Shown piece by piece: positions 1 to 64,000 of a stretch of DNA of 64,000 nt. The notes under the pieces are model-generated. The model had not been told where the DNA came from. It saw nothing but the letters and a program-made list of their open reading frames with translations, and made no database searches. The stretch spans positions 62,001 through 126,000 of the forward strand of contig JALJEE010000349.1 of assembly GCA_023231475.1 (NCBI GenBank). Direction: 5' to 3'. Positions within the stretch are counted from its first letter, which is position 1. Each line of letters opens with the position of its first letter. The translations under genes and the position numbers were made by a program. The stretch is from Seison nebaliae (taxonomy: Eukaryota > Rotifera > Pararotatoria > Seisonacea > Seisonidae).

Positions 1-1143
1 GCGTCCTTAAATTATGATATTGATTTGAAGGAATTGGCAAGTAAAGTCCACCAAATTAATTCAAGGAGTAATAATAATTTAAAAGATGAGAAAGAACATT
101 CGACGAGTGTGGATGTTAAAGAGAAAGGAAATCTGACGAAAGTTCGTTGTTGGTTGAATCGAACGATCGAGAACTCGTGGTCTACTCCTGCGTCGATTGT
201 TTATTCGGTTTTATTTCTACTTTTAGTTGCCACTTCGATTAGTGCATATGTCCTTTCAACACACAAATATTATATGAAGGCACATTATAACCAAACAGTG
301 AGTGGTGGTTGGATGACTTATATCAGAGACGTAGATTCGATTAACAGTTGTAAATATGATAGTTCATGTCAATTATATATTAGTAGGACGTTGATTGAAA
401 TGGATTTTTGGATACAAATATTATTCACGTTGGAATTGGTTCTCAGGATAATAATTTGTAAATCGCTGAAGAAATTTTTCAGTAATTTTTTCAATTGGAA
501 TGATATTTTATCCTTATTACCGTTTTATGTGGAATTGGGGATGATCATTCATATGGAACAAGAGATTATTTCATATTCATACTTATTAGAACAATTATGC
601 AAATATCCGTCCGTTATTACTTGGATGAACTTATTCCGAATACTTCGTGTTACTCGAATTTTAAAGTTATTGAAACATTTCTCCGATATCAAAGTTCTTT
701 ATTACACAGTCAAATCGAGTATAAAAGAATTATTTTTAATCAATATACTTATTGCTATTCTCACATTATTCTTTGGCTCTATCATGTATTTTGCTGAAGA
801 TAAAAAGAATTATCCGAGTCTTCCCGAATCACTTTGGTGGGCTCTAATAACCGCAACTACTGTCGGTTATGGGGATTTCGTACCCAAAACCTTTTTCGGA
901 TATGTAGTTGGAAGTGTCTGCGCGATCACCGGAATGTTAGTCGTCGCTTTTACCGTTCCGGTCGGTGTGAGTAATTTCACTTTGTTCTATGGCTACGCAC
1001 AATCTCGATTACAACATAAGAAGCGAATGAAGAAGCAGAAAGAGAATCTGAAGAAAATGGTAGCCCAAAAAAATAGAAAGAGAAAAATTCGGGTTGCTAA
1101 TTTGTTTGGAGCATTTAAATCGAAGAAAAGTTTAAGAAACTAA
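1..1143 (+). CDS. Voltage-gated K+ channel, Shaw/Kv3-like (5' end outside window)
   Basis: The reading frame is already open at base 1 and ends with TAA at 1141-1143, so only the C-terminal ~380 residues are here; the N-terminal T1 domain must lie upstream. Visible in order: S1 (VYSVLFLLLVATSISAYVL), S2 (FWIQILFTLELVLRIII), S3 (DILSLLPFYVELG), an S4 with five regularly spaced basic residues (FRILRVTRILKLLK), S5, a pore with the filter TTVGYGD near 858-879, and S6. The stretch after the filter (PKTFFGYVVGSVCAITG) and the tail (SNFTLFYGYAQSRL) resemble Shaw/Kv3 more than Shaker. Such channels are plasma-membrane tetramers that repolarise neurons. Oddity: the S6 hinge normally reading PVPVIV reads TVPVGV (952-969). 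A basic tail (KKRMKKQKENLKK) follows. The visible part has no intron. AATAAA lies at 1204-1209. Confidence 0.9.
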   Translation, partial: ASLNYDIDLKELASKVHQINSRSNNNLKDEKEHSTSVDVKEKGNLTKVRCWLNRTIENSWSTPASIVYSVLFLLLVATSISAYVLSTHKYYMKAHYNQTVSGGWMTYIRDVDSINSCKYDSSCQLYISRTLIEMDFWIQILFTLELVLRIIICKSLKKFFSNFFNWNDILSLLPFYVELGMIIHMEQEIISYSYLLEQLCKYPSVITWMNLFRILRVTRILKLLKHFSDIKVLYYTVKSSIKELFLINILIAILTLFFGSIMYFAEDKKNYPSLPESLWWALITATTVGYGDFVPKTFFGYVVGSVCAITGMLVVAFTVPVGVSNFTLFYGYAQSRLQHKKRMKKQKENLKKMVAQKNRKRKIRVANLFGAFKSKKSLRN

Positions 1144-2684
1144 TTAACATTTGCTTTTTACATTCCCTTGCATAATGACATCTTCACTTTCAATTACTTA
1201 TCAAATAAAATATTTTATTCTTCCTAACCATCCGTCCATTAGTGGTACGAAGTGGTCATTCCTTAGTACTTCTAACAGTCTTTTCACATTTAATTGAGAA
1301 AGAATGAACATAGTTTCAATTTGACTCTTAATTGTCACAGGAACGCAAGGATAATTTTTTAGTTCAATGTCAATTTATTATTATTCTCAACATTCTTCTT
1401 TCTTCTGATATTTTAGTCTGTCTGATGAGACATCCACTACATATACTATCACTAAGATACTAGTTGGAGAGATGATGGAACTGCATGAATGATAAGAACT
1501 ATCAACTTCCCCCTAAATAGCAGATGTTGCGAACGTAATTTCTTTTTGAATCTCTTCTCCTATGCAATCTTATGAACATAGATGTCACTCTTGAAAAATT
1601 TTTCCAATGTTTAAATTTATTTACTGATATACATGAGAAAATATTGCCTGAACAATTTCATTATTTTCAAACAAATTTCATTTTTTTCATCGGTATAAAT
1701 TCTCTCATATCAAATGTTTGGACTCAAATCATAATCGTTACCTTAAGAAAATAAGCATTTTCTTTTTTATCATCATCATTGCCATCATTACAATTCTATA
1801 CAACTAGAAAAGTTTTAACAATAACTTTATATTTCTTTTAATATTCAAGGTCTCTCACTCTTTCTCTCATAATGACAACGTCATAGGAGTTTCCTATCAT
1901 AGGACAAACATGAACGGATTTTTTCGTTAAATGTATACATGATCTAATGTTTCCGTTCGATTCACTATCTATAAAATTTATTTTACTTTTTCCCATGTCA
2001 ATCGGATGAAAGTTATGAAAAACTCTAAATTTTCAGTCATTTCGAACTAGTTCCAAAAAAAAAATTAAGTTTTCATTCGAAGAATTTGTTTCATTAAAAC
2101 TATCTGTTTTCTTCTTGACAATTATCTAGAGAAGATTTCTTTCTTACAATTATGTGTCATTGTTCGAAAAAAGAAGATTATTATGAGGGAGTTAATAGTT
2201 ATCTATTAATGAATCATCATTATCTATTCACTGATATAAATTTATTTCGTTTTGTCTCAAAGTATAACGCATGTCGCTTGATTACGGTGTTGGGGAAAAA
2301 GATTGTTCAATGTTATTTCTTCATCGTTAAACAGATTTGTTTGAAGTGATTTTAATTCCTTATCGGCATTGGAAAACTTAACGTACATGTTACTTACATT
2401 AAATGTTTGTTAATTCCTTTCAAACTTTTTGTTCGTACTACGAAATTCTTTCGAATGATCTTGTTAACTGATTATGAATAATTTACACTCTACATTTGAT
2501 GAAGTCCTATTAGAAACAATATTATTATTATTATTTTTTCTTTTGTCAGAATTTTTTTAAATTAATGAATGACTCATTTATTATTAATCGATCGATTTCC
2601 GATATATATGTATATATTCCGTTTCCAATTTAATTTACAGATATAAATAATGGAACATTTCTAAAAGGAAATTGACGGTAAAAT
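1144..2684. other. Intergenic region between Kv channel and ferlin
   Basis: AT-rich sequence with no ORF showing a recognisable protein; the short open frames at 1572-1754 and 2152-2349 are low-complexity and match nothing I know. A 3' splice-site-like stretch (taatttacag) ends at 2640, 44 bases before the ferlin ATG, so the ferlin 5' UTR may contain an intron or a trans-splice acceptor. Confidence 0.5.
1204..1209 (+). terminator. Polyadenylation signal of the Kv channel gene
   Basis: An AATAAA hexamer lies about 60 bases after the channel stop codon, at normal spacing for an animal 3' UTR. AT-rich sequence makes chance occurrence possible. Confidence 0.4.
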
Positions 2685-12844
<10,160 letters not shown>

Positions 12845-13713
12845 TATTGGAACGAAAAACTTCATCATTCTTCTTATTTTGAAACATTGAAACTTGGAGT
12901 TATCAATTACACATCTTATTTATTGGGTAAAGGTAACTTATTACTTACTAAAATTTATTTTTCCATTAAACTAATAAACCTTAGATTTTCTTATAAAACA
13001 TTACATCATAAAGTTACTAAACATATATGATATTGTTCAATATTAAACGTCTAAAAAGTTTCCAAATAGTTCGGAACTATAACTCGAATCTTCCTAACTT
13101 TCTGAACTGCTTACCGAGCATTGCTCAGATTCGACTTTCTAAAGGACTAAAATGGGCTTCATTATTAATTTTTTTTCCTTTTTTCATTCCTTACGTTTTT
13201 CTTTTAAAAAAATGTTAGTAAAACGAGTAAAACATATATCTGGCGAATGAGAATGTCTATTTAAAGAGGAGTGAAGAGAAATTCATTTCGGCATTTCGCA
13301 ACCCTTCCACTACTGTACATGTACCAACTGGCTTGATTCAATACGCCATACTGGCTAACCAACCGGAAATTCCCATATTTGAATTTGAGTTATTTATAAT
13401 TATTAATAACCTAACCGTAGCATACAAAAATTCTGCTTCTAACGTTATATCAACGTTAATATAAGAAGGAACATCTACGGCTAACTTACACAATGTTACG
13501 TTGCAATAACCTAAATTCAAACACAAAAATATACAACGAAGCAACTTTTTATGTGCTTTCTGGATAAAATTGATTTGTCGTAACATAAGGAGAAAAAAAA
13601 TAAATGAATATAATTACAGACCATATACAGATGGTTTGTGTAGGGCAAATTTTCCAGAAGTTTAATTATGTTGGATAAGGAAATATAAAAACCTCTTTAT
13701 TATTTTTTTCTTA
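12845..13713. other. Intergenic region after ferlin
   Basis: No supported gene. A weak open frame on the minus strand (13338-13586) has no recognisable motif. The right edge is the poly-A/(TAAA)n tail of the retrotransposon. Confidence 0.5.
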
Positions 13714-13745
13714 ATTTTTTTTTTATTTATTTATTTATTTATTTA
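13714..13745 (-). repeat. Poly(A) plus (TAAA)n tail of the retrotransposon
   Basis: On the + strand this is a T run followed by five ATTT units; on the minus strand it reads (TAAA)n then poly(A). It sits about 150 bases 3' of the end of the reverse-transcriptase frame, the expected place for a non-LTR retrotransposon tail. Confidence 0.7.
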
Positions 13746-13893
13746 CGAAGAAAGGGGAAAAAGCAAATAAAAAGAAAGTAAAAGACCAATGTCGGGCGGA
13801 GTTGCGAAAAATCCGCTAACATAAAAAAAACAAACAAATTATGGAAAAGCAAAAGAAAATATAAAAAAAAGTAAATTCCCATACAGGGACAAT

Positions 13894-15618
13894 TCAAGTC
13901 TCACTCTCGAGGAGAATCCTCAGGGCGCTTGGTTGGTTGTTCTCTATCAAGGTCTTGGCAGATTGCAGGGTAGGTACCTGTTCTTCACGTAACCGCGACG
14001 ATGATGAAAACGAAAAGATGAAGTCACGAAATTCCGTTGATAGAGGTGTGTGTGATATGCAGTAGTATTCGATTGTGTGTGAGAAAACCGAATATTTCGA
14101 TGTCAATGATCGTTGAATGAGAGTGAGTATATGGGGAAAGAATCCCGATGACGAGAAGTTGTCAATGGCGCGGAAAAATCGACAATATGTAATGGGAAAT
14201 GGAAGAAATTCGGTGACGGAGAAAGTCAGATTTCGATTGATTCTCCTGAAACACCCTATGAGGCGACGGATGATGTTGTTGTATGTTAAGTCCATTCTGG
14301 AGAATGAGTTGTTGGAGACGAAAAATAGCGAGTCCAGTTCGTATAATGGAAAAACGAGTGAGGAGAAAACACGCAAACGAATATCGAATGGAAGATGTTT
14401 CGATCGTGTTGAGAATGAGAAAGAGGCTCGAACGAATTTGTTCCTAATATGATCGAGTGAAGTTGATGCTACCATTTTGGAGTCTAAGAAGACACCGAGG
14501 AACGTATGACCTTGCGCTGGAAAAGAGGAAGTTGGGAATTTCCTCAGCACAGAGTGACTTATGGAAAGGACGACAGTCTTCGTCGGATTGATTTTGATGG
14601 AAACTTCAGCCAGGAGAACCTGTGCTTTTTCACAAATTTGGTTGAGTTGTCGAGGAGAAGTGGAAAAAATTAAGATGTCGTCGGCATAGGCTAATGCGGC
14701 TGGAAATTGAGTACCGTTGATTTTGATGGTGTAAAGTTCGTTTAACTGAAGAATGACAGTCAAGAGTGAGTCCGAACAGTCAAGGACCAAGAATAGACCC
14801 TTGTCTGACACCATTATTGGCGGGGAACGGATATCCAAGTGTATGATCCAGTGACACAGAGACGGTGGAGGAAAAACATAAATGGCGCCACAAACGTTAC
14901 ACCATTTCTGGTGTGTTTCGTGCGGCCAGAGAAGAGATGGCAGGTAAAACGTCGATAGAATCAAAAGCTTTAGATGCGTCTAAAAATAACGCATGTAATT
15001 GCGAATGATGTGCTCGAGCTTCGAGCAATAGAGAATGATAGATCATGAGAATCGGATGGACTCCGCGATCGACTGCTCTATATGCGAATTGATGTGCTGA
15101 GGAAAATAAACTCGTCTTATATCGATTATATTATACTATTATACGAATTCAAATCATTCGGATCGTTGGAAAGGTTTCTTCAATAGAGGAATTGCTCTAA
15201 AATGGAACCAATCCGTGGGAAACACGCCATTATTGAAAGCTTGATTAACAGATTCAAGAAGAATTGGCGACAGCTGATCTTCGTAGCGTTGGACAAGTTT
15301 CGGACAGATCCCGTCGATGCCGTGCGCTTTGTTGATTCCAGTGGAGTTGATTGCATTGGAAATATCTCTAATCGTGAACATATCAGAACTTGTCATGCAG
15401 TCGGGAATTTGGGTTGAATGATTGGAATCAGTTTCCATCTGTGAACGGAAATGTGATGAGAATTGAGATATGGAAGGACGATCTTGCGAATCGGTGTTCG
15501 ATCTGGCGGGACGAAGACGTGTCCAGATGGTCGACTGGTTCGGAGATGAGAGAAGAGATTTCGCTGATTTCATTTCGGAATATCTGTCTATAACCACAGG
15601 CAGTACCGTCGACTGCAC
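13894..15618 (-). pseudogene. Degenerate, 5'-truncated non-LTR (LINE-type) retrotransposon, reverse transcriptase region
   Basis: Pieces of one reverse transcriptase are spread over three frames. 15618-15154 carries the fingers (AHGIDGICPKLVQ, RAIPLLKKP). About 15110-14950 carries FAYRAVDRGV and palm motif A (LFLDASKAFDS). About 14820-14770 carries motif B (NNGVRQGSILGP, then an in-frame TGA, then LFGLTLD). 14964-13894 carries the catalytic AYADDILIF and the thumb (FLGVFLDSKM). The segment where the conserved YRPISL motif should follow DLNSY is missing. No endonuclease or 5' UTR is visible upstream. Frameshifts, an internal stop and the deletion make it a fossil; the clade (CR1, R4 or I-like) cannot be settled by eye. 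Confidence 0.85.
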
Positions 15619-15712
15619 CAGAGCGATAGTTTTACTACCCCATTTTTAGAAGTTTCGACATTAAGACTATCGAATTTGACGATTGTTCTGGTTCGAATCA
15701 TGTTTAAAATTA

Positions 15713-15777
15713 TTTTATTAGAAATAAGTGATCAGTAAACAAGAAAAAACAATAATTATCACTTATTTCTAATAAAA
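15713..15777. repeat. 20-bp perfect inverted repeat with 25-base loop
   Basis: The left arm 15713-15732 (TTTTATTAGAAATAAGTGAT) is exactly complementary to the right arm 15758-15777. Both arms are followed or overlapped by the direct repeat AAAACAATAATTA. It lies between the 5' end of the retrotransposon fossil and the 3' end of rabphilin. It could be a small palindromic element or a cruciform former; no coding is involved. Confidence 0.8.
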
Positions 15778-16029
15778 CAATAATTAGTAATTATTTACAT
15801 TCTAATTTCATTAAGATAATAATAAATTTTTATAACTAGTTGTTGTTATTATTCTAATACCTAAATCTTCACAAAAGAATAATAGAGTAGATTTACCTAA
15901 TGGGAACAAAGGCGAGAGAGGTCTCCAAGTTCTACAGGAGTAAAAGTATCTGACAAAATCGAATAATTTTTAAATTGACTCTAGTTGAAATTGAAAGAGA
16001 CAAGTGAAAAGATGTGAATTGATAATGTT

Positions 16030-16035
16030 TTTATT
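16030..16035 (-). terminator. Polyadenylation signal of rabphilin
   Basis: AATAAA on the minus strand about 22 bases past the rabphilin stop codon. Confidence 0.45.
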
Positions 16036-16056
16036 TAGTACATTGCATAAAGTGAA

Positions 16057-17831
16057 TTATTCATCAGTAGTAGCTGTCGGTGCATTAATTAATTGAACAT
16101 AATTGGACAGTTGCAGAATTTCGTTGTCGGATAAAATGGAGGAAGAAGAGAGTTCGAACCATGCTTCGTGCCACAAACCGGGTCGCGCTAATATCGCTCT
16201 CCATTGCTGTAGTTCGAGGCCTCTGGCAGCAGCACCAATATAAATGATTCCAATCAAATCCTTTTTCGCTATATCTTTATCCCAAACCGAAACTTCAAGT
16301 GTTTTTTTTGCCATTTGTTCGGGTGAGGCGAATGAGAAGGAGAACTCCTGAAAAAAGAATTAGTATTTTGTGTGGAGACTTGTGGTGGAACTTCGTTAAA
16401 TTCAGGATTGAGAGTTTTCTTTTTGACGTTCGTTCGAAAAGATTGAGATTTCCTTGTCTTTTTATCAGTTGCTGGTGGTCGGATAGTCCTAAAGAAGATA
16501 ATATTTAATTTTCAAATTTTCTTAGTTTAAAATTAACAATCGGACATATGGATCTGAGCTTTGTGTGTGGAAATCTTTCACCAACAATCTCGTACATCGA
16601 ATCACCTTCACCAACAAGGTGACACTCTTGTCATTCTCCTTTTTGTTCGTGCATCGATATTTAAACGCCAGAAAAACTCGTCCAACCACTTTACTAGATT
16701 CGAGATTATCTTTCTCATCTCGCGATTCTTCCTGAAACATATCATTAAATAGGAGAAGAGAGAAGAATAAATCTCTTTAACTGGTTGCAAGAAGAGATTG
16801 AATTTGTATAAGGAATTGTATTGAATTAATCGAAGAGGAACACAAATTTCTCCAATAAAATCAGATTTTATTCGATCCTCATCCCAAACAGCGACACGCA
16901 ACGTCCGCTCCATCATATCTTTCTCGTTCGTTCCTTTGTAACAGAGGATCTGATCGAATTTTGGATTTAATGTTCGTTGAATGGTTTTCGATCGTAATTT
17001 ATTCGACTGTTAATTTATTCAAATTTAATTTAAATTTAATTAACTTAAGATAAATAATAAACTTTGGTGGCATGTGGGAGGAGATGTAATTTTACATATG
17101 GATCGGCAAAACCATTTAAATCCATCGAAGGAAGATTGGATGCAGATGACAAATGGATATAAAGACACATCGATTTTGATGTGTATTTCAAACTGAATTC
17201 GATGTAACCCAAATTATTTTGTTTCGTACCGGTCAATCCTTGATTATTGATATTATTGATAATATAAGAAAGTTTCAATCTAGCTGACTCGTCTTCCAAT
17301 TGGGGACCGTTGACGAAATCAACCAGAAATTCACCGTTCCCTCGAACAAAATCATTGAGAGATGTATCTAAATGTGCCGGCTGTTCCGAGAATGGCTGAG
17401 CTAGGCTTTCAGCGTCTATGATCGAAGTAATTGATCGATGACTAATTTGGGAAGTGTTGGGCGATTGAAGACCGGTTTCTACATTTCCATCATCTGGTCG
17501 AGAAAGGAGAAGAGAAGAATGTTTATGTTTGACACAGTAGGATATGTGAGGGCAGAGAATTTGCTGATTAATCATAAGAGTGGTAAGAGATTACAAAGCT
17601 AAAGAATCTCTCGATTGTGGAGAGAAATGAAGAGAAGATCAAGACAATAATTTGAAGAAAGATTTGTGGTTGTGCAGGCAAATTGAAGCAGGTTTTGTGC
17701 ATTTCATCAATATTATGGCAAGACGTCATTTTTTGTAAGAAAAAGTTTAAGAAGAACTCACAGTGAGCAAAAGAAGAAGATACGTTAAGATAAATTTATC
17801 ATACATCCACCATTCATGAATAGATTGCGGA

Positions 17832-17862
<31 letters not shown>

Positions 17863-20800
17863 TTGAAGATGAAGATGAATAAGAGAGATGAATAAAAGAA
17901 TACAAAACATGATGTTAATTACCAACAATTCATAGTTCAAGAAGATTTTGACAGAATTCAGTGGTAAATGACAAGAAGAAAGCAATGAACTTCTAATAAG
18001 ATTAACTGGTGGGAGAGAACGAGTCATTCACAAACAGAGTGATAACCACAACAGATGATCAACATATGTCGATCAATGAGAATACTTTCATTTAATTCAT
18101 TTTTCATTATCAATTTATAGAATGGAAGAAAAGATAATTTTTACATTTAATTCGAGAAATATCATTAATTTCTCTAATAATCGATCACTACTTCTGATTT
18201 GTCTTCTGAAATTGAACCGAATAATTGTGACTGATCGAATTGTTGTTAAGGAAGAAAGAAAATGATCGTTAATGATCGTGTTAATGATCGTTACATGAGA
18301 GAGTAATATGGGAAATGATGTGAGAATTCGAATTGTTGATGATGATCGGACATTGAGAATGAAGATCAATCACAATCACCACAAAATTGAAAGAAGAGGA
18401 AATTCAAGAAGATCAAATATATAAAGAGTGCATTAGATGAGTTTGAATGCATTTAAAACGTTACCAGACTTTCTTTCTTTATCATATCGATTCTTCAAGT
18501 AATTTATTCGACTGTACAATACATTCTTCACACGACTCCGTTTCTTCGTCGAATTCTTCTCTCTCATCTCATTCATCGATAAATCGATATTCGATTTGAA
18601 TAAGGTTTCGGGCGAATCGATGATGGTGCTCTGTGTTAATCTCGTATCAGTTCCCGTATCTGTCGAATAAGCGGTCGTCGTCTGATATGGTTCGTTCGAT
18701 GTTAAGAAGGAACTCGTTTGTAAATTTGTTGTAGAATTCATTTCCGTTGTATAATGAATTGGTAAGGAAACGGTATATTTGCTCCGATTCGCAATAGATA
18801 AAGTATCGTTATTGAATTCTTGTAATTCTGGTGGTTCGATGATGTTCAACGGTGTTGGCAAATCAGAAATGAATGACTTACCATCTATATCTCGTCGTTG
18901 TTGAAGCATTGATTTCCGTGAATCAATCGAGAATCGAGATTGAATTTCTTCTGGTTTACTACCAGTTTTTGTGGTGAAGTATTTGATGATTTTATGTTTG
19001 ACTGATTTCGATTTCCTTTTACGAATATCACTTCTATCGGACATCGAAGTATTGATGATGGCGGAGAGACCAGCAGTAGATGATCCATCCATCGTCGAAT
19101 ATTTTGATGAGTTCCAATTGGAATTGATGCCACTACTACTAAGAATGGATGAATCGTTATCATTCGAATGACAATTGTTGGGATATTTGGAAGGAGAGAT
19201 TCGATGATTTAATTCATTCTCTTTCCATTTCTTCGGGATGAGAACGGTGGGCATATAAGCGGAAAGTAAGGAAACATTTGATGATTTCCGTTCACGTTTT
19301 CCTTCATTCTCACTATTCAATGCTAGACAAGTGGCACTTTTACTTATGGAATTGATATTCGTTTTGGCCGATAGGAAATTATTCACTTTACTATCACTCT
19401 GTTTCCGGTACGGATGGGAGACGTATGGTTTTGCATTAAATAAAGTTTCAGAAAAGGCAATCGAATGTTTATGATAATGATTGGAATCAGTCGGATGTTC
19501 AAAATTGCCACCATTACGACTGATGGTTGTAGTGAGGGTAGTGGGACTTGGACAATTGTCATTCGGATAAGAAAAAGAATTGTTTGATCGAAATATTTGT
19601 AGACTATTCTTATTACTGTTGGGCGATGATTCGAGTGACGCCACAGTTTGTTGCTCACTATAAACATTATCAATAGATGCAGTGGCGAATGCTTTCGGAT
19701 CTGATGGTGACAAGAAGGATGTCAAACTGATTTGTCCATTTCTCGATAACATCTCTTTATATTCCTCTTCGATCATTTGCTCGTTAATTCGTTGGGTTGC
19801 CAATTGTTTATCATCTGTTTCACGAAAACTATCGTCTAACTGTTTACACAATTTTATTTTATTCCTTCTATACTGTCTCGCTTTCATGATGATATTGACG
19901 AAAGTGGAAAGTTTTGGTGAGGTAACGGAAGATAAGGAGGACGCCTTCTCCTTGCTAATACAAGTCCGTTCTTTTTCAAGTTGATCGACAGATTTGTTCA
20001 CAAAACTTTTCCGACGTGTACCAAATGATTCTGAGTGATGGTTTTCAAATTATGTTGGGGTGGTTGAAGGAGAAAAAAATGGAATGAGAATGAATTAAAT
20101 GCAACACGTCAAATGAACATATGCGGCGGGAGGCAGAATGAAACATTAATTTTCTTCTCATTTATCAACAATTCAGTCGTCATTGTAAAATATACATCTC
20201 ACAAAATCCATCGATCACTTATTAAGAAATGTTTCGGTTCATACTCGAAGTCTTTCTTCACTTCATCTGACCAATATGAGATCCAGTGAACATGAAGGCA
20301 ATAATTGGCAAACAGTTAAAAAAAGAAAGTGGAAGAGATGATTGTGGAGAATGAATGGAGAGGATATAGCACAAGAGTAAATGGGCACAAAGTGGATATA
20401 AATGATCGCGCTCAATAACCGTTATAATAAGCGCTCCACATTTTACACTTTTTAGTCTTCCCTTATGAAAGAAAGACATTATATCATATTTTTTTATGTT
20501 CTTATTATTTTATCCTTTTTATGGAATCTCTTCCTTTTCGTTATCCATTCCGAAAACTACTCATCGTCGCGAGAACTGGGTGAAGCGATAAGCAATGGAA
20601 ATATTCTCATATCTCCCTCTCTCGCAGTTGAGAGAGAGAAAGACAGAGACTTGGTGGGATATATGAATGTGGATTTGAATGAGGTAGAATATGACGAATT
20701 CACATACTCAATATGAGAGTTTGGAGAAAGCAACTGGTGAATTGGTGGCAAAGAAACGACGCGACGAATAAGAATTACGAAATACAAACCTTTCTTTAAC

Positions 20801-22441
20801 ATTACTCCTTCACTTTCTTTATCGTTCATCGACGATATGTTCACTGATAGAGGGAGAGAGGAGAAATATAACGTTATCAAAATAGAATATAAGAACTAGG
20901 AATTATGGACGAATTGATACGAGTCAAATTACCGATACTTGTTGAGAGGATAGCGTCATGGTCCAAATGATGGGAAATTTTCTTCTCAAGATCATGAACT
21001 GAAGATAGACCTCGATCGAATGAATTTGATGTCGAATGAGAAATTGAACGACGTTGTGTCGAATGTTTTTTTGCTAGTTGAATCGATGTGGGCAGAATAT
21101 GAGTTGGGGAAGTTTCCTTCTTGCGTTTCGAATTATCCTCTGATGACGCCGAATGATTATTATCAACTTCATCGTCACTGTCACTAGTGTAACTGCTGGA
21201 AGAGGAAGAGAATGATTCATCGGAATCTGATTCAGATATTGAAGATGATTTCGTTGCATTTAATTTGTTGTAGAATTTTGGGCCTTTTTCCTTAGGCAAA
21301 TTATTTCTCTCATTCTCAACTCGACTCTTCGTCACCGGCGTTTCATCGAAAGGTGTCGATTCTATGAAGAAAAGTAGTGCAGACAATAATTAACAATTAT
21401 CATTCTAACGATTCAGATAATGATCAATTATTTCAGGATCACAATTAAAGAACCATGCTCCACTTTTCTTCCGCATCTTTACAATTTTATAGAGAAGATA
21501 AGAAAACTTAATAGAATTCAACTTCTCTCATCTCGTTACAAATTCGGCAAATTGTTAAAGAATTTGATTGGAATGGATTAAATGATTTCGTTGTTGTTGT
21601 TGTTTGCGATGGTGGTGGTGATGGTGTTGATGAGGACATTGAAGCGTTTCTTGACGATTTATATATATTTTCTTGAAAGAGATTCATATTGTTGTTATTG
21701 TTGCTGTTAATTGTAACTTTGACAATACAAGAGGAACATGTCAACTTTGAAATGAACATAGAATTATGGTAAATAAAGAAATAAAAAAGAACTTTTTGAC
21801 AATCCGAACATCGATATTGGAATATGGCAAATAAACGGAATGAGTATCCACAAATTATACAATTGGTTATTCCATCGCCCAATTTATTCTTCTTCAATTC
21901 ACTTAAACTATTCAATAAAATTGTTATACGTGAATTCTCTTGAATACGCGTCTGCTTCGCTCTACCCAATACCTGATTAATTGATAATAATGGAATAATG
22001 ATAATGATGATGACAATGGAATAAGAGATATGGAATACCAACATTTCTTATCACACTCAATTCTTCTTCGCTAATACCATACAGCATTGGTGTCGTTTCG
22101 TTCCCTACAATATTACTTTCGTATCGTTTCATTCCACTGATGAGTTGAGCAGAACGGAATGACCATCCTGAATTGAGACTAGAAAGAATGAATTAATTTC
22201 ATAATTAATTTCCTAAGTGAGTGTCATTGTCGAATATAAGTCTCACTAATTCGACGGGGATGAGGAGAAGTTGAAGGGAAATAGTTTTAAAGTAAAAAAG
22301 AAGAATATGACGGCACGTTTTATGGTTCGAATAAGATATACCAAACCGAGCTTTCAAAACTAAGACTCGATCACTGGGACACGTATAACTGTCCTCAACG
22401 ACAAGAGTTTGCCCATCACTAGTTGTTCTGTCTTCGGCCAT
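16057..22441 (-). CDS. RPH3A: Rabphilin (Rab3/Rab27 effector; FYVE-type zinc finger and two C2 domains)
   Basis: Synaptic and dense-core vesicle protein recruited by Rab3/Rab27. Exon 1 (22441-22342) gives MAEDRTTSDG and the rabphilin N-terminal motif YTCPSDRVLVLKAR. Exon 2 (22167-22043) follows in frame, and exon 3 from 21972 carries the Rab-binding helix and the first half of an eight-Cys zinc finger (CIIC, CSDC), with CSSC and CRIC in the next exon. The SGAWFF motif follows at about 21470-21450. A long Ser/Asn/Thr-rich linker fills 21386-20877 and 20001-18433. C2A runs 17200-16850 (LGYIEFSLKY, DLNGFADPYVKL, LRVAVWDEDRIKSDFIGE); C2B runs 16700-16057 (GRVFLAFKY, SSDPYVR, KKKTLNPEFNE, LEVSVWDKDIAKKDLIG, WHEAWFEL). 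There is no PDZ domain, which argues against RIM. The insertion between CSSC and CRIC is about 59 residues against roughly 13 in known rabphilins. Most introns are short; those at 17.6-18.4 and 20.0-20.9 kb are about 0.85 kb. Confidence 0.88.
17832..17862. repeat. (GA)n microsatellite inside a rabphilin intron
   Basis: An imperfect then perfect GA run of about 30 bases in the 0.85-kb intron between the linker exon and the C2A exon. Confidence 0.8.
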
Positions 22442-24714
22442 TCTCACACTCAGTGACAAAAGATGTGGCGAATAATTTGTTATTTGGTGAATGAGAAATG
22501 ATAATCGAAGTTTCTTATGACTCTTCGTTAAAACTTAACGTTGAAGGTTTATTGATAGACAATGATGTTTGTCGTTTATGGACTAAATAAATTTCTCTCA
22601 TAATCCTCGACAGGCTCTCGGAAATATCTTATAAAAAACATTAATTCGATTAGATTGGTTCAATGGTCTGAAACTGGTGCGATGATTTCTCTATCGGTCC
22701 ATTTCTAATTAAGGAGAAAGGAGAGATTCATTTAGTTGAAAGACTATCATTCTTATCATCATCACAAATTTGACTTGCATATAACGAATTCTCTTAATGA
22801 TTGATTAAAAGGATCGGTTTCATTTATCTTCCATATATATCAAATCTTAATGAAAATATACTAATTCATTAAGAATTGTCTCCAATCATTTGGTTGATTG
22901 ATGAGAAGGGGAGGCAAAAATTCATCGATGATCCTAGACATCTTCCACTAACGCGTATTATATAAATGAAATTGCCGAGTTGTCAATTGCACATTTCATT
23001 GAGTACCCTCTCAAAGGGAAGTATGTCTCCCAATTAATATTTCTTACTCGTCTTTCATTCAGCTCGAACTGATTCAATCAAAATTTTTGTTCATTTCCAA
23101 GTGGGAGATCGTTGCTAAACGACACCTTGTAACTGAAGGAATTATTGTTTTTTCCGGTTAATAAGAACGAAACAAACAACATTTTCTACTCATCACATTA
23201 CGGTATCAGGCGAAAGTGTAGTATACTGATTGGACAAACATCATATCCAGGACCTTCTAAGACTTCTACGAAATGTTCCGACGAACATTTTATCATCATT
23301 ATAAATTGTAATAACGGAATTGATGACGTAAGGACATTAAGTAGACAGCAAGAATTTAGTTGGAGGAAGAAATTAAGTTTGAAGGAGAATTATGACAGTT
23401 TCCATTTCTTTGACGAAATGTATTGAACATGAGGTTTATCCGAGTGTGCATGAAAAGAAGTTTTCCGAACGAGATTCATGCAATGAAATTTCTCCATTTA
23501 GATGTGTATATTGATGGAATGTTCCATGGTGGAGCGACACCACGAAAACTTACGTCATTTAACGGGTGGATGACCATAAACTTCTTCAATTCACCTTGAC
23601 AGTTCTAGTCGAGTGAGCTAATTTGTGTGATATAATAAGGAATGTGAATAGAGAATAAAGAATTATTAATATGTGATGGAAGAATGAGGGAATTATTAAT
23701 GAAATAAATCCATGAAATTGAAATGAAAAGAACGCTGTCCATCGAGAACAGAACAAATTGATGAATAATCTTTAAGGGTTATGAATTACTTAATACATAC
23801 ATACATTCACATCCTTTGCAGAAAAACACCTATAAATAAATTAGTGACTTGGCAGCATGCACATTCATCTCTGGAATACGTCATAACATGTCATACATCC
23901 TTCACCTACATTTGTATCTAACGAAAAGTTTTATTTTTAATCAGACATATCATAATATTGACATGAATCAAGGAAAAAGAATGGGAGACATATTAAACAT
24001 AATCAGAATAATTACAGAATCATCAAAATAAGAATAATGATGATAATGACGATGATGATGATAAGAAGTACAATGGGAATGATCGAACATACAATCATCA
24101 CAGGAATAATAGTTCAATAAAAAAAACGAAATATATATGATTCATCTCGAACACAAGAATGGAATCGTCGTCCATCGCATCGAACAGCAAAAGAAAAATT
24201 ATTGATATTTTTTTCAGTTTTTTTTTCCTATTCGAATTAATCTTTTTCTAACATTCCAAATATGAAGATTAGAGATTCCATGTGGTCCTTGGGTAGGAGT
24301 AATGGTTCGTCGAAGGAAAAAAAACATAGGAAGTAAAATTAGGAATTGGGTAACAAAACAGAGATTAAGAAATGAGATATTCTTCCGATGTTACAACTGG
24401 ATGGGAGAAGGGAATGCTTCAAATTACTGCTGAGATCTAGCGATGGTGAAAGATGAAATTCATGTGACACAAATAAAGGAAACTTACTGTTATGTAACAA
24501 TGTTTGACGACGTTCCATCGTTGGGACGAGGAAGACATCAGTCAAAATATTTTTATTGATAAGAAGCTGAAAAGAAACCATTTTACATTTATCATTCATG
24601 GAAAACGAAGGAACGATCGTTCATTTCACTTCACATTGCGAATTTCCTAAACTTTCTTCTTCCGTTATTTTCCACTCGTCAACAAAATGGGAGCGACGTA
24701 AATTGGAAAATTAA

Positions 24715-24764
24715 ATCACCATCATCATCACAATCATCATCACCATCACAATCACCATCACCAT
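24715..24764. repeat. (ATC)n/(CACCAT)n simple repeat
   Basis: About 50 bases built of ATC, ACC and ACA triplets within the gene-poor region. Confidence 0.8.
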
Positions 24765-27700
24765 GAAACATCGAGAAGAAGAAGGACAATGATCAGCATC
24801 AATTATTCGCTTCTCATCATCATCTTTTGCTTATTATGTTAAACAGTCATTCAACATCTTATCATTATGGTAACGTATTTAGCTCCGTCCAATACATGTT
24901 TGGACGAAGAAAAAAAAAATAATTCAAGTGGATGTGACCAACATCGTTATTAATATTCATGCATCAAACTCAACTTGAACAAATCGTTCAGTCAACTACG
25001 TTTGGAAAGTTTTATAAAATGTTTTCGAACCGATGGAGGATAAAACTCCAGGAAGAAAAGATGATCGAATGGAGAAAAATGTAAGAGATAATTCCATCAT
25101 CTTGCATCATTGGAATTAGATGGATTGTATAAAGAACGTAACATTTTCGAGTTATGATGAATGAATTGTTCAAATACTTCAAATTATCAATGGACACAAC
25201 AGTAGGAAAGATAAGTAAGTGTACGAGAAGAGATACAAAGATAATAATAATGATAAATATTTTTGGAACTGGAATGGTGGTGGTTCGAATAAATTCTTCC
25301 AACCAAACGATGTAGTGGGAAAGAAAGAAAGAAAGAAGAAAAGAAAGAAATAGAGAAGAAATCTATTAGAAATACCAACTTGTCTGAATTCCCGTTCTTT
25401 CCGCTTAAGTACCTATCAACCGAATGAGTTGTAGGACGAGTATACGTTGCTCTTCCACAAAAGTAAACTCGAATTGGCTTGTTATAATCTAGATATCGTT
25501 CAGTCGTCCTTCAAACACTTCCTTCACATCACAACTCTGATTTGGAGAAGAAAGAAATAGAACTTGATATTGTTTCACCCAAAATGTTCAATGGTCTTGT
25601 CAACATTTTAATTCGTTTCGCGTATTCCAAATTGACAACAGTTCTCAGCCGATTTTCCTTTCAACGATCTCACTTCATTGATATTATAATTTTCTGAATA
25701 TCATTTGGGAGAAGAAATGTCTGAATGAGAGAAATGTTTGAAGGAGAATATGAGAATTGTTTAAAAATTAATCATATTTTTTTTACAATGATATTCTTAT
25801 GAATGAATTGGCTAATAGTAAGACTCTCCGCCTCCTCATCACATGGTGTCTAAATAATGTTCAATTTGTGATTTGGATTTGGGATAGATAATTCCAATAA
25901 TTGCTTTTTCTACTAAAATGAAAAACGAAAATTGACATAGGGGATGTTGTTTGGGCAGTAACTGAACAATTTATATTGAGTACGAGGAAAGGAACGAAAT
26001 GACAAGAAATCGTAAAATAAATATTTGATAAAAAAAAGAAGAAAAATGTATTCCTTCCTTGAACAATACTCCTCCATGCTTCGTTAAATTATTTTGAATA
26101 ATATTATCGATATATCGATGTATGTATATCATCAGCAAATTAATACCAAAGCGAAAATAGACCTATGTGCACGAAAGATGCATTGTTAGGAGATTGAGAG
26201 AATGACAAATTGATATGAATGTATGTCATTGAACCGAAGTAAACTGACAGAGTCCAGTTACAGTAGAATAAATGTGAGACAAGGAGTTGGAAGGAATTCC
26301 TAATATCCTTTAATTAAATTGTATTCAGCTCGAATTCATTTCAGCTCAACAAACTCTCCCCTCCACTGTCTTTACCACTTGCTATGTAAGTTTGGAACAT
26401 TCTCTCGGATTCACTCCATGATGATTTGTATCAAAACTAATCATTCTTCACCAACAATAGTTTTTTATTGATGAATAACTTCATCTAACTGATTCGAATA
26501 TACTTATCTTTCACCGAAACACTCCCATAAACCAAATATTTTTCTTCCCTTACTAATTGAACTGTTTCCTGTTGGAGGAAATGACGATATTATTTCTCCA
26601 CTTCTAATTCATTCTTATGTCAACAGAAATAAAAGAAATTCGAAAAATTCTTTAAGAAATCATTAGAACATTCCACATTTCTTGGTTCATTCCCATTTTT
26701 ATTTAAACGTTTAGAAATGTGAGGGATCGATTAATTGGAGAAATGAGATGTTGTAAGAGAATTGTGAAATAAAAGTCTGGGAGGAATGTGAGAAGCAGGA
26801 GAGTGGATGAGAGTGCGGAAAATCGAGAGAAATGTTTCCAGAAGAATAAGAATTAATTCGACTAATTTTAATAATAAGTAAAAATGTGAGACGATCATAA
26901 CTAGTGAAAGAAGCATAATCATAATGATGAAGATGGAAAGAAAAATAAGTAGAAGGTATTTCAGGAAGGACAAAAGGAACATAAGATAAAACGATATTCT
27001 ATTAGTCGATTCGATAATTTAGAAGAAGTATTCCTTCATGTCAGAAAGTGAATAAAATAAGAAATTTAATAAGATTTCCTAAAAAAGAAAAACTTATTAA
27101 ACAATTAATATTTATACATTGTCGTAAAGATATTCAACGAAATGTATTCAATTGAATTAGATATTTATTGACTTGATTCGAGTAGTAAATAATTGGCTAT
27201 TCTTTTGGAACTGTTCTGGAAGCGATTTCATGTATTTTAATAATCTGATTCACGAAATACTTATCATTTTTTAATATCTTTCCAAAATTGATCATCTATC
27301 AGTTCTTCTCAATTTTTGGAATAATAATCGAAGAAATTTATAATTACATATTTTTAGAGTAAAAGAAAAAACTCATAAGATGAGTTGGTTTGCCATCAAA
27401 TAATTTTTGTCCATCTGAATATGAATGGGAATGTCTATATGAATAATCTTACGATATTTTCCTTATTGGTTGGTTATTAATTTTAATACGTTTCTCAGCA
27501 TTTTAAGAATTGATAGGAAGATGAAATTGTCGGATAGGAATCTCTGTTATTTGGATGATTCTCGTTTTTTTTAATTTAGAATAAAATGTTCATTAAAATG
27601 TCAATTTCCTTTGATGACGAATCGCTCATTTTATCCAGATTTGACTCATTGCACATTCATAATTATGGAATAGCTGTCCCATCGTCTATTTCGTCCTTTC

Positions 27701-30700
27701 TTCCATCTTCGTTCTTATCGTCTTATTCGTAGTCCTCGTCATCGATTGAAATCGCTAGCACTTAACTCGTTGTTCGACAAAAGAAATTTGTCCCGAATAA
27801 ACAGCAGTTAAATAAAATTGATTCATTTACTTAAAAAATATACGTTCACTCGCTTAAGGTCGTTATTGCATTCTCGTTTAATCGGTAAGTAAGTTCGAGA
27901 TAGAAGAATAGAAAGAATATTTCAGACGAATATAATCGTAGAGCACGAAGAATAGAAGATAATGTTGGGCAAAAGTTTATTTATATTCATTTCACTTTAG
28001 TATTTGGAAGAATTGTTAATGAGAAATGTACATATACGTACCAAGTAGAAAATGCACACGAAATGCACAAAATCGCCATATTGCGATGTGTGTAAACAAC
28101 AAAACAATTTACCTACCTCTTCTACCTTCAATCCGAATTAGCAGTTCTCATGTAATACTTTTGTTTTTAATATTGGCGAAGGAGAATGTCAAACATAATG
28201 TTGAAATAACTTCAATTGTTGAAAATGATTATCATCGAATAAGGAAAATGATCGGACATTTGTTGGGGAGGAATTGATATCGTCTAATGTTACTACGACG
28301 ACAAGAAAATAAGAAGCAAATATGATTTTAAGAGTCATTATCGAATCTTATTTCGATTAAGGATGATAGAAAAGAAAGTTGGTCGAAGGAAAATTTTCAT
28401 TAAAAATTCAATTTTCGACTTGAGTTGTTATGATATATTTGAATAGGAAGAAATGGGTCCATTAGGAGAATGTTCGATTGACATCATACATCTCAATTTC
28501 AATAAAAGTTTTGAATCGTTCCGTTATTTTGAAAAATTCATTTGAATAATTCACATCAAGAGAAATTGTTAGAGAAAGCTGATAATGCGCTATTAGTTCA
28601 TCTCATTATGGATTGGTGAGAAGAAGGGAGAACAATGAAAATATTTAAAATGAAAAAATTCAATTTAGAATTAGATCTTCTTAACCAGCACGATTCCAAC
28701 AACTTAATAAATTCCAATATTTCTTTAATCTTCTATTCGATAAATTTCTTTTTAAATTCTTCAACTAATTAGAAGAAGGAGATGGAGAAGAAAAATATTT
28801 TCCTTTCAATAAATTCTTGAAAAATCGGACTAATTGGATGGAGGAAGAATGAGATTCTTTTTCTTTCATCAATAAGTAAATTTCCGTTTGTATTTTACAT
28901 ATTAATGAAAAGATTATGGTGTCGAAAGAGAAAGTGCAACAACGAATAACAATGGGGGGAAGTGTTTTTGACAAGATGTAAATTCAATGCAGTTCCTCTA
29001 ATAATAAATAAATTTAATTAGATTATTTTTTCTCCAATATCATAATTAACGGAGGAACAAACTTCTCTAATACTAACATTATAAATTATAACTTCAGTCT
29101 CTAATCAGATTTTCATCAGACGGAACTTTACCCACAAAACAAAGAGATTTTAAAATAATTACTGAAAATTGATGATGTAATTCTAATGGAATATTATCAA
29201 GTCGTTAGTAACGACTCGTTACTCATAATATGCTTATTTCAGACTGATTGATTGAATGGATGTCAATGAATTTACTTCAATTCTCCACCAGTACTTCATT
29301 TTATTTTTGTAAATGTCATATATATATATAATTGGATACTTTCAATCTAATACGTCACAGATACGATTCAACAACACACTCTCGTTTAGCCACAAAATGC
29401 ACCTAGCACAAAATTAGCACATTAAACATGCGCATACTCATTATTTAAATGGACATCTCTTTCACGAAGCATGTCGAAAGAAACGAAAAAATTTGATCAT
29501 CAAATTGGACAAAAACTTTCACAATATTTTTGTTAATTAAATTTCAGCGTCCTTCACAATTCTTCCTCTTTTTGTTATTGTGTAATGGACAATTCGAATG
29601 TTTCAATATTTTTCACTATTTCCACTTGAAAATTTCAAGAATTTCTCTTACTAAATTAATCGTCAATTCTTCGTAAAATGTGAATGAAGATATGTCACAT
29701 GCGTATACGTGGAATCGTTTTACGAGTTTCTTTCTTTCTTGTTCGAGAAGGAATGATGATGACGAACTGGGAAGATTGGGAAAGTCGTAGAATTCGACAT
29801 TCGAACAGTGGTGAATTGAAAAAGAAATTGTTATAGAAATAACGAAATATAGAAATGTGGAACAGTGTAGACATACAGTGGAACAATTTCTTTTTCAGTC
29901 ATCTATGTCGATATGAATAGCAATCAGATATCTTAGAATAAAAAACGATTATTCCCATGTCTACAATATTCTCATCATTTTTCTTCATTTACTTCTCATT
30001 GCGATTATTCGTTATTAGCATTCACGATAAGAGTAATTAATGAGAAAGAAGAAGAAGATATGTGGGAGAATGGAGAGAGGGCGGGTTGGTTACGATTGTC
30101 GAATGTTACGATTTAATGTTATCTTCATAAAAGAATGACTGTCTTCTCTCCATTCACACTTGTATATCTCATCATCGATGCGACAAAAACATACAAACAA
30201 CGGAAAGTAAACAGAACCAATAATGCAATCTTACTAATTTAATTATTCTCACTTGAATTCCTGCAATTATCTGACGTGTAATTGAGAGAAAAAATATATT
30301 TGTTCGTTGAAAATCTCGGTGAAATGTTGCACAATATCAATAATTACTCCAACATAATATAACTTAATTATAAGATGATTACCATCAACAATTGATGGAC
30401 ATTTTAATTTAGTTCAACAATAATTCTCGTGTTTCCTTCTAGGACTAATGATAATTTGGATGTTACGTCCATTTGAAGGAATTAAACTGGCGTAAACAAC
30501 CCCAGTCACTGGAGATGAAAGACAATCGCCTCCCGCACTACAATGTTAAAGTTCGAACTCAATAAAATTCAGTGAAGAAATTAACTAAAATTTTGTGTTA
30601 AACTATAAATTTTTATATTCTGACAATTGTGACGTTTGACGAAATGGTTTGATGTGAATTATTGTTGATGATCGTCAACTTTTTATTAGTTTACGACATA

Positions 30701-31226
30701 ATCGTTCTTCGTTCAAGGAAGAAATGCTAATTCGCAATTCTTCCTAATGTTGGACATGTGGAACTTGAGAAAATTCATTCGATTCCTTCTCCATTCGATT
30801 AAACTTTTTAGAAATAGGAAGCAAAATAGTTGACAATGTTCAATACGAGAATTGTTAATGTGAAAAATGGAGCTTTATTTTCTTTTTGATAAATGACGAA
30901 GTTTCATGTCAGAGTTTTGTAAAGAATGTTCTTTGTCTGGTTGGTGGATTTCTTAAAGTGGTTTGAATGACTTTATTGTTGTGTGGTGGGTTTGGACAGT
31001 GTCGGGACGTCATATTAATAAGATCAACAAGATATAGTTTATTCAGAAGAAAACTCGACAGCAACACGTTAGCGTTGTTCCTCAGCCTAACTTTTGTTTC
31101 TACAAATCACGCGACACCACAGTGGTGGTCTCGAGAAGAAGAAATGTTGAATTCGAATAATGTTTCAGTTATAAGCTGAGAAATTGCTGTTGTCAAAATG
31201 GAATGGGTGGAGGATTATGTTTTCTG

Positions 31227-31256
31227 TGGAATGGAATGGAATGGAATGGAATGGAA
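31227..31256. repeat. (TGGAA)6 pentanucleotide repeat
   Basis: Six perfect tandem TGGAA units about 430 bases upstream of glycogenin. Confidence 0.9.
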
Positions 31257-31681
31257 TGATAGTTCATTCGTCCATCATTCAGAGAGGAGATGTATATGGA
31301 ATGGAACGCGTTTGTTAAGAGATGCAATCAGATTGCACTCTCCTTCCCCTTAAAACATAACTTCTTTTCATCTCTCATAGACTCGTTCGATTTTCATTTC
31401 GCTCATCTCTCCCATTTGATGAGTAGTTTCAATGTTTTCTTTTACATTATGTTATTCCCATTAAACGGAATTTTTTCCTTTCAATTCTGTCGAACAAAGC
31501 AAAAAATAATTAAAAGCAATCTTCTGAAAACGAAGGAAAATTTCAAATGAGAAGGAAAGTTTTAAGAGAATTATTTCTTTCTTCTCTCCTTCTCATCTTT
31601 TCATTTTTCACTATTTACTTTTCTTCGTCACTAATTGAATTGTTTTGGAAAAAAAAAACTTTTTAGAATTTTCTTTTCATC

Positions 31682-32769
31682 ATGTTCGCTTACGTCCTCT
31701 TGTCTACCAACGATGCTTACATGCCTGGCGTACTGACCGTTGCCGCGTTGCTCAACAAATACAACACTAAATATGATCTGGTTCTTCTCATCACGTCACA
31801 AGTGTCAGAAAATTTAAAGTTAGTTTAATTTTGGACAGTCAATCCATTCTGACCATTTCCACAAAGGAATATCGCGAAGAATTTCTTCACGAAAGTTCTA
31901 TTGATTGATGAATTAGTATCGAACGAATTCGATAAACTTCGATTGATGTCTCGACCTGATCTTAATGTGGCAATGACGAAATTGCGAATGTGGAACTTGA
32001 CTGGTTATAGTAAATGTCTTTATTTAGATGCTGACACGATGGTTAGTCAATATTTCGGATGATGGTCATTCTCTTTTCAGCCATTGACATCTCTCGACAA
32101 TTTGTTCGATGAATTTGATGGATTCGCTGCCGCTCCAGATATTGGATGGCCTGATTGCTTCAATTCTGGAGTGTACATGTTCTCACCCGATCCTGATATC
32201 TATTCGAAGTTATTAGGATTGGCTGAGGCATCTGTCAGTTTTGACGGTTTTTTTTTCCATTTGAAATTTTTCCAATATGAGATTGATTTTTAGGAGCCGA
32301 TCAAGGATTGTTGAATGAATATTTTGGTGAAGAATGGAGAAGTAGCATGAGCGGACGATTACCATTCGTATATAATGTAACAGCGAATGTCCATTACACT
32401 TATGTACCCGCATGGAAACGATATGGTGAAGATATAAAGAATATTCATTTCATCGGACAACAGAAACCGTGGATGATGAAACCGGATGCATCCGATTTCT
32501 ACTCTAGCATGTGGTGGCAGTCATTCAACGAACTCGTCCAACCACATCTTTCACCGAAGAAACGAATGGAAGAGACGGTGACGAATGAGACATGGAACAA
32601 ACCGGAAGATAGTAAAATAAATAACATTTCAATGACAATGAAACAGATGAATGTTAACGAAGAATTCTTACCAAAACCAGAAACGTCGAACGAGATCCAA
32701 AGTGATATGGTAGCGACTTCATACGAGCAGATCGAAGCTCATTTGGACAGTATCATTTACAAGAAGTGA
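31682..32769 (+). CDS. GYG1: Glycogenin (self-glucosylating glycogen primer)
   Basis: GT8 glycosyltransferase that glucosylates itself on a Tyr and primes cytosolic glycogen synthesis. Four exons keep frame: 31682-31818, 31867-32041, 32081-32246 and 32294-32769, giving 317 residues, close to the short animal glycogenins. Visible: the N-terminal nucleotide-sugar fold start (FAYVLLSTNDAYMPGVLTVA), RPDLNVAMTKLRMW, the Mn2+-binding DxD in CLYLDADTM, GWPDCFNSGVYMF, the GADQGLLN loop, and the acceptor region HYTYVPAWKRYG, which keeps Tyr residues at the self-glucosylation position. The C-terminus (TSYEQIEAHLDSIIYKK) resembles the motif that docks glycogen synthase. A 3' splice-site-like ttttag lies 15 bases before the ATG. 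No catalytic residue looks damaged. Confidence 0.93.
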
Positions 32770-34198
32770 ATCGACTCGTATGTATCTCCGATTTGACACG
32801 ACGACGCCCAACTGAATGAGAGAATTTTATTTGTTTTCCTATTTTCCTTTAGAATGTTTTTAATTTCTAGATTCTATACATAATTCTACAATGTCGAATG
32901 TTCTTCGAATTAATTCTTTCGTTCACATCTTTCTACTGATATCTATCGATGTGACGACAATTCATTCCTCCATTGTTAGCTTATTCTTCTCAAACGTCTC
33001 CTCTCTTCCACCTATCTCTCTTCCAATCGAACAAAAAGTTTCTCTTATACAAACCGTCTTTTGGTTATTATCATTTACATCTGAATAGAAGTCTTTGTTA
33101 TTTATTGAAATTAAATTTTAAATAAATTCTCTTTTCCGATTGTAGGTATTATTCTGCCAGTTGAATATATTCCCAGTCGAATTTTTGCAACTTTTATTAA
33201 AACTTCCTTTTTTTATTAGAAACTCTTTTAAAATTTCTTAAGCTAAACATCTAAGAAAGACAAACTGTAAAAGTTAGAATCGATTCCATACATCATTTGA
33301 AGACGATTTGTCCCAAATTCAACTGAAGTTCAAATTCTTCCTCAGGCTGACAAATATAATATAGTTCCACTCCGAAATCGAAAAAAAGGTGTGAGTTCCG
33401 CTCCGAAATCGAAAAAATGGGGTGAGTTCCGCTCCGAAATTTGAGTGAATTCCGAAAATAGAAAAGAGGGTGAACTGAAACCAGAGTAAGTTTTGCTCCG
33501 TAACCCATCAACACCAAGCACAACAGGAAAACTTTCGTTCATTTTCCATCGTGAATAATGTTTCGACGAAAACTATAAAACTAAAATTATATTAGAAGTG
33601 TCTTGAGAAAATAATCTGAAAAAATTTTCGAATTTTCTCAACATGAATCTTTTCATTCAACAAAATAAAAAAAGATACCGCCCAATTAGAAATCTTTCCA
33701 AACATTTCCTATTTATCCAAAAGAAGTAGAAAATTTTTTCCTTTTGTCAGTCAACATATAATATGTATCTTGAAATAATTTGAATCAGATCAGAAATATG
33801 AATAGACAAGAATTTCAATTTGACGAATGAATAATAATTTGTAAGAGAAATCGTTTTACGATTATGAAGCTTAATATTAAGTTGAAATGCATTGAATGTC
33901 CAGGGAAATAGATTGGGAAGTATATAATGAAACAATTTTTACATGTCACTCATTGTTATGAGAATTATGTATGACATGTGAATGTTGACTATTTACAAGT
34001 TGGTTTATGTTTCTCTGGAATGAGAGATAAGCTCAGAAGTCCAAATTCGATTAATTGGAAAAAAAAATAGAATTAGTGGGAAAAATATAGGTCGAACGAT
34101 GGACGTGAACAAAGTACTTTAAATAAGCTTGCTGTCTTATCTTTCCTTTTATCCAACATTTAAAATCGTTCAATTTTTCCTCGTAACTTTTAGAAATC
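32770..34198. other. Intergenic region with a degraded minisatellite
   Basis: No supported gene. Contains the 31-bp tandem repeat at 33364-33473; the minus-strand open frames across it (33293-33542) owe their length to the repeat. A ttttag acceptor-like site ends at 34193, 5 bases before the next ATG. Confidence 0.5.
33364..33473. repeat. 31-bp tandem repeat (two good copies, two decayed)
   Basis: Copies start with GTTCC(A/G)CTCCGAAAT at 33364, 33395 and 33426, and ATTCCGAAAAT at 33449; each unit ends GTGA or GGTGA. The first two are 31 bases, the later two are shortened to 23 and 25. A further CTCCG-containing remnant is near 33495. Confidence 0.8.
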
Positions 34199-35610
34199 AT
34201 GTCTGCGAAGGAAATTAGTCGAAATATTCTGAAGAATTTGAACAAGAAACTTTTGTCGAACGACAAATATCGATTAGCAAAGAATGCTTGTGTTCAGTTA
34301 AATCCGATATCATTGGCCGTCGATCAAGAGGCACGTCATCTCCTTCAACCATTCTACAACACAAAAATTACTAACGAGACGAAGCCGGTAACTGATCAGA
34401 AATCATCAGGACGATGTTGGATATTCGCTTGTTTGAATGTCATTCGTCTCTCACTCCAGAAGAAATTCTCAAGTGACGAATTGGAATTGTCACAATCATT
34501 CGTCTTCTATTACGACAAGATTGAACGATCAATTTATGCGTTGAAAACGCAACTCGATCTCGCCATCAAAGACGAAGAAGTAAATGGACGTCTCGTTTCA
34601 TTTCTTATTGAGAAACCGTTAGAGGATGGTGGACAATGGTCGATGTTGCAGAATATCATCGAGAAATACGGATTAATGCCGAAAGCGGCATTTCCTGATA
34701 ATGTCAATTCGCAAGCATCTTTTCGGATGAATCGTCTTCTCAACACAAAAGTCAAACAATTCACTTGTGAGATGAGGAAATTGTTGAAAGAAGGAAAGAA
34801 GAAGGAGGATATTGAAAAGAAAATTTTCGGTTGTTATCTAGATGAAATCCATCGAATTGTTACCATTTGTCTCGGCATTCCACCCGAAACATTCACTTGG
34901 GAATATAAAACGAATGATGGGAAATATGGAGTTCTGGAGAATGTGACGCCATTCGATTTCTATCATGAACATGTCAAACCTTTGTTCAATATGAGAGACC
35001 ATCTCCAAGTGGTACATGACCCTCGGAATGATTATGGGAAAATGTATACAGTTGAACTGTTGAACAATGCTACTGATGGCACTCTACCAAGATATAATAA
35101 TCAACCAGTGTCAATATTGAAGAAGATTGCAAGCGAAAGTCTCAAGAATGATCACGCCGTATGGTTCGGAGCGGATGTCGGTAAATATTTCAATAAAGCA
35201 CATTCCCTTTTAGCATTAGAAGCATTCGACTATAAATTAGTGTTCGATACTACACCGAAAGAAATGGATAAAGCAGAACGTCTCCGATTTGGTGACACTG
35301 GTATGGAACACGCAATGGTATTCACTGGTGTCCATATTAACGTTAATTCTTCTTCATTTTCCAATTTATCATATTTTTTCATTTTTTCTTATAGAAAAAT
35401 GAATCAACTATGAAGTGGCGAGTAGAGAATTCGTGGGGAGAAGATAATATGGGAAAGGGATATCTGACCATGAGCGACCAATGGTTCGATGAGTACGTGT
35501 TTATGGTAGTGGTAAACAAGAAATATGTTCCAGCTGATGTGTTGAAGGCGGAGGAGAGTACCCCGATACAGCTTCCGGCTTGGGATCCAATGGGAACACT
35601 AGCCAATTAA
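34199..35610 (+). CDS. BLMH: Bleomycin hydrolase (papain-fold cysteine aminopeptidase)
   Basis: Cytosolic C1B-family cysteine peptidase that trims N-terminal residues and forms hexamers. Two exons, 34199-35341 and 35395-35610 (phase 0), give 452 residues against about 455 in mammals. Catalytic Cys in VTDQKSSGRCWIFA (about residue 74), catalytic His in GMEHAMVFTGVH and Asn in WRVENSWGED are all present. The C-terminus PAWDPMGTLAN matches the family tail that sits in the active-site cleft and limits it to aminopeptidase action. The 53-bp intron separates the His and Asn motifs. An acttttag acceptor-like sequence lies just before the ATG. Expected to be an active enzyme. Confidence 0.96.
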
Positions 35611-37261
35611 AGATGAAATAATTCATTGATAATCCAACTCTTTTTCAATATTTTCTCTTATTTTCGTAGTAAATTTATTAGTCGTAAATGTTCCAAATCT
35701 TCTAGAGAAGAGAAGGAAGAGCAACTACAAACATTTTCTTTGCCAGTGAAAGTGAAGAAGGAGGAAATGAATGATTGATTGACTTCTAGTTCCAAGTTCC
35801 TTCGCCTTTAATCCTAAATATTCTATAGCGACTCAAGTATGATGATGGTGGTGAGAGAAAAGAAAACATTTCCGTAAAAATTCTATTACATTAATGGAGA
35901 GCAATAAGATGTTGTTATTTTGAAGGGAAGGGAGATGGTTGTACAAACATCCAACTTCATTTAACCACAAGAGAAATTAGGAGAGAAGGCAATGTTCAAA
36001 ACAGTTCAATGTGGAACGATGTTGACGATGTTCGAAAAAAGGAAATTATCTTAATTTGATTTCTCCCTCCGATCCTCAACAGTTCGATCACCTTCATTCT
36101 TCTCAGAGATAATGTGCACATATTGTGTAGTGTGCGTGTTTATTTTGTGTGAATTGTGTAATAGTTTAACAATTTCCACTCACTATATACATGTAGGAGA
36201 GAGGAGAAGTGTAAGTGCAAAAAAAATAGATGGTCTATATGTCAGCATTTGGACCGTATTATGTATTGTCTATGGAAACATAGGTAATTCTCGTTGTCAT
36301 GATTGTTAATGTTGAAAGTTAATAAACAATAATTGTATCAATAATTTCATGATATCGTCAAGTTAGAGAGGGGAAGTGGAATGACAAGTTTAGTCACGAA
36401 TGAAATTACATTGATTATTTTGAGAAGTATAATGGGAAAATCTGATTGAACATCAACTTATCTCCCCGACAACTTTCAATGATTATCGTCGTTCTGCTTG
36501 TTCGGAAGAGAATGTTAAGGAATCATATCATTGTCAGTTCCATGTCATTAGTGTCCGAAGGTACTATCTCCGATAGTTTTCAAGAAGTATGTTTCATCAT
36601 CTCATTCAGGTTTCTCCAAAAGAGAAATGAGAGAATTTGAAAAGAATTCAACTAAAAATTCTATTCTTAACGATGTGATCTATATAGTTAGTTAGGAACG
36701 TCATCATCGTCATGGCAACGAAAGGAATGATAATTATCCACCAAAAAACAGACAAATAGTGAGGAGACATCGAATTGAATAATTTACTTTCTCTCCTACA
36801 AGTCAAATAAATCAATATCAATATGTTATATAATATACCAAGAAGAGAGTTGTCCTCTCTCGTTTTTTCTTCTTCTTTCAATTAACAATTATAAGTTATT
36901 TCGTGTAAGTTGAATATTAGCAATATGATCGACACTAATTCTGCTTGACCGATTTCTATCATATTCTCTAAATATCGACTCAAAAGACATAAAGTTGACA
37001 CATCAATTCGTGAGAGTCAACTCCCAAACAATTCGACTATTAAGTTCCTCACTTAAATTCCATAACGGAATGGATTTTTCTTATATTATTCATTAAAATA
37101 AAATCGATAAACGAAAATTATCAGTTGAGAATTATGAGAGGTAAATTAATCAAGATAATTTTCCATTTAGAGTCTTTTTCATTTCCCATTTAGCATGAGA
37201 AGGAAATAATCATTTATCGTTCCATCACATTGAATTTTGCCACTTGATCATCGGAACTAGA
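35611..37261. other. Intergenic region after bleomycin hydrolase
   Basis: No supported coding or RNA gene. The small frames at 36112-36309 and 36446-36640 show no family motif. Confidence 0.5.
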
Positions 37262-37765
37262 ATGACTGGTACATCTCGTGGTACACCTCGATCTAAAATG
37301 GGATCTAATCAGAATCGAATGAAAGACGACAAAGAGAATAATTTGCCAATCTCTCGCACTTCATCTACACGTTCTATGAAGTCGAGTGCTCAACCGAGAA
37401 ATCGTTCTCGAAAGCGAAAATCAACTTTACCTACAAATAAACCTCGTCAATATTCTCTTGATAATCAGAACGAGTCCTCACGAACCAAAACGACGAATAA
37501 GAGTGCACATGTCAAAAGAATATTATCGAGTGATAATCGTCGACAAGTTTCAGCGAAGAAGAGTAACGAATATCTCAAATATTTGCCTCCATCCTCAGCG
37601 AATCATGTGACAGTGACAGCGAAAAAACGTGAAAGGACAGATCATGCTAATAACGGGAAAGAAAATAAACATTCGGCAACATCGACGTCATCATCTTCTT
37701 CAATGATTCCTCCCCGACAAATGTTAGTTGATCTTCATTTCCTTTGCACATGCGATTCGTGTTAG
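37262..37765 (+). CDS. Small basic Ser/Lys/Arg-rich protein with two KEN boxes (unrecognised)
   Basis: The first true ATG is at 37262 (the frame opens earlier at a TTG, 37244), giving 167 residues with TAG at 37763-37765. I do not recognise a family. The protein is low-complexity, strongly basic, and carries DDKENNLP near the N-terminus and NGKENKHS near the C-terminus, the form of KEN-box degrons read by APC/C-Cdh1. A poly-Ser run follows the second KEN. The last ~13 codons (VDLHFLCTCDSC) differ in composition, and a GTTAGT donor-like site lies just before them (about 37720), so the true C-terminus may be spliced to a downstream exon. Possible cell-cycle or chromatin protein, by inference only; it could also be a 5' exon of a longer gene. 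Confidence 0.45.
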   Translation: MTGTSRGTPRSKMGSNQNRMKDDKENNLPISRTSSTRSMKSSAQPRNRSRKRKSTLPTNKPRQYSLDNQNESSRTKTTNKSAHVKRILSSDNRRQVSAKKSNEYLKYLPPSSANHVTVTAKKRERTDHANNGKENKHSATSTSSSSSMIPPRQMLVDLHFLCTCDSC

Positions 37766-39692
37766 ATGTAGTCGCTTTCTCCTAACCTATAAATTCCTCA
37801 AGTTTTAAGTGAATTATGAAGAACACTCGTTCAGTTAATGAAGTTTTAGAGAATTATTTTAGAGAGCAAGTGCTCCTTTACCCCACCTTCTTTATCCCCG
37901 ATCGAAAGGATTGATCGTGATTGAGTGAGATGTTTTTTCTTTAGTGGAGAAATACCCCAATTTTTATTAGATGGTAACGTCTTCATTAGTTTGAGAGAGG
38001 TTAAGGGAGAATGAAGGAAGACATATGAGAATCGGAAACATTCAGAATCAATTACAACGTTGATATGACAACGGGAATATCTCAAAATGAATATTATTAT
38101 TTTTGACCTCATTGAGGAAAAGGACGCGATGTTATACGTATGTTATTTAGCTTCCCCGTCCCCATGAGCGATATTTATGTTATGTATGGGTAATAATGGA
38201 TGGGGTAAATTAAAATTAAAGCAATCTTATAAAAAAGGAAATGGAGATGATGGGGAGGTAAGCATCATGGAATTCCTTCTTTCTCCCCAACAATTTCTCG
38301 TAAATTTTCCTTTTTCCTTAAATCAATAGGAGAACAAACATTTTTTCGAAATAATTCCGTTTGGATATTCTATGCAAACGACATTCGACCTTTTCCAGCG
38401 TTTACAACGCGAACAAAATTTCTGGAGACGAATGAAAGAAAAGTATTAACATTCGTATCGACATTCATTCTTATGAGCATCATATAGTTCACCGAACAAC
38501 GACTGGCAGACTGATAACAAGAATGCGAGTCGTTTCAAGTTGAATCGAGTATGAATGTTTCTATTGAATTATTCCCATTTGATTGACGACCCGATGTCCC
38601 AATAAAAGAATAATGGGATCAATGTTATAAATAAACGTCTGTTCGAGAGTAGTCTCCGAATGAAGGGGAGGGCAATCGAAATAGAGCGAAATCGTAAGGG
38701 AAATGAATTAAATGTTACGAAACTTCTCCAAAATGTTAATCTGTTTAGAACGAATTTATTCGAATGAGAAGAAGAGAAACTATTCCTTCACAATTACTAA
38801 TTTCATTACAAAATCAAACTCAATCAAATAACACTCACCTTTTCAGTGTGGAATATAAAGAGTTTGTTAGTGCACTATTGATCCGTTTGAATGTAACTAC
38901 TTTTTAAGAGGACGATATTGATTAACGGATGTTTCCTTTCACTTCTTCCACTTATACTCTCCTACCTACCTCTCTTCCTCCCTCCCTTCATCCATCGGTC
39001 CAATGTCACAAACTTTACTACATTTCTTCTTTTCGATAATGGATGATTGATTAGCAGTTTAGGGCGATTAATTCCTTTATTTATTCAATGTAATTGTTTA
39101 ATCAACTTTCGATATTGAGCATCATTCCATTTCTATTCATCAATTACTATTCCTTCCCAACATTTCTTTTCTTTTATAAGAACGACAATTAATCGAATGA
39201 TTGGAAGAATTTCAAATTATTAACAAACATTCCATGTTGATGATTCAATTCGATAATTATTGTGGTTGTTGTCCTTCTTTTTGTTATTGATTTGTAATAA
39301 ATATTTTCCTAATCTAATCGACGTGGGATACGGATTTTATTGGGAAATGTTGTTAAGAAAACATTGTGCGAAATAAAATTCAATCAAAATTTTAACTTTC
39401 CCATATTGTGATATTAAAGTTTCTTCTCTTTAATTCGAAGAAAGTTGTGTTTCCATTCCTGTAGAGAACATTCGTTAAATAAAGATTATCGTTTCTACCA
39501 TACGTATCAAATCATTTCCAACTTTCCCATATTAAGCATAAATCTCTTTACATTCGATAATTGGAAGAATTAAGAAAAAAGTTTTATCAGTTGTCCAGAG
39601 AAATCGAGTAGAATTTATTCACAAATCTTCTACATCTCTACGTCCATTTATTCATTCATGAACTAACGAATCTCAATAAATCTTCTCTTGCC
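37766..39692. other. Intergenic region upstream of the kinesin gene
   Basis: AT-rich, without long ORFs; the minus-strand frame 37846-38112 has no recognisable motif. Nothing else supported. Confidence 0.5.
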
Positions 39693-42025
39693 ATGCTTAC
39701 TCAAAGGTCAATAATGTCTGAGGATATTGGACATGCCTCATCCATCCATTCATCAACACAATATATACCCGCCATCGACGATTCGACAGACAATGTTCGA
39801 GTTGTCGTTCGTGTTCGACCGTTATCCGATCGAGAAGTTGCTCTAAATCATCGTGATGTTGTCATTGCTCGTGAGCAGAATGGAGAAGAGACTAGCATCT
39901 ATGTTTATTCTTTATTTTATTTATCTCTCAACATTTGATATTTCTCATAATCAATTCAGATTAATGACGACAAGAAAAATGTTTCGTTCTGTTTCAACGC
40001 CGTTCTCGACAACAATTCGAATCAAGAAGAAGTATTTCATGTAAGTGGAATTAAACGACTCATCGACATGTCAATTAACGGGTTCATCATTCTCATCATT
40101 TTCTCTTTGATCAATATTTTATTTATTTAAATTTTTTTTAAATAATCTATTTACACCATCTCAGATATACCTGCACTTGTTTCGCTTATGGGCAAACGGG
40201 CAGTGGGAAAACTTATACGATAACCGGTCCGGAGAATGTAGTTAGGAAATTTCATTTCTTCTCATGGAATATATGTTGAATTAGTTCGTCCTATCACAAG
40301 AATTGAAACAAAAGACTTTCGGTCTAATTCCTCGATCATTCGTATATCTATTTAGTCGATTACGGGAATATCCCGAATCTACTTTTTATATACGTGTCTC
40401 CTATTGTGAAATTTACAATGAACAAGTTTTAATTCTCTTTCGATTGATGGTGAAATTTTAAATATTGTTCGACAGATAAGAGATCTAATTAGTCCAAATA
40501 AATCACATCCACTTGCCATCAGATGGTCGAGGAAAGAAGGCTTCTACGTCGACAATCTATTTCATACCTACATCGAAAGTTTAGACGATCTGCTTGCAAT
40601 TTTGGAAGAAGGAGCTTCAAATCGTGTGACTGCTGGTCACGAATTGAATCAACATTCGAGTCGTAGTCATGCCATTCTCTCGCTCAGTATCGAAAATGAA
40701 ACTCCACATCCTGAAGACCGTTCCAAATATTATATGAAGAAGGGTAAATTGGTTTTTGTCGATTTGGCAGGTTCAATCGATTTCACTTCTCTCATAACAA
40801 TTCTTCTTAAACTTTCCTCTCTTTCATATAAATTAGGTAGTGAGAAGGTGAAGATAAGTGGTTCGAGTGGAATTCATTTGACTGAGACGAATAATATTAA
40901 TAAAAGTCTCTTGACGTTAGGTAATTGTATTAGTGCATTGAGCGATCCGAAACAAAAGGACAAACATATTCCTTATCGCGACAGCAAACTAACGAAACTG
41001 TTATCTCAATCTCTCGGTGGTAATGGAGTTGCATTGATGATAGCTTGTATCTCACCCGCCAATTCCTGCAGTTCCGAATCGATTAGCACATTGCGCTATG
41101 CACTTCGTGCTCGATGTATCAAAAATAATCCTATTGTAAGAATGGTCTTCATATTTTTTTATTTTACCGTTTTTTCATCAATTCCATTTTTTCAGGATAC
41201 GAAAGAAACTGTAATTCTTAGTCTCAAAATGGAAATTAAACAGTTGAAGAGAGAAAATGATTTCCTTCGTAAAGAACTGGGAATTCCAGGTGACAATGCA
41301 ACATATGCATCATGTTTCAACTTCATCTTATTTTGTCTTGTACATCTCATCAATTTTAGCCGTGTCCACTTTACCCAAACCGAAAAAGGGCCAAACTTCG
41401 GAAGAGTTATATGATATGCTACAGAAATATATTAAAGAGAATAATGATCTGAGGTTGAGACATTTAAAAATACTGTTTATTTAATTTCACTGTCAATTAG
41501 AAATGAAAGAGAAACCATCATTCAAGATAGTGAGAAGACGAGGAAGGAATATGATCGTATTTCACGTGAGAATCAAATGTTAATCAATCGACTGGAGAAA
41601 TTAGTTCAGACAGCCGAACAATCTCAATATTCAACATCGAATGACGATCTCAGGGTTTTATTCTATTTCATATTATTTATAATTAATAACTTAATAAATG
41701 TTTTTAAGAGTTATGAAGATGAACCGGTAGAGAATCGACGAAAACCGTTAGGAAGTCGAACACCGAAGAAGAAATCGGCAACAAAAACGACAATGAGACG
41801 AACGACAATAAAGAATACGCAAAGCTCGAATAGTACTGCTTCATCGTCTTTCACCAGAAACGGTAATTATACTCGACGAGGTTCTTTCTCATCTCACTTT
41901 TCTTTCCTTAAATTTCCACTTAACTCGTAGCGAATGTTCAGCGTCATCAATTGGAGAATGATTTATCTTCATTGGATAATCAAATAAAACAGATGTCCCG
42001 ATTGAATAACTCATCTCGGTATTAG
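39693..42025 (+). CDS. KIF12: KIF12-type kinesin motor protein
   Basis: Microtubule motor with an N-terminal head. Exon 1 opens with MLTQRSIMSEDIG (a second ATG in frame at 39714) and VRVVVRVRPLSDRE. Exon 2 continues NVSFCFNAVLDNNSNQEEVFH and SGIKRLIDMSING, spliced to YTCTCFAYGQTGSGKTYT (P-loop) near 40165. Switch I is NQHSSRSHAI, switch II VDLAGSEK, and the late motor shows HIPYRDSKLTKLLSQSLGG. The segment PLAIRWSRKEGFYVDNLF matches the KIF12 signature better than other kinesins. After the motor come a short coiled coil (EIKQLKRENDFLRKELG), a second one (KTRKEYDRISRENQML), and a basic SR/TPKKK tail ending RLNNSSRY with TAG at 42023-42025. Introns are short; the one inside the switch II codon run (about 40770-40836) has no in-frame stop, so retention would insert about 22 residues. 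Confidence 0.85.
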
Positions 42026-42396
42026 AAGTATTCTTTTAGAAAGGATAATACGCAAACGAAATGGATAAAGAGTTGAATTAAACAAAAAATTCATAATAAA
42101 TTCCAATTTTGAGACTATCTACTAATTCTTATATACTTTTTTATTCTAAATAAATTTGAATTGTAATCAAATTTTTTTTGGTGTTCCATATGACGGGGTC
42201 GTGTGTCGTCACAGAACGGGAAATAATAGAAATTTTCTATTTTATGGAAAATTCGAAGGGAGCAGAGTTAAACGTATCATATTTGAAATGAAAAACTTCA
42301 ATCGAAATTACTTTAGTCAAAAATTATAATTTATTCTCTTTTGTTTCCGTTCTTATCGTCGAAATTTGTTTTTTTTAGTTCGATTAATAGTTGGAA

Positions 42397-42921
42397 ATGA
42401 GTCCAGGAATCAACAGACGTACCAAACAAAGAAATCCGAAGAAAGGTAATAAAGCGGCAAAGAATAATACAACATCCGACGGTCTCACACCAGAACAGAT
42501 CGCCGAATTCAAGGAAGCCTTCGCACTCTTCGACAAAGATGGCGACGGAAATATCACAACGAAAGAACTTGGCACCGTCATGAGATCGTTGGGACAGAAT
42601 CCGACCGAGGGAGAATTACAAGACATGATCAATGAGGTGGATTCGGATGGAAATGGGAGAATTGAATTTCCTGAATTTCTCCAAATGATGGCGAGAAAGA
42701 TGAAGGATCAGGATTCAGAACAAGAGATTCGAGAAGCTTTCCGCGTTTTCGATAAAGATGGAAACGGTTTTATATCAGCTGCCGAATTGAGACATGTCAT
42801 GACTCATTTAGGAGAGAAGTTGACAGACGCCGAAGTTGAGGAGATGATTCGTGAAGCTGATATTGATGGTGATGGTCAAGTGAATTACGAAGAGTTTGTG
42901 AAAATGATGACATCGAAATAA
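42397..42921 (+). CDS. CALM: Calmodulin with basic N-terminal extension, single exon
   Basis: Ca2+ sensor. The first ATG is at 42397, giving 174 residues. Residues 30-174 are a near-canonical calmodulin: EF-hand loops [12 protein letters not shown] (46-57), [12 protein letters not shown] (82-93), [12 protein letters not shown] (119-130) and [12 protein letters not shown] (155-166), all with intact ligands, and the linker [13 protein letters not shown]. In place of the usual MADQ there are 29 residues ([20 protein letters not shown] and more), rich in Lys/Arg/Asn. No stop or splice acceptor breaks the extension from the body, although gttttttttag ends at 42378. Lack of introns, while most neighbours have them, allows a retrocopy origin. 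AATAAA is at 42986-42991. Confidence 0.92.
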
Positions 42922-43405
42922 TCAGATATTGTTGAGACATTTTCTTTTTGAATTTGAGGTGAACTTGTATCAGGAACTTATCAGAAATAAAGCAGATAGT
43001 TTTCTTTGTCAACTAATAAATGTTCCTAGGAAGTGAATTGATGGAATGATGACACATGACAATTCCATTGGAAAGATTAGGAATCATGAGTGAGAATTTA
43101 GTTAAAATCAATGACATTGATCATCGTCAATTATAAATGGTGTACGTGAAGGTCTTTTCTGTCAGATAGCAATAACTTCTTATTTTTCTTTCCTTCCCCA
43201 CTAATCTCCAACAAATACTATGTCTATTGACATTGTGACAATTTGACGATTGAACCATATCGGAGAACGTTCATCTCATGATTATTCTCCAGTCTTCCGT
43301 ATAAGTACCGACCAGGAAAATTGTCAAATTAACAATAGTCTTATTTTTATCTTTAAAATTTATTTTAAAAAAAAATTTTTTTTTTGATTTGGAAAATTCT
43401 CAAAT
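42922..43405. other. Intergenic region between calmodulin and the chitin-binding protein gene
   Basis: Calmodulin 3' UTR followed by AT-rich sequence with an A/T homopolymer-rich stretch at 43345-43390; no other feature seen. Confidence 0.5.
42986..42991 (+). terminator. Polyadenylation signal of calmodulin
   Basis: AATAAA 65 bases after the calmodulin stop codon. Confidence 0.5.
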
Positions 43406-44037
43406 ATGATTTGGTCATCTTTTCTGATGTTCTTGGGAGTGATCACATCGATCGAATGTGGATTACCCAGAAATTATAATTGGCAATTGAATAATGGTGG
43501 ATCGAACGGTGGTCCATGTGACATGAGAACAAATAGAAATTGTCAATTTTCACAATATCAACCACAAATTCAATTCCCTCAACCATCATCAATTCAATTC
43601 CCACAAGCTTCTTCCATTCAATTTCCTCAAGCGTCTTCCATTCAATTCCCACAACCTGTCCAATATCCTCAACCCACATACAACAACAACAATAATAATA
43701 ACGGTGGTGGTTGTTCATCATCGAATTGTGTTGGTGGACGTTGTGCCAATTTCCAAGGTCAATCTACATGTCAATGTACGAATAATTGTCCAAGTTTCAT
43801 TAATTTTCTGTTGCAATTAATTTATCAATAATTCGAATAGTTCCCAATCCTTGTATCGATACATTGGCAACGAATCGTTACAATTATCCATATCCTGGTG
43901 ACGGTACGAAATATATTCAATGTGATGGTATTCCAGGATCGTATTGGATCCGTTCATGTGGATATGATCGAGTGTTCGACCCTAGAATCGGTAGTTGCAA
44001 CTACAAACCTGGTGGTGGATATGTTTATGGAAAATAA
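43406..44037 (+). CDS. Secreted protein with QFPQ repeats, EGF-like module and chitin-binding domain (CBM14)
   Basis: Two exons, 43406-43793 and 43841-44037, joined in phase 1, give 194 residues. Residues 1-19 (MIWSSFLMFLGVITSIECG) form a signal peptide. A Gln/Pro-rich stretch repeats (S)SIQFPQ(P/A) four times in a row. A small Cys module (CSSSNCVGGRCANFQGQ, then CQCTNNC) looks EGF-like. The second exon encodes a peritrophin-A type chitin-binding domain: CIDTLATNRYNYPYPGDGTK, then YIQC, SYWIRSCGYDRVFDPRIGSC, with the expected YxxC/FDP pattern. A role in cuticle, jaw or other chitinous extracellular matrix is inferred. Its 3' end faces that of the endonuclease III gene 53 bases away. AATAAA overlaps the stop codon and recurs at 44055. 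Confidence 0.85.
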
Positions 44038-44090
44038 AGAATTCCATACGGAAAATAAAGAAGAATTGAATTTTATAAGAATAATTAGAT

Positions 44091-44961
44091 TTAATCACAA
44101 CAATCCTCTAGTGATTGGACGACATTTTTATTTCTCTTTTGATAATCGATACAATCTTCTTTCACCGCACATCGATCACAGAGAGGATTTTTTGCTTTAC
44201 AAATCTGCTGCCCGAAACCCACGAGTAATTTATTAGTTTCATTCCATTTATCTCTATATAAAATGTTTGTGGAATTTATTTGAAAAAAATGAAATTTCTT
44301 AACTTGGGAAGCCATGATTCGAGTTGTCGTCGAATTATTTCCGGATTTTTACTCTTTTTCGACCATCCTAATCGCTCACTGATGCGATGGACATGAACAT
44401 CAACTCCGATTCCCAAGTTCTTCTCCCAAGCGACATGCATACAAATATATGCCATCTTTGGACCGATGCCTGGTAGAGAACATAAATCTTTCACAGTATT
44501 CGGAATATCTCCCTCATATTTCTCTAAGAGTATATGAGAAATTCTTAAAAGATATTCACTTTTTTTCTGAAATTTTCAATCATACAAATAAAGAGGAGAA
44601 TAATCGAACTGAATGGAATCCTACCGGTTTTATCACTTCCATCAATTTTGCTTTCGTCTGTTTTCTCATGTTCTCCGGAGTCAATCCCAAATCCGTTAGA
44701 CGGGTCATTGCACCAGCCGTCACTTCATCTTTCGTCTGAGACGATAACATCAACGAAACTAGACAATGGAATCGTCGTAACTGAAGAAATGAGATTTGGA
44801 AAAGAAAATTGTTCAAATTGAACTTTCGGATCAGGATTATCAGATAATCGTTCACATCCCATCACATCGACTGGTGCATTTCTCTCCTTTCTCATTTCCA
44901 CAATGGATTTATACACTTTCTCCCAATTCTTTGGCGATTTACTCATTTTCCTTCTAATCAC
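44091..44961 (-). CDS. NTHL1: Endonuclease III homologue (NTH1, bifunctional DNA glycosylase)
   Basis: Base-excision repair enzyme removing oxidised pyrimidines in nucleus and mitochondria. Exons read downward: MSKSPKNWEKVYKSIVEMRK from 44946 (upstream in-frame ATG at 44961), LRRFHCLVSLMLSSQTKDEV, VIKPVGF, then DLCSLPGIGPKMAYICMHVA, VDVHVHRISERLGW, and KWNETNKLLVGFGQQ. The helix-hairpin-helix motif keeps the catalytic Lys (LPGIGPK), and VDVHVHR keeps the catalytic Asp. The C-terminus has an intact [4Fe-4S] motif C-x6-C-x2-C-x5-C (CKAKNPLCDRCAVKEDC). Introns are short. Expected active. It ends tail-to-tail with the chitin-binding gene, and the pseudokinase gene lies about 190 bases upstream on the same strand. 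Confidence 0.93.
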
Positions 44962-45149
44962 AACAAACTATTTCGAATGAGTCCACAATAAAATCAAAAA
45001 GATACAACAAAAAAGTCAGATAAGAGGAGAATGAGATTAATTCGAAAATTTAGTCGAAATCATTCAAGAAACATCTCTTTCTCTTCTCAACTTGTGAATT
45101 GAGAAATTGTTAATTTTAAATAAATTATGAGGATTGGAAGAAGATTTTT

Positions 45150-46211
45150 TCATTTATCATTCAATTCTCGAGGTGGATTCAAATCGAAACTATTTTTCGC
45201 TTTATCAACAGTAGGAATATAGGGAGCTCGAATATCGCCCATAATTATTCGTTGAATTGGATAACGAGCGAAATAGAGATGATCAAAAATTTGATAAACA
45301 TTTTTTATTCCTAAACGTTCCGTCGGCTCTTTAGTGAGAAGTGCTCGAGTGATATTTCTCGCTCCACAACTCATATATTTGGGAGGATGAATTCGACCTT
45401 TGTCAATATTAGTTAACGTTTTTGTTGTATCTTTCGAATAGAAGGGAGTACAACCTTCGATCCACGTATAATAAATAATTCCGACTTGCCACCAATCGGC
45501 AGCAAAAGAATAACCATCACCACGAACCATTTCTGGTGAACGATAATCGATAGCGTGTATTTCTGTATATGTGATAAATGGTTCATCTTCGAATACGTGA
45601 GAATGTGAGAAATCGAAGATTTTCATATATCCATTAGGTCCGATCATACAATTGTAGAGATTCCATCCTCGATAAAGAACATGACAACGATGCAAATAGT
45701 CAGTGATATAAACGATTTGTACGAGATAAAATTTAGCTGCATATTCTGTCAATCGACCATTCGTCATAAGAATGTCAGCGATATTAACGTACATTTCGAA
45801 AGGATAGAGAATATAAAGGAAACGATCATCAGCAAAATATCCATTCACTTTCGCTATCGATGGTAAATCGAAAGTTCTCAATAATCGGACATTCATTTGA
45901 ACTTTATCTAACAAATTCGTTCGTTGCAACTTCTTCACATTGATCTTCTTCACAATAACTTTATCACCTCCCTCACATTCTGCCGCTAATGTTACTGATG
46001 TGTCACAGTTGGCGAGCGTGTAAAGGAAATGAAGTTCCTTCGCCACCGTAAATTTGACCTTGGACATTAATTTCCATTTCTTATGAAACGTTTCGACGAG
46101 GAGAGACAATCGAGCTGCATTTGATGATTGCATCGTTTTGTCCTTTCCCGGATCGTCGACGTTTCCTTCGGGCGTTGTTGGAACGATGATCATATGCGGT
46201 CGTTTCTCCAT
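45150..46211 (-). CDS. PKA-catalytic-like pseudokinase, single exon
   Basis: 353 residues covering a whole AGC-type kinase fold plus C-tail. Alignment by eye to PKA: LVETFHKKW (A-helix), the WWQVGIIYYTWIEGCTPF region (PKA DWWALG...AGYPPF), DHLYFARYPIQRI and APYIPTVDKAKNSFDL (C-tail). Catalytic elements are lost: the Gly-rich loop is replaced by LANCDTSVTLAAE (no glycines); the alpha-C Glu is Asn107; the catalytic loop YRDLKPEN reads Y180-RGWNLY-N187, so the catalytic Asp is Gly182 and the Lys is Asn184; DFG is D200-F-S. The beta-3 Lys (K88 or K89) and the DFG Asp remain, so nucleotide binding is not excluded but phosphotransfer is unlikely. A cag acceptor-like site lies 4 bases before the ATG. 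It is divergent from the membrane-protein gene 237 bases away. Confidence 0.85.
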   Translation of the reverse strand: MEKRPHMIIVPTTPEGNVDDPGKDKTMQSSNAARLSLLVETFHKKWKLMSKVKFTVAKELHFLYTLANCDTSVTLAAECEGGDKVIVKKINVKKLQRTNLLDKVQMNVRLLRTFDLPSIAKVNGYFADDRFLYILYPFEMYVNIADILMTNGRLTEYAAKFYLVQIVYITDYLHRCHVLYRGWNLYNCMIGPNGYMKIFDFSHSHVFEDEPFITYTEIHAIDYRSPEMVRGDGYSFAADWWQVGIIYYTWIEGCTPFYSKDTTKTLTNIDKGRIHPPKYMSCGARNITRALLTKEPTERLGIKNVYQIFDHLYFARYPIQRIIMGDIRAPYIPTVDKAKNSFDLNPPRELNDK

Positions 46212-46448
46212 TTTTCTGATGATATTTCTCTAATATGATTTCTTTGTTATGTCGTTTGTGTCGGATGACTGTGAATGAAAATTTTGAAGAATGGAAATGG
46301 AACGAAAAAGAAAAAAAATGAATTTTAAATTAAGTCAATTCTCATTTCATAATGTCTCTCCCCGTTGTTTGAATATGTCAATCTCTCATTGGGAGAACTG
46401 AAAATCTTCTAAATTCATTAAACGTCTTTTACTCAACACAACAAAAAA

Positions 46449-47012
46449 ATGATAAATCTGATAAATTCGACAACTTCAATTTCATCTTTCGATAATTCAT
46501 CCCATATTCTCATCAACATCAACAACAACACATTGTTTGATTCACTTCCGGTTGAGGATGAAATTAATAAAATTTCATTTGTTACCAATTCGTCCATAAC
46601 ACATTCTTCTCCTCCTCATTCTTCAATCAACATTTCACGGACTCATTTTGATAATAGAAGTATGACAAAAGATCGTTTAATCGGAATTCCTACAAACATT
46701 CGAGGTTATCATTCGATTCCATCGTCCATTGTCATGATATTATTTCCAGATTTGTGTTCAACGCCAATATTTCTCTTCCTTATGTCAACGGTATTGATTC
46801 TCAGCTGTTTGTTAACTGTGGCCTTCTTAGCTCTTCGACATTTCCGACGACGTCTCTCACAAGAAGGAGAATTACGCAGTATGTATCGGTTGAGTTTCAT
46901 TTCACAGAATCGATTCAGAATACGCGAAGGATCATTATATGGGAAATCGAAAAGATTCACCTCCACCGCCACCCAAATCAACACACCAATTTATCACGTC
47001 ACTCAATTGTAG
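46449..47012 (+). CDS. Single-pass membrane protein, N-glycosylation-rich ectodomain (unrecognised)
   Basis: 187 residues, not recognised. The first ~95 residues are Ser/Asn/Ile-rich with at least six N-x-S/T sequons (NST, NSS, NNT, NSS, NIS, NRS). One hydrophobic helix follows (ILFPDLCSTPIFLFLMSTVL continuing LILSCLLTVAFLALR), then a basic stop-transfer HFRRRLSQ and a ~50-residue cytoplasmic tail. There is no N-terminal signal peptide, so a type III (signal-anchor, N-out) topology is inferred. Six sequons in a short ectodomain support a real protein. It could be one exon of a longer gene. It shares a 237-bp divergent promoter region with the pseudokinase. Confidence 0.5.
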   Translation: MINLINSTTSISSFDNSSHILININNNTLFDSLPVEDEINKISFVTNSSITHSSPPHSSINISRTHFDNRSMTKDRLIGIPTNIRGYHSIPSSIVMILFPDLCSTPIFLFLMSTVLILSCLLTVAFLALRHFRRRLSQEGELRSMYRLSFISQNRFRIREGSLYGKSKRFTSTATQINTPIYHVTQL

Positions 47013-49081
47013 GAGGGAATGGAGGGCAGAAAGGGGAAAGAATTCGATTGAAGAGACACTTTCGTTACAACTAGTCGAATTGGGACGAATGACGAAATAA
47101 TTCTTTTAATGATTTCTTCATTCTCCATTCAATTTGCACATTCGGTTATTTCTCCTTCGTTCACTTCATATTACGTTGTCGAGGGAATAAAATGAAATTT
47201 CCCTTAATTTCTCCTCAAAAGAATCTTAATCGCTTCAAGCTATTATCGGCCACCTCTCCTCTAATTTATTCATTTTTCTCCCATCATCTCCATCGTCTTT
47301 CATATTTTCCCCTTCCGAATAATAATTCGTTCTCTTTTGTCATTACTATCATTTCTTCTGGTGGAAATATATTGAATATCTAACATTTCGTTCGACTATC
47401 TAACATCTAACCTTTCGTCCGGGGGGCAGATGGTGTAAGCTGACAAAGAAAAATATTATTCTTTCGTAGACTGCGAATTTTTGGAAAAGTTCCTTTCTGG
47501 AGAATCGACTGCGATCCGAATTGTGTGTTATAGAAGGTAAAAAAGAAGTTTCGATTGGGTTTTAGAGGAAATAATAAAATAGAGTGTGGACGTTCGTTGG
47601 GTGGAACACATATATTTCCCTGATGATATATATCACCATTCTCCTTTTCTTCCAAATATGTTCTTCTCTTCATATGTGTACAGCAGCGATTGTTGTCGGA
47701 ATTGTATGAGAAGTTCGTGTAGAAAGGAAAAATAATGATTTCATAACTAATGTTCGAAGAGGAAATTAATTGAATAATAATTGTGTGGCAATAGAGTTGA
47801 TGGGGTAGGAGGCTGATTATTTATGTGGAGAAGAGCTGTACTGCAAGTGTATGGGGCAGAAATTGGTGCTGGATGGAAGTTATTGGTAATTTATCTGTCC
47901 GTCTGTCTGTTCATGTTGGACGTGATTCACTAACGATTATACATATAATAGGATGGACAAATAGCGGAATGAATTCCTCATCTCATCGACGATTTTAGGG
48001 AGAGCGGACTGGAATCCATTTCTCATAAAAGTCTTGATGAAAGTGTAGTAGGGAATTGAGTGATGGACGATATAAAGAATATACAGATACGAGAAGAGTA
48101 AATTCCTATAACGACTTCAATCGCACATAAATAATGATCATTTACCAAATAGAAGAATGTGCTTATCGTTGCATGTTCATCACATTTTCAAAGAATGGAA
48201 TAAATTGTTTCGTATTCGTCGATTGAAAACACACGAGATACTTTTAAATTTATCTTCATTCGACTCAAATATGAATCAAATGTGAAGGCTACGACTCGTG
48301 CAATCGACGAATTAGTATTCTCTCCTCTTCTGACTCACCAGTTCTTCGTAAGTGAGACTGATCGAAGCAATAGTACTACATGCAAAGAACTAATGTAATC
48401 AAAAAGAATTACAAATCAGAATGTGTTTTTTTTGATTTCATCATATGACTACATAATATGTATACTAAATATTTATGCGTGGGTTCTCGGTGTCTTTTAT
48501 GTGTGCTTATGTGTGTGCATATGTTTATATGATGTATATATATATATATATATGTGTGTATATCAGTTAATAAATATTCATATGTTCATTCCGTAATAGA
48601 TATGCATTTTATGTATTGATACGATTTCTTTATCTTATTCACCATTCTATAATATGTCTGACTGATAGCTCCCCTACGAATTAATAAACATATGTTCACA
48701 TGTAACATCATGTCATTAGAAAATATAAATTATTTGCTATATGTCCATTCGTCTCTCCTCTACGTCATTATAGTCAACGTGCATTATATGTTTTCTTTTC
48801 GCTAACCAGAATCTCTCCGAAAATCATTTTGTCAGGAGTCAACGAATGATCATTAGGAGAATGACTGAACATTGTTCGGAAAGCAAATTAATTTCCGATT
48901 CAAATCAGAATTAAGATGTTTCATGTTTTTTTCCTTTCCCAAAGAGAGTCATCAGGCGTAAAAGCTGATAATATGACATGTCGACCAAAGAGGTGTAAAG
49001 CCCAAATAGAAGACAGTTAACAAACAGGATAACCTCATTGAAAAGTAGTTAAATTGAATTTTCCATAAATTCTCAACGATT
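47013..49081. other. Intergenic region upstream of CAMTA
   Basis: No supported gene; short frames at 47192-47383 (+) and 47407-47673 (-) have no recognisable motif. A (TA)n run is at 48535-48552. It may hold regulatory sequence of CAMTA. Confidence 0.5.
48535..48552. repeat. (TA)n microsatellite
   Basis: Nine uninterrupted TA dinucleotides flanked by TG-rich sequence. Confidence 0.8.
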
Positions 49082-52000
49082 ATGTTCGTTCGAGACATCA
49101 CCTGTTTCAAGTGGCAAAAGAAGGAGGATATCGCACAACGACTTTGGCGTGCAATACACAACAACACCCAATCGTTATATAATGAGATGCAGACAATGCC
49201 AAAAAATGCAACACTTCTTATTTATAATATGACGCAACAGACGAAACATGTCATCGTTCGTGATGGTCATATTTGGCAATTGAGAAATGATTCTCGAATA
49301 AGATCCGATCGACTTCATAAGAAGTTGGATAGTGGACAAGCGGAATATGTGAAAGAAAGATTTCTCAAAGATTATTCTTTGGACGTCGAATTGAATTGTC
49401 GATATTCTCATTCTGATATTCTCCCACCGTTTAAACGACGAATTTATTGGTTAGATGTCCGAAGGAATGATCCTGTTTCTGGTGATGTGAAAATACGACG
49501 TTTATTGCCATGCATTCATCTCTATCACTATTTGATTGATGCGACGAATATTTTGAAAACGACATCAAATAAAACATCCCGGTCAAATAATAGAAGTCGT
49601 AATCAGGAAAAGAATAACGATGAGAATTTATCGATTTTCATTGATGGAAATTGTTTGAAAAGAAGATTAATTGATAGGAAAATTCTCTTAATAAATCCAG
49701 TCACTACAACGACAACCACCACTACATCATCATCATCATCATTGATAACAACTGGTTCTACAGGAGTCAGTTCGAATGGAACTGATGAAAATCAAGAAAT
49801 CAAACGGAAATTAGAGACTGTCAATGAGAATTTCATGAAAATTCTTCGGGAACATTTATCGTCCATTTTATGGCCGGCAAGTTATCTGCAAATACATGAA
49901 TTTAACTTACTCTTAGCCGCATTAGTGGACGAACGTCAAATAAAACTGGAAATGATTCCATCAAATCAATCTGATTTCATACGACTCCATCAACTTAATA
50001 ATTTTACTGCTCCCTCATTAAATTTCGATGATGATCATGCACCGTTCTTCTGGTATCAAATTTCGATACAATACCAATTTTCACATCCGGCAGCATTGTC
50101 GATTATGACCAATTATAAAAATTATCAAACTCTGTCCAATTTTCCCATTTCTTCAACGGTTGAAATACCGCCCACAACGTCCACGTTCGATTTAGTAACA
50201 ACAACAGCAACGACGAAAGTTAATTTAGAATCGAATTATTTATTAACTACTGATAGTTGTCACATGGCTGCCATTTCCATATCTGATTCGACGAGTTCGA
50301 TGGGAAAGAATTTCGTCAAGACACCGAAACAAATTTGGCATTTATGGCCGACAGATTTCTCTTCGAAAGACAACGGTTATTTATATTTGATGAGCAAAGA
50401 ATTCGATCAATTATTATTACAACAAAATTATCAGGATAAATTGACATTAGTCGTTGAGATATCTGATGAGAAGAATGTCGTCGTTATTCCCAGTACGAAA
50501 TTGATATTTTCTGTTTCATTAGTCTCCTGTCAAATGTTCATGTTATCAATTCAAACATTCTTCCGAACTTTATTGGAACAAACGAATCAGTTGACGATTA
50601 ATGTCCAATATTATCTTTCATTATTCTCTCTGGAAAATGGATCGATTCACATCGATGGAAAATCGAATCAAATTGCTTTTTGTTTATTTGATAATAATAT
50701 CGATCAATTCGATGATGAACCATTGCCATTAATATTACCCATTTCCATCACCACAAATTATTCGAGTGAAGATGATATGATGAACGAGTCATCACATCTT
50801 CGTGAGATTGCTCAAACGGTAATCGACGCCATCGATTCCTTAAGTCATGAACGGAACACCAATATATTAGGGAAGACAAAAACGTCGTTTTCATCAACAG
50901 CCTCATCATTTCCATTCTCAACTATTAGTCAATTGCCGATACGCAACATTTCATCTTCCGCCATCAATCGACAGGATCATTTGTCCAATTTCAATAATTC
51001 TCAAACGATTTCCACCAAAAACTCTTCGACATCATTTTTGATCAGTTCATCATTCCTTCCATCGTCAACTACTTTAGTGAAGAATTCATCGAATGAGCCC
51101 GTTACAAAAACATGTTCGGATATGATAGCAGTATCAACGATTGATCCTCTATGTAGTTCCATGAGAATGGAAAAGAATTCCTGTGAGAAATTTTTGGAAA
51201 CGAACGAAATGAATGAAGGAACTTCATATCAGTCGACGAACGACGATAAACATTTGGAAGAATCGAAATTAACAAAGGAATCTTCTTCTCGGTCACCTCC
51301 ACCATCAGCTGATGATTTATCAGCTTTCCTTCATTCGACCAACATCGAAGATGAATTCCAAAATTTGACTTTGACAGAAAATGAGAGAAATGAATTTTAT
51401 CGTGCGGCAATCACAATTCAGAAAGCATACCGTCGATCAAAACGACGACGAACCACACACGAAACGAGTGATCCGAAAACGTTGAAAAGTGAACAAACTT
51501 ATATCAAAGAAGAATTGAAGAGAACGACACCAACACCATCTAATAGTATTGAGGGACATAATCTATCAAATGTTTTCTCGTCGGAACAGGTGGTGAAGAA
51601 TTCACATGAACTATCAGATAATCAATCAGGAATTAAATTTAATTCAGTTAAACGAATTGAAGAAATTCCATTTGATTCTACAATTAATTCAAATGACAAT
51701 TTAATTGATATTTTCGATTATTCAACTGATAATTCAATTTATCCGTCTTGTCCATTCAGCGATTCCGGCATGTTTTATAGTCAAAGTTTTGATGGAATTA
51801 TGAACGATTATAATAATTCTTTCTCATTCAATTCTTCTTTTGAACAACTCAGACAATTCAATAATACATCCCATTCCACCGAACACATCCTTCTACATCC
51901 CAGTGACCGGAACAACAATTTCTTCCATTCCCAATCACCCGAAGAGAATGAAAACGAATCAAATTTCTTCTCATTCAACACCATCCCTTCTATTGATGCC

Positions 52001-53269
52001 ACTCTCAACAATTTCTCTCAAGAATGTGGCGATAAATTTTTATTTCCCTCCGACAAAATTAAAGAAGAAAATCAATTCCAAAATGACAATTGTCAAACGA
52101 ACAGCAAATCAGAGAAATATCAAAACTCTTTATCGATCTCTAATGAAATTGTCAATTCAAATAAATATTTCCCATCACACACTTATATGACTGATGGTTA
52201 TTGTCCGAAAGAATTCCACAATTCAACTACACCAAATTTATCTAATTCGAATTTGGATGCTCAATCCATTCACTTATCTCGAGCTTATCAACCAGAATTG
52301 AAATATCAAATGCCATCGATAGTCGATTGGACTTTCCCCGACCACCAGCCCAACGACTTCTCCTCTCTACATCTAAATGAACGGACTACTGATAATCATA
52401 TCAATGAACAGGTGTCAATGGACAACGATACATCCGAAATCGACATCATCCACAAAATCAATCAACGACCTGTCGCCAAATTGCCCATCGAAGAATTCTC
52501 CGGTATCGATCATGATGAATTTGTCGATGCTGCCATTTGTATCCAGAAGTATTACAGACGATATAAACAAGTTTCGAAATTAGATTTTATTAAATTTTCA
52601 ATTTACTCTATTTCAGTTTACTGAATATCGTCGATTATGTGAAGCGACAAAATTCATCCAAAATCGATTTTGGCATCGACTCAAATCGGAGAAGACTGAA
52701 CTGAATGAATTGAATGAGAATCGAAAGAGAACGCAACAAATCGACCAATACATTAAACAAACGTTAGTAAATTGAAGATTCGACATGAGAGAATGGAAGA
52801 AGAATTTTCTTTCATTCTAAATCATCTGTAGTTTGTTCCAATAATTAAATCATAAATATCTGATTATCTCTTCTTTTGCTGTTAATTCATATCATTTGAT
52901 GGATACTTATTCTTTCCAATTTTTTCTTTTTTTGTGCCGATGGACTAACAGCATACTCCAATTATATGCGATCTGCCAGGTAATCGACAATTATATCAAT
53001 TTAGTTGCTTCTCTTGTACGTGTTTCATTTCGTCATTCTTCTCTTCCATCTCACGAAGCGAAATGGTGAAGGAATCTGTGAAAATTATTTATAAATTTTT
53101 CGACACTGTTTCGTTATTGTAATAAATTTATCAATTTTGTTTTTTACTTGTATCTGTCCACTTACCATTTCATGGCAATGTAATTTTGTGCAATTTATTC
53201 TTTATCCTCTAACTGTTCTCCTTTCGATCAGGCATAGCTCCTGAATTGCCCATAAACGACATTAAATAG
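49082..53269 (+). CDS. CAMTA: CAMTA-type calmodulin-binding transcription factor, divergent
   Basis: Nuclear DNA-binding protein of the CAMTA family. Residues about 8-155 are a CG-1 domain: WQKKEDIAQRLWRAI, ATLLIYNMTQQTKHVIVRDG, HIWQLRND, SHSDILPPFKRRIYWLD, HLYHYLID. A long Ser/Thr/Asn-rich middle follows in which I find no TIG domain and no ankyrin repeats. The family sequence before the IQ motifs is clear (DDLSAFLHSTNIEDEFQNLT, LTENERNEFYRAAITIQKAY). IQ1 is at about residue 776; IQ2 (AAICIQKYYRRYKQ) comes only at about 1150, with a third (ATKFIQNRFWHRL) in exon 2. Exons: 49082-52570, 52617-52766, a 28-base exon 52952-52979 and 53232-53269, giving 1234 residues ending APELPINDIK. If the third intron is not spliced, translation stops at 52775 (1215 residues). 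The start ATG is the first in the open frame; an upstream exon is possible. Confidence 0.82.
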
Positions 53270-56200
53270 AAGAGGACTATAAAACGACAAATACGATGAT
53301 CACTATCCATTATTCCATTTCATTCAATTTCTTCTTTTCCATTTCGAATGAAATCGATCCATAAATATCATATAATTTCATCGAATTCTCTCATTCTCGT
53401 CAATTGCGAGAGTGTTCGTGAAAATTAATTGTCAGTTATTCTTCTCAAAAATGAGAGGAAGATTTAGTGTGAAATATTATTCATCAAACAAATGATGCAT
53501 TATTATGAGGCAGTCCTATTTCTACTTCACTTTTCAATCTCCTTCAAACTTTAGTGATGTAATGTGTCCTGTATGTGTCAAATTATTTCACCATTCGTCA
53601 TGTTTCGGAGCTTTCCTAGAGAACACCATATCCCGAACTGGTCGATTGAAAGTAGATTAGATGTGTCTGTTATTGTGATTCAAAATTTCCAATTAACTTC
53701 ATTTTCTTCACAAATCTCTCCCATCAATTGTGTTCCTTTTTTTTTCAATCATATTCATTCAAAAAGTTTTCTAAAGTTTTCTTTCTTTTTTTTTCAAATA
53801 TCCACACCTCGAAATGGAACCGTCACAATGGAATGATATATAGGAGGCCAACATGGAGCAGAAAGTGAAAAAAAACCTTCGAAGATGAATCCGGTGTAAA
53901 GTTTTCAGAAGATCATTATTTTATTCTGACATGTTTATAAAAAAGACTAATTTTCGTCTCCGCAACCACACACAAACACACGCACACACACACACACACA
54001 GACACACCTAATACTCTTTCATCGGAACATTATGACAATGTTGTGACTATTTTTTTTCGTTGAAGATTTATATGGAGGAAAATTAAAAATTTATTTAATC
54101 AAAACTCTATTCAGATTTATTCGTTTTTTCTTCCACTTAATAAAAGAAAGTTTGAGTAAGCGCCAGAGAGGATTACCTCCCTTGTCTATCATCTCCCTTC
54201 GCATTGGAACTGCAAGCAGCAGAAAGTGAGGAATATGTTAACTTGAAGTAGATAAAGTGTTTATTCTTCTCCCTTAAACGTCTCTCCATCTAATGACTTC
54301 TCCAATTTTGCGTATTAGTTTAAAATGAATTACATTATACGATTTTCTTCTGACGCATTACCATTTAGAAGGGACAATATTCCTCCGAGTTACAAAATAT
54401 CAAGCGGAATAAAGTAGAAAATGATTTTTATGCTTTTGACGACGAACAAGGGAATTGATGTCGTGCATTTGTCATTCAAAAACTATGTTGGCGACTATGT
54501 ATCTTCCTGCAGTAAAGCAAAAGATTATATCGTTAATTGTTATGCAACTTCATCATTCTTCTGCAATCATGTCTCGTCGAACGACTTTACAAATGAAGCA
54601 GGATGCATTAACGGCAAATTCCCAAATATTCTACTAAACTTTTCTAAATGGAAATGAAGAAAGTACTGGAAATGAGATTTCGATAAGGTGAACGAGAGAA
54701 GACATCGACCGTTGGATTACGTAAATGAATGGCATTATCATTAGACAAATTGCGAACAGTTTCATTCCTTATCGACTAATACTTATCATCGATGACCGTA
54801 AAAAGTAGTTGAAGTTCTCATTCGAATGTCAAATATGTTCGGATGACATTCTCATCTAATAAACTTGCTGCAACTTTTCTTCCTTGAAACTTTGCTGCCT
54901 CCCAATTCTCTCTCCCAGCCAATCAACCCGATAACAACTTCTCTAATGTGTTCGTCGAAAGTTGTTAAAGATTTTATTAAAAATTTCCTGATATAAGTGT
55001 GAAGGTAAATAATCGATAGAATTTAATACAATCGAAGAATATTTATGATAAGAACATTTTTGAATTTTCACCAAGTCGGAGAGCTTGACGATTTATTAAG
55101 ATGGAATGGGAAAATACCAACAAGTTATATCTTTTCTAAACAGAATTCGGACCGATATCTCTTTCGGAGTAACAATAATGGAGAAATTCAAGGAATGAGT
55201 TTTCTCCAGTTTTCCAATTTGGAATGATTAATATATTTGATAAAGAAAATGTATACCGTTTATTGGCATGATGATTTGTTGCATGAAATATTAAAGATTT
55301 CGAAGCACGTTTCACTGGAAAGGAAATTGACTATTGGAATCACTAGATCGTCAAAACCCGATTACATGTTATGCTACCTTCTCACTTCCACATTAATCCA
55401 ATTAGTTTCCGAACAATAATGTGGACGTAACATAATCAATAAAATTCTTTTCTCTACAACACCTCTTTTATTCAACAATATGAATAACTGAAATTTGAGT
55501 TGATGTCGACGAATTTCTGTTTAGAAATTTCCCAATCAGTTTACGATAATGAGAGTCATTGTGAATTGGAAATTTTGTGGGCGGAAATGAGAAAGATCAA
55601 TTCTATGCGAAAAAGGTCGATAGGAACTAACAAAAAAAAAGTTCCGGTCCTAATGAGCGAATATTTTGTGACCTTTTACTATAATCACGAAAAGGTTACT
55701 GAAAATCCTTTAGTTTAGTTAAAAGTATTCGGTCGAAGTATTTTTTATGAATTCTTTTTCGAAATATCTTTATGAAGAACTTGAATTGCTTTCAGAATTA
55801 GTTAGACATATTATAATTCGTATAATATGCAATTATAGGGGAATGAAATAGATGTTTTATTAGTCTATTAGTTTTAATTCTTCCAATTTTGATTTCTTAT
55901 CTTTCCTGCCAGTTGGATTAGAGGAATTAAGAAGTCGATTATACGAATTCGATTTTCCGAAAAATAATAACGTTGCGTGAAATAATTTCCCTTGAAATTA
56001 GGAATGACGAGAGATTGGAAGAGAAGGTGAATTATCGAATGATGTGAAAATGACGAAGTGGATGATTGTTAATTTGAGACCATATTAGTCCGTATATCGG
56101 TATGAAAAAAGCCAATAAGAGCGGGTAATACTATACAAGATTGGTCGACATCCTTTCCCATTTTATTCAGTTAGTAAATAGATATAATGTAAGGTTTTCT

Positions 56201-56967
56201 TGCTTCCGATTTATTCCTAACGCCTCTTCATCTACGAAAAAATAATAATAAGGAAACGAGATATGGCTTAAATAAATGGACTGATAATCATTAGAATAAT
56301 TTGAAGGGGAGAAATGAACATGAAATTTCTATTGCTCATTTTCGTCGATTCTTTATATTTTTTTCTTCCCTTCCTCCAATCCATCATTACCATTTAATGA
56401 GCATTATGAAAATTTATTGCTGAGTCAACCTATTTTCCGCTGGCACGATCTCGAGCATACATCTTTACCGCCGTTCATCAATTTCTCGTTCTTGTATATG
56501 CGAATTCGAAACTGCGATAAGATATCTGATATGATATGATGAGAAGATGATCTGTTGTTGGGCGAGTGTGGTTGGGTAGAGAGGAGGGTGATATTTAATC
56601 CATCGATTCGATTCTCTAAACATTAGACTAATTATTATTCAATGATTCAACGAGAGTCAATAAGATATTGTGTCTTGTTTGGAAATCGTTGGTAGTATCA
56701 CCCATTACTTTCTTCGACAATTCGCAGGAGATAAGGAGAAGACCAGTAGAGATAATAGAAGTCAGAAGGAATTGTCATGCCTCATTCCTCATTCGATATA
56801 AGAAGTGATTGTTTATTTGTTCTTTCATTGCATCATCATTATATCACATTGTCATTGGTGTGAATTCCTTCTTCTTCCTTTTCATTTCATTCTGTTGAAA
56901 AAACACATAATCATTCATCGACATAGAACTTTCAATCTATATTTCAGATTTACATAGATAACCACCG
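53270..56967. other. Intergenic region between CAMTA and the neuropeptide gene
   Basis: About 3.7 kb without a supported gene. Short + strand frames (53564-53836, 54421-54657, 55045-55227, 55237-55419, 55500-55718) have no motif, signal peptide or cysteine pattern I can name. Contains a (CA)n run at 53966-54007. Confidence 0.5.
53966..54007. repeat. (CA)n microsatellite
   Basis: About 40 bases of CA repeats interrupted by single A or G substitutions. Confidence 0.85.
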
Positions 56968-57339
56968 ATGGTCTATTGCAAATCAATATTGTTCTCCATT
57001 TATATTATCCTCTCCGTCGTAAGCGCCGCGAGAACTGATCTATGGGATAATGTCGATAACGTCCTCTACAATGACGCTAATAATAAGAACAGTGGGAAAG
57101 AGGTTGACAGTCCACTCTATTATCGTCTAATCGCACTCAAACAACTCATTGATGAACTGCCAAGATGGAGTGACGAATCTTTCGACAAACGAAATGCTCC
57201 AACCGCTTACTGGGGTAGGAAGAGAGCCGCTCCCGCTGCCTATTGGGGTAAACGTGAAGCACCAACAGCATTTTGGGGAAAACGGTCACCCAACTTCCCA
57301 AATATCAAACGTAACGCACCAACTGCGTATTGGGGTTGA
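56968..57339 (+). CDS. Neuropeptide precursor giving AP(T/A)A(Y/F)W-amide peptides
   Basis: A 123-residue prohormone in one exon. Residues 1-20 are a signal peptide (MVYCKSILFSIYIILSVVSA), followed by an acidic spacer ending DKR. The C-terminal third is a peptide cassette: NAPTAYW-G-RKR, AAPAAYW-G-KR, EAPTAFW-G-KR, SPNFPNI-KR, and a final NAPTAYW-G directly before the stop. Gly before dibasic KR/RKR is the classic signal for cleavage and C-terminal amidation, so the predicted products are NAPTAYW-amide (two copies), AAPAAYW-amide and EAPTAFW-amide, plus one unamidated SPNFPNI spacer peptide. A tttcag acceptor-like site ends 20 bases before the ATG. The ending is unlike leucokinin (FxxWG-amide, where Gly itself is amidated) and molluscan APGW-amide; I do not recognise an exact family. 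Secretion from neurons or gland cells is inferred. Confidence 0.88.
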   Translation: MVYCKSILFSIYIILSVVSAARTDLWDNVDNVLYNDANNKNSGKEVDSPLYYRLIALKQLIDELPRWSDESFDKRNAPTAYWGRKRAAPAAYWGKREAPTAFWGKRSPNFPNIKRNAPTAYWG

Positions 57340-58512
57340 ATCGAATCATATTTTCTCGCCCTCATTTCAACAAGTGCACTCATTTCTAGAGATTGCAAAT
57401 GCTAATTCTCATGTAGCAGACGTGAAAACATTAACCGTTGGAAATTTCGTAAAACCATCGAATTATTTTCATTCAATTTTCATTTCGATCTATTTATCCT
57501 CCTTGATTCTCCTGAATTAGCATTCAATGAAACTGCAACAAATCTGCTGCAATTTTTCAATATATTTTTCTCTCACTTCTATTCTTTCTTACTTAATGTT
57601 GTTCGTCAAATTAAAAATTTTATTTCAAAAAAACTTTTTATTTCTTTTCTTCATCTAATCTCTTCATTCCGAATACTTCACTAATGCATCACCCATTATT
57701 CACTTGTCACTAGACGTCACATCTATCACGTCTCTTCCACTTAATTGAAAGAATAATAAAGAAAAGTTCGGTATTGCTACCGTTCAGCAAACCGGTACAA
57801 TTTCTATCTTCAATTGACAAACTTTACTAACCAATTATAGTCATAAACATCCGGTAAAAAAGATGATTTTAAGATAGATTAAAATTAAATGTATAGATTG
57901 AAGAAATTTAAAATGGACAAAGAAGATGTTTGAAGAATCAATATGGAAGTTAAAACTTTGTTTCAATCAATCAAAATTATCATTCAAATAATCCATGTCA
58001 TTACGATATGGATTCATTTTTCGTAATAGAATGATAATCAAATGGTAAATATGAAATCAAAAAATTTAAAGAATTTTTTTGATTTAAGTATGAAGAATAC
58101 TATGAATAGAAATGTTAGAGATAAATGAAAACATTTAAAATGATAGTCGTAAAGTTGGATTATAGAATAACAACAATTTCTCCAACATATGATCGATTAT
58201 CATATCAATCGATATCGTTATCATGATGAATAATTGTCATGAGAATAGAATGATGAAGAATTGGTGAAGCTTTTCTTGAGAATTGTTAATTTAGTGTCAA
58301 TTCATTTTGATAATTGAGAATATGCTCACGATTTTCTAAACATAAGATTCGAATCTATAACTTCTATTCATCATTTCATTTCTTAATGTTCAATTGATGT
58401 TAAGGACGATTAGTGATAGAGATAGGGATTGCTCCAATTCGCCGAAAAACGATAATTCAACGATATTTTCATAAAGTCTCCCAACTTCACAAGTCACGAC
58501 AATTTGTTTGTG
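57340..58512. other. Intergenic region after the neuropeptide gene
   Basis: AT-rich, no supported gene; the frame 57149-57520 overlapping the neuropeptide in another phase is a shadow. Confidence 0.5.
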
Positions 58513-60384
58513 ATGAATAACCAGGAACGACTGAAGAGATATCAATCAAGGAAGAAATTCTCCTTACCCATTTCACTCAATGAATCTTTATCTCAAATGA
58601 TTGGACAACATCGTCGACGGACATGTTCCATGTCGGATAGCAATAAAATGGGAGGAATAGATGTCGACAAGATGATCGATGATCAGATTAATGACATTTT
58701 AGATGACGAATTGGCCAAACAGAACCTTTACCAATTTCTCCTTCGATATTCTGGTGCTCATCCGAATAATGAATATGTCTCTTCTCTCGGAACAACGAAT
58801 GTTGTCGAATGGAATTTCAATTTTATTTCAATCGATCAATTAATAGCAACAGATGATTTTAGTCCAATAAAGAAGAATATCGATTCAGTAGAGATCGAAG
58901 GACATTTGCGAAGAGAAATTTCCAATCTGATGCAACTGAATCGTCGTCAAAATTTGAATGATATTCAGTATCTTTCTTTCGTCAAATGTCCGAAGGAAAT
59001 GATCGATGAAATGGAATTAAATATCGATTCCAAGAAGATGGAAAATTCGTCATTGTTATCGAGGAGATTTTGGAAGAAATTCTGGAAATTGATCTTCTCC
59101 ATTATTCATTCGGCTAATTATATCAGATATACGTCAACTGTTCAGAATCATCAGATTTCTATTTTGTTCATACAAAAGGAACATTTATCATTCACATTCC
59201 TTTTGGGACAAGACCAAGTGAATATTGACGGTGGTGCATTTCATTACTCTCTCATATATTTTCATGGAATGCGACTACTGTTCATAACGACGACGATAAA
59301 TGATGAACAAATGGAAGATGATGAAATGAGGAAACAGTTTCTCATTCAAATATTCCTGTATAATATGTCGATATTGGAATCGAAAGAATCATATCACGAT
59401 TTACACGATCTTTGTTTCCAACGAATAAATCCATTTGAACTTGATAAAAGTATTAATTCTCAATCAAAAACATCGGAAAAGAAACCGTTAAAATTAGCCG
59501 ATTCCTTTGATTATGTCATATGTTCCGGATATTTAGGATTTTCTCTAACCCACATCGATTTAAATCAAATTCATAATTTACTTGATAAGAATTCCATTTC
59601 CAATTTATTCTCTCATGATACTCTCAATATTGGATCAATCGATAAACGATTACCATCCGTCGCATTGATGGAAGAGGAAGTCAATTTTATTCCAACTTTT
59701 CCAGTTTATCTCACAAAAAATTTCGATCGTCTCTATTTCCACAACGAATTACCGTCGTGGTCCGATCGGATATTGTTCGGGGTTAAACGTTCCTCTTATG
59801 GTTCATGTTCACCGTTGACTTACAATTCCGTTAGTCAACCACTCTATTACATTCCCACTCGACATTTGCCGGTTCGAGGTGAATTCGAATTTCTTCTCGA
59901 TTCGATCGATTCGGAAGAGAATGCAAGAATTGATAAAATGGAGAAATTGAATGAATATGAAATTAATGTCATTTTCACCATCATATTTCCTTCAATCAAT
60001 CTCTGTCAATCGATTTGTAGCGAATGTCAATTCTTTAATCGAATCTTCCAAAAGTATTCGGATGAACGAAAAATATTTATTCAACTCACTAATTATCAAA
60101 TGAATCATATCCATCAACAACTCTCATTAGAACAATGTCAATTATATGGAAGTCTCAATCTTCTTCCATGTAATGATCGAAACGATAATTCATCATCTTC
60201 TTCAACATCTCTCCCATTCGACAGGATTAAATGGAAACATTTGAAAATGATAAGAAATGATCGACGAACATATCAATGTTCTCTTCGACTACCATCAGAA
60301 GTTGTAAAGGAAAACGATTTTTATTTTATTCGAATTCATCAGAAAGAATTGGACGTTCCAATTTGTTTCCGCAAATTCAATTAA
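58513..60384 (+). CDS. Inositol polyphosphate 5-phosphatase-like protein, catalytically degenerate
   Basis: A single-exon protein of 623 residues; the first ATG is 58513 (the frame opens at a TTG 9 bases earlier). The fold is recognised from the order of remnants of family motifs: QISILFIQKEHL then FHYSLIYFHGMRLLFITTTI (where active enzymes have NKGAV and NSHLAAH), FDYVICSGYLGFSL at about 333-346 (where WLGDLNYR should be), FSHDTLN, IPTFPVY (FPPTY), P414-SWSDRIL-421 (PAWCDRIL) and T449-RHLPV (SDHKPV). The metal- and phosphate-binding residues of three motifs are replaced, while the scaffold signature PSWSDRIL and the His of the last motif remain. The N-terminus is basic (RLKRYQSRKK); a poly-Ser run lies near the C-terminus. 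Predicted pseudophosphatase, possibly a lipid-binding scaffold. It is convergent with the paraplegin gene, 127 bases apart. Confidence 0.6.
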   Translation: MNNQERLKRYQSRKKFSLPISLNESLSQMIGQHRRRTCSMSDSNKMGGIDVDKMIDDQINDILDDELAKQNLYQFLLRYSGAHPNNEYVSSLGTTNVVEWNFNFISIDQLIATDDFSPIKKNIDSVEIEGHLRREISNLMQLNRRQNLNDIQYLSFVKCPKEMIDEMELNIDSKKMENSSLLSRRFWKKFWKLIFSIIHSANYIRYTSTVQNHQISILFIQKEHLSFTFLLGQDQVNIDGGAFHYSLIYFHGMRLLFITTTINDEQMEDDEMRKQFLIQIFLYNMSILESKESYHDLHDLCFQRINPFELDKSINSQSKTSEKKPLKLADSFDYVICSGYLGFSLTHIDLNQIHNLLDKNSISNLFSHDTLNIGSIDKRLPSVALMEEEVNFIPTFPVYLTKNFDRLYFHNELPSWSDRILFGVKRSSYGSCSPLTYNSVSQPLYYIPTRHLPVRGEFEFLLDSIDSEENARIDKMEKLNEYEINVIFTIIFPSINLCQSICSECQFFNRIFQKYSDERKIFIQLTNYQMNHIHQQLSLEQCQLYGSLNLLPCNDRNDNSSSSSTSLPFDRIKWKHLKMIRNDRRTYQCSLRLPSEVVKENDFYFIRIHQKELDVPICFRKFN

Positions 60385-60511
60385 ATTCATTTTTTCTTTT
60401 TAAATTCTTTTAAAAATATTTAAAGAATTCTCATTCTTTTTAGGAGTTGATTCAGGATTGTTGGATTTTTTTAAAATTTTAAAAAAAGGAAAATTTTTAT
60501 TTATTTTAAAT

Positions 60512-62689
60512 TCAAATTAATTGTTGATCGGATGTGATGGAACGTTTCGTTTCATTCGGAGGTTTCCCCAAAACCTTCTCGATATCTTCATAAGACAACG
60601 TCTCCGTTCGGATCAATTCGTCAGTGAGTTTATTGAGCAATTTAACATTGTTGGACAAGACGCTACTTGCCAATTCCTCACATTCCAATAAGAGACGTCG
60701 CACTTCGTTGTCGATCATCATTTTCAATTTTTTACTAAAAACGGTTTTGCCTTTCGATTGGGAATTGGGTGGAAACGATATACTACCCACATCTTTTGAC
60801 ATGCCATATACTTGTACCATGTCATAGGCCATTTTCGTCGCTCTCTTCAAATCCTTCTCATTCGCCGTCGATAATTTATTGAGTTGTTGAATTTCACCTA
60901 ATCGACCCGCTAACATCGAAGCAATTTGATGTTTTAATTGTTCTTTCGATTTGATGAGATTGGTTTGAGGAATACATCGAACTGAACCGAGTTGAACATT
61001 CCCTTGAGACGCATCATTTCTCGCTAATAAAGAGAGTTTGAACGGGAGATCAGCATTGGGGAGAAACCATCGAACGATTGCCGTTGATGATTGATGAATA
61101 GCAGCCGAATGACGTTCTTCTAAACTGAGACGACTATTTCGTTTGGAACCGATGAGGAATCGTTCTAATGCTTGATCGAAATCATTTAATTCTACAGTCG
61201 ATTTCGATTGACGTGCTGCCATCAATGCAGCTTCATTACAAATATTCGCTAAATCGGCACCACTCATTCCTGGAGTGATTAATGATAATCGTTTACTCAC
61301 TTCCAATTTGATGTTCTCCAATGAACGAATTGGACGTAGATGTACTTGAATGATTTCTTCTCTTTCCAATTTAGTAGGATAATCGATATTGATATGACGA
61401 TCAAATCGTCCTGGTCGAAGAAGAGCTTTATCGAGAATTTCTGATCGATTTGTTGATCCGATAACAATAACATTATCAGCTTTATCTGTTTGAATTCCAT
61501 CCATTTCAGTTAATAATTGATTAAGTGTATGTTCTTCTTCACCAGAAGCTGATGATTGATTAGCATCCGAATTCCGTTTTCTTCCAATTGCATCAATCTC
61601 ATCAATATAAATGATACAAGGTGCTTTCTTTCTTGCTTCATCGAATAATGATCGAACACGAGCTGCTCCTAATCCTCCAATCATCTCAACAAATTCACTA
61701 CCAGCCATCGATAAAAATGGCACACTCGCTTCATTCGCTATCGCTCTCGCTAATAATGTTTTACCACAACCTGGTGGTCCTAACAATAATGCTCCCTTTG
61801 GAATTTTTGCTCCCATTCGAGTGAAACGTGTCGAATCTTGAAGATAATCGACGAATTCTTTCACTTCTTCTTTCGCCTCATTTAAACCGGCGACATCTTT
61901 AAATGAAATCAAATCTTTTGTCGATTGTCGTTCCTTCTTTCCCACCATTTGATATTTCGCTTTCGTCATTCCACCCATCATATTCATACTGTTGGGCATT
62001 TGAATTTTAATATTTCTTCCCAATAGATAGAGTGCGAAAAAGAGACCGAACATTAAAGCAATCGATAAAAATGATGATTGTCTTTTGTATGATAATTGAA
62101 TTCGATTTTCTTCATTGATTCCCAACTCTTTCTCCGCCTCCTGTAATTGATGTTCGAATTGTTCGAGATTTACATATCTTAAAAGATAAATATTCCGATT
62201 CGTTTTCTTCCCATGAAGAATGGCACCTGGATGAAGATAGACGATAGCTACTTCTTCCTCAGGATGAACGACAATTCGTTGCACTTCTCCTTTTGATAAC
62301 ATCTGCGAATGGAATTCATTCCAAGAAACGTAAATTCGATTCGATTCATCATATTCTTCTTCCATGAACAATAATTGAAGGAGATAATATGAGACCATTC
62401 CTAATAATCCAACGGATAATAATCGGAGAGCTGGTGGAATAGGTGGGGGAGATGACGAGTCAGAATCATTCTTTTCTTCTTCCTTCTTCTTCTCATCTTC
62501 CTTCAATTCTTTCTCAAACAATAATCGATATCTGTTGAAAATGTCTTTTGCATCCAAATTTTGCAAGACGTTACCCGTCGAAGAAATTGGTTGAAGTATC
62601 GAATTAGAAACAACTCCTCCATTCCTCCTCCAAATCATCCGATGTCTTCGATGAAAAAAGATTCGACGGAAATTTAAGAGAAAAGACAT
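60512..62689 (-). CDS. SPG7: Paraplegin (mitochondrial m-AAA protease subunit) with degenerate zinc-protease site
   Basis: A 725-residue single-exon FtsH/m-AAA family protein. The Arg-rich, acid-free N-terminus (MSFLLNFRRIFFHRRHRMIW) suggests mitochondrial import. Two TM helices flank the intermembrane domain (about 90-110 and 205-225). The AAA module is intact: Walker A GPPGCGKT at 304-311, EFVEMIGGLGAARVRSLFDE, Walker B IIYIDEIDA, and SRH arginines in RPGRFDRH. The C-terminus (VLSNNVKLLNKLTDELIRTE, LSYEDIEKVLGKPP) aligns with paraplegin rather than AFG3L2. The protease domain is present, but the zinc motif HExxH reads H532-Q-S-S-T536 within ERHSAAIHQSSTAIVRWFLP, losing the catalytic Glu and second His; the distal ligand Asp (NEKDLKRAT) remains. 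Predicted ATPase/unfoldase-only subunit. An attttag acceptor-like site lies 13 bases before the ATG. Confidence 0.92.
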   Translation of the reverse strand: MSFLLNFRRIFFHRRHRMIWRRNGGVVSNSILQPISSTGNVLQNLDAKDIFNRYRLLFEKELKEDEKKKEEEKNDSDSSSPPPIPPALRLLSVGLLGMVSYYLLQLLFMEEEYDESNRIYVSWNEFHSQMLSKGEVQRIVVHPEEEVAIVYLHPGAILHGKKTNRNIYLLRYVNLEQFEHQLQEAEKELGINEENRIQLSYKRQSSFLSIALMFGLFFALYLLGRNIKIQMPNSMNMMGGMTKAKYQMVGKKERQSTKDLISFKDVAGLNEAKEEVKEFVDYLQDSTRFTRMGAKIPKGALLLGPPGCGKTLLARAIANEASVPFLSMAGSEFVEMIGGLGAARVRSLFDEARKKAPCIIYIDEIDAIGRKRNSDANQSSASGEEEHTLNQLLTEMDGIQTDKADNVIVIGSTNRSEILDKALLRPGRFDRHINIDYPTKLEREEIIQVHLRPIRSLENIKLEVSKRLSLITPGMSGADLANICNEAALMAARQSKSTVELNDFDQALERFLIGSKRNSRLSLEERHSAAIHQSSTAIVRWFLPNADLPFKLSLLARNDASQGNVQLGSVRCIPQTNLIKSKEQLKHQIASMLAGRLGEIQQLNKLSTANEKDLKRATKMAYDMVQVYGMSKDVGSISFPPNSQSKGKTVFSKKLKMMIDNEVRRLLLECEELASSVLSNNVKLLNKLTDELIRTETLSYEDIEKVLGKPPNETKRSITSDQQLI

Positions 62690-63499
62690 TTCTCTTCAAC
62701 TAAAATTTCGAATTTCTTCCTCTTAATTTCCTCTTCATTTTCCCAGTCTTCTAATTGCACAATCATTCTCTATTAGAGAACTACTCGAAAGAACTAACAA
62801 ATATTACGATTCTTAACATTATACATCAAATTTATTTATTCCATCTAATTTACAACTCATTTATTTTTCTACTTATTTTATTAAAGTTTTTAAGAAGTTT
62901 GAAGGAGCAATTTCAATTTTCTTTAACATTTATAATCATTCACAGTTCTGATGATAGTTATAATGTTGGATTTATGTAGGGACTTTATATGTTTTTTTTT
63001 GGAATTAACAGGAAAATGAAATGATCCGATTAATTTATTTTCGGATAAAAATAAATTAAATGAAAAGAATTAAAATAAATAAATAAACATACGAGTTCAT
63101 AATAAGAACATTCTATTCATAATATATTATACTATTTGTAAGAAATGAATCAACATGAATTCTTTCCTGTTGGACGATTTTATGATTACATTAAAAGGTT
63201 GATTAGAATTTTATTGAAAACAAGAGCGTAGTTTAAGAGAAATAGTTAATTGAAAGTTTTTAAATGAAATTTACATGAAATTTTGTTAGATAGAGAATTG
63301 TATTTAATTTAACAATTTTATTTTTATGAAAATTATGGAATTAATTTAAAATAAGAAGAAATTAAAATAAAATAATTGTTGTCTTGTACTTGGATGTGAA
63401 GGATGTAGAGTTGACGATTCGAATAGACAGGAATTCGAATGGAAATGTTCGAAAGTTTAGCACTCAACAAAAATTCTCTGTTTTTGTTTTGTTTTGAAC
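62690..63499. other. Intergenic divergent region between paraplegin and SAE1
   Basis: An 810-bp AT-rich divergent promoter region; no further gene seen. Confidence 0.5.
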
Positions 63500-64000
63500 A
63501 TGGAAAAAAAGGTTGATGATGAACTGCTTTATGATAGGCAGATCCGTCTTTGGGGAGCAACAGCACAAGAACAGTTTATAATTTATTATTTATTTATTAT
63601 ATAAATTTATTGGATTAGTTTGAGATCATCATCAATATTAGTCGTAGGTTTCTCCAACAGTATTGTGGAGTTTATGAAGAATATGGTTTTAAGTGGAGTT
63701 CGTCGAATTACATTGATTTGGCAAGAGGAAAAAGTTATATTTTATTTAGAGTTGATCTCTCATTTCATTGAAAGATTCAGATAAAAAGTGAAAGATATTT
63801 CTTTTCGTCTAGTCATCGAAATGAAAGTGAATTAAAGAAGGCACTTTTGGAATCGATGAAACGATTAAATAATAAAGTATTAGTTAATGTCCTTAATGAA
63901 AATGGAGATGATATCGATCAACGAAATGGATTTTTAAGTAAAACTCACAATATTCTATTATTAAACGAGAAGAGACGTTCCTCCATCTCATATTGGGAAG
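63500..64000 (+). CDS. SAE1: SUMO-activating enzyme subunit 1 (SAE1/Aos1), 3' part outside window
   Basis: Regulatory half of the SUMO E1 heterodimer. Exon 1 (63500-63573) encodes MEKKVDDELLYDRQIRLWGA and continues TAQE, the family N-terminal motif whose first Arg in DRQIR reaches the partner ATP site. Exon 2 (63619-63733) gives HLRSSSILVVGFSNSIVEFM and KNMVLSGVRRITLIWQEEK; exon 3 starts at 63781 (SHRNESELKKALLESMKRLN) and is open to the window end. Introns are 45 and 47 bp. The nucleotide-fold loop normally GLGGLGAE or GLKGLGAE reads GFSNSIVE, losing two glycines; SAE1 does not itself carry the catalytic Cys, so this may be tolerated. Shares an 810-bp divergent intergenic region with paraplegin. 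Confidence 0.85.

Follow-up and report, generated by a model that had tools for sequence, protein, structure and literature searches.

Loss of the HExxH motif in the only paraplegin found in the rotifer Seison nebaliae: a probable pseudo-protease partner of AFG3L2

The m-AAA protease is a hexamer in which AFG3L2 either makes up every subunit or alternates with paraplegin, and the zinc of M41 peptidases is held by two His and one Asp, as stated for YME1L (PMC12994072); mutations in paraplegin cause hereditary spastic paraplegia type 7 (PMC12994072; PMC9020784). Mammalian paraplegin cannot assemble alone or form homo-oligomers (PMC3192828; PMC3341365), the E575Q change inactivates the AFG3L2 homo-oligomer, complementation occurs between wild-type and inactive subunits sharing a ring, and in a ring with dead AFG3L2 human paraplegin can carry the proteolysis (PMC3192828). 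In plants, FtsHi1, 2, 4 and 5 and the Ycf2-FtsHi motor are FtsH-type AAA+ proteins with an intact ATPase and a broken HExxH motif, the FtsHi proteins acting in hetero-complexes (PMC8197885), and null mutants of FtsHi1, 2, 4 and 5 are embryo-lethal (PMC8197885; PMC9020784). The plastid Clp protease likewise retains ClpR subunits that are inactive and serve a structural purpose in its core (PMC8197885). A naturally inactive animal paraplegin was not described in the literature searched, by titles and abstract openings and with partial coverage, nor was an inactive mitochondrial FtsH of other groups found there, including in passages of PMC3097184 and PMC5835776.

The window, meaning the whole stretch of 64,000 nucleotides analyzed here, sits on contig 181 of the assembly searched (36.0 Mb, 846 contigs) of Seison nebaliae, a tiny rotifer that lives on crustaceans, and carries a paraplegin gene with the following features.

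60512..62689, minus strand: coding sequence of paraplegin (SPG7-type by clade placement), an uninterrupted open reading frame (ORF) of 725 codons from ATG to TGA
62615..62689, minus strand: N-terminal 25 residues, with seven Lys or Arg and no Asp or Glu, by composition a plausible mitochondrial presequence
62351..62434, minus strand: first predicted transmembrane helix region, residues 86-113 (helix, with hydrophobic 19-residue windows from 90-91)
62099..62407, minus strand: FtsH_ext intermembrane-space domain, residues 95-197 (Pfam, E 5.8e-10)
62012..62071, minus strand: second predicted transmembrane helix, residues 207-226 (helix, with hydrophobic 19-residue windows from 204-209)
61379..61789, minus strand: AAA ATPase domain, residues 301-437 (Pfam AAA, E 8.9e-44)
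61757..61780, minus strand: Walker A GPPGCGKT, residues 304-311, intact by alignment
61673..61693, minus strand: FVEMIGG, residues 333-339, intact by alignment, which we take to be the pore-loop segment
61598..61615, minus strand: Walker B IIYIDE, residues 359-364, intact by alignment
61394..61420, minus strand: LRPGRFDRH, residues 424-432, intact by alignment, presumably the second region of homology with its arginine fingers
60572..61129, minus strand: Peptidase M41 domain, residues 521-706 (Pfam profile positions 3-191 of 191), full length but diverged
61082..61096, minus strand: HQSST at the HExxH position, residues 532-536, with H532 kept and the changes E533Q, G535S and H536T
60995..61018, minus strand: lengthened low-confidence loop, residues 558-565, adjoining the strand after the HExxH helix
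60851..60853, minus strand: Asp613, kept in the alignment, which we assume to be the equivalent of the third zinc-ligand Asp

The domains follow in the order FtsH_ext, AAA, AAA lid (residues 467-505 by Pfam) and M41, with hydrophobic helices on both sides of FtsH_ext, and the ATPase hallmarks of an FtsH-type protein (Walker A, Walker B, pore loop and arginine fingers) are all there. The intact AAA module and the full-length protease domain reported in an earlier sequence-only reading of this DNA are both borne out, by the unchanged key ATPase motifs and by the nearly complete span of the Pfam M41 profile. The fold of the M41 domain is predicted to persist, in structure models built from alignments of mostly intact proteins that may flatter fold retention, and Ycf2-FtsHi motor folds are among the structural matches of the model.

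The identity of the protein was established by descent. A panel of 246 sequences was gathered from the 120 listed matches of each of two queries (the Seison protein being within each list), five further matches and one Seison YME1L-type ORF on which the tree was rooted; being drawn from the best 120 matches per query, it may leave outside the more diverged paraplegins, including other inactive ones. In the resulting FastTree phylogeny the Seison protein falls within an 89-member paraplegin clade (support 1.0), as sister to six bdelloid rotifer proteins (support 0.877) and apart from a 122-member AFG3L2 clade, which upholds the name paraplegin given to it from its sequence. Many members of the paraplegin clade are unnamed, and the named ones among the matches listed are mostly called paraplegin or uncharacterised. 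Three M41 loci were found in the Seison genome by Pfam: this paraplegin, an AFG3L2-type gene and a third locus that we read as YME1L-type, the latter two with HEAGH. The AFG3L2-type protein (G000:C66), 100% identical over the query to SNEBB_008891, supplies the gene with HExxH that the sequence-only reading had proposed to look for elsewhere in the genome. A second, intact paraplegin was not found among the Pfam M41 loci of the assembly, which is possibly incomplete: at 36.0 Mb it is smaller than the genome estimate of approximately 46 Mb for the species (PMC8351084) and might therefore lack an intact second copy. A bdelloid paraplegin used as query gave 26 matches in the Seison genome, of which only those at the same three places reached the protease part, the remaining 23 extending no further than query residue 577. 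A query limited to the protease part retrieved five other proteins, all with HEAGH, and no inactive relative was among them.

At 61082-61096 the minus strand reads CATCAATCATCAACG (codons CAT CAA TCA TCA ACG), which encodes HQSST, and residues H532, Q533, S534, S535 and T536 align on the HExxH columns of the relatives. The HExxH string is present in 245 of the 246 sequences, the sole exception being the Seison paraplegin, and the replacement announced by the sequence-only reading is confirmed in this way as well as by the ORF and the alignments. The two His, the Glu and the third-ligand Asp are found in 88/88 other members of the paraplegin clade and in 122/122 AFG3L2-clade proteins, while the Seison paraplegin has H, Q, T and D at these columns; the catalytic Glu and the second zinc His are gone, just as had been claimed, and H532 and D613 remain. 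Conserved positions near the site are altered as well (G540R, P556A, G609A and others), and an alignment excerpt shows five extra residues near 558-565 relative to the bdelloids. The protein scores 544.7 bits against a cut-off of 600 for TIGR01241 (the NCBIfam "ATP-dependent zinc metalloprotease FtsH"), in a scan that had no intact animal paraplegin as control. Judging from these substitutions, the Seison paraplegin is almost certainly catalytically dead. Since HQSST stands where an active M41 peptidase has HExxH, on sequence grounds we file it as a paraplegin by descent and not as an active M41 peptidase.

The loss of conservation is concentrated in the protease domain. Taking as conserved the positions at least 95% identical among the other paraplegin-clade members, the Seison protein has changed 22/49 in M41 (residues 518-706), 7/122 in AAA and 2/16 in the N-terminal region (M41 versus AAA, Fisher's test, p = 6.9e-9), and the next worst of the 88 other paraplegins have changed 8.5% in M41 and 5.0% in AAA. 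Its AAA is thereby the most changed of the 89, and its N-terminal figure ties for most changed with two others. The Seison AFG3L2, measured on its own conserved set, has changed 2/87 positions in M41, 6/170 in AAA and 6/22 in the N-terminal region, and since its M41 domain is barely changed, fast protein evolution in Seison alone does not empty an M41 domain. Compared with 82 other paraplegins, the Seison protein averages 65.5% identity in AAA and 34.5% in M41, where a bdelloid reaches 71.0% and 51.5%. The Seison terminal branches measure 1.47 for AAA and 3.26 for M41, the latter being the longest of the panel, and the M41/AAA ratio is 2.23 where the median is 1.04, which places Seison ninth among 121 tips and is suggestive but not decisive. 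The description of the flanking residues as still aligning understates this divergence, for 18/33 conserved positions are changed in the catalytic half of M41, along with the five extra residues; the C-terminal helical half has 4/16 changed and keeps the other 12, although the difference between the halves is not significant (p = 0.07).

Three explanations of these data have little to recommend them. A consensus error, the mixing of two S. nebaliae lineages into a chimaera, or an allele confined to the animals sequenced might have placed HQSST in the assembly, and two lineages with 82% mitochondrial identity are indeed known in this species (PMC8351084). However, turning any coding of HESGH into the observed codons takes six or more nucleotide changes, all in frame (seven for HEAGH, eight for HECGH or HEGGH), which rejects a single sequencing error; the two remaining minus-strand frames contain no HExxH anywhere across the ORF, which rules out a compensated frameshift; the surrounding M41 domain is consistently altered; and the consensus error rate was 2.1e-5 for the S. 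nebaliae assembly GA2, which differs in size from the one searched here (PMC8351084). The third-position GC contrast between AAA (0.198) and M41 (0.392) was considered as a mark of a chimaeric gene and set aside, since third-position GC varies within AFG3L2 and other ORFs as well. An artefact is therefore very improbable, and we conclude that HQSST is real, not an error, and reflects a domain-specific loss. Scarcely credible is an altered metal site, in which the retained H532 and D613 would combine with a new ligand to give a weak or different hydrolase activity, given that the general-base Glu is replaced by Gln, as in the inactive AFG3L2 mutant E575Q (PMC3192828), and that neighbouring conserved residues have changed with it (G535S among them). 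It would also surprise us if the protein formed an ATPase ring of its own without AFG3L2, as a membrane chaperone or dislocase resembling the FtsHi-containing motor of plants; the intact ATPase motifs and the Ycf2-FtsHi folds among the structural matches speak for such a ring, but mammalian paraplegin cannot form homo-oligomers (PMC3192828; PMC3341365), and both other M41 loci found in the genome have HEAGH.

A dying gene is unlikely too, yet it deserves more weight. Paraplegin might be becoming dispensable in Seison, with the protease domain the first part to decay and no selected role today, and the M41 divergence is also what a gene under relaxed selection and headed for loss would show. 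The heavy divergence of M41, an AAA domain that is likewise the most changed of the 89, the strong gene loss that genome papers describe in the lineage of this epizoic rotifer (PMC8351084; PMC12256650) and two further apparently dead enzymes within the window all agree with such a fate. Uniform decay, however, should strike AAA and M41 alike, whereas AAA retains 115/122 of its conserved positions, all 725 codons form an open frame, and H532 and D613 survive together with 12/16 conserved positions in the C-terminal helical half. The sequence-only reading had named intact orthologues combined with decay of this ORF as the pattern that would speak against a selected subunit, and half of that pattern is seen: the 88 other clade members are intact and the Seison M41 has undergone heavy substitutional decay, but its reading frame is undecayed and its AAA is only mildly affected.

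In our judgment the Seison gene probably encodes an established pseudo-protease subunit, kept as a working motor or scaffold in a ring with active AFG3L2, where the partnership, the expression and the present selection are what we infer. A dead paraplegin with an intact motor, in a genome with an active-looking AFG3L2, fits a mixed ring in which AFG3L2 is the sole cutter, and for the partnership itself we rely on what has been published on mammals and yeast (PMC3192828; PMC3341365). Catalytic death would have occurred on the Seison lineage, after its split from the bdelloids, with the protein retained. The Seison paraplegin and active AFG3L2 would alternate in an m-AAA hexamer of the mitochondrial inner membrane, the former supplying ATP-driven unfolding and dislocation as well as a structural part of the chamber wall, and AFG3L2 alone would cut, with three active sites and not six. 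AFG3L2 would also have to mature the paraplegin precursor in trans, and its homo-hexamer would be the remaining fully armed isoform. Counting against this explanation, the proteolysis that human paraplegin can carry in a mixed ring implies that the paraplegin protease is not idle in other animals. It is possible, though doubtful, that the single known paraplegin is a permanent pseudo-protease, that every hetero-oligomeric m-AAA ring of Seison is consequently half-armed (three of six sites) and leans toward pulling on membrane proteins and releasing or trimming them rather than degrading them completely, and that the AFG3L2 homo-rings keep the degradation. Motor and cutter of the m-AAA protease would in that case have been parted naturally in an animal.

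Compared with the described systems, the Seison protein agrees with other animal paraplegins in its domain order, its tree position, its ATPase motifs and the presence of AFG3L2 in the same genome, and departs from them in HQSST and in the 22/49 changed M41 positions, the other 88 all keeping H, E, H and D. By analogy, its nearest functional likeness is to the plant FtsHi proteins and the Ycf2-FtsHi motor, and the comparison with FtsHi drawn by the sequence-only reading is apt in view of their similar folds and of their description in PMC8197885, although for Seison a hetero-complex is what we would expect rather than what is described. The FtsHi proteins differ in being plastid proteins in which both His are substituted and the Glu is kept (XEXXX; PMC8197885), whereas the Seison paraplegin keeps the first His and loses the Glu; they are also extra paralogues, whereas in Seison it is the mitochondrial orthologue itself that has changed, with no other copy found. 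Descent from plastid FtsHi lineages is unlikely, given its position among animal paraplegins in a tree built without FtsHi sequences. The Glu to Gln change is that of AFG3L2 E575Q, whose subunits still contribute in mixed rings (PMC3192828), but E575Q is a laboratory point mutant and the Seison M41 a natural, long-diverged domain. The likeness to ClpR would lie in an inactive subunit kept in the structure of a protease, Clp being of a serine protease family unrelated to M41. If our reading is true, pseudo-protease FtsH subunits would exist in animal mitochondria as well as in plastids. If the gene has been kept while its cutting site was let go, it is a natural experiment in which the ATPase and assembly roles are those under selection; whether paraplegin serves the m-AAA ring mainly as motor and scaffold or as protease bears on hereditary spastic paraplegia type 7.

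Some further observations concern the genome and the window. COX1 had no match in the Seison assembly, probably because mitochondrial DNA lies outside it. Pfam Ribosomal_L32p had no match in the genome either, which may reflect divergence of mitochondrial L32 (the m-AAA substrate MrpL32); Band_7, ClpP and Lon matches are present, those of Band_7 being unsorted between prohibitins and others. Within the window, Rfam gave no family at its gathering score, and ARAGORN with the bacterial code gave no tRNA. A reverse transcriptase ORF fragment (13894-14964, minus strand; partial Pfam RVT_1) is a retroelement remnant. An AGC/PKA-like kinase ORF of 353 aa (45150-46211, minus strand) looks like a pseudokinase from its sequence, with YRGWNLYN in its catalytic loop in place of the YRDLKPEN of RSK4 (ribosomal protein S6 kinase alpha-6), and DFS for DFG. 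Convergent with paraplegin lies an inositol 5-phosphatase-like ORF of 626 aa (58504-60384, plus strand), with GYLGFS where OCRL has GDLNYR and WSDRIL for WCDRIL, possibly the third inactive enzyme of the window. On the plus strand are also a CAMTA-like ORF of 1180 aa (49082-52624) with a CG-1 domain by Pfam and IQ-like motifs by eye, and an ORF that appears calmodulin-like by eye (42391-42921), with a basic N-terminal extension read from TTG whose true start may lie further in.
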